A stretch of 64,000 nucleotides of DNA from NCBI GenBank assembly GCA_947630805.1, contig CANRIV010000010.1:17703-81702 (forward strand), given 5' to 3'. The notes below the pieces were generated by a model. The model made no database searches. It saw nothing but the letters and a program-made list of their open reading frames with translations, and was not told the origin of the DNA. Shown here in pieces: positions 1 to 64,000 of the stretch (its first letter is position 1; each line of letters begins with the position of its first letter). The DNA is from an uncultured Lachnospiraceae bacterium. Lineage in GTDB: Bacteria > Bacillota > Clostridia > Lachnospirales > Lachnospiraceae. The position numbers and the translations under genes were made by a program.

Positions 1-739
1 ACGTCAGCGGCGTCTTTAATTCATGAGAAACGTTTGCCGTAAAATCTCTGCGCATGTGATCCTGCCTCTCATGTTCTTCATTCAGTTTTTTCAAGTTTTC
101 TTCAATCTGATTATTCTGCTGATGAATCCTTTCTACCAACGGTTTTATCTCTTCATATACAGAAGACTGATCCGGCGCGCTTAAATTGATTGCATTAATT
201 GGTCTTGTTATCGCACGGGATACCCGGTAAGAAAGATAAGTAACAAAAACAGCAGCCAAAATCATAACCGACAACATCGGCATGAAAGCGTGCAGCATGA
301 TATTCCACATTGTTGAAGTGGTTTGCGAAATTCTAAGTACATTTCCATTGTCTAATAATACTGCTATATTGACAGCCTTTTGTGATATCGTATTGGAATA
401 TCTTTCCGAATATCCCTCTCCGTTTTGTCTGGCTTCTATCACTTCTTTTCTTTTGTTATGATTTTCCATTTCTCTTGTATTATTCTGATTGTCATAAAGC
501 ACTGTGCCATCGCGACCAATCAATGTAACTCTATGTTCTGACTTTAACGATTTTAAATAAGCCGCACCATTCAGATTTACGCCATTGGCCGCAGCTGACA
601 ATTCATTTCTTATTGATTCTATATTTTGCTTCGCATAACTTCTATATACGATTCCTGCAGTCAGAAAGGTGCTCAGCAATATCACAAGAATAGAAATAAA
701 AAACATATTTACAAATATGCGTCTGCTCATTTTTTTCAT
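1..739 (-). CDS. phoR: PhoR-type sensor histidine kinase, N-terminal part (cut by window edge)
   Basis: This gene is absent from the ORF track because it has no stop inside the window. Reading the minus strand from the ATG at 739 gives an open frame of 246 codons to the edge. It begins MKKMSRRIF, has a first membrane segment near residues 10-28, an extracytoplasmic sensor region, and a second membrane segment near 155-180. A linker follows, then the start of the kinase core with the H-box FTANVSHELKTPLT, whose His is the expected autophosphorylation site. The ATG lies one base after the phoB stop, and an AGGGG Shine-Dalgarno sits inside the end of phoB, so the two genes are probably co-transcribed. 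By family and context it is the phosphate-starvation kinase that phosphorylates PhoB. The ATPase domain is outside the window. Confidence 0.9.
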   Translation of the reverse strand, partial: MKKMSRRIFVNMFFISILVILLSTFLTAGIVYRSYAKQNIESIRNELSAAANGVNLNGAAYLKSLKSEHRVTLIGRDGTVLYDNQNNTREMENHNKRKEVIEARQNGEGYSERYSNTISQKAVNIAVLLDNGNVLRISQTTSTMWNIMLHAFMPMLSVMILAAVFVTYLSYRVSRAITRPINAINLSAPDQSSVYEEIKPLVERIHQQNNQIEENLKKLNEEHERQDHMRRDFTANVSHELKTPLT

Positions 740-740
740 A

Positions 741-1415
741 TTAGTGATTCCCCTGAATTTTGTAACCAACTCCCCGAATTGTTTTAATAATGCTTCCAGC
801 TTCTTTCAATTTTTGCCGCAAAGTTCTGATATGTACATCGACTGTCCGGCTTTCTCCATCAAAGGAATATCCCCAGACTTTATTCAGGAGCTGATCTCTG
901 GTAAGTACAATTCCCCTGTTTTTTAATAAAAGACACAACATTTCAAATTCTTTTAATGTCAGGACAACTTCTTCATCATTTACTCTTACAATATGCCTGG
1001 TTGGACATACATACAAATTATCAATCGTATATTCTGTCTCTGTATTGGTATATTCTGCTCTCCGTAACAATGCCTTTACTCGTGCTACCATCTCCATCAT
1101 ACTAAACGGCTTTGAAATGTAATCATCCGCTCCACTTTCTAATCCTCTGATTTTATCATATTCGCTCGTTTTTGCTGTAGCCATAATAATCGGAAGTTTT
1201 TCTGTAAGAGGATTACTTCTTAATTTCTGCAGAATTTCAATTCCATTTTCCTCTGGAAGCATAACATCTAAAATCACAAGAGATGGGAGATTTTTTTTGA
1301 TTTTATTCCAGAACTCTGAAGGTTTTTCGAATCCTTCTGCCTCAATTCCTGTGCTATTTAACGTGTACACTACTAATTCTCGTATATTACTGTCATCTTC
1401 TACAAAATAAATCAT
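741..1415 (-). CDS. phoB: PhoB/PhoP-family DNA-binding response regulator
   Basis: This is an OmpR/PhoB-type response regulator of 224 residues, the usual length. The receiver domain (about 1-115) has the acidic pocket EDD at 6-8, the phospho-acceptor Asp50 in LVILDVMLP, Thr80 and Lys102 in SKPF. The C-terminal winged helix (about 125-222) ends in the typical RTVDVHIRTLRQKL...IRGVGYK sequence. An excellent ribosome binding site (GGAGAAGGAGG) precedes the ATG. The position between phoU and phoR, and four 11-bp-spaced Pho boxes upstream, identify it as the phosphate-starvation regulator, probably autoregulated. It should activate the pst operon just upstream. Confidence 0.95.
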   Translation of the reverse strand: MIYFVEDDSNIRELVVYTLNSTGIEAEGFEKPSEFWNKIKKNLPSLVILDVMLPEENGIEILQKLRSNPLTEKLPIIMATAKTSEYDKIRGLESGADDYISKPFSMMEMVARVKALLRRAEYTNTETEYTIDNLYVCPTRHIVRVNDEEVVLTLKEFEMLCLLLKNRGIVLTRDQLLNKVWGYSFDGESRTVDVHIRTLRQKLKEAGSIIKTIRGVGYKIQGNH

Positions 1416-1477
1416 AAAACGCCTCCTTCTCCGCGATGATTCTTCCTATTTTTTCTAAAATTAATTTACCCCTGCCA

Positions 1478-1516
1478 TGTAAATCCTATGTAAAACGAAC
1501 GTAAAAAGAATGTAAA
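1478..1516 (-). promoter_or_regulatory. Pho box: four TTTACA-like repeats at 11-bp spacing upstream of phoB
   Basis: Read on the minus strand, the phoU-phoB gap holds TTTACA, TTTACG, TTTACA and TTTACA, each starting exactly 11 bases after the previous one. On the plus strand the units start at 1478, 1489, 1500 and 1511. This spacing and sequence match the PhoP/PhoB direct-repeat boxes known from Gram-positive bacteria (TT[AT]ACA units with 4-6 base gaps). It implies that phoBR has its own phosphate-regulated promoter in addition to read-through from pst-phoU. Confidence 0.8.
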
Positions 1517-1566
1517 ATTTATTCCTTATAAGTGTTCTTCAGCTCATTTCCTTCTTTTGATCATTA

Positions 1567-2214
1567 TTATTTGTCTACATGTGCTCCCAAAATGGAATAT
1601 TCTACCCATCCGGCAATATTCGTAGCGTGATCTCCAATCCGTTCCAAATATTTTGCTATCATTAAAATATCAATAAATTCTTCACCGTCATCTGTCCCTT
1701 GGGCAATCATATGAATTGATTTTCTTTTAATATCATCAAAATAATTATCCACAATATCATCTGAGAGGATAACACTTTTTGCCATATCTAAATCATGATT
1801 TACAAAAGAATCAATACTTTTCGTAACCATTAATATCACTTCATTTGCCATATCGTTCAAGTGAAGCACATATTTCATTGTGCTGTCTGTAATATATCCG
1901 GCAAGTTCTACAATATCTGCAGCCTGATCTCCGATACGTTCCATATCAGATATCATTTTCAGTGCAGAGGAGATCGTTCTTAAATCTTTTGCTACCGGTT
2001 GCTGACGAAGCAGCAGTTTCATGCAGATTCCTTCAATTTCTCTTTCCTTTCTATCAATTTCGGAATCTGTCTCAAACACTTCCTGTTTTAAATCTTCATC
2101 CTCGCCATCCATTGTAAGCTTAATTGCCGCTGCGATTGCCTGCTCACAGAGTTTTCCCATTTTTATCATCTGCTCATTTAAATTATCCAACTGCTGATTA
2201 AATTTATTTCTCAT
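1567..2214 (-). CDS. phoU: Phosphate transport system regulator PhoU
   Basis: PhoU is a cytoplasmic all-helical protein of two PhoU domains that links the Pst transporter to PhoR signalling and holds the regulon off when phosphate is plentiful. The protein from the chosen start (MRNKFNQQLDNLNEQM) is 215 residues, the family length. The second domain carries the family sequence AKYLERIGDHATNIAGWVEY near the C-terminus, and the first has the matching MERIGDQAADI. The ORF track extends the start to 2295, but those extra residues lie inside the 3' end of pstB. The ATG at 2214 follows the pstB stop by four bases and is preceded by AGGAAGG, so it is the real start. Confidence 0.93.
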   Translation of the reverse strand: MRNKFNQQLDNLNEQMIKMGKLCEQAIAAAIKLTMDGEDEDLKQEVFETDSEIDRKEREIEGICMKLLLRQQPVAKDLRTISSALKMISDMERIGDQAADIVELAGYITDSTMKYVLHLNDMANEVILMVTKSIDSFVNHDLDMAKSVILSDDIVDNYFDDIKRKSIHMIAQGTDDGEEFIDILMIAKYLERIGDHATNIAGWVEYSILGAHVDK

Positions 2215-2218
2215 ATTA

Positions 2219-2968
2219 TCATCCAAACCTTCCTGTAATATAATCTTCTGTTCTCTTATCCTTTGGCATTGAAAACAAGTCCTCTGTCTCTCCAAATTCT
2301 ATTACTTCTCCCAACAGAAAAAACGCTGTCTTATCAGAAATTCTTGCCGCCTGCTGCATATTATGTGTTACCATGATTACTGTATAATCTTTTTTCAGTT
2401 CGGTTGCCAAATCTTCAATTTTAGAAGTCGATATCGGATCCAAAGCAGATGTCGGTTCATCCATTAATAAGACTTCCGGATTTACTGCCAATGCTCTGGC
2501 AATACAAAGTCTCTGCTGCTGTCCGCCGGACATTGCCAGTGCACTCTTCTTTAGGGAATCCTTTGTCTCTTCCCAGATTGCTGCCTGTTTTAATGTTTTC
2601 TCCACAATTTCATCCAATTTGCTTCTAGAATGGATTCCATGTGTTCTTGGACCATAAGCAATATTGTCATAAATACTCATTGGAAACAGATTCGGTTTTT
2701 GAAAAACCATTCCCACACGTTTTCTCAAGTGGTTGACGTCCATATCCTTGTAGATATCAACTCCATCCAGAGATATGCTCCCCTCAATTTTGCACTCAGG
2801 AATTAAATCATTCATTCTGTTCAAAGATTTCAGAACGGTAGATTTCCCACAACCGGAAGGACCGATAAATGCTGTTATCTCATTGGGTGGGATACATAAA
2901 TTTACATTTTTTATTGCATGAAAATCTCCATAATGAAGTTCCATGTTCTGTATATCAAATTTTCCCAT
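2219..2968 (-). CDS. pstB: Phosphate ABC transporter ATP-binding protein PstB
   Basis: PstB is the ATPase of the high-affinity phosphate importer. The 249-residue protein has the Walker A motif GPSGCGKST (36-44), the PstB-specific signature [15 protein letters not shown], the Walker B motif [11 protein letters not shown] and the H-loop in MVTHNM. It ends in ITGRFG, the standard PstB C-terminus. The ATG directly abuts the pstA stop and the stop lies four bases before phoU, so it belongs to a tightly packed operon. Confidence 0.97.
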
Positions 2969-3820
2969 TTAATTTTCCTTTCCTACTTTTTTTGCCGCCA
3001 TACCCGACAACCAGTTAATTATCAGTACAATGACAAGCAATATCACTGCCGTGGCATATGCCTGATGGGTATATAATCCCTCAGACAACAGGCAATACAT
3101 ATGCACTGCCAGAGTTCTGGTGGAATCAAATAATCCCTTTGGTACTGCCGCAACAGAGCCTGCCGTAAAAATTAATGCTGCACTTTCTCCCACAATCCTG
3201 CCAATAGAAAGAATGACACCTGCCAGAATCCCGGGAACTGCTGCAGGAAGTACAATGATAAAAATTGTCCGAAGTTTTCCGGCTCCTAATCCGTAACTTC
3301 CTTCCCGGAATGTATCTGGCACAGAAATCAGCGCCTCTTCTGTTGTCCGGATAATTGTCGGTAATACCATCATTGCAAGTGTCAATATTCCGGCCAGAAG
3401 GGAATATCCCCAATGAAATGTCAATACAAATGCAAGAAATCCAAAGAGTCCGAATACAATCGAAGGAATTCCTGCCAGAGTTTCTGTGGTTACCCGAATT
3501 ACTTTGACGAGTTTCGAGCCCCTTTTCGCATACTCCACCAGATAAATTGCCGCTGCAATTCCTACAGGCACTGCAATCAATAGAGTAAGAAAAACAACAA
3601 TAATTGTATTAATGATTGCTGGCAGCATAGAAACATTATCAGCATTGTAAGTCCATTCAAATAACTGTCCATTGATATAAGGAATCCCATTCATTAAAAT
3701 ATATATTATCAAATACAACATAGAAGAAACTGTAAACAATGCAGACAGCATAATCAGCAAAAAGCATATGAAGGATCCGGGTTTTCTGCAATATTCTTTG
3801 ACTTTTCTTATTCCGTTCAA
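2969..3820 (-). CDS. pstA: Phosphate ABC transporter permease PstA
   Basis: PstA is one of the two membrane subunits of the phosphate importer. The 283-residue protein has an N-terminal membrane segment (about 16-40) and then five or six further hydrophobic segments. The permease EAA-type loop that contacts PstB reads SVPDTFREGSYGLGAGKLRTI. It follows pstC by two bases and is followed without a gap by pstB, so translational coupling is likely. Confidence 0.95.
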   Translation of the reverse strand: MNGIRKVKEYCRKPGSFICFLLIMLSALFTVSSMLYLIIYILMNGIPYINGQLFEWTYNADNVSMLPAIINTIIVVFLTLLIAVPVGIAAAIYLVEYAKRGSKLVKVIRVTTETLAGIPSIVFGLFGFLAFVLTFHWGYSLLAGILTLAMMVLPTIIRTTEEALISVPDTFREGSYGLGAGKLRTIFIIVLPAAVPGILAGVILSIGRIVGESAALIFTAGSVAAVPKGLFDSTRTLAVHMYCLLSEGLYTHQAYATAVILLVIVLIINWLSGMAAKKVGKEN

Positions 3821-3822
3821 CG

Positions 3823-4677
3823 CTATGCCTCCTTCTTTTTATTCAGTATTGAAAAACAAACATTTATCAGTAAGACAAAAACAAACAGCACAACAGCCGT
3901 AGCAATCAGGCAACGCCTGTGCAGACCTGTAGCATATGCCATTTCCAACACAATATTTGAAGTCAACGTACGTGTTCCGCTTAAAATATTTTCAGGAATA
4001 ACCGGCTGGTTTCCCGCTACCATTACCACTGCCATAGTTTCTCCGATAGCCCTCCCCATTCCTAAAATAATTCCTGCCAGAACACCAGATTTTGCTGCCG
4101 GAATGATTGTCTTAAAAATACTTCTTTCTTTTGTGGCGCCCAGTGCCAAGGCTCCTTCAAAATAACTTTGGGGGACAGCACGAATTGCAGATTCTGCGGT
4201 ATTTATTATTGTAGGAAGAATCATCATCCCAAGAAGAATTGACGCTGCCAGAATTCCTTTTCCACTGCTGCCAAACATATCTGAAATGGCAGGAATAATT
4301 ACTACAAGACCAAAGAATCCATAAATAATTGAAGGAATTCCTGCCATCAGGTTTACCATAGGTTTCATCACTGCATATAATTTTTTAGGGCAATATTTTG
4401 CCAGAAATACCGCCATAAGGAGTCCGATAGGTACTCCAACAATCATAGCGCCTGCTGTCACGTAAATACTTCCTATAATCATAGGACCAATTCCATAAAT
4501 ATCCTGGTTAGGTCTCCATACTGTTCCGAAAAGAAATTTTATCGGCCCGATTTCTCTGATTGCAGGTACTCCGTTTGCAAACATAAACAGACAAATCATT
4601 ATCACAGATGCAATCGAAATACATGCGCATATCAGAAATATTGCTTTCATGAAAACTTCTTTTATTGTTTTATCCAA
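3823..4677 (-). CDS. pstC: Phosphate ABC transporter permease PstC
   Basis: PstC is the partner permease of PstA in the high-affinity phosphate importer. The 284-residue protein has six hydrophobic segments and the EAA loop AVPQSYFEGALALGATKERSI. The best start is a TTG at 4677 with AAGGAG about ten bases upstream; an ATG nine codons later (MKAIFL) has a much poorer ribosome binding site. The gene is separated from pstS by a GC-rich hairpin that may lower expression of the membrane subunits relative to the binding protein. Confidence 0.95.
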   Translation of the reverse strand: MDKTIKEVFMKAIFLICACISIASVIMICLFMFANGVPAIREIGPIKFLFGTVWRPNQDIYGIGPMIIGSIYVTAGAMIVGVPIGLLMAVFLAKYCPKKLYAVMKPMVNLMAGIPSIIYGFFGLVVIIPAISDMFGSSGKGILAASILLGMMILPTIINTAESAIRAVPQSYFEGALALGATKERSIFKTIIPAAKSGVLAGIILGMGRAIGETMAVVMVAGNQPVIPENILSGTRTLTSNIVLEMAYATGLHRRCLIATAVVLFVFVLLINVCFSILNKKKEA

Positions 4678-4708
4678 CGGTTTTCACTCCTTTATTTTCT
4701 CAATAAGG

Positions 4709-4750
4709 AAAAGGAAGGGCTACCGCAGACAGCGTGTAACCCCCTCTTTC
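4709..4750 (-). terminator. Hairpin between pstS and pstC, probable attenuator
   Basis: On the minus strand, just after the pstS stop, GAGGGGGTTAC pairs (with G-U pairs) with GTAGCCCTTC around a loop of about 12 bases. No clean T-tract follows. Such intercistronic hairpins after the binding-protein gene are common in ABC operons, where they cause partial termination or protect the upstream message. The role here is inferred. Confidence 0.55.
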
Positions 4751-4754
4751 TTTT

Positions 4755-5636
4755 TTACTTTTCAATATCTTCCCAGTTTACTGTGTCGCCTATATAGATA
4801 TTCTTTATCTGTTCACTTGTCATTTCTGAAATCTGATTTTCTTTGTTGACAATGACCGCAATACCATCTAAGGCAATCTGTTTTGCCGTAAGCTTTGCTG
4901 CTTCCTCATCTTTTAATTCTCTGGAAGACATTCCAATTTCTACTGCCCCTTCTATCGCTGACTGGATTCCCGCAGAGGATCCTGATTCCTGAATTTCAAT
5001 TACCACATTCGGATTTTGTTTCTTATATTCATCCGCCAGCACATTCATAAGAGGAGCTACAGAAGTAGATCCTGCCAAGGTAATTTTTCCCTTTTTTCCG
5101 CTGCCGGAATAAGATCCTTCCGGTGTCAAGTCAATGTATCCTTCTTGAGCAACAATTTCCTGTCCCTGCTCACTCATAATATAGCTGATAAAGTCCTGAT
5201 CTAATTCTGTCAGTTCGCCTTCCTTATAAGCAATATTAAACGGTCTTGACACTTTATATGTATTATTTTTTACGTTTTCTGCCGTTGCCTCAACGCCGTC
5301 TACCTTTACTGCTTTTACATCTTCCGAGAGAGAGCCCAAGGATACATAACCGATTGCGCTTTTATTCTGTGCTACTGTCTGAAGCATTACCGATGTGCTG
5401 TTTGTAATTTCAGCAGTCTGTATGGTAATATCATTTTCCTGATCATCCACTACACCCATCAGCTCCGCAAAAGCACTCCGGGTCCCTGACCCGTCTTCTC
5501 TGGAAATAACAGATATCGCCCCGGAAACTTCTTTACTATCTTGTGCGCTTTCCGTATCTGAGTTGCTGCTGCATCCGGTAAATGCAAGGGTTGTAAGAAC
5601 TATAGCGGCAGTTACTGCCAATAATTTTTTTCTCAT
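4755..5636 (-). CDS. pstS: Phosphate-binding lipoprotein PstS, with halves in permuted order
   Basis: This is the extracellular phosphate receptor of the Pst importer, anchored as a lipoprotein. The start at 5636 (MRKKLLAVT) is preceded by AAAGGAG at good spacing; the longer frame in the track has no such site. The signal peptide ends in LAFTGC with Cys22 as the lipidation site. Both phosphate-binding signatures are present but in reversed order compared with classical PstS. SREDGSGTRSAF, normally in the second half, is at about 45-56, and GSTSVAPLMNVLADEY, normally at the N-terminus, is at about 190-205 after a GSG-rich linker. The mature protein therefore looks circularly permuted while keeping the same two-lobed fold. 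Pho-box-like repeats lie upstream. Confidence 0.92.
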   Translation of the reverse strand: MRKKLLAVTAAIVLTTLAFTGCSSNSDTESAQDSKEVSGAISVISREDGSGTRSAFAELMGVVDDQENDITIQTAEITNSTSVMLQTVAQNKSAIGYVSLGSLSEDVKAVKVDGVEATAENVKNNTYKVSRPFNIAYKEGELTELDQDFISYIMSEQGQEIVAQEGYIDLTPEGSYSGSGKKGKITLAGSTSVAPLMNVLADEYKKQNPNVVIEIQESGSSAGIQSAIEGAVEIGMSSRELKDEEAAKLTAKQIALDGIAVIVNKENQISEMTSEQIKNIYIGDTVNWEDIEK

Positions 5637-5742
5637 ATTGCTTTCTCCTTTTTTCATGTACATTATTCTTTTTTTGATGGATATATCATCCAATCATGCC
5701 TTGATTCTAAAAAACTTATGTTAAATTCAATATCTTACTTTT

Positions 5743-5770
5743 TTTAAATCTATATTAAATTTTTTATAAA
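5743..5770 (-). promoter_or_regulatory. Degenerate Pho-box repeats upstream of pstS
   Basis: On the minus strand TTTATA, TTTAAT and TTTAAA start 11 bases apart, and a TTTAAC follows 23 bases further on, near 5725. The spacing equals that of the clear Pho box before phoB, but the units are more degenerate and the region is very AT-rich, so chance is possible. The position about 110-135 bases before the pstS start fits activation of the operon by PhoB. Confidence 0.45.
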
Positions 5771-5800
5771 ATTAAAATCCTAAAGAATTTTTTACAACAT

Positions 5801-5839
5801 AAAAAACAGCTGTGGATATTGTTCCACAACTGTTTTTTT
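5801..5839. terminator. Bidirectional terminator between the acyltransferase gene and pstS
   Basis: AAAAAACAG-C-TGTGGA pairs with TCCACA-A-CTGTTTTTTT around a six-base loop, with one mismatch. Both strands end in a U-tract. It ends transcription of the acyltransferase gene on the minus strand and insulates pstS. Confidence 0.85.
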
Positions 5840-5917
5840 AATTTATCATTATTATTTCTGTCAATCAGAAAACCATATCAAGATATCACTTCAAAATTTT
5901 TTATTCGTATGCTTTCA

Positions 5918-7015
5918 TTAATCAAACTTGGAAAGAAAAACAATCTGCCTGCCGAAAAATGTCCCTGCTTTTTCATAAATCCAATCACATACCCTATGGC
6001 TCAATCTCTGGATTGTGTTTTTATAAATAAATGCTCCCAAAACACTGACAAGGAATAACAGACAGGTCATCAGTAAAACTGCCATCAGCACATTACCACC
6101 GGCATATCTTTGGTAAAGAAATGTAAATATACCGGGCGCCACAAGCGTTTTTCCCAACTCATTCCAGTGTATGATATAAATAAGCATTGACATACTGGAA
6201 ATATAATTTATGACGCCACTAATATGCTTCCATTTTTCTGCAAGATGAAACAGGGAAAGAACGCCAAGAAAAATAAATGGATTAATAATATCATTGAATC
6301 TGTCACTGAAATGTTCAAATGTCCCATTTCCCATAAAAATACCATGGATTACAACAATCATAACTGTCATGCTGAGGGTGGAAGCCAATAAGAGAATAAC
6401 ATTCCACCGCACAGACTGCACAAGTTTTTTTAAATATAATTTAACATACGCAATAAAGAAATAAATACAGATAAAACCTATCAGTTTATTGTAATAAATT
6501 CCTACGGGATATAAGATAGCCACCGCACAATATAAGACAAGCAATATGTCCACCACCAGCAGCTGCTCTTTTTTTAATCGGTAAACGATAATATTTAACA
6601 GCGGATGTATCATAAAAAATAAAATATAGCATCCGATATACCAATTATACCCGAATATTAATGGAAAAAATTGTTTCAGTATTTCTGCCGGGGAAATCGA
6701 ATATCCGCACAATAAAAATATTACAAGATAAATAATAGAAACCAGAGAACAATCTACTGCCAGGGAAACAATTTTACGAAAAGATACCTTTTTATCATTT
6801 ACCAGAAACCAGGCTGAACTGATTAAAAAAACAACATTTCCAATAGTGCCTGCATACTGCATAAATGCCCTGATAAAACTTTGAAAGCCAAAACTATAAG
6901 AGTTTGTCACATTCGTTACCTGACCAAGCCAGTTGGCATGATGAGACACAATACAAATAATTGCAAAAATCTTCAATAATTCGATTCCTGAATTTCTATT
7001 CTTTATTCTTTCCAT
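5918..7015 (-). CDS. Membrane acyltransferase, acyltransferase family 3
   Basis: This 365-residue polytopic protein begins with the family opening NSGIELLKIFAIICIVSHHAN, where the His pair is the expected catalytic region of acyltransferase-3 (OatA/WecH-like) proteins. About ten hydrophobic segments follow to the C-terminus. Members transfer acetyl or other acyl groups from the cytoplasm to sugars or lipids at the outer membrane face, commonly to exopolysaccharide or peptidoglycan. The substrate cannot be read from the sequence. There is no fused SGNH domain. The gene is a single unit ended by a strong terminator and is divergent from a small XRE regulator. Confidence 0.85.
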   Translation of the reverse strand: MERIKNRNSGIELLKIFAIICIVSHHANWLGQVTNVTNSYSFGFQSFIRAFMQYAGTIGNVVFLISSAWFLVNDKKVSFRKIVSLAVDCSLVSIIYLVIFLLCGYSISPAEILKQFFPLIFGYNWYIGCYILFFMIHPLLNIIVYRLKKEQLLVVDILLVLYCAVAILYPVGIYYNKLIGFICIYFFIAYVKLYLKKLVQSVRWNVILLLASTLSMTVMIVVIHGIFMGNGTFEHFSDRFNDIINPFIFLGVLSLFHLAEKWKHISGVINYISSMSMLIYIIHWNELGKTLVAPGIFTFLYQRYAGGNVLMAVLLMTCLLFLVSVLGAFIYKNTIQRLSHRVCDWIYEKAGTFFGRQIVFLSKFD

Positions 7016-7163
7016 TTTTAGTCCTCATAATATACCGTATTTTTATTATTTTAACTTCTGTATCTCATGTATGCATTACATAATGTATAAATTATATTAT
7101 GCGCAAGTCAATTATGCAAGCATGAGTTTTAAGATATAATATGATATGTAGAAAGGATTTTTT

Positions 7164-7361
7164 ATGGTACGTTTACGGATTTTAGAAATATTAAAAGAAC
7201 AAAATCACACAAAATATTGGTTATACAAACAGCTTGATTTAAGTTATCAGAATTTTAATCGTATGGTTATGAATCAGACTTCTTCTATCCATTTTGAAAA
7301 TCTGGATAAGTTGAGCAAAATATTGAATTGCCCCGTCGGAGATTTATTTGAAAAAAAGTAA
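7164..7361 (+). CDS. Small XRE-family HTH regulator
   Basis: The 65-residue protein is a single helix-turn-helix domain of the Cro/CI type, with helices ILEILKEQNHTKYWLYKQLDLS and FNRMVMNQTSSIHFENLDKLSKILNCPVGDLFE. It resembles stand-alone YozG-like regulators. AGAAAGGA precedes the ATG and a strong terminator follows the stop. The upstream gap (7016-7163) contains AT-rich dyad symmetry around 7073-7102 that could be its operator, so it may control itself and the divergent acyltransferase gene; this is inference. Confidence 0.88.
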   Translation: MVRLRILEILKEQNHTKYWLYKQLDLSYQNFNRMVMNQTSSIHFENLDKLSKILNCPVGDLFEKK

Positions 7362-7404
7362 AACCTGTATTTCATGCAAAATACTGCATAGAAATACAGG
7401 TTTT
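7360..7404. terminator. Strong bidirectional terminator between convergent genes
   Basis: AAAACCTGTATTTC pairs perfectly with GAAATACAGGTTTT, and the enclosed ATGCA/TGCAT extends the stem. T-rich tracts on both sides suit termination of the XRE gene on plus and of the LRR gene on minus. Confidence 0.92.
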
Positions 7405-7432
7405 ATTTTATTGTTTTATGTTATTTTTATCA

Positions 7433-8374
7433 TCACTGGCGAATCAGTTCGTACTCTCCTTCTGGAGGATACTGTTGAAAATACCGCTCTACCTGAGACC
7501 CGGACTTATAATAAATTTTCATACCGTTCAGTCCTTCTTCCGTATCCAGTATTCCTTCCTGAATATTCGCTATGCTGTCCGGAAAATATATTTCTTTAAT
7601 GCTACTGTCTCCAAATGCCCATTTTCCGATTTCTTCGATTCCCTGTTCCAAAACAACCGTATGAACTGTGGAAAAGGAAAATGCACCGGTGTCAATTTTT
7701 TTCACTGTGGCAGGAATCGTTATTTTCTGTGTTCCAACAGCTCTGCCATAATCGGCTGACATTGCATTTTCCGCAATTTCTTCCACTTCCGGTGGAAGAG
7801 TAATCTCTTTTGCATTTCCATTGTATGCCAGTAATACGCCGTTTCCATCTATAGCAAAACCATTTTCATCAAACATTCCGGATTTCTCATAATACTCATT
7901 CGTGGAGCAGTTATCTTCCACCTGGTCGGCGGCTTCCATATCATTATCAAAATAATAAATTTTCCGATCTTTTTCTTTAATATAAAAATACTTTCTAAAC
8001 TCATAGAGAGATGGATCTCCCTCTATGGCATCCTGAAACAATTTTTCTTCATCTACATAATTCATAGAGTAGATTTTATTATCCATCCTCAAAACATGAT
8101 TGCCGATTTCATAAGTACCCTCTTTTATCTTTTTTCCTGAAACATCCTCCTCTTTGTAGGTACCTTTCTTTGTAACTGTCACTACCGTAATAGTATCGAC
8201 ATCTACTTTATACCATTTTCCCTCTAAAGAAATTGTCTTATATGCGCCTTTGTCTGTAAACGCATCTCTACGTCTGCACTTAACATAAGTAAACATAGAG
8301 AGTATTAATAAAATTAACAGCGCATCTCGTATCAATATTTTTTTAATGGATAGTTTTCTTTTTGTTTCACTCAT
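7433..8374 (-). CDS. BspA-type leucine-rich repeat protein with N-terminal membrane anchor
   Basis: The 313-residue protein has a short cytoplasmic start rich in Lys, a membrane segment at about 12-28 and a long extracellular part. Residues from about 190 carry BspA/LRR_5 repeats, seen as ITLPPEVEEIAENAM, ITIPATVKKIDTGAF, VVLEQGIEEIGKWAF and IYFPDSIANIQEGI. The middle region (about 50-180) matches no family I recognise. BspA-like proteins usually mediate surface binding. The start is one base beyond the stop of the upstream phosphoesterase, so the two are co-expressed. Confidence 0.85.
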   Translation of the reverse strand: MSETKRKLSIKKILIRDALLILLILSMFTYVKCRRRDAFTDKGAYKTISLEGKWYKVDVDTITVVTVTKKGTYKEEDVSGKKIKEGTYEIGNHVLRMDNKIYSMNYVDEEKLFQDAIEGDPSLYEFRKYFYIKEKDRKIYYFDNDMEAADQVEDNCSTNEYYEKSGMFDENGFAIDGNGVLLAYNGNAKEITLPPEVEEIAENAMSADYGRAVGTQKITIPATVKKIDTGAFSFSTVHTVVLEQGIEEIGKWAFGDSSIKEIYFPDSIANIQEGILDTEEGLNGMKIYYKSGSQVERYFQQYPPEGEYELIRQ

Positions 8375-8375
8375 T

Positions 8376-10112
8376 TTATCTTTTTATCCTTAAAGTCTTT
8401 ACTTTTGACCATTTTCCGTAGATTTTTTTTCCTGAATCTTTCCGAAAGGCTCTGACTTTAATATAGTATTTTCTGTTCTTTTTCAATTTTTTAATTGTAT
8501 AAGAAATTTTTTTGCTGTATCTGGTCTTTGTTTTCTTTGCCTTAAATTTTTTTGTAGTAGAATATTTAATTTGATATTTCTGTGCGTTTGCAATTTTCTT
8601 ATACTTAATCTTTACTTTATAGTATTTTGCTTTGGTTTTCTTTGCTTTCCCAACCGATGTAATCTTCGATTTTCCCAGTTTGGTATCCTTCTGGGATTTT
8701 GTAGTTTCCTGCTGGAATGTAATCTGCTCACTTACACCTTTTTTCCCGTCTCTGTTCAGATAAGACGCGTCCGCCATGTACTCATTATTGACAAAATCCA
8801 CCGCAAGATATACTGTGGCATTTTTATATTTTACTGCCACCATTCCCTCGGATTTGACACCATTGTTCTCATCTCTGTTCTTGGCGTTTTCTTCGATTGT
8901 TCTTGGAGCGCCGACACTGGAAACATGAATCAGCGTAGCTCCCGTCTGTTTTGTATTAATATTTCCTATATTCAGATTTGGATTATATTTCTGTTGTCCA
9001 TAAGACCAGTGCGAATGTCCGCTAAACATAGTTACATTTGAATATTTGTTCAGTAATGCCCGGAATCTTGCTTCATCCTTATTACCAAAATAATAAGTTA
9101 AATCATAAGTGTAACCACCCGGATTTTTCAAGTTTCCCACTGCTTTCGTCACATCTCCGTTTTCGGAAGCAAAATATGTATGGAAAAACAGATATACATT
9201 CTTGTCTGCATATGCTGCCAGATTTGTCTCCAGCCAATTCAACTGGTCCATCGTCACAAGATAAGCATTTTTTCGATATACTGCGCTGGTCTGACTGAAA
9301 AATATAAAAATATCTCCATTTTTCTCATAAACAAAATCTACACCTGTATCGCTGTTTATATTTTTAACATGGGAATCTGTCTTATTTTTTGTATTGACTA
9401 ATTTAGCAAAATTGGCAATATTTTTTCCTGCATCCCCACTCCAATAAACATCATGATTTCCCATACAGGTATATACCGTCATATTCGGATATTGATTGAT
9501 GGCATTGTTAAATTTAGTATATGCTGATGTCTCTGCCGCATTACTCAAATCACCGGTCAACCCTACAAAATCAATGCCTCTGTCATTCATAAATTTCAAA
9601 GCCCGGTTAAATGCAGGTACAGAATCATCGGAAGAGTAATCCGCATAACGGTTAAAATGCACATCGCTCATCAGTCCAAACTGATAAAGTGCCTCTTCTT
9701 CATGAAACTGTTTTTCTTGCGGTATATCATAAGAGGCAACTTTTTCTGCCCCGGAATTATAAACCAACAGTTCTCTGGCTCCCTCCGGTATTACCGTATA
9801 AGAAGATACAACCGAATATTCTGCTGTCAGATTCTGAGAAGTGGTTGACACCTGTCCCAGTTTTGAAAATCCAATTCCATTATATTGCAGTTTGTTTCCC
9901 TTTTCGTCTCCCCAATAAAAAGTATATGTTCCCGGCTTATTTGACGTAAACTGAATTGTTCCGTCAGCATTCCCGGCATTGCTGTTTGCAAAGTAATACT
10001 GTACAGTGTTTGCATTACTTTCTCCGTGCACACTGTCTGATGCCGGAAGAATTGCCACAGTCATAATTACCGCCAGCATCAGTGCTAATCTGTTCATTAT
10101 CTTTCTCTTCAT
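8376..10112 (-). CDS. Secreted calcineurin-like metallophosphoesterase with Lys-rich C-terminal domain
   Basis: From the chosen start (MKRKIMNRLAL, preceded by GGGAGAA) the product is 578 residues with a signal peptide ending near ASDSVHG. A beta-rich N-terminal domain precedes the phosphoesterase core. Metal ligands are seen in DVH (about 150-152), GDLSN (about 187), GNHD (about 218-221), an HTYF histidine and the GHSHW loop. The last 95 or so residues form a very basic Fn3/Ig-like domain ending in KVKTLRIKR, a common C-terminal module in secreted Lachnospiraceae proteins that probably binds the cell wall. The substrate is unknown. The ORF track starts at 10139, but that ATG lacks a ribosome binding site. 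Confidence 0.88.
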   Translation of the reverse strand: MKRKIMNRLALMLAVIMTVAILPASDSVHGESNANTVQYYFANSNAGNADGTIQFTSNKPGTYTFYWGDEKGNKLQYNGIGFSKLGQVSTTSQNLTAEYSVVSSYTVIPEGARELLVYNSGAEKVASYDIPQEKQFHEEEALYQFGLMSDVHFNRYADYSSDDSVPAFNRALKFMNDRGIDFVGLTGDLSNAAETSAYTKFNNAINQYPNMTVYTCMGNHDVYWSGDAGKNIANFAKLVNTKNKTDSHVKNINSDTGVDFVYEKNGDIFIFFSQTSAVYRKNAYLVTMDQLNWLETNLAAYADKNVYLFFHTYFASENGDVTKAVGNLKNPGGYTYDLTYYFGNKDEARFRALLNKYSNVTMFSGHSHWSYGQQKYNPNLNIGNINTKQTGATLIHVSSVGAPRTIEENAKNRDENNGVKSEGMVAVKYKNATVYLAVDFVNNEYMADASYLNRDGKKGVSEQITFQQETTKSQKDTKLGKSKITSVGKAKKTKAKYYKVKIKYKKIANAQKYQIKYSTTKKFKAKKTKTRYSKKISYTIKKLKKNRKYYIKVRAFRKDSGKKIYGKWSKVKTLRIKR

Positions 10113-10196
10113 AAATTCTCCCATCTGTCTTTCCATCACTGCTACATCTTTACCACATTATATATGCTATCGATATCCTGGGTATTCCCAGTTATT

Positions 10197-10634
10197 CTAC
10201 TGGCAAAGTTTTGTAACAATCTGCTGAATGACTTTTCCATCTGCTCTTCCTTTAAAAGCAGGCATAACTGTCTTCATAATCTGCCCTTTGTTTTTGGTAG
10301 CAATCACATCGGCAAATTTTTCATTTAATTCTGTCTCAACTTCCTCAGCGCTCATAAGTTGTGGTGCATAGAAATTGAATACATCATACCTTGCCTGATA
10401 TTCCTCCAATAAATCTGTCCTCTCAGCCGGGCAGCTGTCAATCTGCTCTTTTACGGTTTTCAATTCTTTTAAAATTACTTTATTGACCATTTCCTCCGGA
10501 ATATTTTCTCTGCATCCCGCATCAATTCCGGCCTTTTTTACCGCCTGAATTAATGCGGAAATAGATTCCTTTCTCGCTTTGTCTCTCGCCTTCATTGCTG
10601 CAATCATATCTGTCTGTAATGTCTTAATATCCAT
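10197..10634 (-). CDS. GatB/YqeY domain protein
   Basis: This 145-residue protein belongs to the YqeY family, which is related to the tRNA-binding tail domain of GatB. It has the usual opening (LQTDMIAAMKARDKARKESISALIQAVK), the central helices and the C-terminal KTVMPAFKGRADGKVIQQIVTKL. The precise role is not established; tRNA-dependent amidation or tRNA binding is assumed from the domain. It lies two bases after the YgiQ gene and is probably co-transcribed with it. Confidence 0.93.
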   Translation of the reverse strand: MDIKTLQTDMIAAMKARDKARKESISALIQAVKKAGIDAGCRENIPEEMVNKVILKELKTVKEQIDSCPAERTDLLEEYQARYDVFNFYAPQLMSAEEVETELNEKFADVIATKNKGQIMKTVMPAFKGRADGKVIQQIVTKLCQ

Positions 10635-10636
10635 CT

Positions 10637-12562
10637 CTATCTCCCTCTTTTCTTTTTATTTTTTTGATTTCTCTTTTTTGGATGATATTGTTCTTTTTTT
10701 ACACTGTTTTGGGAATTGTTTTTCCTCCGTCTTAAATCGTCTTTCTTATAGTTTACTTTTTCTTTTTTCAGTTGTCTAGGTTTAATCAGACAATTTGCTC
10801 CGAATCCAATCAAATCCTCTCTCCCGGCAATATGAAGTGCCTCTTTTACCAATTCATAGTTTGCCGGATTCCGGTACTGCATCAGCGCCCTCTGCATGGC
10901 TTTTTCATGCGGATTCTTTGGTATATATACCTTCTCCATTGTCCGCGGATCCACACCTGTGTAATACATTACGGTAGACATTGTAGAAGGCGTAGGATAA
11001 AAATCCTGCACCTGCTGCGGATTGTAACCGATATCTCTCAGATATTCCGCCAGTTTTACTGCTTCTCTCATATCAGAGCCCGGATGTGAACTCATAAGAT
11101 AAGGCACCACAAACTGTTTTTTCCCCATGCTCTGATTGAAACGATAATATTTCTCAATAAATTTTTCGTATATACAATGCGGAGGTTTTCCCATATAGGA
11201 AAGCACCTTATCTGAAACATGCTCCGGTGCCACTTTCAACTGCCCACTGATATGATGCTCTATCAGCTCTCTGAAAAATGTATCATCTTTATCTTCCATA
11301 ATATAATCAAACCGGATTCCGGAACGCACAAAGACCTTCTTCACTTTCGGAAGTTCCCGCAGCTTCCTTAACAGATTTAGGTAATCCCTATGGTCCACAT
11401 TCAGATTCTTACACGGTTTTGGAAAGAGACATTGCTTATTTTTACACACACCATTTTTCTGTTGTTTTTTACAAGATGGATGATAAAAATTTGCTGTTGG
11501 TCCTCCTACATCATGGATATATCCTTTAAACCCCTTCATTTCTGTTATTTTTATCGCTTCTTTTATTACAGATTCATGACTTCTGGACTGGATGACCCTT
11601 CCCTGATGGAATGTAAGCGCACAGAAACTGCAGGCGCCAAAACACCCCCGGCAGCTAATCAGAGAATGCCGGATTTCTTCTATCGCCGGAACTCCGCCCT
11701 CCGTCTCATAGGAAGGATGGTAAGTGCGTTCATAAGGAAGATCATAGATGTCATCCATCTCCCGGGTAGTCAATGGCATTTGCGGTGGATTCTGCACCAC
11801 ATAAACTCCATTTGGATATGGCTCTACCAGGGTTTTTCCATTTATTGCATCTGTATTTTCACTTTGAATCTTAAAACTGCGGGCATAATTTAATTTATCC
11901 TCTTTCATTGCGTCATAAGAAGGCAGAATTATCGGATCATATGCCAGTGACAAATCTCTGGTTTGAAAAACAGTTCCCCGAATATAAGTGATATCTTTAA
12001 TATCCATTCCGCTATCCAAAGCATCCGCAATTTCCACCATGGATTTTTCACCCATTCCGTATGAGATAATATCTGCCTGGCTATCCAACAGTATGGAACG
12101 TTTCAGACGATTGCTCCAATAATCATAATGAGCCATTCTTCTGAGACTTGCCTCGATTCCCCCTATAATGATTGGCTTGTCCTTATACGTATGACGAATT
12201 AAATTACAATAGACAACCGCCGCATGGTCCGGTCTTTTGCCAATGACTCCACCCGGAGTATAGGCGTCTTTGTCACGTCTTTTTTTGGAAACATAGTAAT
12301 GATTTACCATGGAATCCATATTTCCTCCCATGACAATAAACCCAAGACGGGGCTCTCCCAATATATTTATACTCTCATCATTTTTCCAATCCGGCTGTGC
12401 AATAATACCCACCCGGTATCCATGTGCCTGCAGGACACGACTGATAATTGCATGACCAAAAGAAGGATGGTCCACATACGCATCCCCTATGACATATACA
12501 AAATCCAACTGCTCTATTCCCTGTGCTTCCATATCTTCACGGGAAATTGGTAAAAAAGCCAT
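10637..12562 (-). CDS. YgiQ family radical SAM protein
   Basis: The 641-residue protein has a cobalamin-binding-like N-terminal domain beginning [34 protein letters not shown], characteristic of YgiQ. A radical SAM core follows, whose iron-sulfur ligands are in CFGACSFC (near residue 310). A second Cys-rich segment ([21 protein letters not shown]) may hold another cluster. The C-terminus is a Lys/Arg-rich tail. The biochemical function of YgiQ is unknown. The length fits the family. Confidence 0.93.
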
Positions 12563-12570
12563 AGTCCCTC

Positions 12571-15039
12571 CTAAAGTGACTGCTCTGCTGCTTCCAAAGT
12601 TTTATATCCCTGCAGATGTACAGTATTTTCTATGGTCATCTCCGCCAGATTTTTCCCTTCTCTTGCAAGTTCCACAATAAACCGTCCATACATTTCCAGC
12701 AAAGCATCCGAATACGTCAAAAGCTCACCTTTTAAATAAGTCTCATAGGATGTGTTATCCATTTCATCCGCATCTCTTGTAATATCCCGGGCATTGGACG
12801 CAAGTTTCGGATATTTCCGGGCGAATTCTTTCATCCACTGCACCTGTATTTCGGAAATCTGTTCTACGATGGCTTTGCTTTGCTCGGACTTTTCAGGAAA
12901 ATACTTCTGTATCTGTTCATACTCTTTGGGCGCTGTAAACTCCATCATTCTTCCATATTTTTCTGTAATCATGTTCCAGCCTTTCTTTTTATTTTCCTGC
13001 CATAAATCTCTTATGCAGCAAAGCATATCATTATTCCACGTCATATACTGGCTTTTCCTCATGATATAGAAAAACGGCCAGTCATTCTGACAATCTGCGC
13101 GTCCACCTTGATTCTGTACTTTATCAAACGCTTCAAATTCCAGTTTTATAATCTGTTCCATCACTTCATCCCGTTCAGACATATTCTGATTCTTCTTGGC
13201 CGCACAGGCATCCGCTTTTTTCATAATCTGCTCCACATAATCATTTAAAAAATTAGATTCGGTCTCTTTTATTATTTTCTGCCGGCCTAGCTCATGAATA
13301 ATTAACCGGGCCACAATCTCAATCGTCAGGACTTTTCTGTCCTTTTCATTCAAATTCGTATTACTGTAGCAATCATCTTTCCAAGCCGTCCTCTGGTCCG
13401 GCATATCTGCCATCGCTCTTAAAATATCTCCCACTTCAGGAAGAATTTCCAGTTTTTTCGTTCCTTCCAGCATCCATTTATAATATGGGGCATATTTTCT
13501 ATTGAGCAGAAACAGACATTTCATTGTGTGCTGCATAAACTCTGAGATACATATATAGGCAGTAACATAATCTTTTCTTGCCATTGCTCTTGCATAATTA
13601 CATTGTCCGGTCTGCGCCATCGCCGCAATTTCTCTTGCAAGTTTCACCATTCTCGCCGCCTCCGGCTGTTCGAAAAAACCTTTACGTATTTCGGAAAAAA
13701 TTTTTTCGTCATCCCGGAAAACTATACCATTGGTTACCGTGGCAAGCCGATAATCTTCCAACTCAATCCATTGCTCCAGTTCTCTTGGGCTTTGCCGTAA
13801 CCCTGTATATTTTTCATAAAAATCTCCTATGATCTGCACGCCGCATCTTCCCTGTGCCATTTTTGTATCAACTCTTGTAATTCCCTGATATTCTTTCGGA
13901 AGTTTTTCATATTCCTGCTGTAATTTATCACCAATCAGATGGTATGTGTCTTCTGTAATCCACATACAGAAGCCCGGTCCAAAATCATGATCCATGGAAT
14001 AACAGTCGTCAAACCCAAAGCGTTCTGAGCCTTCTCCTACAAATCCCACAGCAATTTTATTTTCATACTGCGGAAATTTTTCATGTATCATCGGCGCACC
14101 ATATTCTCTGTAAAAATCCTGCGCCAGCTGTATTCCGGATATCTTTGATTCTTTTTTTTGAACTTTTGAAGAAAAATCTATCGCACTATCTTTTTTATCA
14201 CACACTTTGCAGTCTGTATCTTTTATCTCTTTTCTCTCCGGATGAATTTTCAGTTTCTGATATACACTCTCCAGATTTTCTTTGGTAATCTGATAAGCAG
14301 TTCCTTTTCCCATATTAATTTCAATTTCTTTTAGTGCTTCCTCATATAACGGTACTGCTTTTTTATAATTTCCTTTTTTACACTGTGCCGCTGCCATCGC
14401 ACTAAGCGCCGCACTATAATGGAAATTTTTCACTTCATCTTTCCGGTAAATGGAAAGGGCTCTCTCAAGATATTCTAACGCTTCATCTACCCGGTCTAGT
14501 TCCAGAAGAGAGGCTGCCAAATTAGAACAGGAAACAGCTGTCTCAATCTCTGAATTTTCTATTTTTTCGATAATATTCAATGCTTTTTGCTGATACTGCG
14601 CCGCCTGATTAAAATCATTCATCTCCTGATAAACCAGCGCAATATTATTGTTCAGACTTGCAAACCTGTAATCATCCGGAGCAATATTTTTTGTATAAAT
14701 ATCACATGCTCTGTCATAGTATTCTAATGATTCCTGCAGCAGACCTGCAGCTCTATGCGCATTTGCAATGTTTTGAAGCGCTGTCGCATATTCCACAGTG
14801 CCTTCTATCCCCATTTCTTTCATTAGACGAATGCAGTCTCTGCACGCCTGAATAGATTTTTCATACTGGCTGGTATCTCTGAAAAATCCCATCATCTCAT
14901 TCAATATCGTAAACTGAGCAGGTTTATCCGCTTCTTTTAACGCCTGCTTCATACTACGATTTAAAAATGTCTCAACTTCAGAAATTCTTTTTTCCTCAAA
15001 TAATTTGTCCAACTGTGCAATAAATTGATTGATGTCCAT
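12571..15039 (-). CDS. TPR protein with DUF4037 nucleotidyltransferase-like and DUF4125 domains
   Basis: The 822-residue protein has three parts. Residues 1-265 are tetratricopeptide repeats, for example [28 protein letters not shown]. Residues about 300-500 match DUF4037 and contain [11 protein letters not shown] (335-345) followed by [10 protein letters not shown] (348-357), a layout like the G-S...D-x-D motif of nucleotidyltransferases. Residues about 620-800 match DUF4125 ([28 protein letters not shown]). No signal peptide is present, so it is cytoplasmic. The combination suggests a regulatory protein that modifies a target or small molecule with a nucleotide, but the substrate is unknown. 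Confidence 0.85.
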
Positions 15040-15110
15040 TTTTTCTTTTCCTCACTGTTTGCTTCTCTGCTTTATATCATAACTTTCCCATTCCCATAAT
15101 ACAAGAAAAA

Positions 15111-15147
15111 AGTCTAAAACAGAATCCTTCCGATTCTATTTTAGACT
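15111..15147 (-). terminator. Terminator of the patatin/726-aa operon
   Basis: AGTCTAAAA-C-AGAATC pairs with GATTCT-A-TTTTAGACT around a four-base loop with one mismatch. On the minus strand TTTTTTC follows, so it ends the operon lying at 15182-18980. Confidence 0.9.
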
Positions 15148-15181
15148 ATGCGATACCCCTCGTCAAACACATATCCTGAGC

Positions 15182-17362
15182 CTATTTTGCTCCATGCGTA
15201 ATGATAATTAATTTTAACTCATCCCCCTGATACAAAAGTTCCATCTGCTCTGCACTGTCAGAGGACTGATAACTGTTATATGTAACATCCATATCTTCCA
15301 CCTGATTTAATCCAAACAATTTTCGTATTATCCATCCTATTTTTATTTCCGCGCGATAAGACTCCTTTGGTGTTGAATATACCTCTTCTGTTTTTTTATA
15401 AGAAATCCCCGGATGAAACCCCGCTATATTAGATATTTTATCTGCTGTGATAAATTCACCGATTACAACATTATTTTCATCCCGCACATATAATATTCCC
15501 GGCGAGAAATAATCTAATTTATAATTTTCATTCTGCTTGCTGATATATTGGCTTATCTCATATAAATCTTTGCATACACCGGATAATACTCCATTGACTG
15601 CTGTATTGACAAGCGTATCTTTTGCCCCATTTATTATCGTATGAATTCCCATTGCATCCGCATATTGACGATAAGCATTTTTTAATTCATCATCCGAATA
15701 TTTTTCTCCGGCATATACACCTCCAAACCCACACTGCGAGTGAGAAAATCCAATCGGATTTGGATATTGGAATAATACCTCCTTATATAACAGAACACTT
15801 CCTCCGGCTTTTCCCATCTGATACTTCAAAGGCCCTAACTTAACTTTTGCTCCAAGATTCATTTTGATACTGGAGTTGTTACTTATTATCATTGAGTCAA
15901 CATTATCGTCCAATAAATATTGCTCTCTGTATATTTCCTGTGCCTTTGCTTCTTTCTCACTGCTTTCCTGAAAACTGCGGGTCATTTCCATTTCCACTGC
16001 ATTTGTGGAAAGTTTCATAGGAATCATTCCCAAAATACATATTCCGATATCCAGACCACATCCTACATCCAGACTGGCTTCTCCTTTCGCTTTGGATACA
16101 ATTTCCGGTTTGCTCTGTTGCTGTTGTTCGGTTGGCTGATTTATATCAACTGCCGGATGTGGGTAGTCATATTCCCTTGCTATGTGGCTGCATTTTCCTT
16201 CTGCGTCTGTTTCTATTTGAAGAAATCCAGACGTATCCACGCAATACTCCAGAGATAACGTTCCTTTTGCAGTGAGCGTCAACTGTATTGCAATTCCCAG
16301 TGACAGATAATTTACTTGATTGACATCACTATTTAATATCGGAAGTGCTGCTTCCATACCTATCAGATATGTTCCAAGCACAATCTTGCCTTTTTCTGAT
16401 TTCGTAGTATCTTCAATATCTATTATTTGAACAATATCACTTAAATCTGCATTAAAATCATCTAATCCGATTTCCTTTTCTCCTTTTATAGACAAATCAA
16501 TTTTATGCTTCGTCATCAACCCAATAGAATAATCATTCACTTTTATTTGATCTTTTTTCTTATCATAATGGTAATCGAGTACCATTTTAACTGCAGGCTG
16601 ATCTAATGTTACGCTTCCCTGTAATGCGATATCGCATAAATCCGATTTTGCTTTATTTTTTATGTTGAGTTTCAATTTGTCACATAATAAGATATAGTCT
16701 TTTGCGATAGATTTTTGCGATGCTTTTTGGTAAGTAAATCCTACTTCTGTATCACCAATTAATACTGCATCCTGTATTGCGGTTGCAAAAAGAAGGGCAG
16801 GTTTTCCGGTTGCGTATTTTAATTTTCTATTGTCCGGCTGCATTTCCACTGCTACATTGTCGGAAGGAAAAAAGAAAGAAGAAGAGATTGTACCTTTCTC
16901 CCCTTCTTCAGTACTTAAATAAATATCAGAAAAAACTTCTTTGATTGATGGAATTGAAAATTCCACGTAAAAGACATTATTTTTTTCATAAGAGGAAATA
17001 TATTTACCACAAAAACCCATTTGAAAAAAAGACTGCCCAGCTTTTTTGTCCGGATAAACACAAAAAATATCATTTTGTTTCATAGAAGAAAAAATTTGAG
17101 GCACTTCTTTTTTATATTTTAAAATATATCTTTTTCCCTCTTTCTCCACATCATCAAAATTTTTTTGAATTTCCTTACCATTTTCAATACATAAAACATC
17201 CGGATTGAATTTTACACGGTTTTTATGATTCGCTGTCATTTCTACACTACTGAATACTTTGCGATGATACATTTTTGAAGCAAAAAAAACGCTCAGTGCC
17301 GTAATAACCAATCCACTGACGACAATAATACAAATAATATATATTTTCTTCTGATTCTTCAT
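15182..17362 (-). CDS. Large membrane-anchored protein of unknown family (726 aa)
   Basis: I do not recognise this protein. It has a basic N-terminus (MKNQKKIY), one hydrophobic segment at about 7-28 and a long extracellular part that looks mainly beta-stranded. A low-complexity Gln stretch in PTEQQQQSKPE (around 410) separates an N-terminal half containing several SLDLSIKG-like strand repeats from a C-terminal half. The second half includes a small Gly-rich segment (ASLDVGCGLDIGICILGMIPM) and GFGGVYAGEKYSDDELKNAYRQYADAMG. It follows a 56-aa membrane protein by 17 bases, and the patatin gene is just before that, so it is the last gene of a short operon. A link with lipid or cell-surface modification is only suggested by context. 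Confidence 0.7.
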   Translation of the reverse strand: MKNQKKIYIICIIVVSGLVITALSVFFASKMYHRKVFSSVEMTANHKNRVKFNPDVLCIENGKEIQKNFDDVEKEGKRYILKYKKEVPQIFSSMKQNDIFCVYPDKKAGQSFFQMGFCGKYISSYEKNNVFYVEFSIPSIKEVFSDIYLSTEEGEKGTISSSFFFPSDNVAVEMQPDNRKLKYATGKPALLFATAIQDAVLIGDTEVGFTYQKASQKSIAKDYILLCDKLKLNIKNKAKSDLCDIALQGSVTLDQPAVKMVLDYHYDKKKDQIKVNDYSIGLMTKHKIDLSIKGEKEIGLDDFNADLSDIVQIIDIEDTTKSEKGKIVLGTYLIGMEAALPILNSDVNQVNYLSLGIAIQLTLTAKGTLSLEYCVDTSGFLQIETDAEGKCSHIAREYDYPHPAVDINQPTEQQQQSKPEIVSKAKGEASLDVGCGLDIGICILGMIPMKLSTNAVEMEMTRSFQESSEKEAKAQEIYREQYLLDDNVDSMIISNNSSIKMNLGAKVKLGPLKYQMGKAGGSVLLYKEVLFQYPNPIGFSHSQCGFGGVYAGEKYSDDELKNAYRQYADAMGIHTIINGAKDTLVNTAVNGVLSGVCKDLYEISQYISKQNENYKLDYFSPGILYVRDENNVVIGEFITADKISNIAGFHPGISYKKTEEVYSTPKESYRAEIKIGWIIRKLFGLNQVEDMDVTYNSYQSSDSAEQMELLYQGDELKLIIITHGAK

Positions 17363-17379
17363 TTTTATCTCCGATTTTT

Positions 17380-17550
17380 TTATTGTCCCAGTTGTTTTTT
17401 AGAATATTGATTCAGCTTTATAAATATTTTCTTCTTTAAATCTACAAAATTAAAAATTAATTTTTTCATATACACGCATCCCAGACTGATAAAGGCTAAT
17501 ATACTGATAATGCCTGCAATTATTCCAACAATTTTCAATCCCTTGTGCAT
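17380..17550 (-). CDS. Small single-pass membrane protein (56 aa), not in the ORF track
   Basis: The ATG at 17550 has an ideal ribosome binding site (AAAGGAGG, seven bases before). The frame runs 56 codons to a TAA and gives MHKGLKIVGIIAGIISILAF followed by a basic tail. Residues about 6-28 form one membrane helix; the rest (MKKLIFNFVDLKKKIFIKL) is Lys-rich and amphipathic, probably cytoplasmic. It starts 14 bases after the patatin stop and ends 17 bases before the 726-aa gene, so it is part of that operon. The function is unknown; size and charge allow a role as a membrane partner of the neighbouring lipase. Confidence 0.75.
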   Translation of the reverse strand: MHKGLKIVGIIAGIISILAFISLGCVYMKKLIFNFVDLKKKIFIKLNQYSKKQLGQ

Positions 17551-17564
17551 TTGAATTTCCTCCT

Positions 17565-18419
17565 TTAAACGATTACTTTTTTTCTCGTCAGTTTTTGTGT
17601 TACTTTATTGAGATTTGTTACCAGAACATCTCCGGTAATCCTTAGTTTCTTTTCATCGTTTTGCTGATTTAAATATGATATGTAATGATAAATATATTCT
17701 AAATCGCTTATCCCGTTTGCAAAAACACCCTTTAATAGATAATAAGCCGTCTGATATCCCGTCTCTATCATTTTATGGATAGTATCCTGTTGAAATATTA
17801 CAGAGTCGGTAAGTAAATTTTTAATTGGAAACGTTATTTTTATAATCCTTTCATCAAAAAATGTATTTTCAAACTTGTAACAGCAATCATCAAAATAAAT
17901 ACATATAATATAGTCCAGCTTATGTTTTAAAAACGGATAAACGGGAATATTATCAATCAACGCCCCATCAAAATACTTTTTATCTTCAATTTTTACCGCA
18001 CGGTTATATATTGGCATTGCCACGCTGGCTTTTAAATATCTGGGTATCTGATTATGCGCAACTTTTCCTAAATCTTTATATACTACCTCTTTGTTATTCA
18101 TATGAAACAACGTCATATAGAAAAATTGGGAAATGATATCACTGGGCGCGTATAAACTTTCTATAGCATTTTGCAAAAAACTACTGCGGAGAATCTTACT
18201 GACAAACATACGATTATCATTATTACATACCTTTTTCCACATGTCCTCTGCTTTTTCAAGTTTATTTGCCGCAAAGGCATAAGCATTTAGAACACCTACA
18301 GATGAACTGCTGATATATTTGAAATTGTCATATGAAATATATTCACCAAGCGCCTTCAATGCACCTAACTGATATGCCCCTTTTGCCATCCCGCCTGACA
18401 GAACTAATCCTATCTCCAT
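17565..18419 (-). CDS. Patatin-like phospholipase family protein
   Basis: From the preferred start (MEIGLVLSGGMAKGAYQLGAL, with AGAGG upstream) the protein has 284 residues. The oxyanion-hole motif is SGGMAKG (8-14), the nucleophile is probably Ser40 in SSSSVGVLNA, and the catalytic Asp is D151 in the DGALIDNIP motif. The nucleophile elbow is S-x-S-x-G instead of the common G-x-S-x-G. The fold is that of bacterial patatins, which hydrolyse acyl esters of phospholipids or other lipids. There is no signal peptide. The track start (18467) is a TTG directly after a C9/G9 run without a ribosome binding site and is unlikely. It is followed by the 56-aa and 726-aa genes. Confidence 0.88.
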   Translation of the reverse strand: MEIGLVLSGGMAKGAYQLGALKALGEYISYDNFKYISSSSVGVLNAYAFAANKLEKAEDMWKKVCNNDNRMFVSKILRSSFLQNAIESLYAPSDIISQFFYMTLFHMNNKEVVYKDLGKVAHNQIPRYLKASVAMPIYNRAVKIEDKKYFDGALIDNIPVYPFLKHKLDYIICIYFDDCCYKFENTFFDERIIKITFPIKNLLTDSVIFQQDTIHKMIETGYQTAYYLLKGVFANGISDLEYIYHYISYLNQQNDEKKLRITGDVLVTNLNKVTQKLTRKKVIV

Positions 18420-18468
18420 TTTTTTAACCTCTGTATATATCAAAGCAAAAGAGGTAATCCTATACAAT

Positions 18469-18477
18469 GGGGGGGGG
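18469..18477. repeat. Homopolymeric G9 (C9 on minus) tract upstream of the patatin gene
   Basis: Nine consecutive G residues on the plus strand lie about 50 bases before the patatin start and about 41 bases after the TM2 gene stop. Runs of this length are prone to slippage. Here the tract lies in the untranslated gap unless the upstream TTG start is used. Sequencing error in the run length cannot be excluded. Confidence 0.8.
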
Positions 18478-18518
18478 ATACATATATGTAAAGGACACCT
18501 CTTTGCCTTAATAGCTTT

Positions 18519-18980
18519 TTAAACCAAAATCATTCCATTTGCATCTGACTTTTTACACAATGCAATAATGAATTCCACAAATGCAATAATTGCCGGAACA
18601 AATGTCCAGGAAAACAGCAAATACAAAACGCCCGCTGCAGTTTTTCCTGCATAAAATTTATGTATACCAATAGCTCCCAGGAAAAACGCTAACAGACAGT
18701 AAATTACTTTATCTACTGCTTTTGTATTATTTGCCACATAGGCACTTCCTCCATTTACCCCTGCTTCATTGCTGACATTAATGTTAATTCCTCTATTTAT
18801 AGAATTTTCATCTTTCTTTTCTACTTTCGAAACGATTGTTTTTGTCTCGGTTTCAAAAACTTCAACTTCGTCACCAACGTGCGGAACAAAATTAAGGTCC
18901 ATTGTGCGGACTTCTTTGATTCCACCATCATCCATTCCGATTGAAATAATGTCATTTTTTACATCTAAAATTTTTGCCAT
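18519..18980 (-). CDS. TM2 domain-containing membrane protein
   Basis: The start at 18980 (MAKILDVKNDIISIGMDDGG) has AAAGGAGG upstream; the track extends it by nine codons. The 153-residue product has a beta-rich N-terminal region (about 1-60) with KILDVKNDIISIG and VGDEVEVFETE. A TM2 domain of two membrane helices with the connecting motif FFLGAIGIHKFYAGKTAAG follows, and the end is FIIALCKKSDANGMILV. The role of bacterial TM2 proteins is largely unknown. It is the first gene of the minus-strand module running to 15182 and is divergent from an XRE regulator. Confidence 0.9.
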   Translation of the reverse strand: MAKILDVKNDIISIGMDDGGIKEVRTMDLNFVPHVGDEVEVFETETKTIVSKVEKKDENSINRGININVSNEAGVNGGSAYVANNTKAVDKVIYCLLAFFLGAIGIHKFYAGKTAAGVLYLLFSWTFVPAIIAFVEFIIALCKKSDANGMILV

Positions 18981-19171
18981 AGTTTTCCTCCTTTTTTGAA
19001 ATATCAATGACTATTTTTTCATTTACAATTAATGTACCATCTTTCGACATATTTTGCAATATATTAGTTTGCATTTTTAAAATAATACTTTGTTTTTGTC
19101 GTGCTGTATCTGATTTAGAATTTATTTATAGCATAAATGAAAAGATTTATGAATTCGTTAAGGAGGCTTTT

Positions 19172-19411
19172 ATGAGCAAAAATATAAATCATAAAGACTA
19201 CTACATCCGACTTGGTTTAAATATTGCATATTATCGAAAATTAAGGGGATTGACACAAATGGAACTTGCTGAAGCCGTTGATATCAGCCGTACCCATATG
19301 AGCAATATCGAAGCTCCAAATATGCCCACGGCGATTTCTATGGAACTGGTTTTTGATATTTCAGATATTCTGGAAGTCCCTGTCAGTTCATTGTTTGATT
19401 TCAATCGTTAA
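19172..19411 (+). CDS. XRE-family HTH regulator divergent from the TM2/patatin module
   Basis: The start at 19172 is set by AAGGAGG; the longer frame in the track has no support. The 79-residue protein is a single HTH_3 domain: LGLNIAYYRKLRGLTQMELAEAVDISRTHMSNIEAP, then a helix ending VSSLFDFNR. It lacks a sensor domain, as in many stand-alone Cro-like regulators. The 191-base divergent gap to the TM2 gene should hold both promoters, so it is the natural candidate regulator of that module; this is inferred from position only. Confidence 0.9.
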   Translation: MSKNINHKDYYIRLGLNIAYYRKLRGLTQMELAEAVDISRTHMSNIEAPNMPTAISMELVFDISDILEVPVSSLFDFNR

Positions 19412-19414
19412 ATA

Positions 19415-19459
19415 AAAAAGATGTTCCAAAGCATCCTGTTTGCTTTAGAACATCTTTTT
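19415..19459. terminator. Bidirectional terminator between XRE gene and zinc transporter genes
   Basis: AAAAAGATGTTC-C-AAAGCA pairs with TGCTTT-A-GAACATCTTTTT. U-tracts are present in both directions, so it serves the plus-strand XRE gene and the minus-strand zinc operon. Confidence 0.92.
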
Positions 19460-19497
19460 ATCATTGACTTTAAAATTTATTTTCTGCTATCTTTTCC

Positions 19498-20322
19498 TCA
19501 ATTTTTTCTAAAACTTCCTTTTATGATTACTGACGCAAAATAAAACAAAAGAAACATTACCAGATTGACCACGACGACACTGGCGCCGGCAGGAATAGAA
19601 AAAGCGTATGAGCAGACCAATCCGGCAGTAAAATTTATCAAGGCCAAAATGGCAGAACAGATTGTGACGCTCAGAAAGCTCTTGAATATCCGCATAGACG
19701 TTAATGCCGGAAAAATAATCAGACTGGAAATCAACATTGCTCCCATCATTTTAATTCCAATCACTACAGTTACCGCTGTAAAGACAGAAATAATTGTATT
19801 GTATGCCCCCACTCTGACTCCTGTAGCTCTGGAAAAATTTTCATCAAAAGTTACGGCAAATATTCTATGATAAAATATGACAAACATTATCATGACAACA
19901 ACAGATAGAAACACACTTGCAGTAACATCTTCTTTTGACATTGCCAAAATGCTTCCAAACATATAACTATATACATCTGTACTAAGCCCTGTAGTAAGAG
20001 AAGTAACAATAACGCCTACCGCAAGTGCAGAAGATGATACCATGGCGATTGCCGCATCGTTTTGAACTCTTCCATTTTCTTCCAGACGCAGTAAAAGAAA
20101 GGCGGCCACAATCACAACCGGTATAGCAAACTGAATCGGAGCAAATCCACATGCAATAGCAATGGACAAGGCTCCAAATGACACATGAGATAATCCATCT
20201 CCTATCATGGAATATCTTTTCAATACCAGACTGACTCCCAGAAGGGCAGCACACAGAGACACCAGGCTTCCGCCAATCAGGGCTCTTACAATTACTTCAT
20301 ATCTTAGCATTTCACTAATCAT
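19498..20322 (-). CDS. Metal (zinc-type) ABC transporter permease
   Basis: This is the membrane subunit of a ZnuABC/AdcABC-type importer, ABC-3 permease family. The start at 20322 (MISEMLRYEVIVRAL) has GGGAGG upstream; the track start three codons earlier is a GTG overlapping that site. The 274-residue protein has eight or so hydrophobic segments, with the family sequences LRYEVIVRALIGGSLVSLCAALLG, GDGLSHVSFGALS and IGIKMMGAMLISSLIIFPA. It overlaps the end of the ATPase gene by eight bases. Metal specificity (Zn versus Mn or Fe) is inferred from the whole cluster. Confidence 0.92.
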   Translation of the reverse strand: MISEMLRYEVIVRALIGGSLVSLCAALLGVSLVLKRYSMIGDGLSHVSFGALSIAIACGFAPIQFAIPVVIVAAFLLLRLEENGRVQNDAAIAMVSSSALAVGVIVTSLTTGLSTDVYSYMFGSILAMSKEDVTASVFLSVVVMIMFVIFYHRIFAVTFDENFSRATGVRVGAYNTIISVFTAVTVVIGIKMMGAMLISSLIIFPALTSMRIFKSFLSVTICSAILALINFTAGLVCSYAFSIPAGASVVVVNLVMFLLFYFASVIIKGSFRKN

Positions 20323-21022
20323 GCAGGCCACCTCCCAGAAACATTTCAGATATATTTGATTTTTTATATTCTTCTACTGTTCCAAAAAAGTCATTATCCG
20401 GACCCAAATGTAAAATATGAGAAGCATATTTTAAAGCATTTTTTATATCATGCGTTACCATGATAATCGTCATTCCTTCTTCATTTAATTTTTTTATTTG
20501 TTCATAAAAATCTGTAGCTGCAAACGGATCCAGACCGGTTACCGGCTCATCCAGTATCAGTACGTTATCAGCGGCGCAAAGTGCCCTCGCAAGAAGCACT
20601 CTCTGCTGCTGTCCCCCGGATAACTCTCTGTAACAGTTTTTCTTTAAATGAAAAATTCCAAGCTTATCCAGATTGCTTTTCGCCTCTTCTCTGTCTGCTT
20701 TTGTGTAGAAAGGACTTCTGTGCTCTCTGTTTAACATTCCGGATAATACCACTTCCCATACACTTGCCGGAAAATCTTTCTGCATATCTGTCTGCTGCGG
20801 AAGGTATCCGACACCTTTCAGACTACTGCCTTTCTGAGGAAAGACAATCTTTCCCTCCAATGGTTTCAGCAATCCCAGCAGTGTTTTGACCAGCGTACTT
20901 TTCCCGGTCCCATTTTCTCCCACAATACAGAGATATTCTCCGTCGTCTATTTTAAAATTCAAATTTCCTGCCACAATTCTGTTTTCATATCCCAATGTGA
21001 CATTACTACATTCAAAAACCAT
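20315..21022 (-). CDS. Metal (zinc-type) ABC transporter ATP-binding protein
   Basis: The 235-residue ATPase has Walker A GENGTGKST, Q-loop GYLPQQT, signature LSGGQQQRVLLARAL, Walker B VLILDEPVTGLD and the switch His in VTHD. The sequence is of the ZnuC/AdcC/MntB type. TTTGGAG precedes the ATG. It lies between the binding-protein gene and the permease in one operon, with 17 bases to the upstream gene. Confidence 0.93.
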   Translation of the reverse strand: MVFECSNVTLGYENRIVAGNLNFKIDDGEYLCIVGENGTGKSTLVKTLLGLLKPLEGKIVFPQKGSSLKGVGYLPQQTDMQKDFPASVWEVVLSGMLNREHRSPFYTKADREEAKSNLDKLGIFHLKKNCYRELSGGQQQRVLLARALCAADNVLILDEPVTGLDPFAATDFYEQIKKLNEEGMTIIMVTHDIKNALKYASHILHLGPDNDFFGTVEEYKKSNISEMFLGGGLHD

Positions 21023-21039
21023 TCTTTTTTCTCCAAATT

Positions 21040-22005
21040 CTATTTCAGAGCTGCCCGCAGCGCAGAGACATTTTTTTTCATCAATTCCACATAAGTAATC
21101 CCGCTTTCAAATTGCTCCTGCGTAATATTGTGACAAGAATAAAACGGATATTTCTTCACTCCTGTATCCTCACATATCGCATCTGCCATCATCTGACTGC
21201 TCAATTCTAAATAAAAAATTCCTCTGACTCTGTTTTCTTTTACTTTGTCTATCAGGAACGTTACCGTTTTTGCGTCAGGCTCTGTATCTTCACTACAGCC
21301 GGGAAAAGCTGCATAATATTTTAATCCATATTCTCTGGCAAAATAACGCAAAGGGAATTTATCCGCAAAAATCATTTCCCTGTTTTCTGAGTGCTCTGCA
21401 ACCTCCCGAAAATCTCTGTCAATCTCTTCAATATCTTTCATATACTTTTCTGCATTTTTTTGGAAATCATCTGAGTGCTTCGGCAGTTTAGCACATAATA
21501 CATCGCAGATTTTTTTTACCAGTATCTGCGAATTTACAGGAGAAGTCCATAAATGCTCATCTATTTCTTCCTCCTCTTCCTCTTTATGTTCTCTGGCAAA
21601 CCTGTTTTCTCCTTCGCCGCTGTCTATCAGTCGTTTTTTTTCGATTTGGTCCATCATTTTAATCGTTGTTCCATCTTCTTTTTCCAAAGAATCTAAAACT
21701 TCATCCACCCATATTTCCATGGATCCTCCATTATATATCAACAGGTCGCTTTCATCTATGGCGATAATATCTCTGGGAGTCGGCTCAAAGGAATGATTAT
21801 CCTGTCCCGGAGAAACCAGAAGTTTTACGTCAATCTCTTCTGTATCTCCCACAACTGCCCGGACAAAGTCATAATAAGGAAACATCGTGGTCATTATTGT
21901 ATAGTTTTTTTTGTCCGTCTGTATATCTGCGCTCTTTCTGCAGCCTGTCAGCAGTATACTGAATGCCAGCACACATATCACAGAAATTTTTCTAATTTGT
22001 TTCAT
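21040..22005 (-). CDS. Zinc-type metal ABC transporter substrate-binding lipoprotein
   Basis: The 321-residue protein is a cluster A-I (ZnuA/TroA-like) binding protein. The signal peptide ends in ILLTGC (lipid-anchored Cys22). Candidate metal ligands are the His in QDNHSFEPTPRD, the His in DEHLWTSPVNS and an Asp/Glu region near the end. The flexible loop before the second His, which is His-rich in ZnuA, is here mostly acidic (HKEEEEEEIDEH). It is the second gene of the fur-led operon, 12 bases after the regulator. Zinc is likely but not proven. Confidence 0.9.
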   Translation of the reverse strand: MKQIRKISVICVLAFSILLTGCRKSADIQTDKKNYTIMTTMFPYYDFVRAVVGDTEEIDVKLLVSPGQDNHSFEPTPRDIIAIDESDLLIYNGGSMEIWVDEVLDSLEKEDGTTIKMMDQIEKKRLIDSGEGENRFAREHKEEEEEEIDEHLWTSPVNSQILVKKICDVLCAKLPKHSDDFQKNAEKYMKDIEEIDRDFREVAEHSENREMIFADKFPLRYFAREYGLKYYAAFPGCSEDTEPDAKTVTFLIDKVKENRVRGIFYLELSSQMMADAICEDTGVKKYPFYSCHNITQEQFESGITYVELMKKNVSALRAALK

Positions 22006-22017
22006 TTTTTCTCCAAT

Positions 22018-22464
22018 TTATTTACAAACCTGTTTCTCCCCGGACTGCTTTGAGGAGCCGGTCAAACGTCCACATTCATTACACATTCCATAAAAAACAG
22101 TTTTTTTCGGATTAATGCTGAAATGATGGTCTTCATCCACATGATGGTACAGTTCCGATAAATGATGACATTCCATCTTCATTACTTTTCCACATTTTTC
22201 ACATTCGATAAAAAAACAGTCCTCGCTGCTATCATTTCCAACATACTGAAAACATGCGCCAAACTGTTTTTCCACATTAATTTTTGCTACAATACCATCC
22301 TGTTCCATTTTTTCCAAATGCCGGTAAATTGTAGTCAGACCTACCGGACAATTTATTTCTTTTAAATAATTTTCAATTTCGCTGACAGTCACAACCCGCT
22401 CTCTATGTTGTTTCAAACATTCTCTTATTGCCGACTGCTGCTTTGTCTTATACTTTCCTGCCAC
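22018..22464 (-). CDS. Fur-family metal regulator, probably Zur-like
   Basis: The 148-residue protein starts with GTG after AAAGGAG. It has the Fur winged helix (KQQSAIRECLKQHRERVVTVSEIENYLKE, then GLTTIYRHLEKMEQDGIV) and the structural zinc site from CEKCGK and CNECGR. His-rich sensing residues are seen in CHHLSELYHHVDEDHH. It heads the zinc-type ABC operon, with a consensus promoter upstream, so Zur (zinc uptake repressor) is the likeliest role. Fur or PerR functions cannot be excluded by sequence alone. Confidence 0.9.
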   Translation of the reverse strand: MAGKYKTKQQSAIRECLKQHRERVVTVSEIENYLKEINCPVGLTTIYRHLEKMEQDGIVAKINVEKQFGACFQYVGNDSSEDCFFIECEKCGKVMKMECHHLSELYHHVDEDHHFSINPKKTVFYGMCNECGRLTGSSKQSGEKQVCK

Positions 22465-22487
22465 AATAAAATCTCCTTTGACATTAC

Positions 22488-22501
22488 AAAATAGTTATTT
22501 T
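22488..22501. promoter_or_regulatory. Candidate operator of the fur/zinc operon
   Basis: AAAATA-GT-TATTTT is a small dyad lying 24-37 bases upstream of the GTG start and downstream of the -10 box, where a repressor site would act. It does not match the classical Zur or Fur consensus and the region is AT-rich, so this is tentative. Confidence 0.3.
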
Positions 22502-22522
22502 ATCAATTTGAAAAGCTTTTTC

Positions 22523-22551
22523 ATTTTACTACTGCGGTGATATTCTGTCAA
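22523..22551 (-). promoter_or_regulatory. Sigma-A-type promoter of the fur/zinc operon
   Basis: On the minus strand TTGACA and TAAAAT are separated by exactly 17 bases, about 60 bases before the GTG start of the Fur-family gene. This is close to a consensus housekeeping promoter. Confidence 0.8.
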
Positions 22552-22570
22552 CTATTCTGCCATGTATAAA

Positions 22571-23290
22571 TTAATATTTGATTGCTTCCAGGCCGCCATC
22601 CTGCATTAATTTCTCATTTTTTAGCAGCACATCTGTATCTCCTGATACAAACATTTTTCCTTCTTTCATAATAACTGCTCTTTTACACACTTCTTGTGCA
22701 AACATTAAATCATGTGTGGCAATCAGCATTGTATGAGGAAGACGATTTAAGACCTGAATCAGATTTCTTCTTGCTCTCGGGTCCAAAAAAGCAGTTGGCT
22801 CATCCAACAGCATAACGGAAGGTTTCATTGCAAGAACAGTAGCGAGCGCTGCCATCCGCTTTTCTCCTCCGGAAAGTTTCATTGCAGTCTTATTTTTTAA
22901 ATGTTCAATTCCAAGCAGTTTCAGCCTGTCCTCCACACGGTATTGGACTGATTTTTCATCCAAACCCAGATTTCTTGGACCAAATGCAATATCATCATAA
23001 ATCGTTGCCATAAACAGCTGGTCATCGGGATTTTGAAAAAGCATACCCACATTTTTCCGAATTGTTTCTACCGTCTTTTTTTCCAGAAGAACTCCATTGA
23101 CAGAAATTGTTCCACTGCTGGGAAGAATTCCCTCAACTGCCAGCATCAGACTTGATTTTCCGGCGCCGTTGGCTCCCACCAATGCCAGGCGTTCTCCTTC
23201 TTTCATTTCCAACGAAAATCTATCTACTGCGACTTTTCCATCCGGATAAGTTACCGACACATTCTGTATTTTCAACATACCTGCCACCAT
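22571..23290 (-). CDS. cbiO: ECF transporter ATPase for nickel/cobalt (CbiO type)
   Basis: This is the ATP-hydrolysing subunit of the metal ECF transporter encoded with cbiM and cbiQ. It has Walker A GANGAGKSS, Q-loop GMLFQNPDDQLF (typical of the ECF class), signature LSGGEKRMAALA, Walker B VMLLDEPTAFLDPRARR and the His in ATHD. The start at 23290 (MVAGMLKIQ) follows AGGGAAAGG; the ATG at 23278 (MLKIQNVSVTYPDG) is the more usual family start and is also possible. The track start is a TTG inside the end of cbiQ. It is the last gene of the larB operon. Confidence 0.9.
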   Translation of the reverse strand: MVAGMLKIQNVSVTYPDGKVAVDRFSLEMKEGERLALVGANGAGKSSLMLAVEGILPSSGTISVNGVLLEKKTVETIRKNVGMLFQNPDDQLFMATIYDDIAFGPRNLGLDEKSVQYRVEDRLKLLGIEHLKNKTAMKLSGGEKRMAALATVLAMKPSVMLLDEPTAFLDPRARRNLIQVLNRLPHTMLIATHDLMFAQEVCKRAVIMKEGKMFVSGDTDVLLKNEKLMQDGGLEAIKY

Positions 23291-23301
23291 GCCTTTCCCT
23301 G

Positions 23302-24069
23302 TTATAAACAAACAAATAAAATACCACTAAAGCATCCTGCCGCTGTAAATAACATATCCTTTATGTTCCATGCCCTCCTGCTGTATCTTCTGCGTTTTTT
23401 TCCATAACCTCTGCATTTCATTGCCTGATATATTCTTTCTGAACGTTCAAGACTCCGCAAAAAAAGACTTCCTATAAAAGGTCCGATATGTTTTAACTGC
23501 GGCCATTGAAACCGGGGATTTCTCAACCGATATGCTACAAGCATTGTCGCAGCCTCCTCTGCCAGCACACAAATATATCGGTATATCATTTCTAACAGGC
23601 TGATAATAAAATACGGCACATGAATTTTTGCCAACTGCTGCGTTATTTCCGTAAAATGCGTTGTCGCCATTAATATCAAAACTGCTGACACACAGAGACA
23701 TGCTTTGACCATCAATGTTAAAAAAGAAATTATTCCTGTCGTAATGATAACGTCTCCTATCACGACATATGTACTTCTGTCAAAAATAATATTACTGATT
23801 CCCGCAAACAAAGTAAAAGGAAGCGCCACAAAAGTTCTTTTGATAATTGCAGAAAAAGGAATCTCCGAGAGCGATATCATAATTATCGGATAAAATAAAA
23901 AAGGTGCCATTGCAAACAGTTCATATTTTCCCTGTGTTGTAACGCACACAATATACACCAGTGTAACTATCATTTTAGAGCAGGGATGAAGACGATGGAT
24001 CAGCGTATTTTTTCCACTCAACTGTTCTAATGAATACACTTCATTCATTCTGCTTCTCATAGTTGCCAT
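23302..24069 (-). CDS. cbiQ: ECF transporter transmembrane subunit (CbiQ type)
   Basis: The 255-residue protein is the coupling (T) subunit that connects the ATPase to the substrate-binding CbiM. The start at 24069 (MATMRSRMNEVYSLEQL) has AGGGGAG upstream. It has about five hydrophobic segments and then the cytoplasmic coupling helices with the motif RSLERSERIYQAMKCRGYGKK, which holds the conserved A-R-G pattern in the form AMKCRGY. It overlaps no gene here and ends 11 bases before the CbiO start. Confidence 0.9.
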   Translation of the reverse strand: MATMRSRMNEVYSLEQLSGKNTLIHRLHPCSKMIVTLVYIVCVTTQGKYELFAMAPFLFYPIIMISLSEIPFSAIIKRTFVALPFTLFAGISNIIFDRSTYVVIGDVIITTGIISFLTLMVKACLCVSAVLILMATTHFTEITQQLAKIHVPYFIISLLEMIYRYICVLAEEAATMLVAYRLRNPRFQWPQLKHIGPFIGSLFLRSLERSERIYQAMKCRGYGKKRRRYSRRAWNIKDMLFTAAGCFSGILFVCL

Positions 24070-24107
24070 AATCTTCTCCCCTGCCATATCATTATTCAGA
24101 TAATATT

Positions 24108-25106
24108 TTATTTTTTTCGTCTTTTTTTGATTCCGGTTATAATAAGTCCGGACAGAAAAGCCAGCGCACTCGTAATTAGCGCTCCAACGATTCCGGATAT
24201 TCCAGTTCCTGTACCATTTCCTTCTTTAAAATCATAATCCGGCAGAAATGATAATTTTTCCTGAATCGCTGCCACAGCGCGATACAAGGTATCTTCTGCT
24301 TCTATTTCTGAAGTTCCTGCCACTTTTTTCACAGACCATTCCAATCCATCGGGATGAGACGAGGCATAGAAAGACAGGATTCCTCCGGTCATCAATGCAA
24401 TAAACGCAAACACGATGGCAATTTTTCGAACAGGCACATCCGTCTGAAGTTTCTCTCTTTTCACAGAGCTGCTTAAAATTTCCGGTCGCATATGCCACAC
24501 GAAAATTAATACCGATGCAGTGACCAAGCCTTCGCCGATACCAATCGCCAGATGAATCGGCTGCATAATCAGGACGAAAGAATGAAATGGTAGTTTTGTA
24601 ATGCCCGATGCCAATGTCTCAAGGACCACACTAAAAGCTCCCAGTTGCAGAGCAATTATAGTAGATAGAAATGTGGCACCAACAATTTTTCCTTTTGTTA
24701 TCTTTTTTTGAAGAAAAGGTCTGAAAAATATCGGATAGATTAGCAGGCATGGAATAACTCCCATATTAAATATGTTAGCTCCCAAAGCCAAAAGTCCGCC
24801 ATCCGCAAAAAACAGACACTGAATGGTTAATACTGCTGCCAGCGTAATGAGCGCAGGAAATTCTCCCAGAAGTGCCGCCAAAAGAATTCCTCCACTAATA
24901 TGACCGCTAGAGCCGGTACCGGGAATCGTAAAATTAATCATTTGAGCCGTAAATACAAAAGCTCCTGATACCGCCATAATCGGAAGCTTTTTTTCAGACA
25001 TATCTGTATCTGTAATTTTTTTTGTTGCGTAAGCGGATGCTCCTGCGCTGACTGCCCACATTACAGTTCCCACTTCAGGAGACAATAACGCATCTGCCAT
25101 GTGCAT
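24108..25106 (-). CDS. cbiM: CbiM-type nickel/cobalt transport protein fused to a CbiN/NikN-like domain
   Basis: This is the substrate-capturing subunit. It begins MHMADALLSPEVG; His2, with the free N-terminus, is the known metal ligand in CbiM/NikM proteins. The first 230 residues form the seven-helix CbiM part, including SGHISGGILLAALLGEFPALITL with further His ligands. The C-terminal part has ASSHPDGLEWSVKKVAGTSEIE and a final membrane helix, which is the PDGLE (NikN/CbiN-like) component fused in the same chain. Position after larB and larC points to nickel as substrate. Confidence 0.92.
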   Translation of the reverse strand: MHMADALLSPEVGTVMWAVSAGASAYATKKITDTDMSEKKLPIMAVSGAFVFTAQMINFTIPGTGSSGHISGGILLAALLGEFPALITLAAVLTIQCLFFADGGLLALGANIFNMGVIPCLLIYPIFFRPFLQKKITKGKIVGATFLSTIIALQLGAFSVVLETLASGITKLPFHSFVLIMQPIHLAIGIGEGLVTASVLIFVWHMRPEILSSSVKREKLQTDVPVRKIAIVFAFIALMTGGILSFYASSHPDGLEWSVKKVAGTSEIEAEDTLYRAVAAIQEKLSFLPDYDFKEGNGTGTGISGIVGALITSALAFLSGLIITGIKKRRKK

Positions 25107-25111
25107 ATTTT

Positions 25112-26407
25112 TTATCCTTCTTTTTCTATTTTCTTTCTCACATCTTCCAGAGATATCGATTCTTTTCTTGCAATTTCTGCCAAATCCTCATACTCTGCTT
25201 TTTCTTTTTTTACGCCATATCCCGATGCCGTTTTCACACGAACTTTTCCAAGTACCGTATCTCTCACAGAACAGTTTCTCTCCAGTCCGTATCTTTTGCA
25301 GGTATATTCCCTAATCCCAAGCGTCGTTGTGTGTTTTAATATCAGTTGTATAAATTTCTGCCTTTCTTCCATATCACACAGACAGGAAAGCAGAATACCC
25401 GGTCTGTTCTTTTTCATATAAACTGCTGTTGTATAAACATCAAGTGCTCCCTCTTTCAGCAAAAGTTCTGTCGCAAAACCGATATCTTCCGGTGTCATGT
25501 CATCCAGATTACAACATAGTTCCAGAACTTCGTCCATTTTTTGTATTTCATTTTTCTTCCATTCTGTCTCCCCCAGCATTACCCGGATACAATTTGCCAC
25601 GGAAAAGTCTTTCTTTCCCATTCCGTAACCGATTTTTTCCACACGCATTACCGGCATATCTGAAAATTCATCCACGAAATGTTTTAACAGTGCCGCACCC
25701 GTCGGAGTACATAACTCTCCCCGTATACCTCCTCCGTAAATCGGAATATCTTTTAATATAAAAGCTGTCGCCGGTGCGGGTACCGGCAATATTCCATGAG
25801 CACATCTGACGCTCCCGCTACCGACATGAACAGGGGAAGCAACAATTTTATCCGGCGCAATGTCATGAATCAGCATACATACGCCAACTACATCTGCCAC
25901 GGCATCCATCGTTCCAACTTCGTGAAAATGAATTTCTGATACCGGTTTTCCATGAGCATTGCTCTCAGCCTGCGCTATCTTCTCATAGACACAAATGGCA
26001 TCTTCTTTTATCTCTTTCGAAATATTTAAATTTTCAATCAAATCTGTTACCCTGCTCAGATTTGTATGAAAATGTTCCTTTGCCGGTCCGGTATGTGTTT
26101 TGTGATGATGGATGTGTCCGCTATCAGAACTAAAATCAGAACAATGTTCCTCTTCCTTCATATTCTCACCGAAAGAACTGTGTTCTCCGTGATGGCTGTC
26201 TTCTTCTGTTCCATCTATCATAACGCTCATCTGTGTTCCTGTAATTCCACATTTGGAAGTCTGATTCATCTGAAGCTTTACTTTCGGGATACCAAGATGA
26301 TTAAACTTGTCTACAAAACCTTTGGCATCCGGATGGATTTCCAAAAGCCCTGCCATGAGCATATCACCTGCCGCTCCCATATTACACTCTAAATATAATG
26401 TTCTCAT
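25112..26407 (-). CDS. larC: LarC: nickel insertion enzyme for the nickel-pincer nucleotide cofactor
   Basis: LarC is a CTP-dependent cyclometallase that inserts nickel into pyridinium-3,5-bisthiocarboxylic acid mononucleotide. The 431-residue protein starts MRTLYLECNMGAAGDMLM and contains HFHEVGTMDAVADVVG and ELCTPTGAALLKHFVDEF. Residues 70-114 form a His-rich insert (SHHGEHSS...GHIHHHKTHT) likely to store or deliver nickel. The C-terminal domain (ELCCNLDDMTPEDIGFATE...) is in the same frame, so no programmed frameshift is needed. Its ATG overlaps the larB stop (ATGA), and cbiM follows after five bases. Confidence 0.95.
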   Translation of the reverse strand: MRTLYLECNMGAAGDMLMAGLLEIHPDAKGFVDKFNHLGIPKVKLQMNQTSKCGITGTQMSVMIDGTEEDSHHGEHSSFGENMKEEEHCSDFSSDSGHIHHHKTHTGPAKEHFHTNLSRVTDLIENLNISKEIKEDAICVYEKIAQAESNAHGKPVSEIHFHEVGTMDAVADVVGVCMLIHDIAPDKIVASPVHVGSGSVRCAHGILPVPAPATAFILKDIPIYGGGIRGELCTPTGAALLKHFVDEFSDMPVMRVEKIGYGMGKKDFSVANCIRVMLGETEWKKNEIQKMDEVLELCCNLDDMTPEDIGFATELLLKEGALDVYTTAVYMKKNRPGILLSCLCDMEERQKFIQLILKHTTTLGIREYTCKRYGLERNCSVRDTVLGKVRVKTASGYGVKKEKAEYEDLAEIARKESISLEDVRKKIEKEG

Positions 26408-27174
26408 TCCTTTTTATTCTCCTTTGGCCTGATATGGTTAATCATGCTTGCCATATATCCGGCTCCAAAACCGTTGTCAATGTTGACGACGCTGACACCA
26501 CTCGCGCATGAATTTAACATGGATAACAGTGCCGACAATCCCTCAAAGGAGGCTCCATATCCCACACTGGTAGGTACTGCAATAACAGGACAATCCGCCA
26601 GTCCACCAATTACGCTTGCAAGAGCCCCTTCCATTCCCGCAATGGCAATAATGACCTGAGCGCTCATCAATTCTTTGGTATGGGCAAGTAATCTGTGAAG
26701 ACCTGCGACTCCCACATCATATAAGCGCACCACTTCATTTCCCAACGCCTGTGCAGTCCAGACAGCTTCCTCTGCAACTGCCATGTCACTGGTACCCCCG
26801 GTTGCCACAACAATTTTTCCATTTCCATCGGGAATCGGAATTTCTCCCACAATTCCTATCCGGCTAATCTCATCATATTGGATTTTTATATTCTTGCTTA
26901 ACAACTGAAACGCTTCTGGGCTCATCCGCGTAATCAGAACGGTCTTCTGTCCTCTGTCAAGAAAGGCCTGCGTAATTTTTTGTATCTGCTCCGGCGTTTT
27001 TCCCGCGCCGTAAATCACTTCTGCCACACCCTGTCGGATTCCTCTGTGATGGTCCAGTTTTGCAAATTCCAAATCTTCAAAAGGCTCCTGTTTTAATTGT
27101 AAAACCGCCTCCTGCACACTTATCTTTCCTTCTGCTACATTTTTCAATAAATCCGTTAATTGATTCTGATTCAT
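26404..27174 (-). CDS. larB: LarB: NaAD carboxylase/hydrolase of nickel-pincer cofactor synthesis
   Basis: LarB carboxylates nicotinic acid adenine dinucleotide at C5 and releases AMP, giving the first cofactor intermediate. The start at 27174 (MNQNQLTDLLKNVAEG) has AGAGG five bases before; the track adds 35 unsupported codons. The 256-residue protein has an N-terminal helical region and an AIR-carboxylase (PurE-like) core: VATGGTSDMAVAEEA, YDVGVAGLHRLL, AIAGMEGALASVIGGL and PTSVGYGASFEGLSALL. It is the first gene of the larB-larC-cbiMQO operon. Confidence 0.95.
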   Translation of the reverse strand: MNQNQLTDLLKNVAEGKISVQEAVLQLKQEPFEDLEFAKLDHHRGIRQGVAEVIYGAGKTPEQIQKITQAFLDRGQKTVLITRMSPEAFQLLSKNIKIQYDEISRIGIVGEIPIPDGNGKIVVATGGTSDMAVAEEAVWTAQALGNEVVRLYDVGVAGLHRLLAHTKELMSAQVIIAIAGMEGALASVIGGLADCPVIAVPTSVGYGASFEGLSALLSMLNSCASGVSVVNIDNGFGAGYMASMINHIRPKENKKE

Positions 27175-27212
27175 GACAACCTCTATCCGGTAAAATACAA
27201 AACACTTGTTTT

Positions 27213-27248
27213 TAATATCATTATAAAACTTTACAATTATTGATATTA
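27213..27248. promoter_or_regulatory. Dyad TAATATCA-N20-TGATATTA overlapping the larB -10 box
   Basis: Two perfect 8-base arms in inverted orientation are separated by 20 bases in the larB leader. The distal arm overlaps the predicted -10 hexamer. The geometry (two short arms, long fixed spacer) resembles NikR-type sites, but the sequence differs from the E. coli GTATGA-N16-TCATAC site. It is a candidate nickel-responsive operator. Confidence 0.4.
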
Positions 27249-27273
27249 TACAATAATTTTCTATATTTGATAA
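27245..27273 (-). promoter_or_regulatory. Promoter of the larB operon
   Basis: On the minus strand TTATCA and TATAAT are separated by 17 bases, about 70 bases upstream of the larB ATG. The -10 box is a perfect match and the -35 box is a weak one. Confidence 0.6.
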
Positions 27274-27286
27274 TACCATACGCTTA

Positions 27287-27336
27287 TAAATAAAATAAAA
27301 AAGACAGGTAAGGTCTGATAAACACTCTACCTGTCT
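27287..27336 (-). terminator. Terminator of proS
   Basis: AGACAGGTA and TACCTGTCT form a perfect 9-base stem, and on the minus strand the tract TTTTTTATTTTATTT follows directly. It lies just after the proS stop and separates it from the lar operon. Confidence 0.88.
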
Positions 27337-27357
27337 CTTTTCTTTTTCATTTTGAAT

Positions 27358-29091
27358 TTATTTTACATTGGCGTATATATCATCTGTCAGTTTCTGAATG
27401 ATTTGCTCTATCTCTTCCACCACCTGATTCATCGGTACTTTTTTCTGAACACTTTTATCACGGGTAGAAACTTCTACTACATTCTCCTCCAGATTTCTCG
27501 GACTTACCACTACCCGGATCGGTACGCCTAAAAGGTCTGCATCCGCAAACATTGCTCCCGGTCTGAGTTTTCTATCATCATAAATCACTTCGATTCCTTT
27601 GCGTTGCAATGTGTCATAGACTTGATCGGCAAATTCTTTACACTGCGCATCATCACTCCTCAGGCAGCACAAATGTACCTGCCAAGGTGCAATCGTAATC
27701 GGCCAGATAGGTCCGTAATCATCATGTCTTACCTCACAAATCGAAGCAGCCATACGTCCTACACCGATACCGTAACATCCCATAATCGGATACTGCTCTT
27801 CACCATTTTCATCTGTATATTGAAATCCCATAGATTTTGAATATTTCGTTCCCAGTTGGAAAATATTTCCCACTTCGATTCCACGGGAGACCTCAATTAC
27901 CGGTTTTTTACAGTTTGGACAAATACCTCCCTGTATTATCTTGGCCAGGTCTAAATATTCTACCGTTCCATAATCTCTCTCAATATGAAATCCTGTATAA
28001 TGGGCATCTATTTTATTTGCTCCTGTTACAAAATAGTCGATTCCCTCCAAAGAACGGTCAAATAAAACAGTAATCTTATCAGAAAGTCCAACCGGACCGA
28101 TAAATCCCGCATTTAATTCACAGTCTTCTGTAATGACTGCCGGATGTATTTCACATCCCAGTGCGTTTGTCAGTTTTGTCTCATTGATATCTAAATCTCC
28201 CCGGATAAACGCCACAACATAACTGTCATCTTCATTTCTCTGATAAACAACAGCTTTACAGGTATTTTCTGCCGGCACATCCAGAAAGTCGCACAGTTCC
28301 TCTATTGTACCCACTCCCGGTGTGGCAACTTCTTTCATTTCTTCCATTGGGATTTTATTTTCGTTTTGAATAATGCTGGCTGCCGCTTCTACATTTGCGC
28401 TATATCCACACTCCGGACATATTGCGAGAGAATCCTCTCCTGCAGGTGTTATAAGCATATATTCATGGGAAATGTTTCCTCCCATCATACCGGAATCAGA
28501 CGCTACGACTGCCACCTCAGGAATTCCGCATCTGGCAAAAATTCTATTGTAAGCATCGTACACTTTCTGATAATAATCTTCCAAATCTTCTTGAGATGTA
28601 TGAAAAGAGTAGGCGTCTTTCATTGTAAATTCACGCACCCGGATTAACCCGGCCCTTGGTCTTGCCTCATCTCTGAATTTTGTCTGAATCTGATAAATCA
28701 TAAATGGATACTTCGCATAACTGTTCGCATATTCCCTTACCAGTTGAACAGAAGCTTCCTCATGCGTCATGCCCAACACCATCTTACTTCCGGTCCGGTC
28801 ACGAAACCGGAGAAGCTCAGAGCCTACACTCTCGTATCTGCCGGATTCCTCCCACAGACTTCCAGGCAGAGTGACGGGAAACAGCACTTCCTGTCCATCC
28901 AGCTTATCCATCTCATCTCGGATAATATTTTCTATTTTTTGTGAAATCCTCTTCATCGGCGGAAACTGAGAATAGATACCATTTGCTACATTTTTAATAT
29001 ATCCTCCTCTGACCATCAGTGCATGACTATCAATCAGACAGTTTGCAGGTCTTTCTTTAAATCTCTCGCCAACTAATTTTGATAATTTCAT
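27358..29091 (-). CDS. proS: Prolyl-tRNA synthetase
   Basis: ProRS attaches proline to tRNA-Pro. The start at 29091 (MKLSKLVGERFKERP) has AGGAG; the track adds 26 codons without a site. The 577-residue protein is the bacterial type. It has the class II motifs (motif 2 FRDEARPRAGLIRVREF, motif 3 GIGVGRMAA) with the editing (INS) domain between them, seen around VATPGVGTIEELCDFLDV and INETKLTNALG. The C-terminal anticodon-binding domain contains WPITIAPWQVHLCCL. Single gene with its own terminator. Confidence 0.97.
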   Translation of the reverse strand: MKLSKLVGERFKERPANCLIDSHALMVRGGYIKNVANGIYSQFPPMKRISQKIENIIRDEMDKLDGQEVLFPVTLPGSLWEESGRYESVGSELLRFRDRTGSKMVLGMTHEEASVQLVREYANSYAKYPFMIYQIQTKFRDEARPRAGLIRVREFTMKDAYSFHTSQEDLEDYYQKVYDAYNRIFARCGIPEVAVVASDSGMMGGNISHEYMLITPAGEDSLAICPECGYSANVEAAASIIQNENKIPMEEMKEVATPGVGTIEELCDFLDVPAENTCKAVVYQRNEDDSYVVAFIRGDLDINETKLTNALGCEIHPAVITEDCELNAGFIGPVGLSDKITVLFDRSLEGIDYFVTGANKIDAHYTGFHIERDYGTVEYLDLAKIIQGGICPNCKKPVIEVSRGIEVGNIFQLGTKYSKSMGFQYTDENGEEQYPIMGCYGIGVGRMAASICEVRHDDYGPIWPITIAPWQVHLCCLRSDDAQCKEFADQVYDTLQRKGIEVIYDDRKLRPGAMFADADLLGVPIRVVVSPRNLEENVVEVSTRDKSVQKKVPMNQVVEEIEQIIQKLTDDIYANVK

Positions 29092-29172
29092 TCTTTCTCT
29101 CCTGTCCATCGTTTTATCAGATATGCCATCTAACTTAATAAGTCTAATAAAAACAGGTAGAAAAGTCAATAA

Positions 29173-30885
29173 TCATGTTCGGGTTAAGATGATAAAACTG
29201 TTAAACACATTCAGCTTTCCATATCCCCATTGCCGGCTTGGATAAGTGATATCCCTGTCTCTCTCTGCACCTCGCAGCAGATAATTCTTTATATATACTC
29301 CATTCATGTATAAATCATTTTCATCTACAAATCCCCACTCCAGCATTTGCGCACAGCATCCGGCTGCCAAAGCCGCTCCGACCGATGTTCCGGTCTTTCT
29401 TGTAAATCCATCAGAAGCGACCGTTCCGGCGCCAACATCCGGTCCATATACTGCCACGGAGGGGGCCGTCATATCCGGCTTTACTTCTCCGCCAATCGTA
29501 AATCCTCTTCCTGATTTGGGATAAATTGCATTTGTACTGCTGTCATAACCACCAATCGTTATTACATTTTCTGCGCTGGAAGGAACGGTCAGCGTACTAT
29601 CCGGATCCGGACGCAGAAAATAAGTATCTTTGTTCATGAATTGCCGGAGATTGGCCCAGATATTAAACTCACCACTTAATATATTGCTGCCATATACACG
29701 TATTGTCCATACTCCCGGAGAAGGCTTGATAAAGCGCATAAAGATTAACTCATTTCCATTTCCGTTTTCTACCAGACTATAATATAATTCTATTGTTGTC
29801 CCATCCAACAAAAATTCCAGTGTCTCAGTAGCATCCTTTCTCGCCGGAATTCTTGGCACACTTTCTCCCAGAGGAGAGATAAAAGATACGGAAAATAAAT
29901 CCGGAGCTTTTCCCCACAGTTCCAAAACAAAACCGTTATCATTATCTCCCACTCTTATCTCAACATCTTCTACGCTGTCATTGGACACCCGGCCTTTGTA
30001 ATGAAGCCCTTCATTTGCTTCATTTCCGCTGCAAACAACAACACAATCCCCAATAAACTGTCCCAAATCACTTAAATACTGTGCCAGTGGAGACCCTCCT
30101 TCCCGGTCGCCACTTCCTGTACCAATTCCCAGAACAATGACCAATGGTACCTGATGCCGTATTCTCAACGTGCGCAGATACGCAGCTGCCATCATAATAT
30201 CATTTTCCTGATATACCGGACCCTCGCCATCTATCAGAAAAAATTCTTTCAAATATTGTTTCGCCGGTTTTAACTTTACCATAGCGATATAACAGTCCGG
30301 CGCGCTTCCTACAAAATCCTGCTGCTCGTCATAACTTCCACAGGCCACGCCCGCCATAAATGTTCCATGCCCGATTTCATCTGTATGGGGAATAATACTT
30401 CTCGGATTGTCACTTGCCAGCGCTTCATTAATTTCTTCCAGCGTATACTGGCTTCCATAATTAAATACATTGGGCGGCGTCCCGGTCTCATCTGTCTGAT
30501 CCCATATTCCGATAATCCGCGTCTGTCCTGTCGAATTCTGAAACATTTTATTGGTGTAATCAATACCGGTATCAATAAATCCCACGATAACGCCTCTTCC
30601 CGTATATTCAAATCCGGTCTGATTTTGCAGACGGATTGCACCTGTTGCCGCCACCGCAGTCGTATCCATCAGACCATACAGTTTTGGAATTGCCACATAA
30701 GTATTATTTGCCACACCCAAATTTGGCACATTATCCAGTCGTTCATATAATGACATATATCTGTTGTTGATAAACTGCGGACAATAATCTTTATATCTTT
30801 CATAGGCCACTTCACTCAGCACCCCATATTCCAGAATAAAATCCCCATACTCTTCCGATATAATGTTTTCTTTGCAGTCTGCCAT
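29173..30885 (-). CDS. S8 (subtilisin-like) peptidase of the clostridial CspB-like type
   Basis: The 570-residue protein has a complete catalytic triad: Asp105 in GFIDTGIDY, His173 in EIGHGTFMAG and Ser in the GTSVGAALAAG motif near residue 500. The oxyanion Asn is in CSGNEANEG. A beta-sandwich insert of about 130 residues (RVSNDSVEDVEIRVGDNDNGF to FNIWANLRQF) splits the protease domain, as in CspB/CspC-like peptidases of Clostridia. No N-terminal signal peptide is visible, so the enzyme is probably cytoplasmic or spore-associated. AAAGG precedes the ATG. The substrate is unknown. Confidence 0.9.
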   Translation of the reverse strand: MADCKENIISEEYGDFILEYGVLSEVAYERYKDYCPQFINNRYMSLYERLDNVPNLGVANNTYVAIPKLYGLMDTTAVAATGAIRLQNQTGFEYTGRGVIVGFIDTGIDYTNKMFQNSTGQTRIIGIWDQTDETGTPPNVFNYGSQYTLEEINEALASDNPRSIIPHTDEIGHGTFMAGVACGSYDEQQDFVGSAPDCYIAMVKLKPAKQYLKEFFLIDGEGPVYQENDIMMAAAYLRTLRIRHQVPLVIVLGIGTGSGDREGGSPLAQYLSDLGQFIGDCVVVCSGNEANEGLHYKGRVSNDSVEDVEIRVGDNDNGFVLELWGKAPDLFSVSFISPLGESVPRIPARKDATETLEFLLDGTTIELYYSLVENGNGNELIFMRFIKPSPGVWTIRVYGSNILSGEFNIWANLRQFMNKDTYFLRPDPDSTLTVPSSAENVITIGGYDSSTNAIYPKSGRGFTIGGEVKPDMTAPSVAVYGPDVGAGTVASDGFTRKTGTSVGAALAAGCCAQMLEWGFVDENDLYMNGVYIKNYLLRGAERDRDITYPSRQWGYGKLNVFNSFIILTRT

Positions 30886-31092
30886 TTTCTTTAACCTTTC
30901 TTACTTTTTATTCTACAAGGTTACAATGTCAAAAACTTTTGATTTCTGCCTGCGCTATCTTTACAAAACTGCAAAATCTTCCTATTATTTGCGTTGAAAA
31001 CCTGCGGCACCTCTTTGCCCTGAAACACGACAATTTTGTACGCAGTAAAGAATATAAAACGAAAGTTTCTAACACTCTTATCCTGCAAAAGA
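30886..31092. other. Gene-free spacer between the S8 peptidase gene and the clpX terminator
   Basis: About 300 bases separate the S8 peptidase start from the clpX stop; the clpX terminator takes up part of it. The three short ORFs in the track (60-84 codons) overlap each other on both strands, have no ribosome binding site and no recognisable domain. The peptidase promoter must lie here; TTGACA near 30930 has no convincing -10 at normal spacing. I see no riboswitch or tRNA. Confidence 0.5.
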
Positions 31093-31141
31093 AAAAAGCC
31101 CATGGGATAAAACGCATTGATGTTTTATCCTATGGGTTTTT
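31093..31141. terminator. Terminator of clpX
   Basis: AAAAAGCCCAT-G-GGATAAAAC pairs with GTTTTATCC-T-ATGGGTTTTT with a single wobble position. On the minus strand TTTTTTCTTTT follows, downstream of clpX. Confidence 0.9.
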
Positions 31142-31189
31142 CTTTTATTATCTACTGTTTATATATTTTATGACTGATTTTCTAAAATA

Positions 31190-32581
31190 TTAACCTTCAA
31201 TTAAATCCTGACCTCGCATTCCGATAATCGGACCTCCGGTCTTATTAATGTAGGCTTCGGTAATTTCCACCGTTCCTATATGGTCATCCTTCGGAATTTC
31301 AAACATGATATCAAGCATAAATTCTTCAATAATTGCCCGAAGCGCTCTGGCACCTGTTTTTTTCTCGATTGCTTTCTGGGCAATCGCTTCCAGCGCACCC
31401 TGTGTGAATTCCAATTTTACCTCATCCAGTGCAAGCAGTTTCTGATACTGCTTAATAATCGCATTTTTGGGATTGGTCAGAATTTTGACAAGCATATCTT
31501 TGTTTAATCCTTCCAGTGTAAACACAATTGGAAGTCTTCCCAAAAATTCCGGTATCATTCCAAATTTTCTAAGGTCTTCACCTGTCACATTTTTTATAAT
31601 ATCCGGCGCATTATCATATTTATCAGACAAGTCTCCTTTAAAACCAATCGCCGCCTGTTTGTTTAGTCTTTCTTTGATAATATTTTCCAAATCCGGAAAA
31701 GCACCGCCACAGATAAACAAAATATTTTTCGTATCAATGGTGGCGAGAGGCACCATGGCATTTTTGCTGGTAGCCCCTACCGGAACTTCCACTTCACTGC
31801 CCTCTAAAAGTTTTAACATTCCCTGCTGCACAGACTCCCCACTCACATCACGGCTGCGGGAAGTATCTTTCTTTGCAATCTTATCAATCTCATCAATAAA
31901 TACAATGCCCGTCTCTGCCCGCTCTACGTCATTGTCTGCTGCGGCAAGCAGCTTGGAGAGAACACTCTCAATGTCATCTCCTATGTATCCTGCTTCGGTA
32001 AGAGAAGTAGCATCTGTGATAGCCAGAGGGACATCCAATAACTTTGCCAGTGTTTTTACCAAATAGGTCTTTCCGCAACCCGTAGGTCCAATCATCAGCA
32101 TATTGGATTTTTCTATTTCAATGTCATCCACGGTATTGGTTGCCACTCTCTTATAATGATTGTATACCGCCACCGACATTACCTTTTTTGCGTAATCCTG
32201 CCCGATGACATAGTCATCCAGTTTTTCTTTGATAATATGTGGTGCAGGAATCTTATTGATATCAAGCGCAGGCTTTTCTTTTTTGTTTTCCTGCTTTTTC
32301 TTTTTTAATTTCTGCTTATTTGGAATATCTTTTTTGAAATCCTCTGCCGTCATCATATGTATTCCCGGCATATTAAGCAGTTCCTTGAGTTCTTCCTCGC
32401 TGATATTAACATTCATGCCCATACCGAGATTTTGTACATTATTGAAGCTCTTTTGCAAACAATCTACACACACGCAGATTCCACCGGGCATATCTATCAT
32501 TTTTCCGGCTTTGCTCTCTGGTCTTCTGCACACATAACAGATTTTTTCATATTCATCCTTATCATTTTTATCTTTACTCAT
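31190..32581 (-). CDS. clpX: ATP-dependent Clp protease ATP-binding subunit ClpX
   Basis: ClpX is the AAA+ unfoldase that feeds substrates to ClpP. The start at 32581 (MSKDKNDKDEYEKI) follows GGAG at seven bases. The 463-residue protein has the N-terminal zinc-binding domain with CYVC and CVDC. A Lys-rich linker leads to the AAA+ core with Walker A GPTGCGKT, Walker B FIDEIDKI, sensor and Arg finger in EFLGRLPI, and the IGF-like loop region (AAIGFKGD). It is somewhat longer than E. coli ClpX because of the KKKKQENKKEKP linker. No clpP or tig is adjacent. Confidence 0.95.
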   Translation of the reverse strand: MSKDKNDKDEYEKICYVCRRPESKAGKMIDMPGGICVCVDCLQKSFNNVQNLGMGMNVNISEEELKELLNMPGIHMMTAEDFKKDIPNKQKLKKKKQENKKEKPALDINKIPAPHIIKEKLDDYVIGQDYAKKVMSVAVYNHYKRVATNTVDDIEIEKSNMLMIGPTGCGKTYLVKTLAKLLDVPLAITDATSLTEAGYIGDDIESVLSKLLAAADNDVERAETGIVFIDEIDKIAKKDTSRSRDVSGESVQQGMLKLLEGSEVEVPVGATSKNAMVPLATIDTKNILFICGGAFPDLENIIKERLNKQAAIGFKGDLSDKYDNAPDIIKNVTGEDLRKFGMIPEFLGRLPIVFTLEGLNKDMLVKILTNPKNAIIKQYQKLLALDEVKLEFTQGALEAIAQKAIEKKTGARALRAIIEEFMLDIMFEIPKDDHIGTVEITEAYINKTGGPIIGMRGQDLIEG

Positions 32582-32678
32582 CGTATCTCTCCAATTTCCT
32601 GTCTTTCTCAAGGTAGTTTACCATAGATTTCACAAAATTAAAACAGACAATAAAATACAATCTATCCAATAAAAAGTA

Positions 32679-32713
32679 AGTCCTACGGCTGTAAATCACT
32701 TTGCCATAGGACT
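32679..32713 (-). terminator. Terminator of the HtrA gene
   Basis: AGTCCTACGGC pairs with GCCATAGGACT with one mismatch around a 13-base loop. On the minus strand TTACTTTTTATT follows, 24 bases after the htrA stop. Confidence 0.82.
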
Positions 32714-32736
32714 TTTGACTTTTTATAGCAATATTT

Positions 32737-34098
32737 CTAATATGGTAACTGCGGTGTATCTTCCATATCATCCAGAACGCTTTCTTTTCCAAGCGTTACC
32801 GTAACTTCCTTTTCTTTATATTCTTTTCCGTCTCTGTAAGATATTTTGACTTTAACGTTTTCTCCCGCCTTATAGTATTCCATCACCTGCTTCAAAGTAT
32901 CCATGGAAGTAACAGACTGACCGTCAAATTCTACAATAACATCCGAAGATTCAATTCCCGCTTTATCTGCAGGTCCGTTTTTTGTCGTCTCATAGATGTA
33001 CACACCTTTTGGCATTGCATATTGTTGTGCCACATCATCTGTCACATCATATCCTCTGATGCCCAAATATCCTCTCTGGCTTTCTTCGACTTTTGTTCTT
33101 GTCTCTCTGGTTTCTAAGTTACTGATTATATTTTTTACGGAGGTAATCGGAATCGCAAATCCCATTCCTTCTATACTTGCACTGGTAGAGCCGTTAGAAG
33201 AATATTTTGCTACATTAATTCCAATAACTTCTCCCTTAGAATTCAGCAGAGCGCCGCCACTGTTACCGCCATTGATTGCTGCGTCTGTCTGAAGCAGTTT
33301 CATCTTTTTATTTTCAACGGTTACTTCTCTATCCTTTGCACTAATGATACCGGTTGTAACAGACTGGCCATATCCCAGAGCATTTCCGATTGCGATAACG
33401 CCTTCTCCTACATTCAATGTATCAGAATCTCCCAGCGTAGCTTTTTTAATTTTTTTCAAAATATCATTTGAAATATCTTTTAATTTAACTGCCACAACAG
33501 CTACGTCTGCATTGGCATCTGTTCCTTTGATATATCCATCTACAGCGCTTTCGGCGTCCTGCTCATAAAACTGTATCTTTAAACTATCTGCTCCTTCTAC
33601 CACATGATTGTTTGTGACAACTAAAAGCTCGGTATCCGTCTGATCCATAATGATTCCTGAGCCTGCGCCTTCCTGTTCATACTGCCTGCTGTCGCCACCA
33701 CCAAAATAATAATCATAAAAAGAACTGTATCCATTGGATTCTATCGTTGTTTTGCTTGTAATAGAAACAACAGAAGGCATTGTATTATTGATTACACTGG
33801 AAACATCAGTAACAATGACACCTTCCGTAGTAGAGCTCTTGCCGGTATTTGTGGAGGCAATATCATCATACTTTTGCGTAGAATTTTCCTGATTTTTCAA
33901 TATATTCTGTAATTGTGAATTTCCGGAATCCTTTACAGCATAAACTGCCACAAATACGACAGATGCAAGTACAAACACTGCCAAAACGACTGCAACGATT
34001 ACCCAAACAGACCGGTTATTATTTTTCTTTTTGCGATTATTTTGAGGATTGTCTTCCTGATTTATATTCAATCCATTATCGCCCTCATAGTCATACAT
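32737..34098 (-). CDS. HtrA/DegP-like membrane-anchored serine protease with PDZ domain
   Basis: The start at 34098 (MYDYEGDNGLN) has GGAAGGAG eight bases before it; the track start is an upstream TTG. The 453-residue protein has an acidic and Asn-rich cytoplasmic tail, one membrane segment (about 28-52) and a linker. The S1C trypsin-like domain follows, with triad His in VTNNHVVEGA, Asp in ANADVAVVAV and Ser in INGGNSGGALLN. A single PDZ domain (GYLGIRGYDV to VTVTLGK) ends the protein. Such proteases degrade misfolded extracytoplasmic proteins. No CssRS-type regulator is nearby. Confidence 0.93.
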   Translation of the reverse strand: MYDYEGDNGLNINQEDNPQNNRKKKNNNRSVWVIVAVVLAVFVLASVVFVAVYAVKDSGNSQLQNILKNQENSTQKYDDIASTNTGKSSTTEGVIVTDVSSVINNTMPSVVSITSKTTIESNGYSSFYDYYFGGGDSRQYEQEGAGSGIIMDQTDTELLVVTNNHVVEGADSLKIQFYEQDAESAVDGYIKGTDANADVAVVAVKLKDISNDILKKIKKATLGDSDTLNVGEGVIAIGNALGYGQSVTTGIISAKDREVTVENKKMKLLQTDAAINGGNSGGALLNSKGEVIGINVAKYSSNGSTSASIEGMGFAIPITSVKNIISNLETRETRTKVEESQRGYLGIRGYDVTDDVAQQYAMPKGVYIYETTKNGPADKAGIESSDVIVEFDGQSVTSMDTLKQVMEYYKAGENVKVKISYRDGKEYKEKEVTVTLGKESVLDDMEDTPQLPY

Positions 34099-34221
34099 AT
34101 CCATTTCTCCTTCCAAATAATTTGTATTTATTTAGAGTTTAATTTTGAGTTGTGATTTTTCTGTGTTCTATTTGTTAAAATAAAACGTTTTCTTTGAAAA
34201 GAAAATTACAAAATCAGCAAA

Positions 34222-34255
34222 TTGCAGGACATACCCAGATAGTATTGCCCTGCAA
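34222..34255 (-). terminator. Possible terminator of the LCP gene
   Basis: TTGCAGG and CCTGCAA form a 7-base stem with a 20-base loop just after the LCP gene stop. The following T-tract on the minus strand is weak, so efficiency is uncertain. Confidence 0.4.
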
Positions 34256-34269
34256 CAAAAAGTTGATTT

Positions 34270-35601
34270 TTAATAATATTCACTTTTTCCTTTATCGTCA
34301 TAGTCGTAATTTTCATCTTCCGGCGTTACATTTTCCGGAACATTGACAGTACTTTTTTCTGTTCCCTGCTCTGTTGGCTTATATCCTCCGGAAGAATTTT
34401 CTGTGATGCCTGTATATCCCTGAATATAATTTTCAATGGTCTGCACATTTTCTGTAGGCATATAATTTTTTTCTCCATAAAAATAGTTGTGAAGTTCAGA
34501 AACATTTTTGCAAAAACCTCTGGCTATTACATAGCTGGCGCTATCATATGTTCCTGTCGTAAGGTCTGATGGAAATCCCACGCTTCCATCCAATTCAAAA
34601 TCAAAAATAACAGGAATCAGATTAACAATCTCATCAAATGTAAAGCTGGTGGAAATAATTCTGTCTTTGTCTTTATTATTGTTCATAACTGCCCTGACCA
34701 TTCCCTGAAGTTCTGATATTCCTGCTTTCTTTGCACGTTCTACCAATTTCATCATAACGGAACGCTGTCTTGCGGCACGTCCAAAATCATCTCTCACTGC
34801 CTCTCCGGTATCCGGATCATAAAAAGTCGCCTTCCGGATTCGGCAATACGTAGTTGCCTGAATTCCATTCAGTTTGATATTTTTCCCACTTTTCTTTACG
34901 GGAGGAGCATATTCTCCGGTGGAGCTGATAGTACTCTTGAGATGATGATTCAGCTGGGAAACCTCATCCTTCGTCAGGTTGACGCGTATTCCTCCGAGTT
35001 GATTAATAATCTCTGCCACACCTGCAAAATTTACTGTTACATAATCCTGAATATCCAAGTCCAGATTCATATTTAACGTATTAATTGCCGCCTCCGGTCC
35101 TCCGGCTGCATAGGCAGAATTTACTTTAAAATATTTTGTCAGTGTACCGTTATTATCATAAATTCCCACCATAGTGTCCCTGTATACTGATGCCATTTTC
35201 ACTTTTCCTGTTGTATTGTGAATACTTACAATCAGAATAGAATCACTATTGGACGCATCCACTTCTCCCTGTCTGGAGTCTACACCATACATTACAAAAT
35301 TGGTATATTCCTGAGAATAGTTATATTGCAGCGCATTTGTCTTTAATTTATTGTTGTCAAAGTCTGCATCAAATACACTTTCTGCATACGCTTCATTTCC
35401 AAACCAGGAAATAATCTTCTGTCCCACGGGAACAGAAGCCAGACCTTTAATAATTTCTGCTTTCACACTTGGCACAAAAACAATTATGCCCATAAAGAGT
35501 ATCAATACTCCGAATAATATTTCTGCTGTCAATAACAGTTTTTTTAACCGTTTGATTGTTTTGAGCTGCCTTGCAGGGTCTTTTGTTTTTTTAGAACTCA
35601 T
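34270..35601 (-). CDS. LytR-CpsA-Psr (LCP) family cell-wall polymer ligase
   Basis: LCP proteins transfer wall teichoic acid, capsule or other glycopolymers from a lipid carrier to peptidoglycan. The start at 35601 (MSSKKTKDPARQL) follows GGAGA; the track start is a TTG four codons earlier. The 443-residue protein has one membrane anchor (about 24-48) and an extracellular LCP domain. It has the conserved acidic/Arg residues in YGVDSRQGEVDASNSDSILI, YRDTMVGI, DYVTVNFAGVAEIINQLGGI and the Arg pair in ARQRSVMM. The Ser/Glu-rich C-terminal tail is variable. Confidence 0.93.
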   Translation of the reverse strand: MSSKKTKDPARQLKTIKRLKKLLLTAEILFGVLILFMGIIVFVPSVKAEIIKGLASVPVGQKIISWFGNEAYAESVFDADFDNNKLKTNALQYNYSQEYTNFVMYGVDSRQGEVDASNSDSILIVSIHNTTGKVKMASVYRDTMVGIYDNNGTLTKYFKVNSAYAAGGPEAAINTLNMNLDLDIQDYVTVNFAGVAEIINQLGGIRVNLTKDEVSQLNHHLKSTISSTGEYAPPVKKSGKNIKLNGIQATTYCRIRKATFYDPDTGEAVRDDFGRAARQRSVMMKLVERAKKAGISELQGMVRAVMNNNKDKDRIISTSFTFDEIVNLIPVIFDFELDGSVGFPSDLTTGTYDSASYVIARGFCKNVSELHNYFYGEKNYMPTENVQTIENYIQGYTGITENSSGGYKPTEQGTEKSTVNVPENVTPEDENYDYDDKGKSEYY

Positions 35602-35674
35602 GGTTGTCTCCAATCATATATTTTTTCGTATTTCTGTAATGAGAAAGTCATAAATATTTATGATTTTTTTGCCT

Positions 35675-36691
35675 TTACCGGTATCCATTAGGATTCTTTT
35701 TCTGCCAGTTCCAGGAATCTTCGCACATTTCTTTTATGCCATTTTCTGCCTCCCAGCCCAACTCTTCTTTTGCAAGCGTTGCATCTGCATAACATTCTGC
35801 GATATCTCCTGCTCTTCTGTCAGCAATCACATATGGAATTTCCTTTCCCACAGCTTTGCTCACGTTATGAATCACATCTAACACACTATATCCGATACCT
35901 GTTCCCAAATTGTATATTTTGATTCCCGGATTTTCCATAATTTTTTCGAGAGCTTTCACATGTCCTACAGCCAAATCCACTACGTGGATATAATCTCTCA
36001 CACCCGTTCCATCCGGTGTAGGGTAGTCATTTCCGAAGACATTGACTTGCGGAAGCTGTCCGATAGCCACTTTCATTACATAAGGCATCAGATTGTTTGG
36101 AATACCATTCGGATCTTCGCCCATCAGTCCGCTCTTATGAGCGCCGATTGGATTAAAATACCGGAGTAATATAACATTCCATTCCGGGTCTGCTTTCTGA
36201 ATATCCGTCAGAATCTGTTCCAGCATAGACTTTGTCCATCCGTAAGGGTTGGTACATACGCCCTTAGGACACTGCTCTGTAATCGGCACAGTCTCCGGGT
36301 CTCCATACACTGTTGCAGAAGAACTGAAAATAATATTCTTTACATTGTATTTTCTCATTACCTCACACATTTCCAATGTGCCGGAGATATTATTTTTATA
36401 ATATTCCAAAGGCTTTTCTACAGATTCTCCCACCGCTTTCAGACCTGCAAAATGAATTACGCCCAGAATGTCATTTTCCTCAAACACTCTGCTCATTGCA
36501 TCCCTGTCAGCAATATCTGCCTCATAAAATTTAAGTTCTTTTCCTGTGATTGTTTTGACTCTGTTCAAAGATTCCCTGGAAGAATTGCAAAGATTATCTA
36601 CTACAACTACATCATATCCTGCATTTAAAAGTTCTACACAAGTATGACTTCCTATATATCCTGCTCCTCCGGTTACTAAAATTGTGCTCAT
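35675..36691 (-). CDS. galE: UDP-glucose 4-epimerase
   Basis: GalE interconverts UDP-glucose and UDP-galactose. The start at 36691 ([16 protein letters not shown]) has GGGAGG. The 338-residue protein is an extended short-chain dehydrogenase with the NAD-binding GGAGYIG motif (8-14), the catalytic Ser in FSSSATVYG and the YGWTK Tyr-x-x-x-Lys pair, plus [12 protein letters not shown]. It follows cdaR by 66 bases, in the place where glmM is found in many Firmicutes. Confidence 0.95.
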
Positions 36692-36757
36692 TTCTACCTC
36701 CCGTATTTTAAATTGCAAATGACAGGTTTGGTTTCTGTCATTTTTCTTTTTAGATTG

Positions 36758-37993
36758 CTATTTGCTAATTTTTATTTTTACATCGTCTTTTTTCAGAATC
36801 TCTATCCCTTCCGGAGCCTTAATTTCCGGCGGAACAGTAATATTTTCTCCTGCGTTGTATCCTTCCAGATTAACACTTACCTGAAAATCTTTTTCCGAAA
36901 TATCTTTTAAATTCTCTTTCTTTCCCCGGACAAGAAAATCAACGGTTTTTCCCGATATATTATAGTTTAATCCGTTTTTCAGATTTTTTACTCTGATTTC
37001 TGAATTTTCCATATGAATTGTTTTGGTTGCCAGTTTTGCTATCGTAACATTAACCCGGATTACTGTATCTCCCTGAACAGCAATTCCTTCCGGAAGAAAC
37101 TGTTTCAAATCAATCTCCTCCACAAAGTTACCATTATGCTTTTCCATGTCTATTTCATCACTGATATCAATGCCGGAAATCTGGTCGATAGCATCCTCTT
37201 CTCCGGATACCATAAGATTGTCCCGTGAAAGTTTAATATTTTCTATTTCATATCCATCTTCAGGCTCTCCCGGTGTGTCCAATGTAATCGGAATTTCTTT
37301 TTGTTTTAATATATTGACGGAAACCGTCACTTTTTTTGAGGAGAGAGAAATATTATTATCTTTTACCTCTTTTCCCCGCTTGTCATATAATATCAGACTG
37401 CATTTTTGTACAATGTCTGTACTCGTGCCATCCAGATTACATTCTGCTACTACCCGGTTGATTCTGTCAATAACAGATTCCGGTGCACTGATTCTCACTG
37501 TATTTTTGGACAGTGCATATGTGCCGGGAACAAATCCCGACGCCGCGCTTCCACTATATTCTACTTCAATGTTATACTGCTGCTTCTGCATTTCCTCTAC
37601 ATTGACCGTCAGCATCTGCATGGATTGCGCCACAATCGTTGCATTTCTTCTGTTGGAACTGCTTCTCGCCCGCACTTCCACCGGTACGGAATTCACTTTT
37701 GACATTTCTCTCAAAGAGGCGGTAGCGGTAAAATCATCAGATGTCAGCTTGCTCACAACGGAGCGTTTTCCGGATACCGTAAGATTGAGCGTTGATTTGG
37801 ATGTGACATGATATACCATTCCCATATCTGTAATTGCATCCTCATGTGTCACTGTGACCGGCACATTATATATCATTACAGTTTTTTCTGGGTCGCTGAT
37901 ATTGACTACCGTCAACCAGATTAAAGCGGCGATAAGCACCGCAACTATTTTAATAGAGAAATTATTTGTCAGAGTCATTCTGATTTTCATCAT
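36758..37993 (-). CDS. cdaR: YbbR-domain protein, CdaA regulator CdaR
   Basis: The protein has one N-terminal membrane helix (about 12-32, IKIVAVLIAALIWLTVV) and an extracellular part of repeated YbbR domains. The repeats are seen as YNVPVTVTHED, YNIEVEYSGSAASGF and IPITLDTPGEPEDGY, then a final one starting MENSEIRVKNL. YbbR proteins bind CdaA and tune its cyclic-di-AMP output. The most likely start is 37993 (MMKIRMTLTNN), which has GAGGAAAG before it. The gene then overlaps the end of cdaA by 32 bases, a strong sign of coupling. Confidence 0.9.
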   Translation of the reverse strand: MMKIRMTLTNNFSIKIVAVLIAALIWLTVVNISDPEKTVMIYNVPVTVTHEDAITDMGMVYHVTSKSTLNLTVSGKRSVVSKLTSDDFTATASLREMSKVNSVPVEVRARSSSNRRNATIVAQSMQMLTVNVEEMQKQQYNIEVEYSGSAASGFVPGTYALSKNTVRISAPESVIDRINRVVAECNLDGTSTDIVQKCSLILYDKRGKEVKDNNISLSSKKVTVSVNILKQKEIPITLDTPGEPEDGYEIENIKLSRDNLMVSGEEDAIDQISGIDISDEIDMEKHNGNFVEEIDLKQFLPEGIAVQGDTVIRVNVTIAKLATKTIHMENSEIRVKNLKNGLNYNISGKTVDFLVRGKKENLKDISEKDFQVSVNLEGYNAGENITVPPEIKAPEGIEILKKDDVKIKISK

Positions 37994-38867
37994 CACTTTC
38001 CTCATTGCGGTCCTTTCCTTTCCAAAATCTCTTTTTCGTCTTAATCTCTTCTTTTGCCTGCGCTTTGGACAATTCCTTTTTCAGGATTGTTGCGTCTGCA
38101 TATCGAATCAGTTTTCCTTCTTTTGCAATAGAAATACTTCCTGTCTCTTCAGACACAATGATAACAATACTGTCCGTAACTTCACTCAGCCCCAGACCTG
38201 CCCGATGCCTTGTTCCAAATTCTTTGCTCAGCGATGTACTGTCAGACAATGGCAGATAGCAGGTGGCAGATACAATCTTATCTCCTTCTATAATCATTGC
38301 CCCATCATGCAGGGGTGTATTTTTTTCAAATATGTTAATAATCAACTGGCTCGTAATTCTGGCATCAATTCTAATACCGGTCTCACTGTATTGGCTCAAA
38401 TCGTGCTCCTGGGCAATGACCATCAAGGCTCCTGTTTTTGCCTTAGCCATCTCCAGTGTAGCCCTTGCAATTTCTTCCAGCGATTTATCACTGAATCTCT
38501 CTTCGGAGAGATTGTTTCCTATTTTCATGACTTTAAATAACACATTTTTCTTTCCCAGTTCTTCCAAAGCACGGCGCAGCTCCGGCTGGAAAATAATAAC
38601 CAGTGCAATAATTCCTGCACTCAATGTCTTATTTACAATCCATAGTATTGTCGTCAGATGGAACATAGCTGCTACCACCATAAACAACACAAGCACAAGT
38701 ATACCTTTCAGAAGCACCCAGGCTCTGCTTTTTCTAAACCAGAGTATAACATAGTAAATTAATACTGATATTATAACAATTTCAACAATATCACTAATAT
38801 ATATTTCCGGCATTAGCATATATTTGTTGATGAAGTTTTGTAAATAGTTTGATACCGTGCTCAACAT
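37962..38867 (-). CDS. cdaA: Diadenylate cyclase CdaA
   Basis: CdaA makes cyclic-di-AMP from two ATP and is usually the housekeeping enzyme of Firmicutes. The 301-residue protein has three N-terminal membrane helices (within 1-85) and the DAC domain. Its active-site motifs are DGAMII (DGA) and FGTRHRAGLGLSE (RHR). A basic, acidic-ended tail follows (KKRFWKGKDRNEESDDENQ). AAAGGA precedes the ATG. Neighbours are cdaR downstream and an uncharacterised membrane protein upstream. Confidence 0.96.
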   Translation of the reverse strand: MLSTVSNYLQNFINKYMLMPEIYISDIVEIVIISVLIYYVILWFRKSRAWVLLKGILVLVLFMVVAAMFHLTTILWIVNKTLSAGIIALVIIFQPELRRALEELGKKNVLFKVMKIGNNLSEERFSDKSLEEIARATLEMAKAKTGALMVIAQEHDLSQYSETGIRIDARITSQLIINIFEKNTPLHDGAMIIEGDKIVSATCYLPLSDSTSLSKEFGTRHRAGLGLSEVTDSIVIIVSEETGSISIAKEGKLIRYADATILKKELSKAQAKEEIKTKKRFWKGKDRNEESDDENQNDSDK

Positions 38868-38908
38868 AATTATCCTTTCTTAATAATCTTCTATAAAAAC
38901 GAAATATT

Positions 38909-39880
38909 TTATTTTTTTATTGCCGGTTTTTTATTTGAAGTCTTTCTTTTTCTCTGTGCATTAATTCTTTTCACATTCATTTCCGGCGCTGTCACATTGA
39001 TTTTTGGTATTGCTTTCACATAGTAATAGTATTCGTCATCTTCAAACTGGGTATGCTCTGTTCTGGAATAGTCTACCGAGAAGACAAAAAACTGCAGAAT
39101 ATAAGCCAACCCAAGAGACAACAGTGTCCCTATAATCAACCAAACCAGAGAAATTTCTATATTTAGTACAAGTGCTGCTATCAGAATAATAGCAAAGTCG
39201 GTAATTCCTCCCACAAGAATTGCAATCGTCCAGGCATTGTTGATTTGCGTTTTCTTGATACTATATACCACAATAATAGTAATCACAAAGGCAACAATCG
39301 TGACAATCATTTCCTGGTTGCTGCTCATCATATTTATAATGGAATTAATACCGGCTGAGCCTGTACTTTCCCCGGTAATATTACTGATTGCCGCAGCATT
39401 GGCACTAATGACATATAACATAAAATAAATGATTGTTCCAAAAACAACAGATATAATCGACAATGGTGTACAGACAAGACCTACTGCAATCGGAATAACA
39501 TAAGGTATTTTCAGAAAAAATGCCAATGGAATAATCAGCAGAAATTTTCCCTCTCCCGGCGTAAATTTAAAGAAAAACAAAAGCATAATCAACATAATTA
39601 TCAGAACTAATGCTGCCAGTTCCGCTGAGACCGCATATATATTTGCAATAATAATGCCAAGCATTGCAACTACGATGACAGACCATGGGAGAAACGCAAG
39701 CACAAAGGAGGTAATTAAGATGATATACCACATGTTTATTGCTTCCAGATAACCCACATTAAATTTTATTAATATCATAGAAATAAATACTGCAAGAAAT
39801 TTAAGAATTGGTCTCAAATATAATATATGCTCTGAATATATATTTTTTATCTTTTCTTTTAATTCCAATAATGTCATCAT
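38909..39880 (-). CDS. Polytopic membrane protein of unknown function
   Basis: I do not recognise a characterised family. The 323-residue protein has eight to ten hydrophobic segments from about residue 25 to 270, very rich in Ile and Leu, with a short cytoplasmic start and a basic C-terminal tail of about 45 residues (KINVTAPEMNVKRINAQRKRKTSNKK). It overlaps the stop of the upstream gene (ATGA) and ends 41 bases before cdaA, so a functional tie to c-di-AMP signalling or cell-wall control is possible from position alone. Confidence 0.75.
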   Translation of the reverse strand: MMTLLELKEKIKNIYSEHILYLRPILKFLAVFISMILIKFNVGYLEAINMWYIILITSFVLAFLPWSVIVVAMLGIIIANIYAVSAELAALVLIIMLIMLLFFFKFTPGEGKFLLIIPLAFFLKIPYVIPIAVGLVCTPLSIISVVFGTIIYFMLYVISANAAAISNITGESTGSAGINSIINMMSSNQEMIVTIVAFVITIIVVYSIKKTQINNAWTIAILVGGITDFAIILIAALVLNIEISLVWLIIGTLLSLGLAYILQFFVFSVDYSRTEHTQFEDDEYYYYVKAIPKINVTAPEMNVKRINAQRKRKTSNKKPAIKK

Positions 39881-40314
39881 GATTTGTCGTCTCCTTCCTC
39901 CAACTCATCAATAATCGCATCGTACTCTAATTCCTGAATTCTGTGCAGCGTCTTTAAATCTCCGTTATATTCCTTTAAGTTTTTGCGAATTTTTTTAAAT
40001 TTATGTGAGTAAAACGCGTAACTGAATGTCATGTACCCAAACGTCAGAATCACATAAATCAATACCAGAACGACTATCAGTCCCACAAATCTTCCTGTCG
40101 TAGTAAGACTGGCGATTACTTTATCAGAATGATACATAAACCATATAATAAAAATGAGCAGATAACCCAATGTGACGCAAAAAAATGAGCCAAGCATCTT
40201 TAACAACATATAATCACTCTTAAAATATCTGCTGGAACGGATTTCTTTTTTTTCATTTTTCTGTTCGTATAAAGATAATTTTGTCATTAGTATGATTTTC
40301 TCATTGTTCAGCAT
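39877..40314 (-). CDS. Small membrane protein of unknown function with two TM helices
   Basis: The 145-residue protein has two hydrophobic segments (about 42-62 and 76-100), each flanked by charged residues. A C-terminal helical region (FKKIRKNLKEYNGDLKTLHRIQELEYDAIIDELEEGDD) could form a coiled coil. A GAGG sequence lies nine bases before the ATG. It is translationally coupled to the following polytopic protein by a four-base overlap, which suggests the two act as a pair. No known domain was recognised. Confidence 0.72.
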   Translation of the reverse strand: MLNNEKIILMTKLSLYEQKNEKKEIRSSRYFKSDYMLLKMLGSFFCVTLGYLLIFIIWFMYHSDKVIASLTTTGRFVGLIVVLVLIYVILTFGYMTFSYAFYSHKFKKIRKNLKEYNGDLKTLHRIQELEYDAIIDELEEGDDKS

Positions 40315-40439
40315 ATCTGACTACCTCAATATTATTTTTATCTCTGGCATAAATACCCATAATTATTTTTTATTTTAGCATATTGACAGTGTTAGTGCAA
40401 TGAATAACCCTATAAAAATCCAAACAAAACACTACCGTT

Positions 40440-41453
40440 TTATTCCTCATTTTCTCTTGGATAACAGCTGCTGCGATTTATAATTCGACACGGAAATTCT
40501 ATCCTTATTGCCTCGCTGTGCTTTTTTTCAATTCTGTCAAGCAGCAGATTCACTGCCATATGTGCCATCTCCTTTCTTGGAATATGAATGGTTGTAAGAA
40601 GCGGAGATGTATCCTGACTTTCTTCAATATTATCTATAGATATCACGGATATCTCAGATATTCTTTTTTTGTGTTTTCTACGCCATTCTTTTAACACTTC
40701 CAGAACATGAATCGCCGTGACATCATTGGCACAAAAGACGGCAGAAAAATTCTCACTGCTTTCCAGCAGTTCTTCCATTGCCTTTCTTCCTTCTTCTCCG
40801 GTCTGATTTGTCTGTTTTATCTGTTCATAATTCATAGGTATATTATGATGAATAAGAGAATTACAATATCCTACATATCTGCTCTCATAGGAACAGTCCC
40901 CAATATAAGCAATATTTCTGTGCCCCAGCGAAATCAGATAGTTCATTGCAAGTTCAGCCGCTTTTTTTCCATCACATACGACTTCATCTACATTAAAATT
41001 CATGCTGTTTCTCCAGATTCCAACTACATTTTTATTCCATAAAAGAATCTGATCTAACAATTTTTCCGAACATCTTCCCAATATAATAACCCCCTGGGAT
41101 TTAGAAATATTATCCGTCAGTTTTTCTTCCGCATAAACAATGTCATCAATGACTGCATGTTCCTCAAACAAATCAATTTCCAGGTTTCTGAGCAGTTCAT
41201 AGAAAAAAGGATCCTCTTCCAATTTGTTGATTCTTGCCAGTACGATAGAAATATGTTTTTGGACAATATTTTTACCTGAAACCATTCTTAAATTTCTGGC
41301 GCTCTCATTAGGCTGATACCCAATTTTTCTTGCCGCTTCAAATATTTTATCGCGCACTTCTTTTGACGCACAGGTAGATGAAGTATTATTCAATACTCTG
41401 GATACTGTGGAAGGAGAGACCCCCACCATTTCCGCTATTCTTTTTAAAGACAT
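40440..41453 (-). CDS. LacI-family transcriptional regulator, divergent from sulfate transporter operon
   Basis: The 337-residue protein has the LacI HTH at the N-terminus (LKRIAEMVGVSPSTVSRVLNN) and hinge region KIGYQPNESARNLR. A periplasmic-binding-protein-like effector domain follows, with IGDCSYESRYVGY, FCANDVTAIHVLE and ISVISIDNIEESQDTSPLLTTIHIPRKEMAHMAV. The ligand is unknown. It is transcribed away from a sulfate ABC operon, and the gap contains two CAAACGTTTG palindromes, the core recognised by many LacI-family proteins. It most likely controls both itself and the sulfate genes. Confidence 0.92.
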   Translation of the reverse strand: MSLKRIAEMVGVSPSTVSRVLNNTSSTCASKEVRDKIFEAARKIGYQPNESARNLRMVSGKNIVQKHISIVLARINKLEEDPFFYELLRNLEIDLFEEHAVIDDIVYAEEKLTDNISKSQGVIILGRCSEKLLDQILLWNKNVVGIWRNSMNFNVDEVVCDGKKAAELAMNYLISLGHRNIAYIGDCSYESRYVGYCNSLIHHNIPMNYEQIKQTNQTGEEGRKAMEELLESSENFSAVFCANDVTAIHVLEVLKEWRRKHKKRISEISVISIDNIEESQDTSPLLTTIHIPRKEMAHMAVNLLLDRIEKKHSEAIRIEFPCRIINRSSCYPRENEE

Positions 41454-41468
41454 AAATTTCCCTCCTAA

Positions 41469-41484
41469 AGCAAACGTTTGCTTG
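41469..41484. promoter_or_regulatory. LacI-family operator O1
   Basis: AAGCAAACGTTTGCTT is a perfect 16-base palindrome with the C-G centre typical of LacI-family sites (compare PurR ACGCAAACGTTTGCGT). It lies just upstream of the LacI-type gene start on minus and just upstream of the -35 box of the sulfate operon promoter on plus. Confidence 0.85.
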
Positions 41485-41492
41485 ATTTTCTG

Positions 41493-41521
41493 TTGACTTT
41501 ATGGTTGGTTATACGTATATT
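41493..41521 (+). promoter_or_regulatory. Promoter of the sulfate transporter operon
   Basis: TTGACT and TATATT are separated by 17 bases, about 100 bases upstream of the binding-protein ATG, and lie between the two LacI-type operators. Confidence 0.65.
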
Positions 41522-41577
41522 TGTAATATATTGTACAATATTTTGAAACATTTGGCAATAAATCAAGTGTTTTTATG

Positions 41578-41587
41578 CAAACGTTTG
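41578..41587. promoter_or_regulatory. LacI-family operator O2
   Basis: A second CAAACGTTTG core lies in the leader of the sulfate operon, 107-109 bases from O1 (about ten helical turns). The two sites could be bridged by a tetramer or work independently as a roadblock. Confidence 0.75.
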
Positions 41588-41621
41588 ACTATTATTAAAA
41601 CAGGCAAGGAGATGAAAAATA

Positions 41622-42656
41622 ATGATTCAAAAAAAGTTTTTACGGAACACTATCGTATTTGTACTGATGATTGCTCTTTCTGTCAGCGCATTGACAGGAT
41701 GTGGAAAAAAACAAAAAAACAGTGATGGAAAAATTACTCTGACTAATGTTTCATATGACCCGACCCGTGAACTTTATGCAGAATATAATAAAGTTTTTAC
41801 AGAATACTATAAAGAGAAAACCGGAAAAGAAGTTGAAATCGTACAATCACACGGAGGCTCAGGCTCACAGGCGCGTTCTGTTATCGAAGGAAATGATGCA
41901 GATGTAGTAACTCTGGCGTTGGCACATGATATTACTTCTATTGAAGAAGCCGGGCTGATTAACAAGGGCTGGATAAAAGAATTTGAAGGAAACAGTTCAC
42001 CATACACGTCAACGATTGTTTTCCTTGTAAGAAAAGGCAACAGCAAAGGAATTCATGACTGGGATGATTTGGTCAAAGATGGCGTGGATGTCATCACTCC
42101 GGATCCAAAATCTTCCGGAGCAGCAGACTGGGCAGTTCTTGCCATTTGGAATTATGCAAAAGTTACGTTTCATAATGATGAAGCTAAGATGAAAGAATTT
42201 CTTGGCAAAATTTATTCTAATGTATTAGTTATGGATTCCGGTGCAAGAGGCGCAACGACTACGTTTGTTGAAAACGGACAGGGAGATGTCTTAATCGACT
42301 GGGAAAATGAAGCGTTGGCCACCCTTAAAGAATATCCTGACGAATATGAAATGATAACGCCAAGTATCAGCATTTTAGCAGAGCCTTCTGTCGCTATTGT
42401 TGATGAAAATACAGAGAAAAACAACACACAGGAAGTAGCAAAAGAATATCTGAATTATTTATATACAGAGGAAGCACAGAGAATTATTGGCAAAAACTTT
42501 TATCGTCCATCCAACGAAAAAATCTTAAAAGAATTTTCAGACACTTTTGATTTATCCGTTGATTTATGCTCCATTGATGATTTTGGAGGCTGGGATAAAG
42601 CATATGAAGATTTCTTCGCAGACGGTGCGATATTTGACCAAGTATATCAGAAATAG
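41622..42656 (+). CDS. Sulfate ABC transporter substrate-binding lipoprotein
   Basis: The 344-residue protein is of the Sbp/CysP family. The signal peptide ends in SALTGC (lipid-anchored Cys). Family motifs are SYDPTRELYAEYNKVF, the anion-binding QSHGGSGSQARSVIEG, DPKSSGAADWAVLA and DSGARGATTTFVENGQGDVLIDWENEA. AAGGAGA precedes the ATG. It is the first gene of a four-gene importer; sulfate or thiosulfate is the expected ligand. Confidence 0.95.
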   Translation: MIQKKFLRNTIVFVLMIALSVSALTGCGKKQKNSDGKITLTNVSYDPTRELYAEYNKVFTEYYKEKTGKEVEIVQSHGGSGSQARSVIEGNDADVVTLALAHDITSIEEAGLINKGWIKEFEGNSSPYTSTIVFLVRKGNSKGIHDWDDLVKDGVDVITPDPKSSGAADWAVLAIWNYAKVTFHNDEAKMKEFLGKIYSNVLVMDSGARGATTTFVENGQGDVLIDWENEALATLKEYPDEYEMITPSISILAEPSVAIVDENTEKNNTQEVAKEYLNYLYTEEAQRIIGKNFYRPSNEKILKEFSDTFDLSVDLCSIDDFGGWDKAYEDFFADGAIFDQVYQK

Positions 42657-42668
42657 GAGGAAGCTCCA

Positions 42669-43517
42669 TTGAAAAAGGCAGCTTTAAAAAGAAAAAAATC
42701 TATTATTCCCGGTTTTGGATTGACAATGGGGATTACCGTAGCGATGCTATCGCTGATTATATTAATTCCGCTGGCGTCCATATTAGCATATTCTTTCAGG
42801 CTTTCACCGACAGAATTTGTGGAATTGCTGACGAGACCCAATGTATTGCAGGCATTTCGCACCAGTATTTTCTGCGCTCTGATTGCCGCTTTCGTAAACT
42901 GTATTTTCGGAGTAATTCTCGCATGGATACTAGTACGGTATGATTTTCCGGGGAAAAGACTGATGGATGGGATGATAGAGCTTCCATTTGCCCTGCCCAC
43001 CGCCGTAGCCGGAATTACCCTTACTAAAATGTATTCCAACAGTGGATTTCTGGGACGGACTTTGGAAAACATGGGAATTAAAGTTGCTTATTCTAAAACA
43101 GGTATTATTATTGCAATGGTATTTATTGGTATTCCATTTGTTGTCCGGGCAATACAGCCTGTTTTAGAAAAGCTGCCACCATCTTGTGAAGAGGCATCAC
43201 TCATGTTGGGAGCTTCTCATTTTACCACATTTCGCAAAGTTATTTTTCCTGAAATCAGACCGGCTCTGCTGACAGGATTTGGTTTAGCTCTGGCAAGAGG
43301 CATCGGGGAATACGGAAGTGTTATCTACATTTCCGGAAACAGCGCTAAAAACGGAACGCAGGTCGTATCCTACATTATTATGCAGAAATTAAATTCCGGT
43401 AATGTAGACTATGAAGGGGCCGCCGCTATTGCCCTGGTACTTTTAATTATTTCTTTTGTCATGTTGTTTATCATTAATATCATGCAGCACATTGCCAGCA
43501 GACGTACAAATATATAA
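42669..43517 (+). CDS. cysT: Sulfate ABC transporter permease CysT
   Basis: The 282-residue permease begins with a TTG start (LKKAALKRKKS) after AGGAGG at eight bases. It has six hydrophobic segments and the EAA loop LPPSCEEASLMLGASHFTTFRKVIFPEIRPALLTG, with IGEYGSVIYISGN typical of CysT. It lies 12 bases after the binding-protein gene and 12 before cysW. Confidence 0.95.
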   Translation: MKKAALKRKKSIIPGFGLTMGITVAMLSLIILIPLASILAYSFRLSPTEFVELLTRPNVLQAFRTSIFCALIAAFVNCIFGVILAWILVRYDFPGKRLMDGMIELPFALPTAVAGITLTKMYSNSGFLGRTLENMGIKVAYSKTGIIIAMVFIGIPFVVRAIQPVLEKLPPSCEEASLMLGASHFTTFRKVIFPEIRPALLTGFGLALARGIGEYGSVIYISGNSAKNGTQVVSYIIMQKLNSGNVDYEGAAAIALVLLIISFVMLFIINIMQHIASRRTNI

Positions 43518-43529
43518 GGAGGTAGCCAA

Positions 43530-44372
43530 ATGAAACAGCAAAACAGCAAAATCGTAAAATGGATTTTAATAGGTATCAGTGTTTTGTTTTTTATACTGAT
43601 GTTGGTTTTACCTCTCATTGAAGTTATATATCGTTCCTTAAAAGACGGATGGGAAATTTATCAATCAGCAATTACAGCCGAAAATACATTGTCAGCACTG
43701 AAAGTTACACTGATTGCCACGATTATCGCTCTGCTTGTCAACACTTTCTTCGGAATTGTCGCTTCCTGGCTTGTCACTAAATTTGATTTTCGCGGAAAAA
43801 ATGTGTTATCCACCCTGATTGATATTCCTTTTTCCATTTCGCCTGTGATTGCCGGTCTGGCATATATCATGACTTTCGGGCGGAATGGCTGGGCAACACC
43901 TTTTATCAACTGGATTAATGAACTTTTGGGGACGGATATTTCATTGGTTTTTTCTATCCCCGGAGTTGTCATTGCAACCATTTTTGTGACTTTCCCTTTT
44001 ATCTCGCGGGAAGTAATTCCTGTGCTAAATACAGAAGGGCGTGACGAAGAGGTGGCGGCATCCCTGATGGGCGCATCCGGCTTTACAATTTTTAGAAAAA
44101 TAACACTTCCCCACATGAAATGGGGACTGCTTTACGGTATCATCTTATGTGCCGCACGTTCCTTTGGAGAGTTTGGCGCTGTATATGCAGTATCAAAAAC
44201 AAGAGGAGAGACCTTTACCCTGCCTTTGGAAATTGACGCTCTCTATATGGCCGGCAGCGCCGATTCCATCACACAATCATTTGCAGTATCTTCTTTACTG
44301 GTAGTAATGGCAGTTATTATACTGATTTTAAAAAATATTGTGGAATATCGCGGCAGACAGAATGACATTTAA
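43530..44372 (+). CDS. cysW: Sulfate ABC transporter permease CysW
   Basis: The 280-residue permease follows AAGGAGG. It has six hydrophobic segments and the EAA loop EEVAASLMGASGFTIFRKITLPHMKWGLLYG. The CysW signature SFGEFGAVYAVSKTRGETFTLPLEIDALYM is clear. It pairs with CysT in the importer. Confidence 0.95.
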   Translation: MKQQNSKIVKWILIGISVLFFILMLVLPLIEVIYRSLKDGWEIYQSAITAENTLSALKVTLIATIIALLVNTFFGIVASWLVTKFDFRGKNVLSTLIDIPFSISPVIAGLAYIMTFGRNGWATPFINWINELLGTDISLVFSIPGVVIATIFVTFPFISREVIPVLNTEGRDEEVAASLMGASGFTIFRKITLPHMKWGLLYGIILCAARSFGEFGAVYAVSKTRGETFTLPLEIDALYMAGSADSITQSFAVSSLLVVMAVIILILKNIVEYRGRQNDI

Positions 44373-44435
44373 ATATTTCAACGGAAACAATCAATGAATT
44401 TTTATTTTTAAAATATGATAATCCCGGAGGACAAC

Positions 44436-45503
44436 ATGTACGTAGAATTAAAAAATATATGCAAAAAATTTGGAGATTACGAAGCTGCAAAAAATATTAA
44501 CTTTGGTATCGAACAGGGAAAACTGGTGGCTCTTTTAGGTCCCAGCGGAAGCGGTAAAACTACGATTTTACGAATGCTTGCCGGTCTCGAGCAACAGGAT
44601 AGCGGCGATGTTATTATCGGGGGAAATGTGGTAAATAACATTCCCGCAAGTCAGAGAGGTATCGGATTTGTTTTTCAAAATTACGCTTTATTCCGCTATA
44701 TGACGGTTTATGACAATATTGCATTCGGTCTGAAAGTGCAAAAAACAGATAAGAAAAAAATCCATGACAGAGTCATGGAACTGATTTCATTAATTGGATT
44801 AGAAGGATTAGAGAAAAGATATCCAAATCAGTTATCCGGTGGTCAGCGTCAGAGAGTAGCTTTTGCACGGGCGATTGCCCCAAGACCTCATCTTTTACTG
44901 TTAGACGAGCCTTTTGCTGCGATTGATGCAAAAGTTCGGAAAGAATTGCGCAGCTGGCTGAAAGAAACAATTCAAAAAGTAGGAATTACCAGTATTTTTG
45001 TTACACATGACCAGGAAGAGGCGGTCGAGGTGGCCGATGACATCATTATCATCAATGAAGGAAAACTGGAACAAAAAGGCTCTCCTGCTGAAATTTACAA
45101 GCATCCGAAAACACCTTTTGTGGCACAGTTTACGGGCACTTCTATCGTGACAGATAATTTATCCGGCTTTAAAGGATTTGACGAAATCCCGCTTGGAAGT
45201 AACGTGATTATCCGCCCGGAATTTGTAGAAGCATTCAAGAGTGACAACCAGAAATTTAAAGAACTGATGAATTTTGCCGAGGAAGGAATTATTGAAAAAA
45301 TCGCTTTTCGCGGAAGTTATCTGGAACTCACTCTACGGGTAAACGATATTCTTCTGACAGCAAACCGCTCCTTAGAACGACGTAATGTATCTATCGGGGA
45401 AAAAATGTGTGTTTTGCTCTATCGTGTATACGTATTTGATGAGACTGGCGCTGAAATACACAAAAACAGTCTGCTGAGAGGAATTGATGTGGAAGCATTA
45501 TAA
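44436..45503 (+). CDS. cysA: Sulfate ABC transporter ATP-binding protein CysA
   Basis: The start at 44436 (MYVELKNICKKFGDYEA) has GGAGG; the track adds seven codons. The 355-residue protein has Walker A GPSGSGKTT, signature LSGGQRQRVAFARAIA, Walker B LLLLDEPFAAIDAKVRKELRSWL (typical of CysA) and the switch His in VTHDQEEA. A C-terminal regulatory TOBE-like domain (about 235-355) contains VIIRPEFVEAF. It is the last gene of the sulfate operon. Confidence 0.95.
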   Translation: MYVELKNICKKFGDYEAAKNINFGIEQGKLVALLGPSGSGKTTILRMLAGLEQQDSGDVIIGGNVVNNIPASQRGIGFVFQNYALFRYMTVYDNIAFGLKVQKTDKKKIHDRVMELISLIGLEGLEKRYPNQLSGGQRQRVAFARAIAPRPHLLLLDEPFAAIDAKVRKELRSWLKETIQKVGITSIFVTHDQEEAVEVADDIIIINEGKLEQKGSPAEIYKHPKTPFVAQFTGTSIVTDNLSGFKGFDEIPLGSNVIIRPEFVEAFKSDNQKFKELMNFAEEGIIEKIAFRGSYLELTLRVNDILLTANRSLERRNVSIGEKMCVLLYRVYVFDETGAEIHKNSLLRGIDVEAL

Positions 45504-45529
45504 TTCATTCTTTATAAAAAAGATTTCGC

Positions 45530-46315
45530 TTAAAAATTCTCTTTTGTTTTTGCCATATCTTTCGACTCAGATAAATCTTTAATAATCTCTCCACTAATAA
45601 TCAGGCCTGCAGCTGCCGGGACGAAAGCAGTGCTTCCCGGCGTCTGCCTTCTTGAATCATGGGATTCTTTTCTCCCGGAACATTGTTGATATTCTGTATC
45701 ACATCTGTTTTTATTTTCATCAATAGGCGTCAGAACTTTTTCCTTGGAATAAACCACCTTTAAGCGTTTTACTCCCCGCTTTTTCAATTCTCTTCTCATC
45801 ACTTTTGCTAGCGGGCATACGGAAGTCTGATAGATGTCTGCCACTTCCAACAGCGTCGGATTGATTTTGTTTCCCGTTCCCATGGAGCTGATAATGGGAG
45901 TCCCTGCTTTCTGAGCCTCCAATACCAGTTGAATTTTTCCCGTCACGGTATCAATCGCATCTACAATATAATCATATTGACTAAAATCAAACCGGGCTGC
46001 CGTTTCCGGAAGATAAAAGGTCTTATCAACATGAATCTTTACATCCGGGTTTATCTCCAGACACCTTTCTCTGGCAACATCTACTTTATATTGACCGATT
46101 GTTTTTCTTGTGGCAATAATCTGCCGATTGAGATTTGTCAGACAGACCTTATCATTATCAATCAAATCTAAAGCACCGATACCGCTGCGCACGAGAGCTT
46201 CCACCACATAACTGCCCACTCCTCCAATGCCAAAAACTGCTACTCTTGCATTAGAAAGCCGTTCCATATTTTCTTTTCCCAATAATAATTGTGTCCTTGC
46301 AAACTGTTCTAACAT
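45530..46315 (-). CDS. tcdA: tRNA threonylcarbamoyladenosine dehydratase (TcdA/CsdL)
   Basis: TcdA is an E1-like enzyme that uses ATP to cyclise the t6A modification at position 37 of tRNAs into ct6A. The 261-residue protein has the ThiF/MoeB-type nucleotide-binding motif GIGGVGSYVVEALVRSG (about 29-45), DNDKVCLTNLNRQ and DAIDTVTGK. A reactive Cys lies in the C-terminal half (TSVCPLAKVMRRELKKRG), as do the two Cys of CDTEYQQC. It is convergent with cysA. ThiF/HesA activities are less likely given the length and motifs. Confidence 0.92.
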   Translation of the reverse strand: MLEQFARTQLLLGKENMERLSNARVAVFGIGGVGSYVVEALVRSGIGALDLIDNDKVCLTNLNRQIIATRKTIGQYKVDVARERCLEINPDVKIHVDKTFYLPETAARFDFSQYDYIVDAIDTVTGKIQLVLEAQKAGTPIISSMGTGNKINPTLLEVADIYQTSVCPLAKVMRRELKKRGVKRLKVVYSKEKVLTPIDENKNRCDTEYQQCSGRKESHDSRRQTPGSTAFVPAAAGLIISGEIIKDLSESKDMAKTKENF

Positions 46316-46377
46316 GAATTCCTATTGCTCCATATCATTATTTTTTATCTCACAGATTTATTTTCTCCTGAAATAAA

Positions 46378-46420
46378 TGTGCAGAATGAAATGATTGAAT
46401 TGAATCTTTCATTCTGCACA
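46378..46420. terminator. Hairpin downstream of the BIG2 gene
   Basis: TGTGCAGAATGAAA and TTTCATTCTGCACA form a perfect 14-base stem around a 15-base loop. On the minus strand only TTTATTTC follows, so it is a moderate terminator or a transcript-stabilising hairpin. Confidence 0.75.
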
Positions 46421-46443
46421 TAACATTTTACTGTATTAAATTA

Positions 46444-47124
46444 TTAATCATCAAACTCATACATAAATTTCTGATTCAGATAATCTTCTACACTTTCCAG
46501 GTAATTTTCTGCTGCATCAATTTTTCTTTCAATCGTTCGATAATTTTTATACGTTGTCTTTCCGAAATCGAATTTGCTTTCCCAAGTGTCGCCCAACCGA
46601 TCCAGTTTCCGGTCAATCGACTCGATTTTTCCTACAAACTGCATATATTGTGTTCTTCTTTCAGGCATTGTACCTGCAAGTTTGACTTTACTGATGTCTG
46701 CCCGAATTGCTTTGGCGCTGTTCTTATAAGATGTAATTTTTTTCTTTGCAGATGTCACACCTTTGTTGCTCTTTTTTGCTTTCTTTACTTTAATCTTATA
46801 TGTGTCTTTAATATTTGTCCCGCTGATTTGCACTGTAATTGTAACTGTGCCTTTCTTTTTTCCTCGAATAAGAGTATCTTCGTTTCTCTTTCTCAGGACC
46901 TTTGCAACTTTTGAATTGCTGCTTTTCCATACAATATTCCAATCGCTTACATCTACATAACCCGGATATATTTCACTGTCCAATTCTATTGTATCGCCAA
47001 CATAAACCGTTTTTGTTCCTCTTATCACAATGCTTCTGGCCCCGGTTGCCGCAAATACCGGTACGCACATGGAACACGTCAAAACAAGAGCTAAAAAAGT
47101 TGCCAATAATGTTCTTTTGTTCAT
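46444..47124 (-). CDS. Secreted protein with a BIG2-like domain and helical C-terminus
   Basis: The 226-residue protein has a signal peptide (cleavage near VFAATG). An Ig-like BIG2-type domain (about 30-118) is seen in VYVGDTIELDSEIYPG, WKSSNSKVAKV, and KKKGTVTITVQISG. A basic linker and about 95 residues that look entirely helical follow (ESIDRKLDRLGDTWES, RTIERKIDAAENYLESVEDYLNQ). The helical part matches no family I know. AGGAGG precedes the ATG. It is probably an adhesin-like or wall-associated protein. Confidence 0.82.
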   Translation of the reverse strand: MNKRTLLATFLALVLTCSMCVPVFAATGARSIVIRGTKTVYVGDTIELDSEIYPGYVDVSDWNIVWKSSNSKVAKVLRKRNEDTLIRGKKKGTVTITVQISGTNIKDTYKIKVKKAKKSNKGVTSAKKKITSYKNSAKAIRADISKVKLAGTMPERRTQYMQFVGKIESIDRKLDRLGDTWESKFDFGKTTYKNYRTIERKIDAAENYLESVEDYLNQKFMYEFDD

Positions 47125-47164
47125 TAAAATACCTCCTATATGATAATTTTTTCTACATAAAGTT

Positions 47165-47193
47165 ATTATACAGTATCAACATATAAAATGCAA
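47165..47193 (-). promoter_or_regulatory. Promoter of the BIG2 protein gene
   Basis: On the minus strand TTGCAT and TATAAT are separated by 17 bases, about 41 bases before the ATG. The -10 box is perfect and preceded by an ACTG extension. Confidence 0.7.
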
Positions 47194-47226
47194 ATTCACA
47201 GTAATTTTATAGGAATATATTTTTTA

Positions 47227-47889
47227 TTAATCATATATGGATTCTACTTCCCATTCTAATATATTGCCTGTACTTGCATCAATCTCGAAATCGTACTCCT
47301 TTTCCTGAAAAACTACCGAGCCTTCATAAGTCTGTCTTCCATCGTCTGAATCCAAATGAATTCTCACATCAGATTCTGACGCTCCTTTTACCTGGTCAAG
47401 CACAATATTTATCGCTTTTTTTCTGCTGATTATGCTATTGCTGTTATTGTTTTTATTATTGCTGATATTAAAATCATTATCGATATCAGAATCTTTTTCT
47501 AAAATATCACCATTGTCTGCTGCGATTGTGTAATCATATTCCCGGTTTCCGACATAAAAATCTACTTCATATTCCTGTCTTCCATCATCCATCTCAAGTC
47601 TGACACGACTTCCTGTCACATCAGATTCCTTCACTCCGGCATCGTTGAATGCAATTTTCTTTGCCTGTTCTTCGGAAATAATACTCTGAGCAGACTGACC
47701 AGCTTTTGTAGTAGAGTCAACAGCACTCTCCTGCAATACTGTGGTTGTCTGTTCTGCGACACTTTCCTGAACTGTCGTGCTTTGTTCCGTTGATGTTGCC
47801 ATCGCACCTTCTTCTTCCGGTGCAGAACACCCGGCCAACATTCCTGCTGCCAACATAGTTGCTGCAAATAAAGAAATATACTTTTTCAT
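47227..47889 (-). CDS. PepSY-domain lipoprotein with two PepSY repeats
   Basis: The start at 47889 (MKKYISLFAATM) follows AGGAGG; the track start is a GTG inside that site. The 220-residue protein has a lipobox GMLAGC, a Ser/Thr/Gln-rich linker and two PepSY domains. They share the pattern seen in SEEQAKKIAFNDAGVKESDVTGSRV...YTIAADNGDILE and SRKKAINIVLDQVKGASESDVRIH...FEIDASTGNILEWE. An Asn-rich linker separates them. PepSY proteins often restrain extracellular peptidases or sense the surface; the exact role is unknown. Confidence 0.9.
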   Translation of the reverse strand: MKKYISLFAATMLAAGMLAGCSAPEEEGAMATSTEQSTTVQESVAEQTTTVLQESAVDSTTKAGQSAQSIISEEQAKKIAFNDAGVKESDVTGSRVRLEMDDGRQEYEVDFYVGNREYDYTIAADNGDILEKDSDIDNDFNISNNKNNNSNSIISRKKAINIVLDQVKGASESDVRIHLDSDDGRQTYEGSVVFQEKEYDFEIDASTGNILEWEVESIYD

Positions 47890-47975
47890 TTTACATACCA
47901 CCTCCTGTTTTTATTGTATCACAATTTTGTGATATAAATACAATATGTAGTTTTAGTTTACCCAAAATTCTTACT

Positions 47976-50159
47976 CTATTTCCCATCACTTATATTTTCC
48001 TTCAGACATTTTTCAAGATTCGCACGAAATGAAATTTGTCTGTTTGTTTTTAAATCATCAAATTTTATCATGTAAGCAGCATTGTCCTCATCCACTTCCA
48101 TAATTGTTCCACATCCGAACACTTTATGTCTGACCCTTTGCCCTACACAAAACCTATTGCCTTCGGTCTCGTCTGACAATAAAAATCTTTTTCTCAAATT
48201 AATATAATCTCTGGCTTCTGCTATAAGACCCTCCTGTGGTTTTTCCGTATACGTAATAAGCTCCTGATTTATGTCCAAAATAAACCGGGATGGATATCTT
48301 GGCGTTCCATCAAAATTTCTTCCTTCAGCCTCTGATAAATATAATCCTTTTTCTGCTCTGGTAATAGCGACAAAAGCCAGTCTGCGCTCCTCTTCCATTC
48401 CTTCCAGTGTATTTGTTTTTCTGGACGGAAAAACGCCTTCGTTCATGCCACACAGAAAAACATACGGAAATTCCAGACCCTTTGCAGCGTGGACAGTCAT
48501 CATTCTGACCTTATCTCCATCCATAACTGTATCACTGTTGGAAAATAATGCAATATGATTCAAATAATGTTCTAATGTACTTTCCTCTCCGCATGTCGTC
48601 TCATATTCATAAACAGATTGCTTTAATTCCGCCAGATTATCCAACCGTTCCTGACTGCCCTCTGTTCGTAACATTTTCTCATATCCACTCTCATCTAAAA
48701 CAAGAGACAAAATCTCCGATATGGAATACTGTTCATAATCTGCATGATATTTTTCAATAAACTTTATAAATTTCTGTGCCTGAGTTCCCCGCCATATTTC
48801 ATCCTGTATATTGCAGATTAACGCATCATAAAGCGAGCAATGATTGCGCTGCGCATATTCCTGTAAAAAACCAATTCTCCGTTGTCCGATATTTCGTTTT
48901 GGCACATTTACAATGCGCAAAAAGGATAAATCATCTTTCAACACAATCATTCTTAAATAAGATATTGCATCTTTAATTTCCATTCTGCTAAAAAACTGTA
49001 CCCCGCTATAAATGTTATAAGGAATTTTCTCTTTTAAAAACGCCTCCTCCACCGTTCTGGTCACATAATGGGCCCTGTATAGTATCGTAATATCCCTGTA
49101 TGGAATACCTTTTTCGGAGAGCTGATGAATCTGTTCTGCAATCCATTCCGCCTCTTTTTTTGCGTTTTTTGCATGATGGCACCAAACCGGGATTCCCGGA
49201 CTTTGCGTGGGAATCAGTTCCTTGCTGATTCGATGAATATTTTTAGCAATCAGAGAATTTGCCACAGACAAAATCTGTGGTGTGGAGCGATAATTTTTCA
49301 TCATCATAATAGTCTTAACATGAGAAAAATTTTGCTCAAACTGTAACAGATATTTTACATTGGCGCCTCTCCATGTATAAATGGTCTGATCCGGATCTCC
49401 TACGATAAACAAATTTTCGTGATAGGCGCACAAAACACACATTAACTGATATTGCAGTCGGTCAATGTCCTGAAATTCATCAATCATTATGTATTCCAGC
49501 CGCTTCTGCCATTTTAATTTTATTTCTTCATTTTGTTCAAAAATATACAGAGAAAATTTAATCAGGTCATTGTAATCTAATCCGAAACATTTCTTCTGTT
49601 GATACAAATATCCGTAAAATATGATATCCTTTGCTCTCGTGGCATGCTCGTACTTTTCTTTTAATGTCTCAAGAGACATCGTAATAACATCAAGATAATA
49701 TTCCGGCTCCAAAAATAATTTCCTTATCTCAATCATATCTCTTGCCTTGCCAAACGTCATATCACGAAGTGTCAGTCCCCGCTCTTCATAAATAATTTTC
49801 AACATAGCATCAATATCTGAATTATCCAAAACCAAAAAATTTTTAGGATATTGCACGGCGTAACTGTCTTCCTGCAGAATAGATACACAGAAGCCATGAA
49901 ATGTATTAATATAACCTGTATCGTTGTCTCCTGTAAGATTATGAATCCGCTGACGCATTTCATTCGCTGATTTATTTGTAAACGTGACGCAGAGGATATT
50001 TCCGGGCATAATGCCTAATTCATTGACCAGATAAGCAAACCGATGGGAAAGAGCACGTGTCTTGCCTGAGCCCGCCCCCGCAATTACCCGGACAAATCCC
50101 TCTGTAGAAGTAACAGCCTCCCGCTGCTCTTCATTTAATCCTTCCAACAAATCTCTCAT
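47976..50159 (-). CDS. PcrA/UvrD-family superfamily 1 DNA helicase
   Basis: The 727-residue protein is a UvrD/PcrA-type 3'-5' helicase. Motif Q and I are LNEEQREAVTS and AGAGSGKTRALSHR. Motif Ia is CVTFTNKSANEMRQR, motif II DEFQDIDRLQYQL, motif III VGDPDQTIYTWRGA, motif IV LMKNYRS in the form MMKNYRSTP, and motif V/VI MTVHAAKGLEFPYVFL and ERRLAFVAITRA. A short tail with a basic end (RVRHKVFGCGTIMEVDEDN) resembles the PcrA C-terminal module. It probably acts in repair or removal of stalled complexes. A LexA-type box at its promoter suggests damage induction. Confidence 0.93.
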   Translation of the reverse strand: MRDLLEGLNEEQREAVTSTEGFVRVIAGAGSGKTRALSHRFAYLVNELGIMPGNILCVTFTNKSANEMRQRIHNLTGDNDTGYINTFHGFCVSILQEDSYAVQYPKNFLVLDNSDIDAMLKIIYEERGLTLRDMTFGKARDMIEIRKLFLEPEYYLDVITMSLETLKEKYEHATRAKDIIFYGYLYQQKKCFGLDYNDLIKFSLYIFEQNEEIKLKWQKRLEYIMIDEFQDIDRLQYQLMCVLCAYHENLFIVGDPDQTIYTWRGANVKYLLQFEQNFSHVKTIMMMKNYRSTPQILSVANSLIAKNIHRISKELIPTQSPGIPVWCHHAKNAKKEAEWIAEQIHQLSEKGIPYRDITILYRAHYVTRTVEEAFLKEKIPYNIYSGVQFFSRMEIKDAISYLRMIVLKDDLSFLRIVNVPKRNIGQRRIGFLQEYAQRNHCSLYDALICNIQDEIWRGTQAQKFIKFIEKYHADYEQYSISEILSLVLDESGYEKMLRTEGSQERLDNLAELKQSVYEYETTCGEESTLEHYLNHIALFSNSDTVMDGDKVRMMTVHAAKGLEFPYVFLCGMNEGVFPSRKTNTLEGMEEERRLAFVAITRAEKGLYLSEAEGRNFDGTPRYPSRFILDINQELITYTEKPQEGLIAEARDYINLRKRFLLSDETEGNRFCVGQRVRHKVFGCGTIMEVDEDNAAYMIKFDDLKTNRQISFRANLEKCLKENISDGK

Positions 50160-50176
50160 TATTTCCCTCCGTTCTC

Positions 50177-50188
50177 GAACGTCTGTTC
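50177..50188. promoter_or_regulatory. LexA (SOS) box GAAC-N4-GTTC at the helicase promoter
   Basis: GAACGTCTGTTC fits the Gram-positive LexA/DinR consensus GAAC-N4-GTTC. It lies directly downstream of the -10 box, over the probable transcription start of the helicase gene, an ideal place for repression. Confidence 0.75.
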
Positions 50189-50192
50189 TTAT

Positions 50193-50221
50193 ATTTTACA
50201 TTGGGAAGCGCTTATCGTCAA
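50193..50221 (-). promoter_or_regulatory. Promoter of the PcrA/UvrD-like gene
   Basis: On the minus strand TTGACG and TAAAAT are separated by 17 bases, about 33 bases before the ATG. Confidence 0.75.
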
Positions 50222-50233
50222 GTAATCTACAAT

Positions 50234-50278
50234 AAAAATTAGCGGTTAGACCGAACTATTGTCTGACCGCTAATTTTT
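50234..50278. terminator. Terminator of the PAS-domain gene
   Basis: AAAAATTAGCGGT-TAGAC pairs with GTCT-GACCGCTAATTTTT. On minus it ends the PAS gene, whose stop codon overlaps the stem; it also separates that gene from the helicase promoter. Confidence 0.88.
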
Positions 50279-50660
50279 ATATTTTATTGAAATTTCCCGT
50301 TTCTCTGTTGCGAGACTCATGCTTTTCATAATATCCAATCAATTTTCCTTTCTCCCGCAGAGCTACCATATAAACATCTTTGTTTTGTTTTTCATTATAA
50401 AAAGTATAAACAATATTATGCTCTACAGAGGCAGCAAACCAATCTAATATCTGTTTTATTTTCGCCTGTGAATCCACATTATGACAATGTAGCAGATTCT
50501 GTCCAATCAGCTTCTTTCCACCTCGTTTTTCATAATTTTTTATTGCTGCCGGATTCATATATATAATTTCATGCTCCAAATTACAGATAACTATAGGATT
50601 TTGATCCTGATCAATAATACTTTGAAAAAAAGACTGTTGCTCTATTTTATTCTTTAACAT
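50277..50660 (-). CDS. Single-domain PAS protein
   Basis: The 127-residue protein is essentially one PAS domain (about 12-115): FFQSIIDQDQNPIVICNLEHEIIYMNPAA, LIGQNLLHCHNVDSQAKIKQIL, and the beta-strand end NKDVYMVALREKGKLIGYYEKHES. This LLHCHN form is a known PAS subtype in Firmicutes. There is no output domain, so it may pass a redox or ligand signal to a partner. An A-rich stretch precedes the ATG and no clear AGGAGG is seen. It is a single gene. Confidence 0.82.
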   Translation of the reverse strand: MLKNKIEQQSFFQSIIDQDQNPIVICNLEHEIIYMNPAAIKNYEKRGGKKLIGQNLLHCHNVDSQAKIKQILDWFAASVEHNIVYTFYNEKQNKDVYMVALREKGKLIGYYEKHESRNRETGNFNKI

Positions 50661-50775
50661 TTTTATTGTCCCCTTGTGTCTTAATACTTATAATATAGCA
50701 ATAACTGTATTTTATTTATTATATAATCATTTCTGCAATTTTTCAAATTGGAAAATCCCTTGCTATATTGATATG

Positions 50776-50803
50776 TTGATATTTTCACTTGACATGGTAT
50801 AAT
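50776..50803 (+). promoter_or_regulatory. Promoter of the glycosyltransferase gene
   Basis: TTGATA and TATAAT are separated by 16 bases, and TGG before the -10 gives an extended -10 element. The transcript would have a leader of about 118 bases. Confidence 0.7.
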
Positions 50804-50816
50804 TATATATTGTAAC

Positions 50817-50880
50817 TTTTGAAACGATACCGGATGACCGTTTCAAAACTTTGCTTCGCAAAGCACGCTCCTCATGGGGC
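50817..50880 (+). promoter_or_regulatory. Structured leader with three successive hairpins
   Basis: The leader folds as TTTTGAAACG/CGTTTCAAAA (10 perfect pairs, 12-base loop), then CTTTGC-TTC-GCAAAG, then GCTCC-TCAT-GGGGC. The last two hairpins form part of a repeat that recurs at 61118-61161. The leader has no T-tract, so it is not a simple terminator. It ends about 45 bases before the glycosyltransferase start. Confidence 0.6.
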
Positions 50881-50887
50881 CGGTTAA
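50848..50887 (+). repeat. Dispersed hairpin repeat, copy 1
   Basis: ACTTTGCTTCGCAAAGCACG followed by CTCCTCATGGGGCCGGTTAAA matches the copy at 61118-61161. The first half is identical. The differences in the second half keep the GCTCC/GGNGC stem (G-U here, A-U there). Confidence 0.75.
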
Positions 50888-50927
50888 ATACAATTTCGAA
50901 ATCTTAGATAAAATAACAGGAGTGAAC

Positions 50928-51964
50928 ATGTTAAAAAAAGTTATTATTGATGATGTCTCACCAAAACTGCGTAAAAAAGAATTTAATGCAGGACCAAAGG
51001 CAAGAAAAGACATCAACACCATATTAGAAGATTATAAAAAAGCATATTTTATTGAAACAAAAAATTTATTGTTGCAGGTAATGCACGGAATTTGGTTAAG
51101 TATTAAATACAGAAATTATGATATCATTGTAATTCAATATCCTTATTATCTTATCAAGCAGATTTATCTTAAAATGATTCATCGTTTATTTAAAAATAAA
51201 CAGACCATTTTGCTCATTCATGATATAGATACTTTAAGATATGGGTTAAACAAAGAACGAATTCAGGAAGAAATTGATGTTATCAATCATTTTAAGATTG
51301 TCATATCACATAACGAAAAAATGAGTCAGTGGCTAAAAGACAATGGATGTCAGAGTCCAATTATCAATATGGAGCTTTTTGATTATTTATGTGAAGATAA
51401 CAGTTCTACCCCCCCTCACACGAAAAAAGTGTTTGCAAGGATGAAATTTCTTTTGCAGGAAATCTTTCAAGAGAAAAAAGTTTATTTCTTTATAACGATT
51501 TCTGGAACAAAAGCCATCTCCGTCTGAAACTGTTTGGTCAGGGTTTGGGGGACAGCGACGAAACTTTATGGGAATATATGGGCAGTTATCCTCCTGACAT
51601 ATTACCTCAATATCTTAATCAGGGATTTGGATTAATATGGGATGGCAACAGCACAGAAAGTTGTGCGGGCGTTATTGGAAATTATCTGAAATATAACAAT
51701 CCACATAAATGTTCTTTATATCTGGCATCAGGAATTCCGGTCATTGTTTGGAAAAAAGCCGCTTTAGCCGATTTCATAAACAAACATAATGCAGGGATTC
51801 TTGTGGAATCCCTGGAAGAAATACCGGAAAAAATCCAAAATCTATCAGAAAAAGAATATATTCAAATGAAAAATAATGCAGAAAAAATATCTTTGAAGTT
51901 GAAAGACGGATACTTTCTTAAAAAGGCTATCCGGACCGCAGAAAAACTTTTGCTAAACAATTAA
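50928..51964 (+). pseudogene. Galactofuranosyltransferase-like glycosyltransferase, frameshifted at a C7 tract
   Basis: The start (MLKKVIIDDVSPKLRKKEFN) has AGGAG. The first frame runs to 51527 and reads as a GT-B N-terminal domain (YDIIVIQYPYYLIKQIYLKM, TILLIHDIDTLRYG). After CEDNSSTPP it loses similarity. The -1 frame then continues without a stop as SFAGNLSREKSLFLYNDF, HLRLKLFGQGLG and on into the track ORF 51545-51964 with FGLIWDGNSTESCAGVIGNYLKYNNPHK, the family C-terminal signature. The break lies at the C7 run 51409-51415; one extra C would restore a 345-codon reading frame. Related enzymes act on cell-surface glycans. It may be switched by slippage, be a pseudogene, or reflect a run-length sequencing error. 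Confidence 0.85.
51409..51415. repeat. C7 homopolymer at the glycosyltransferase frameshift
   Basis: Seven C residues lie exactly where the two frames must join. Length 8 (or 5) puts both halves in one frame; lengths 6 and 7 truncate the protein. Confidence 0.85.
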
Positions 51965-52038
51965 TCTGCTGCAGCCAGAACTATATCGTTTTTCTTGCAC
52001 GGCGGATTCATAATATCATGCAAAAAGTTCCAATTTAT

Positions 52039-52098
52039 AAAAAAATGAGGCGCGCAGCTGTTTTCTAAATCTGTTACCTTTGCGTTGCCTCATTTTTT
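52039..52098. terminator. Bidirectional terminator between glycosyltransferase and cyclophilin-like gene
   Basis: AAAAAATGAGGC and GCCTCATTTTTT form a perfect 12-base stem around a 35-base loop that can pair further. U-tracts on both strands suit the two convergent genes. Confidence 0.85.
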
Positions 52099-52113
52099 AT
52101 TTCGTTTTATTTT

Positions 52114-52845
52114 TTATCTTTTAAAAGTTATCTTCACATCTCTGCTTCCTAAGGTCTGTGCCAGTTCTTCCGGATTTACAATATATCCGATATCTGTATA
52201 GCGGTAGGAAGTAGAAAAACTTTTATAAAATACAACCAGGCAATCCTCCCCGTACAATTTAATATCTCCCAGATTAATTTGTCCCGGATTTTTTGATGCC
52301 GTTTTCAGAGAGTCTTCCAGATAGTAATATTTTTCATTTCCATTCAGTTCCTTCATATCTAATGTAAACGGCATTTTTTTCAACAAACTTTTCCCTGCAT
52401 CGTTATGATATATTTTTGCCTGAAATGTTTTGTCCTTCACTTGAATTTTAATATTTTCCATTTCTGTATTTTCTGACTGTTTCATAACCTTTACTCTGAT
52501 CCATGATTTATATTTTTTTCCGTTTTTCCGAATAGATACTTTTATTTTTGCTGTTCCGGCTTTTTTCGCCTTTAACAAACCTGTTTTATGGATACTCACA
52601 ACTGCTTTTTTTGTGGATTTGAACGTAATTTTGGAGTTTTTGATTTTATGATTGTTGAGATATACTTTCAATTTCCTGCTTTGTCCCGGATTTATGAATA
52701 CCGTTTTTTTCGTTACTACACTGGTCCCATCTTTTAATTCTATTCTGATGTTTCCCGATGCTTCCGTATTCGGATACAAACTAACAAAAATCATGATAAA
52801 TAAAATCACAACAGCAAAACTTATGCTAACTTTCCGATATTTCAT
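52114..52845 (-). CDS. Secreted protein with Ig-like (BIG2-type) and cyclophilin-like domains
   Basis: The likely start is the ATG at 52845 (MKYRKVSISF), eight bases after AAAGG. The 243-residue product has a signal or anchor segment (about 8-27). A basic Ig-like domain (about 40-115) contains FINPGQSRKLKVYLNN and LLKAKKAGTAKIKVSI. A cyclophilin-like-fold domain (about 125-243) contains MENIKIQVKDKTFQAKIYHNDAGKSLLKKMP, PGQINLGDIKLYGEDCLVVFYKSF and YTDIGYIVNPEEL. The fold family (Cyclophil_like2) has no established enzyme activity. It overlaps the end of the DUF3737 gene by 20 bases, so the two are coupled. Confidence 0.88.
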   Translation of the reverse strand: MKYRKVSISFAVVILFIMIFVSLYPNTEASGNIRIELKDGTSVVTKKTVFINPGQSRKLKVYLNNHKIKNSKITFKSTKKAVVSIHKTGLLKAKKAGTAKIKVSIRKNGKKYKSWIRVKVMKQSENTEMENIKIQVKDKTFQAKIYHNDAGKSLLKKMPFTLDMKELNGNEKYYYLEDSLKTASKNPGQINLGDIKLYGEDCLVVFYKSFSTSYRYTDIGYIVNPEELAQTLGSRDVKITFKR

Positions 52846-53707
52846 ATTCATATCCTTTCTCCCTAATAATAATTTTTCCCTCTGCTTTCATGACAGACTG
52901 CTCTCTGATAATTTCTCCTACGCTGTCTGCTATAATCGTTCCTGACTTTGGATTTTTAATCGATTCAATATGACCTATAATATCTGCTTCCACTTCTGAA
53001 TATTCAAAAGATAAATCTGTATTTTCCATCTCACAATGAATCAGTTTCAAATTTTTGCAATAACACAAAGGCTGTGTCCCAATGATTTTGCAGTTTATCA
53101 ATGTCAATCCATCAGAAAACCATGCAAGATACTCTCCTTTTACCACAGAATTTTTCACCGTCACATTTTTGCTGTGCCAAAAAGCATCCTTTGTATCCAA
53201 TACACAGTCTGTTATCTCTAAATTTTCCACATACTGAAAAGAATATTTTCCTTTAAAATTGACATGTGACAATTTTATATTTTTACTATCTAAAAAAATA
53301 TATTCTGAATTGATACTAGAATGTGTAATATCAATATTCGTACATTTCCAACCAAACTCGCTGGAATTTATCATCGAATCAGATATCTTCGTATTACTAC
53401 ATTCTCTCAATAATTTTATTCCCAAAAACCGACATTTCCGGATTATTCCATCATGAGAATACCATATCGGAGCTCTTGTATTTTCATCAAAATCAGATTT
53501 CGTCAGCTCATATTTCTGTCCATGCCATAACGGATATCGGAGAGAAAACCGGCACTTATCTACTTTTATGTTTCTCGTTTCTTTCAAGACAGATTCTCCA
53601 TCCTGCTCTCCCGCAAAGGTGCAGTTTTTCACTTCCGTATTCTGCAGATGATACAAAGCTCTCTCTTCATCAAAACATTCGTTTTCAATTCTTTTTTCTA
53701 TTTTCAT
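52826..53707 (-). CDS. DUF3737 family protein, predicted right-handed beta-helix
   Basis: The 293-residue protein opens with the family sequence ENECFDEERALYHLQNTEVKNCTFAGEQDGESVLKE and then shows regular about-20-residue strand repeats. Examples are NIKVDKCRFSLRYPLWHG, NIDITHSSINSEYIFLDS, NLEITDCVLDTKDAFWHS, NVTVKNSVVKGEYLAWFS, and LTLINCKIIGTQPLCYC. This is the layout of a pectate-lyase-like beta-helix. The function is unknown; homologues commonly sit beside LysR regulators and cyclophilin-like or reductase genes. No signal peptide is present. It overlaps the upstream 81-aa gene by 23 bases. Confidence 0.9.
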   Translation of the reverse strand: MKIEKRIENECFDEERALYHLQNTEVKNCTFAGEQDGESVLKETRNIKVDKCRFSLRYPLWHGQKYELTKSDFDENTRAPIWYSHDGIIRKCRFLGIKLLRECSNTKISDSMINSSEFGWKCTNIDITHSSINSEYIFLDSKNIKLSHVNFKGKYSFQYVENLEITDCVLDTKDAFWHSKNVTVKNSVVKGEYLAWFSDGLTLINCKIIGTQPLCYCKNLKLIHCEMENTDLSFEYSEVEADIIGHIESIKNPKSGTIIADSVGEIIREQSVMKAEGKIIIREKGYEYEISES

Positions 53708-53930
53708 GCTTCTGCGCTTCTCCTTTTCTTATCTGATACACTAAATAATCAAGACACTCTATTTTCTTTTGGCATAAATGCAGTTCCTCCAGTAACTGTT
53801 TCCGATGTATACCAAGCATTTTTAATTCCTCTTTCCAGTTATTATTTTTCAGCACTTCCATAAACATATGGACTTCTTTCTCACTGCATCCTGCATCAAT
53901 CAGATTTTGCTTTATCATTGCGCCATCCAT
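53685..53930 (-). CDS. Small protein of unknown function upstream of DUF3737
   Basis: The 81-residue protein is helical and charged: MIKQNLIDAGCSEKEVHMFMEVLKNNNWKEELKMLGIHRKQLLEELHLCQKKIECLDYLVYQIRKG. It looks like a compact helical bundle or coiled coil. GGAG lies about 12 bases before the ATG. It is the first gene of the minus-strand operon with DUF3737 and the cyclophilin-like gene, with a promoter at 53964-53992. No domain was recognised, but overlap with the next gene and the promoter support it as real. Confidence 0.78.
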   Translation of the reverse strand: MDGAMIKQNLIDAGCSEKEVHMFMEVLKNNNWKEELKMLGIHRKQLLEELHLCQKKIECLDYLVYQIRKGEAQKHENRKKN

Positions 53931-53963
53931 ATTTCTTTTTGTCTCCTTTTTCTTTCTTTTATC

Positions 53964-53992
53964 ATTTTAACAGACATTCTATTAAATAACAA
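53964..53992 (-). promoter_or_regulatory. Promoter of the 81-aa/DUF3737 operon
   Basis: On the minus strand TTGTTA and TAAAAT are separated by 17 bases, about 34 bases before the ATG of the 81-aa gene. Confidence 0.6.
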
Positions 53993-54012
53993 ATATCTAT
54001 ATTACATATTGT

Positions 54013-54033
54013 ATTATGCTTGACAGGCATAAT
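54013..54033. promoter_or_regulatory. LysR-type binding site (dyad ATTATGC-N7-GCATAAT)
   Basis: A perfect 7-base inverted repeat with a 7-base centre contains the T-N11-A pattern expected of LysR-family sites. It overlaps the -35 box of the lysR promoter and lies upstream of the divergent operon promoter, so it can serve autorepression and activation at once. Confidence 0.65.
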
Positions 54034-54048
54034 TATAACAAATATACT
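54020..54048 (+). promoter_or_regulatory. Promoter of the LysR-family gene
   Basis: TTGACA and TATACT are separated by 17 bases, about 33 bases before the ATG. Confidence 0.75.
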
Positions 54049-54081
54049 ATTTAATAATTATCAAAAAAAGAGGAGAGCATG

Positions 54082-54954
54082 ATGGAAATCAGAATTTTAG
54101 AGTATTTTTTGGCGATTGCCAGAGAACAAAATATATCTAAGGCTGCGGAGAGCCTTCATCTTTCTCAACCGACACTTTCCAGACAAATCCATAACCTAGA
54201 AAATGAAATCGGAAAACAGCTTTTTACCCGAGGAAGCCGGCAGATTACTCTGACAGAGGAAGGAATGATTCTCCGAAAAAGAGCCGAAGAAATTATAAAT
54301 TTAGTGCATAAGACAGAAAACGAACTTTCTTATTCAGATAATACAATGAATGGAGAAATTTATATCGGAACAGGAGAGACGGAAGCTATCAGACACATTG
54401 CAAAAACTGCAAAAAAAATTCAAAAAGATTACCCGGACATTCGTTATCATATCATCAGTGCAGACAGTCAGGATGTGTTAGAGCGACTAGACAAAGGACT
54501 AATTGACTTTGGATTAATTTTTGGCGAAGTAGACCACACAAAATATAACGCTTTTCCTCTTGATGCTGTAGACCAGTGGGGCGTACTGCTTCCGAAAAAC
54601 TGCTCTCTCGCCCAAAAAAGTTCAATTACCGCAAAAGACTTGGAAGATTATCCTCTCATTTTTTCCAGACAGGTTTTTAAACATCAAGACCGACTTTCCA
54701 AATGGTTTCACAAAAATATTAATGACCTTCATGTTGTATCGACCTACAACCTGCTTTTTAATGCTTCTCTTATGGTGGAGGAAGGTATGGGTTATGCGCT
54801 TTGCCTGAATCATATCGTAGATACCAGTAGTGAAAGCCCTCTCTGCTTCCGTCCATTGAAACCTGCGTTAGAAGAAAATATTTCTATTATTTGGAAAAAA
54901 TATCAGGTTTTTACTAAAGCGATGGAATACTTTCTGGAAGTATTACAATCCTGA
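54082..54954 (+). CDS. LysR-family transcriptional regulator
   Basis: The protein (290 residues from the second ATG, which is better placed after GAGGAG) begins with the LysR HTH: MEIRILEYFLAIAREQNISKAAESLHLSQPTLSRQIHNLENEIGKQLFTRGSRQITLTEEG. The effector domain (about 90-290) contains GEIYIGTGETEAIRHIA and MVEEGMGYALCLNHIV. The ligand is unknown. It is divergent from the 81-aa/DUF3737/cyclophilin-like operon and upstream of an alpha/beta hydrolase in the same direction, so both are candidate targets. Confidence 0.95.
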   Translation: MEIRILEYFLAIAREQNISKAAESLHLSQPTLSRQIHNLENEIGKQLFTRGSRQITLTEEGMILRKRAEEIINLVHKTENELSYSDNTMNGEIYIGTGETEAIRHIAKTAKKIQKDYPDIRYHIISADSQDVLERLDKGLIDFGLIFGEVDHTKYNAFPLDAVDQWGVLLPKNCSLAQKSSITAKDLEDYPLIFSRQVFKHQDRLSKWFHKNINDLHVVSTYNLLFNASLMVEEGMGYALCLNHIVDTSSESPLCFRPLKPALEENISIIWKKYQVFTKAMEYFLEVLQS

Positions 54955-55079
54955 CTACTGTACTATGAGCGTTGCTGATATTTGTATGTATGTATTATCT
55001 TTCTAAATTTTTATAATTTTCATGAATCTGCAATTTCATACATACTATAATAATAATTCATGATTAAGAGGTTACTTTT

Positions 55080-56045
55080 ATGAAACGTTCCGTTCCATTG
55101 GAGCCTGCCGCGGAAATGGTCTGCAATCAGAGTGCTATTCCTCCACTGATTTTTCAATTACCACCGGAACAGGGAAGAGCGATATTAGAAAACGCCCAAA
55201 ATGCACCTGTATGCAAATATCCCGCAGACATAGCCGTGGATAATATAGACACCGACCGGGGAACAATATCTGTTTATTTTGTCAGCCCCACTGATTCTGC
55301 ACCAATTAAAAATATAATTTTTTATATCCACGGGGCCGGCTGGGTATACGGTAGCTTTCACACGCACGAAAAACTTGTCAGAGAACTATCTGCACGGACA
55401 AATTCTCTTGTTATTTTTCCAGAGTACACCCGCTCTCCAGAGGCCAGATATCCGGTAGCCATTGAACAGTGTTATTTTATCCTTTCATATCTTGAAGAAT
55501 TTATTAACCCTTATAATATTACAATCAATCATTACCCTTTGATTGTTGCCGGCGACAGTGTAGGTGGCAACATGGCAATCTCTATGATCTTAATGTCTGA
55601 AATGCGGTGCGGCCCCAAAGCACAAAAACTACTCCTATATTACCCTGTAACAAACGCCTGCTTCAATACACCGTCCTATCGGCAGTTTGCAGTCAATTAT
55701 TATCTTTATCGGGCACAAATGCAATGGTTTTGGAATCAATATGCTCCCTGCTGTTTGGACCGCAGCCAAATCACTGCCTCACCTCTTCGTGCAGACATGA
55801 ACTGTTTGAAAAATTTCCCTGATACAATGATTATTAATGGGGAGGCAGACGTATTGCGCAGTGAAGGTGAACACTTTGGAACAAAACTCCGTTGTGCCGG
55901 CGTAAACGTAACTGCCTTGCAAATTCAGGGAACAATCCACGATTTTGTTATGTTAAATTCTTTAGACCAGACCAATGCCTGCCGCATTGCCATGGATGCT
56001 TCCACTGCATGGATTAACAGAGAAAATCAACCGAATTGCCAATAA
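55080..56045 (+). CDS. Alpha/beta hydrolase of the hormone-sensitive-lipase type
   Basis: The 321-residue protein has the oxyanion motif HGAGW (HGGGW type) and the nucleophile Ser in GDSVGGNMA. The acid is the Asp in NGEADVLRSEGE and the base is the His in GTIHDFVML. This is the HSL/family IV esterase pattern; it probably cleaves small esters or acylated compounds. No signal peptide is seen. It is transcribed in the same direction as the LysR gene, 125 bases downstream, and is followed by a strong terminator. Confidence 0.92.
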   Translation: MKRSVPLEPAAEMVCNQSAIPPLIFQLPPEQGRAILENAQNAPVCKYPADIAVDNIDTDRGTISVYFVSPTDSAPIKNIIFYIHGAGWVYGSFHTHEKLVRELSARTNSLVIFPEYTRSPEARYPVAIEQCYFILSYLEEFINPYNITINHYPLIVAGDSVGGNMAISMILMSEMRCGPKAQKLLLYYPVTNACFNTPSYRQFAVNYYLYRAQMQWFWNQYAPCCLDRSQITASPLRADMNCLKNFPDTMIINGEADVLRSEGEHFGTKLRCAGVNVTALQIQGTIHDFVMLNSLDQTNACRIAMDASTAWINRENQPNCQ

Positions 56046-56056
56046 ATCATAACTAT

Positions 56057-56098
56057 AAAAAGGGACCCGGAAATCTAACAATTTCTGAATCCCTTTTT
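56057..56098. terminator. Terminator of the alpha/beta hydrolase gene
   Basis: AAAAAGGGA and TCCCTTTTT form a stem closed further inside by GAAAT/ATTTC. U-tracts are present on both strands, so it may also serve the convergent S1-domain gene. Confidence 0.85.
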
Positions 56099-56134
56099 CA
56101 TTACCATTTCTCCTAAGTGCCATAAAACTTCTCT

Positions 56135-56932
56135 TTAAAGTTTCAATCCCTTCAGCAAATCACCAAGAGAGGTGCCAACACTTTCTACTTTCGGAATATT
56201 TTTTACAATTTCCGCTTCTTCTTTGACCCGATTTTCTTCTTGTAGCGCTTTGATACTCAGACCAATTTTTCCATCTTCATTTTTAATTACTTTTGCCCGA
56301 ATTTTCTGACCCACTTCCAACACTTCTTTTGGAGACTTAATGTGATTCTCAGATATTTGAGAAATATGTACCAGTCCGGTAACGCCGTCTCCTAAATCAA
56401 TAAATGCTCCATAAGATTGAAGAGATTCTACCGTTCCTTCTACCACAGAATCCACAGAAATCTGAGCTATCGCTACTTCTCTCTGCGCTTTTCTGGCTGC
56501 CGCTGTCTCTTCTCTCAGAATTTCTCTGGCAGATAATACCAACTTGCCACTTTCCATATCAGCATCTATCACGCGCACTCTGATATCTCTCCCAAGCCAG
56601 TCATTCGTATCTTCCACATGATGAATATCCAGCCGGCTCACTGGAACAAAACCACGCACTCCTTCTACCAGCGCGATTACGCCTTTATTGACGATACCGG
56701 ATACTGTTACCGGAAGAATCTCTCCGGATTCTTTATACTTATAGATTTTTTCCCATGCAATCAATGTATCTGTGTCATATTCACCATTGCCCATATAAGC
56801 GTAAGATTCCTCTAAAGCCTGTCCTAAATTTTCCATCTTTTCCGGTGCAGCTTCTGGTACCTTTTCCGGTGCAGACTCTGATATCTCTTCCGGATTTGTT
56901 TCCACTACATTCTCTGTCGTCTTTTCTTCCAT
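56135..56932 (-). CDS. S1 RNA-binding domain protein (two S1 domains)
   Basis: The start at 56932 (MEEKTTENVVETNPEE) has AAAGGAG; the track start is nine codons upstream without a site. The 265-residue protein has an acidic, Glu/Pro-rich N-terminus (about 1-50) and two S1 domains. The first (about 70-150) is degenerate: GVIALVEGVRGFVPVSRLDIHH. The second (about 165-240) is typical: GTVESLQSYGAFIDLGDGVTGLVHISQIS. It resembles the short ribosomal S1-like proteins of Clostridia rather than full-length S1, and probably binds RNA during translation or decay. Confidence 0.9.
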   Translation of the reverse strand: MEEKTTENVVETNPEEISESAPEKVPEAAPEKMENLGQALEESYAYMGNGEYDTDTLIAWEKIYKYKESGEILPVTVSGIVNKGVIALVEGVRGFVPVSRLDIHHVEDTNDWLGRDIRVRVIDADMESGKLVLSAREILREETAAARKAQREVAIAQISVDSVVEGTVESLQSYGAFIDLGDGVTGLVHISQISENHIKSPKEVLEVGQKIRAKVIKNEDGKIGLSIKALQEENRVKEEAEIVKNIPKVESVGTSLGDLLKGLKL

Positions 56933-57106
56933 AATGCTCTCCTTTATTTTTGTATCCATTGATTTTCTTAAATTTTATTTTTATAATATGTCTTCATTTC
57001 TAAAACATCATATTTTTCCTCTTTTAATCATCTGATTTCATTCTACAGTTTTTCATTCAAAATTGCAAATAAGTAATGAAAAACAAATTCTTAAATGAGT
57101 TTTATT

Positions 57107-57907
57107 CTACTTTATCATATCATTCATACTGCCGGTGCGATATCCTGTCAAATCCAAAGTGACATATGTAAATCCATACTCTTTGAATTGATGAATGATT
57201 TCTTCTCTGTTTTCTAACACTTTTTCAAGTTCTTCCATTCCTACTTCTATTCGTGCCATTTTATCGTGAATCCGCACTCTTACCTGATGAAACCCCTTAT
57301 CGAGTAATAATTGTTCTGCCCGTTCCACCATTTTCAGTTTTTCTTCAGATATTATCTCCCCATAAACAAAACGGGAAGCCAGACAGGCAAAAGATTGTTT
57401 CTTCCATGTCGGAAGTCCCATCCGTTTCGATAACTCCCTGATTTCCTGTTTATAAAGTTCTGCATGACGCAGAGGACTTTTAATGCCCAGCTGTGCCACC
57501 GCCTCTAACCCCGGTCTGTAATCTCCGTTGTCATCCATATTAGACCCTTCTGCTATATTTTTAATGTTATTTTCTTCTGCCACCTGAATCATTTTTTCAA
57601 ATGTTTCCTTTTTGCACAAATAACATCTGTTTACCGGATTATTTCGAAAACCTTCAATATCCAGTTCGTCAGACGCAATGACAATATGTTTTATTCCTTC
57701 TTTTTTACAAAATTCTTCTGCCTCTTTCAGTTCTCTCTCCGGAAGCAAACAGGATTTTGCAGTGATGGCAAGGACCTTATCTCCCAGTACTTCATGCGCT
57801 ACTTTAAGCAAAAATGTAGAATCTACTCCTCCGGAGAAAGCGATTACCACATGATTAAGGCTTCGTAAATATTCTTTTAAATTATCCAATTTTTGTTCTA
57901 AATTCAT
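57107..57907 (-). CDS. larE: LarE: sulfur transferase of nickel-pincer cofactor synthesis
   Basis: LarE converts the two carboxylates made by LarB into thiocarboxylates in an ATP-dependent way, using sulfur from its own Cys or from a cluster-bound source. The 266-residue protein starts MNLEQKLDNLKEYLRSL and has the PP-loop AFSGGVDSTFLLK. Further family sequences are LPERELKEAEEFC, RCYLCKKETF, EGSNMDDNGDYRPGLEA and WKKQSFACLASRFVYGE, whose Cys is in the expected sacrificial or cluster-ligand position. An upstream TTG at 57955 with a fair ribosome site would add 16 basic residues and cannot be excluded. It is about 30 kb from larB and larC and has its own promoter. Confidence 0.92.
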   Translation of the reverse strand: MNLEQKLDNLKEYLRSLNHVVIAFSGGVDSTFLLKVAHEVLGDKVLAITAKSCLLPERELKEAEEFCKKEGIKHIVIASDELDIEGFRNNPVNRCYLCKKETFEKMIQVAEENNIKNIAEGSNMDDNGDYRPGLEAVAQLGIKSPLRHAELYKQEIRELSKRMGLPTWKKQSFACLASRFVYGEIISEEKLKMVERAEQLLLDKGFHQVRVRIHDKMARIEVGMEELEKVLENREEIIHQFKEYGFTYVTLDLTGYRTGSMNDMIK

Positions 57908-57959
57908 GTTAATTTGTTCGCTCCATTTTCTTTTCTTTTTTTCCTCTGTTATCAAAGAT

Positions 57960-57982
57960 AATCCTATCGGATTAATAGGATT
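57960..57982. promoter_or_regulatory. Operator-like dyad at the larE transcription start
   Basis: AATCCTAT-CGGATTA-ATAGGATT is a perfect 8-base inverted repeat with a 7-base centre. It sits immediately after the -10 box on the minus strand. It does not resemble the larB dyad. Confidence 0.6.
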
Positions 57983-58011
57983 ATTGTATCTTATCTAAAT
58001 TTACCTGTCAA
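57983..58011 (-). promoter_or_regulatory. Promoter of larE
   Basis: On the minus strand TTGACA and TACAAT are separated by exactly 17 bases. The strong consensus plus the adjoining dyad suggest a repressible promoter. Confidence 0.8.
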
Positions 58012-58149
58012 TCAACTTTGCACTCCAGAACAATATTACATTCATCTTCATAATCGTCAGACTGACATCTTAATATATCCTTTTGCTTTCATAACTTTTT
58101 TCTCAATATTTTAATATCTTTATTTTTTTGTGAAAGCAAATCGTAAAAA

Positions 58150-59715
58150 TTATATAATATTTTTTCTTTTCTCCCACAGTGCCAAAAATCCCCAGCAAAA
58201 AATAGTAATTCCAACAAAAATCGGTAATCCAATATCGCCGATAACACTATAAAGCGTCCTTTCTTTGGAAAAATGCAGCACTCCTGTAATCACACCCCGC
58301 TGTAAAGGACCAAGTTCCTCTGTAATCCGTCCGCGGGCATCAATGAGAGCGGAAACCCCGGAATTAGCAGCACGCACCATATCCCGCCCATTTTCAATAC
58401 TTCGCAATACCGCATGTCCCAAATGCTGATACACTTCCGGAGAATCTTTGTACCAGCTGTCGTTGGTCACTTCGACCAAAATTTCCGCGCCATCTATAGT
58501 ACTTTGTCGCACTAGATTTGGAAAAATCGACTCAAAACAGATAATGCAGCCAATATTACCCTTCCCGGTTTTTATCAATCCGCTTCCTTTTCCCTCGACC
58601 AGATCCTCTGATAGCAGATTAATCTTCGTTAAAAACGGAAAACAGTTTTCAAAAAAGGAACGATAGGGCATCGTTTCCCCAAAGGGCGTCAGATGGCGCT
58701 TCACATAGGGAGCGCTCACCGTATGAGGCTGAATCATAACCGCAGTATTTGCCTGTTTTCCTTCCAAATTCCAGAGAGCGCCCATGAGAATAGAAGTGTT
58801 CCCCTCCTCCGACAATGTCTGAAAGCTACTCAGTATCTTTTGAGAGGATTTGCTGTTTAACGTTACCGGCACTGCAGATTCCGCCCAGACCACCAAATCC
58901 GGTGAAGAATGGAAGGTTTTACGGGTAAGGTCCATCTGAGTATCAATGCAGTTTTGCGTGTTACTTTTTTTCCATTTTTCCCCTGAGAGAAAATTGCCCT
59001 GCACGGAACTAACGGTAATCTTCTTTTCAAAATCTTCTAACTCAGGCTGACGCAGGAGACCAAAACCCAAATTCCCCAAAAACAGGATAACAGCCAATAC
59101 TCCTGCCATAATCTTTCTATTTCCGTGACTGAGAAATACCAGAGCCAACAGTACATTGCAGCTTAAAATCAAAAGATCCGTACCATATGTTCCTACAAGG
59201 GACGCACCCTGTAAAAGAACAGGACAGCGAAACTGACCTACGGAAATGCGAATCCACGGAAATGCCAATTCTCCAAACTGGAGAATCCATTCCGAAAGAA
59301 GAAAAGTAGACAAAAATACCATAGCATATACCGGAAGGGAACGGCAGGTCTTTTTGACACAATGCATTCCTGCTCCCATGAAAAAAAAGAGTGTACCGTG
59401 CAATACACTGGGGCCCACACAGGCAAGAACAGTCAAAGAGATTGCTGCGGTCTTGGAAAGATTTGTCAATTCCATGGGATAAAGCATAGAAAACCACCAA
59501 TAAATAAACAGATAATAAAGAACACCAAAAAGACAACTTAACCCCAGATCCTTTCGTAATGTATTTTCTCTTTTTGACAACACACAAAACAGGGGTGCAA
59601 AGGAAAACCAGGATAAAAAAAATAGAGAGGGAAAATTATATGGAAGGGCAGAAAAAAAAGCGGAAAGCACCACGAGAACAAACTTTTTCCGCCAAATTGA
59701 TTCTCCTTTCTTCAC
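58150..59715 (-). CDS. lnt: Apolipoprotein N-acyltransferase (Lnt) homologue
   Basis: The 521-residue protein has about seven N-terminal membrane segments (about 8-215), a nitrilase-like domain (about 225-480) and a final membrane segment. The catalytic triad of Lnt is visible: Glu in VWAESAVPV, Lys in VKRHLTPFGE and Cys in GCIICFESIF. The start is GTG with GAGGGG upstream. Lnt adds a third acyl chain to lipoproteins; it is best known in diderms and actinobacteria. The nitrilase fold could also serve another amide reaction, but the membrane layout fits Lnt. Confidence 0.9.
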   Translation of the reverse strand: MKKGESIWRKKFVLVVLSAFFSALPYNFPSLFFLSWFSFAPLFCVLSKRENTLRKDLGLSCLFGVLYYLFIYWWFSMLYPMELTNLSKTAAISLTVLACVGPSVLHGTLFFFMGAGMHCVKKTCRSLPVYAMVFLSTFLLSEWILQFGELAFPWIRISVGQFRCPVLLQGASLVGTYGTDLLILSCNVLLALVFLSHGNRKIMAGVLAVILFLGNLGFGLLRQPELEDFEKKITVSSVQGNFLSGEKWKKSNTQNCIDTQMDLTRKTFHSSPDLVVWAESAVPVTLNSKSSQKILSSFQTLSEEGNTSILMGALWNLEGKQANTAVMIQPHTVSAPYVKRHLTPFGETMPYRSFFENCFPFLTKINLLSEDLVEGKGSGLIKTGKGNIGCIICFESIFPNLVRQSTIDGAEILVEVTNDSWYKDSPEVYQHLGHAVLRSIENGRDMVRAANSGVSALIDARGRITEELGPLQRGVITGVLHFSKERTLYSVIGDIGLPIFVGITIFCWGFLALWEKRKNII

Positions 59716-59861
59716 AATCTCACCCCCCTCTCAGTCTGATTTTTATTTTATCACAGGGAAAAAGAAAAAGTAAATACCTTCTCTCTTCCCCGTCCGTTCA
59801 TCCGGTACCAAATAGGAAAAATTTTCCATAAACAGAATCCGCTAAACTTTGCCCTCATAGA

Positions 59862-61082
59862 TTATACATGAAAAGTTTCTGTGACCTCCTCTGCATCTGG
59901 GCCTTTTAAATATGTTACTTGAACTGTATTCTTATCTGTAAATCCGGCTTTCTTGACCGCATTATTTGGATCTGCGGTACCATACATGTCGAGCGCAATT
60001 TCCCTGTAAGATTTTTTTTGAAACATGTCCTGAATAATCAGCTTATCCGTCTCAAACCGAATCAGTTTTGTACCGCTCTCATCTCGTGGATTTTCATAGA
60101 GTTCTGATACCCTGCCTTGCCTGCTGTCAAAGTAACGGACCTGATTGACGCCCGCGCCTGCAGAGGTGACAATCTTGACAATTTCATTTTCTAACTTTTC
60201 TGCAACAGGTTCTTTATATAAACCTTCTTCCCTGTATACAGTCTTTCCGTTAGAATCATACAACGCATATCTGTATTGCGTCTGATTATCCTGTTCATAA
60301 GTTTCCATTTGAACTGATGTATAATCAATCCTGTCTGACAATTTTAATTTCCATAATACATCTTTCTTTGCTTCCTGCTTTTCAAAATATTCCTCAACTT
60401 CTTTCTCGGTACTTGCCTTTCCGTTAATGCGGTAGATTCGTTTTGAATCGTCTTGTTCATCCATATCCATACAGCACAATTCAATAAAAGAACAGTTTTT
60501 CCCATCAAATTTCAGTTTCTCGATGAAGTTGACTACCGCGCCACCGGAAGATATAAATGTCCCGTCTTCCTTAATCTGTTCCATTCCCCTGAAAGGAAAT
60601 TCCCAGCCGTATACGGTGTCGGATTCACGATGTAATACTAAAATATCCGTATTACTCAATTCGATCAGAAGCTCTGAGTTCCCGTCAGAATCCATATCTG
60701 CTACGCACCATCGGTTCATTTCTACTTTTTCCGACTCTTGGGAAACATGATTTCCTACGTTTTCATTTTTATCACTGTCCGACGGTATCAGATAGCCCGA
60801 TGAAACATAATCTTTCAGATAAACTTCCTTTTGTGTGGCCGCATCATAAAACGCCGCCTGATTTTCAAAAACCTTTCCTATCAGTCGGTCATTGATTTTT
60901 GCCTGTGTTTGAGTGTTCGTCTTTTTAGCCTCAACTGTTTGTTCCTGTGTTTCTGCTACGGACGTTGCTCCCTGATTTTTTGCCGTTTCTTCTTTTTTTA
61001 CTGTCCCAACTTCCTTTTTTTGTGAACAGCCCACGATAGATAACATCGTCATAAAACATAATAAAATCCATATTTTTTTCAT
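59862..61082 (-). CDS. Lipoprotein of unknown function
   Basis: The start at 61082 (MKKIWILLCFMTML) follows GGAG; two earlier codons in the track are a TTG start. The 406-residue protein has a lipobox SIVGC with Cys19 lipidated and a Lys/Thr/Gln-rich linker to about residue 70. A globular part follows with ENQAAFYDAATQKEVYLKDYVSSG, WCVADMDSDGNSELLIEL (an EF-hand-like or FG-GAP-like acidic loop) and repeated short strands. I recognise no named family. It is a common type of surface lipoprotein in Lachnospiraceae, function unknown. Confidence 0.8.
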   Translation of the reverse strand: MKKIWILLCFMTMLSIVGCSQKKEVGTVKKEETAKNQGATSVAETQEQTVEAKKTNTQTQAKINDRLIGKVFENQAAFYDAATQKEVYLKDYVSSGYLIPSDSDKNENVGNHVSQESEKVEMNRWCVADMDSDGNSELLIELSNTDILVLHRESDTVYGWEFPFRGMEQIKEDGTFISSGGAVVNFIEKLKFDGKNCSFIELCCMDMDEQDDSKRIYRINGKASTEKEVEEYFEKQEAKKDVLWKLKLSDRIDYTSVQMETYEQDNQTQYRYALYDSNGKTVYREEGLYKEPVAEKLENEIVKIVTSAGAGVNQVRYFDSRQGRVSELYENPRDESGTKLIRFETDKLIIQDMFQKKSYREIALDMYGTADPNNAVKKAGFTDKNTVQVTYLKGPDAEEVTETFHV

Positions 61083-61117
61083 ACACAATACTCCTTTTTC
61101 ATTTTTCTTGTTTTCAA

Positions 61118-61161
61118 GACTTTGCTTCGCAAAGCACGCTCCTGACGGAGCTGGTCATTAA
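61118..61161. repeat. Dispersed hairpin repeat, copy 2
   Basis: GACTTTGCTTCGCAAAGCACG then CTCCTGACGGAGCTGGTCATTAAA matches copy 1 at 50848-50887. The stem CTTTGC/GCAAAG is identical and GCTCC/GGAGC is kept with a base change. It lies between two minus-strand genes, in the opposite orientation to their transcription. Confidence 0.75.
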
Positions 61162-61237
61162 ACCTATTGATTTGTGGTAAATTTCTTCATGATTCGAGAA
61201 GATAATATTACATAAGTTCACCCGACAAATGGGAAGT

Positions 61238-61798
61238 TTATTGCTTTATATGTTTTTTCACAGAAGCAGGAACACCTGCTGCTAAAGAGTTTTCTGGTAA
61301 ATCTCTCGTGACCACACTCCCAGCGGCAATCACACAGCCGCTCCCAATGGTAACGCCTTGCAGAACGGTTACATTTGCACCAAACCAGCAGTTATCGCCA
61401 ATGTAAATAGGCAGCGCCCTTTCCAAACCTTTGTTTCTATCTGTGAAATTCATAGGATGGCTTGCGGTGTAAAAGCCGCAGAACGGACCGATAAATACAT
61501 TTTTTCCAATGTAAATCGTGCCGCCATCCATAAAATAACAGCCATGATTGACAAAAACGCCCTCACTAAAATGAGTGTATGCGCCATAATCAAAATAGAC
61601 TGGTGCAAGCACAGTAAGCCCCTGGGGTATTTCGACACCGAGTATCTTCCTCAAGGCGGAAATCTGTTCCTGACTCCCTGGCCTGGACATATTAAAATCA
61701 AAGCAGAGCGATTCTGCTTTTTGCCGCTCTGCAAGCAGATTTCCGTCAAAATTGGCATCATGCCATTCGCCTTTCAGCATTTTTTCTTTTTCAGTCAT
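61238..61798 (-). CDS. Sugar O-acetyltransferase (maltose/galactoside acetyltransferase type)
   Basis: The 186-residue protein begins with the Maa/LacA opening MTEKEKMLKGEWHDANFDGNLLAERQKAESLCFDFN. It continues as a left-handed beta-helix with hexapeptide repeats, IYIGKNVFIGPFCGFYTASHPM and IGDNCWFGANVTVLQGVTIGSGCVIAAGSVVTRDLP. The His in ASHP is the expected catalytic base. It acetylates a sugar with acetyl-CoA; the acceptor is unknown. It is a single gene next to the AT-rich end of the window. Confidence 0.93.
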   Translation of the reverse strand: MTEKEKMLKGEWHDANFDGNLLAERQKAESLCFDFNMSRPGSQEQISALRKILGVEIPQGLTVLAPVYFDYGAYTHFSEGVFVNHGCYFMDGGTIYIGKNVFIGPFCGFYTASHPMNFTDRNKGLERALPIYIGDNCWFGANVTVLQGVTIGSGCVIAAGSVVTRDLPENSLAAGVPASVKKHIKQ

Positions 61799-61883
61799 AA
61801 CATACTACTCCATCCATTCCATTTTGTGTAATATAGTACTTTGCATCAATTTTTTGAAATTTTGAATCCATTTTATTGAATGA

Positions 61884-62711
61884 TTAGTTTTCTTTAAATA
61901 AACCATATTCTGGTTCTTTTATTTGCTTCATAATTTTCACTGCTTTAATTATTGCTGGAATATACAATAAAAGAATTATAAAATATCCTATTGATAAACC
62001 AGTACCCTTAGCTCCTGATTGAACATATCCACCCATAGTTGAACTTACAAATATAAGACCTTGAAATGCCAAGAAATCATTTAAAGCATGAGCAAAAGCT
62101 ATCCCCCAGAAATTCTTAGTTTTTAATATTAACGCACATAATAGTACTCCCAAAATTCCCGTTTGAAGAATTTTACCTACAGTTTGAATTATTCCTGTTA
62201 AATCATAACTACCACCAAATATATAATCACTAACATGGAATATTCCAAAGATTAATGAAGATATTAAAATAGCTGCCCAAATACCTTTACGTGTTTTTCC
62301 AGTTCTTCTTAATATACTATTTAAAACGATACCTCTAAATAATACTTCTTCAAAAATCCCAACTGTTAAACTTAAAATAAAATAACCAAGCTCACTTAGT
62401 AACCAATTACTAGGAATATTATTATTTGCTATTCCCATTACAATAGATCCAATTCCTGGAAGTGCTGCAATAATTAAAATATAAATGCAACTACGTAAAG
62501 AAAAACCAAATCTTTTTTTTACATTTAAAAATAATTTTTTAGCACCCATGAAAAGCATTATGCCAATTAATATCGCACTTAGTAATACACGAACTAATAT
62601 CATATGAGTAACATTATTTCCATCATATGGGAGATATTTAATTCCACAATATCCAATCACTAAAGCAATTATAGCCATGATAATTGGATATTTTCTAATT
62701 GTTTTTAACAT
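61884..62711 (-). CDS. CPBP family intramembrane glutamic endopeptidase
   Basis: The 275-residue membrane protein has about seven hydrophobic segments. It carries the CPBP (Abi) motifs: EEVLFRG (motif 1), FGIFHV (motif 2) and HALNDFLA (motif 3), giving the Glu-Glu and His residues of the proposed active site. Members process prenylated or membrane proteins, or give immunity to bacteriocins. The base composition is much more AT-rich than the left part of the window, pointing to transfer. No bacteriocin gene is visible beside it. Confidence 0.92.
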   Translation of the reverse strand: MLKTIRKYPIIMAIIALVIGYCGIKYLPYDGNNVTHMILVRVLLSAILIGIMLFMGAKKLFLNVKKRFGFSLRSCIYILIIAALPGIGSIVMGIANNNIPSNWLLSELGYFILSLTVGIFEEVLFRGIVLNSILRRTGKTRKGIWAAILISSLIFGIFHVSDYIFGGSYDLTGIIQTVGKILQTGILGVLLCALILKTKNFWGIAFAHALNDFLAFQGLIFVSSTMGGYVQSGAKGTGLSIGYFIILLLYIPAIIKAVKIMKQIKEPEYGLFKEN

Positions 62712-62825
62712 AAATACACTACCTCTTTTCTATGTATATCCTATCATATTTTGGGTTGCCTGTTGTCAATAAAATTTGATATTCGTTAATTTATCTTTTG
62801 AATATAAATACTATAATATTAGTGA

Positions 62826-63512
62826 TTAATTACTACTTTTAGGCATTAAAGAAATAATTCTACCAGCAAAATCATTAAAGTTTTGAGTTTGAAGTATTAT
62901 TTTACCAGGACCAGTTAATTTAGTTATAAATAAACCCTCACCGCCAAATAAAATATTTTTAACTCCTTTTACTCTTTCAATTTCATAGCTAACAGTTTTT
63001 TCAAAAGCTACAACATTACCAGTATCAACTTTAATTACTTCACCGGGTTGTAATTCTTTAACGATTTGGTCGCCATCTACTTCTAAAAATACGTTACCAC
63101 TTCCACTAATATCTTGTAAGATAAAACCTTCACCACCAAATAATCCTGTTCCTAATTTTTTTCTAAAGGCGACTTTTAATTCTACGGTTGGTTCGGCACA
63201 TAGAAAAGAACCTTTTTGAACAATTAAGCCTGGTTGATTAGATGTTAATTTTAAATCTAATATACCTCCTGGAACTGTAGAGCCAAAAGCAATTTTTTGG
63301 TTATCTTCAGTTGCTATATATGTATTCAAAAATAGTGATTCCCCAGAAAATACCCTACCTAAACCTTTCATTATTCCACCTCTCGTATCAGTTTCTGAAC
63401 GAATGCCTGAAGTCATCCAAGTCATTGCTCCTGATTGCGTATATATACTTTCCCCTTTGTTTAATGTAAGTTCAACAGCTGGTACTGTTTGACCGATTAT
63501 TATATAATCCAT
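62826..63512 (-). CDS. AIM24 family protein (TIGR00266-like)
   Basis: The 228-residue protein matches the AIM24/YfbN-type family. It has beta-strand repeats with the family sequences YTQSGAMTWMTSGIRSETDTRGGIMKGLGRVFSGESLFLNTYIA, FGSTVPGGILDLKL and GLFGGEGFILQDISGSGNVFLEVDG. The C-terminal strands include VKNILFGGEGLFITKLTGPG. The role in bacteria is unknown. AGGAGG precedes the ATG. It shares the AT-rich composition of the CPBP gene. Confidence 0.92.
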   Translation of the reverse strand: MDYIIIGQTVPAVELTLNKGESIYTQSGAMTWMTSGIRSETDTRGGIMKGLGRVFSGESLFLNTYIATEDNQKIAFGSTVPGGILDLKLTSNQPGLIVQKGSFLCAEPTVELKVAFRKKLGTGLFGGEGFILQDISGSGNVFLEVDGDQIVKELQPGEVIKVDTGNVVAFEKTVSYEIERVKGVKNILFGGEGLFITKLTGPGKIILQTQNFNDFAGRIISLMPKSSN

Positions 63513-63721
63513 AATTCTTCCTCCTTTCTAGAATTAAATTATATTCTACAACGTTTTTTACCTTTATAATTATTGTATAACATATTTGCTCATATTTGTA
63601 GCCTTAAAATTAAATCACATCGTATCTCTCTTTTTTCCTCAAATCTCTTGATGGAATTCTAACTGTCCCAAGATTTTCCACTTTGTTATAATTTTCTCTC
63701 TTCGAAGATTAGATAAAACAA

Positions 63722-63767
63722 AAAAACACCTTTTCAAAAGAAATTAATCTTTTAAAAAGATGTTTTT
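63722..63767. terminator. Terminator-like hairpin in the end region
   Basis: AAAAACACCTTTTCAAAAG pairs with CTTTTAAAAAGATGTTTTT, with two imperfect positions, around an 8-base loop. Its A/T-rich flanks give U-tracts in both directions, so it probably ends a gene reading in from the right or is a remnant. Confidence 0.65.
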
Positions 63768-63831
63768 AGTAAGCTAAAAACTTTGAACAATTATTTAAAT
63801 CAATTCATATTACTTCATAATACAACGCAAA

Positions 63832-63852
63832 TTTGTTGTACTTTTGTTGTAC
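63832..63852. repeat. Tandem direct repeat TTTGTTGTAC x2
   Basis: Two copies of TTTGTTGTAC start 11 bases apart (63832 and 63843). Spaced repeats of this size resemble recombinase arm sites near integration ends, but no integrase is inside the window. Confidence 0.5.
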
Positions 63853-64000
63853 ACTTCACTCGCTATTCCTTGCAAATCCTTTATTTATTAGGCTTTTTAG
63901 CATCAATACTCTTCATTGTCGGGACGATTTAGGACATCGTTTCAATTCTTGCTATAACCCAACATAGTTCAAAATAAGTCGCAAATCAGATTTTTTCAAA

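Follow-up and report, generated by a model that had tools for sequence, protein, structure and literature searches.

A glycosyltransferase gene split at a C7 tract in a Lachnospiraceae genome rich in intragenic poly-G tracts

Campylobacter, Helicobacter and Neisseria are the classical hosts of switches at intragenic G or C tracts; for gut anaerobes, the phase variation described so far consists mostly of DNA inversions. Meningococcal tracts are predominantly variable when they have a length of at least 8 (PMC5084427), and when prokaryote genomes were surveyed, poly-C or poly-G of 7-8 proved overrepresented in no more than 11 and 9 of them (PMC2831843). A recent review of phase variation treats clostridia only for the inversions and the c-di-GMP enzymes of C. 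difficile (PMC11868660). Our literature search, which covered few subscription papers, found no report of a slipped-strand tract repertoire in Lachnospiraceae; this absence is weak evidence of novelty.

Two described systems come close to what we report here. The poly-G/C contingency loci of Campylobacter (PMC8355987) and Helicobacter canadensis (PMC2823697) resemble the genome under study, hereafter G000, in having numerous G-tracts of length 7-9 or more within genes, mostly those for surface glycans, and in that genes in frame and genes split are mixed in one genome. They differ from G000, which is a member of the Lachnospiraceae with MutS, has tracts no longer than 9 and is known here from the tract lengths of one genome; moreover, the tract of the gene described below carries C on the sense strand and is only 7 long. 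In Bifidobacterium breve, a pair of intragenic G-tracts constitutes a replication-slippage switch of pili (PMC9187656). That system shares with ours the Gram-positive gut commensal, the intragenic tract by which a gene becomes two ORFs and the one-base change that restores it, whereas there the tracts are G10-G11, the genes encode pili and mixtures of lengths were measured; here, a C7 in a glycosyltransferase gene is read from sequence alone.

One glycosyltransferase gene in two frames

The window, i.e., the whole 64,000-nt stretch of DNA analysed (G000:C10:17703-81702), belongs to a genome assembly of 1.84 Mb in 26 contigs that is 98.8% complete. Positions 50928-51964 of its forward strand hold one Gtf3-like (PRK09814-type) glycosyltransferase gene, the sole interruption of which is a frame change at a run of seven C. 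The component parts are as follows:

50928-51408, + strand: 5′ part with the N-terminal domain, from an ATG start; matches NF007326 positions 9-166 (E = 4.7e-20)
51409-51415, + strand: C7 tract, site of the frame change, placed by the sequence and by alignment with intact homologues; in a variable linker after a conserved FDYL
51416-51964, + strand: 3′ part with the C-terminal domain, in the -1 frame; matches NF007326 positions 170-346 (E = 1.9e-60); stop codon at 51962-51964
51416-51527, + strand: out-of-frame tail and stop, as read from the ATG at 50928 past the tract (ORF list)

A sequence-only reading of this stretch had described a glycosyltransferase with halves in different frames, joined nowhere but at the C7, and so we found it: the two halves are consecutive in one family model (NF007326, 9-166 then 170-346 of 349), comprising both domains in order, and as in phase-variable genes of the simple-sequence-repeat kind, an intragenic homopolymer lies where the frame changes. 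The frame that starts at the ATG of 50928 is open across the C7 and stops at 51527 in unrelated sequence. The frame from 51416 runs for 182 codons without a stop up to 51962-51964 (chance about 3e-6, from base composition), which bears out the claim that the 3′ half has not decayed, and one base added at the tract does yield the predicted 345 codons. Coding capacity is thus kept on both sides of the C7, with no stops and gene-like codon use: in the expected frame, the codon-usage scores of the two sides are 0.166 and 0.158, the genes of the window having a mean of 0.228 (sd 0.065).

Homology confines the frame change to about 24 nt (51399-51422), with the C7 within. The probability that a random 24-nt stretch of the genome overlaps a C/G run of 7 or more is about 5e-4, there being 27 such runs in the genome; from this coincidence of the shift with a rare run, slippage at the homopolymer is well supported as the cause of the split.

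Scored apart, the 5′ and 3′ halves reach 72.0 and 204.8 bits with NF007326, under the curated cut-off of 420, and a profile search of the genome with that model yielded nothing above this cut-off. By sequence, the gene would therefore be related to NF007326 rather than a certified member. Its relatives of solved structure are Gtf3 glucosyltransferases (PDB 9hu9, 3qkw): the focal gene resembles these Gtf3/PRK09814-type enzymes across both halves, but it is split and stays below the curated cut-off. Homologues at E <= 1e-20 occur at 22 loci in 20 other genomes among 397 of the family. All 21 that span the junction are unbroken there, the remaining one (L122), a fragment at a contig edge, being left out. 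None of the aligned homologues has a C/G run of 6 or more at the junction. We searched 22 congeners for a copy of the gene, at the DNA and protein levels, as well as viral contigs and plasmids, and found none, so that the comparison of C-run lengths that had been suggested met no second allele. One named relative is from Faecalicatena faecalis (43%). G194, a genome of the family, yields a glycosyltransferase match equal to that record in identity, span and run positions (L116 and L014), by which the family is placed in Lachnospiraceae.

The gene stands isolated, its neighbours being a PAS-domain gene and a cyclophilin-like/Big_2 gene. The label of a surface glycan gene, given from the sequence, is thus a putative one that derives from the enzyme family. 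The adjoining lone PAS-domain protein (window 50277-50660; 127 aa) is found among the congeners only in G022 (77% identical), with which the locus has no flanks in common.

Poly-G tracts in the genome and its congeners

C/G runs were derived from counts of C6, C7, C8 and C9 windows, and each run was then read in its context. There are 19 runs of exactly 6 in G000, 5 of 7, 10 of 8 and 12 of 9; none is longer. The 22 runs of 8 or more compare with about one extrapolated from the number of six-base runs, and with a Markov expectation of 2.5-4.6 (orders 0, 2, 3 and 4), or up to 12 (orders 1 and 5). Runs of 8-9 are thus in large excess, while the five runs of exactly 7 compare with 3-4 expected from the six-base runs.

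The 27 runs of 7 or more consist of the focal tract, 23 others within ORFs or at their ends, and 3 intergenic ones. The sense strand carries G in 23 out of 23 of the other intragenic tracts; the focal tract, the sole one with sense-C, lacks the coding-strand G that marks the poly-G set, for which reason we do not file it as a typical member: the gene fits the set only partly.

Ten of the tracts (G7-G9) lie in one 22-kb surface-polysaccharide cluster (C3:90.6-112.9 kb; L049 and L050, G000:C3:88000-115000), in which the genes are flippase-like, GT2, polysaccharide pyruvyl transferase, acyltransferase, FrhB-like, AMP-binding and aldo/keto reductase genes. The state of each gene was judged from open frames and family matches, and a gene counted as split if family signal flanked the tract on either side or if a single domain was obviously shared. 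In at least 13 genes, the frame stays open across the tract and family signal surrounds it; L049:2687 was judged to be in frame. The tract splits at least four other genes; L049:18659, L056, L060:1938 and L060:2999, where the frame is ambiguous, are outside the split count. The split genes are:

L049:5621, G8: aldo/keto reductase; family signal on both sides
L049:12324, G8: GT2; family signal on both sides; the neighbouring paralogue at 14553 (G9) is in frame
L055, nine-base tract: acyltransferase; family signal on both sides
L048, G8: LTA-synthase/sulfatase-like gene

Of the runs of exactly 7, the four besides the focal one are in two AMP-binding genes, a pyruvyl transferase gene and an aldo/keto reductase gene, all of kinds that also carry longer tracts.

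Three congeners, G006, G022 and G012, share the excess of long runs, and most congeners do not: G010 has 141 C6 windows vs. 2 C8 windows, G004 129 vs. 3. Sixteen runs of 8-9 lie in a 50-kb stretch of contig C7 in G006 (L091-L093; G006:C7:9000-61000); every one of them is sense-G, and genes in frame are mixed with split ones. Tracts with sense-C, in frame, are present in G006 and G012 (L102, L104). In the LicD genes of G000, G006 and G022, the tract occurs within four codons of one place, in frame in one of them and apparently split in two, while in homologous acyltransferase and GT2 genes, the tracts are at different codons in different species. The idea that tract positions are conserved across species was rejected accordingly, the LicD tracts being merely nearby; since positions differ between species, the tracts were likely gained repeatedly rather than inherited. 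Loss of MutS behind the tract-rich genomes was likewise rejected, as MutS is intact in G000, G006, G022 and G012. Across the 397 family genomes, the number of C9 windows ranges from 0 to >100, so the trait is patchy, and it may be widespread in the family.

Several Lachnospiraceae genomes have >100 nine-C/G windows (G192, G194, G242, G414, G415), some strongly strand-uneven. Furthermore, a G9 in the window (18469-18477; sense C9) sits just upstream of a minus-strand patatin-like phospholipase gene (17565-18467), in its leader/promoter region, and is a candidate length-dependent expression switch of that gene.

By its anatomy, the tract set of G000 would be a poly-G phase-variation repertoire: G7-G9 tracts, mostly in surface-glycan genes, both in frame and split, make slipped-strand switching plausible in this organism. 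Some Lachnospiraceae species probably possess a Campylobacter-style repertoire of about two dozen switches at G7-G9 tracts within genes, with a concentration in a surface-polysaccharide cluster and in spite of intact MutS, by which the surface glycans of a Gram-positive commensal would vary combinatorially; the C7 gene would be an outlying member. If true, single genomes and MAGs misstate which surface-glycan genes are active in Lachnospiraceae, and these commensals can change their surface sugars as a form of bet-hedging, which would be likely to affect phage susceptibility and antibody recognition. The focal gene by itself is of modest interest, and its genome context is the larger result.

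Reversible switch or single slip

We consider it an even call that the focal locus is a phase-variable Gtf3/GT113-like glycosyltransferase gene in the OFF state. A slipped-strand event would have altered the length of the C tract and turned the gene OFF: translation from the ATG at 50928 would be out of frame from about codon 162 onwards, and the product, of 200 residues, would lack the C-terminal half of the enzyme. A further slip would regain the 345-residue enzyme, because nothing else is damaged, and cells within one population would differ in adding the sugar. The focal switch would work beside poly-G tracts that switch glycosyltransferase, acyltransferase, LicD, pyruvyl-transferase, aldo/keto reductase, AMP-binding and LTA-synthase-like genes. 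We observe the split, its place, the intactness of both halves and an excess of tracts across the genome, in genes both in frame and split; from these observations we infer the cell-to-cell variation of the C7 and its rate, as well as the glycan and its role.

Whether such switching is regular and reversible at this particular tract stands at about even chances. The proposal had been made from the gene itself. The split falls exactly at a homopolymer, and we find the genome rich in G7-G9 tracts, as slipped-strand switching would have it, but the tract is sense-C and of length 7, below the lengths that chiefly vary in meningococci. It is the only sense-C one amongst 24 intragenic tracts and lies outside the cluster, the gene is absent from the 22 congeners, no homologue has a tract at the junction, and intact MutS should lower slippage. 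In favour of a switch are the intact, consecutive halves, the unbroken homologues, the excess of 8-9 runs, which are intragenic, sense-G and concentrated in the surface-polysaccharide cluster, with split genes next to genes in frame, and the sharing of that excess by G006, G022 and G012. Runs of 7 are not foreign to the set either, given the four in typical tract genes; together with the in-frame sense-C tracts of G006 and G012, they soften the odd status of the focal tract.

Next after reversible switching ranks a one-off, recent inactivation, a tentative but serious possibility that we hold to be clearly the less probable: a C-run present by chance in a linker that tolerates change would have slipped once, leaving an incipient pseudogene, reversible in principle, with no selected switch. 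Length and sense strand do separate the C7 from the other 23 intragenic tracts, the homologues lack the tract at the junction and 3-4 runs of exactly 7 are expected by chance from the six-base runs. Yet the 3′ half is without any decay, the gene hit is a glycosyltransferase, the class where the tracts of this genome mostly sit, and tracts with sense-C do occur in frame in two congeners (L102, L104).

An error of assembly or sequencing, the true tract being in frame and the gene intact, is disfavoured and in our estimate improbable. Homopolymers are the usual site of such errors, but the assembly does not seem prone to them, with 16 out of 16 A/T runs of 8 or more in the window within intact ORFs; in addition, the frame is kept at no fewer than 13 of its other C/G tracts of 7-9. 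Programmed recoding, in which slippage of ribosome or RNA polymerase on the C7 would yield the full enzyme from the C7 gene, is very improbable: the zero frame, ACC CCC CCT, does offer a formally slippery heptamer, C CCC CCT, with the 3′ part of the gene in the -1 frame, but the downstream RNA structure is no better than chance (z -0.68), no homologue uses a frameshift at the junction, and C-rich -1 sites are generally poor slippery sites.

The upstream region

Two elements precede the gene:

50776-50803, + strand: promoter-like site of sigma-70 type, TTGATA-16-TATAAT, with TG before the second hexamer (consensus scan, 11/12)
50813-50901, + strand: truncated copy of a dispersed, multi-hairpin repeat of about 111 bp; about 43 genomic places match the window copy, with 74-90% identity

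A promoter and a structured leader had been claimed for the gene. The promoter match is there, just upstream of the repeat copy, and is weak evidence, because sigma-70-type sites are not in excess in the region (12 seen vs. 8.5 expected). The leader fared less well: it is a copy of the dispersed repeat, hence not evidence of a dedicated regulatory leader, and as a whole it does not fold clearly better than shuffled sequences (z -1.1). A known riboswitch was ruled out, since an Rfam scan of the window gave no family. The full repeat of about 111 bp has four stem-loops and is sometimes in tandem at 111-112 bp; the copy at the focal gene misses the last stem and is followed by a ribosome-binding site and then the ATG. 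The dispersed repeat says nothing for or against switching. Few matches to it occur in G007, G013 and G016, and most congeners have none. In G000, the repeat, which is REP/MITE-like, is also present at window 61112-61155 and at L130-L162 (e.g., L134:301-633 and L133:315-650).
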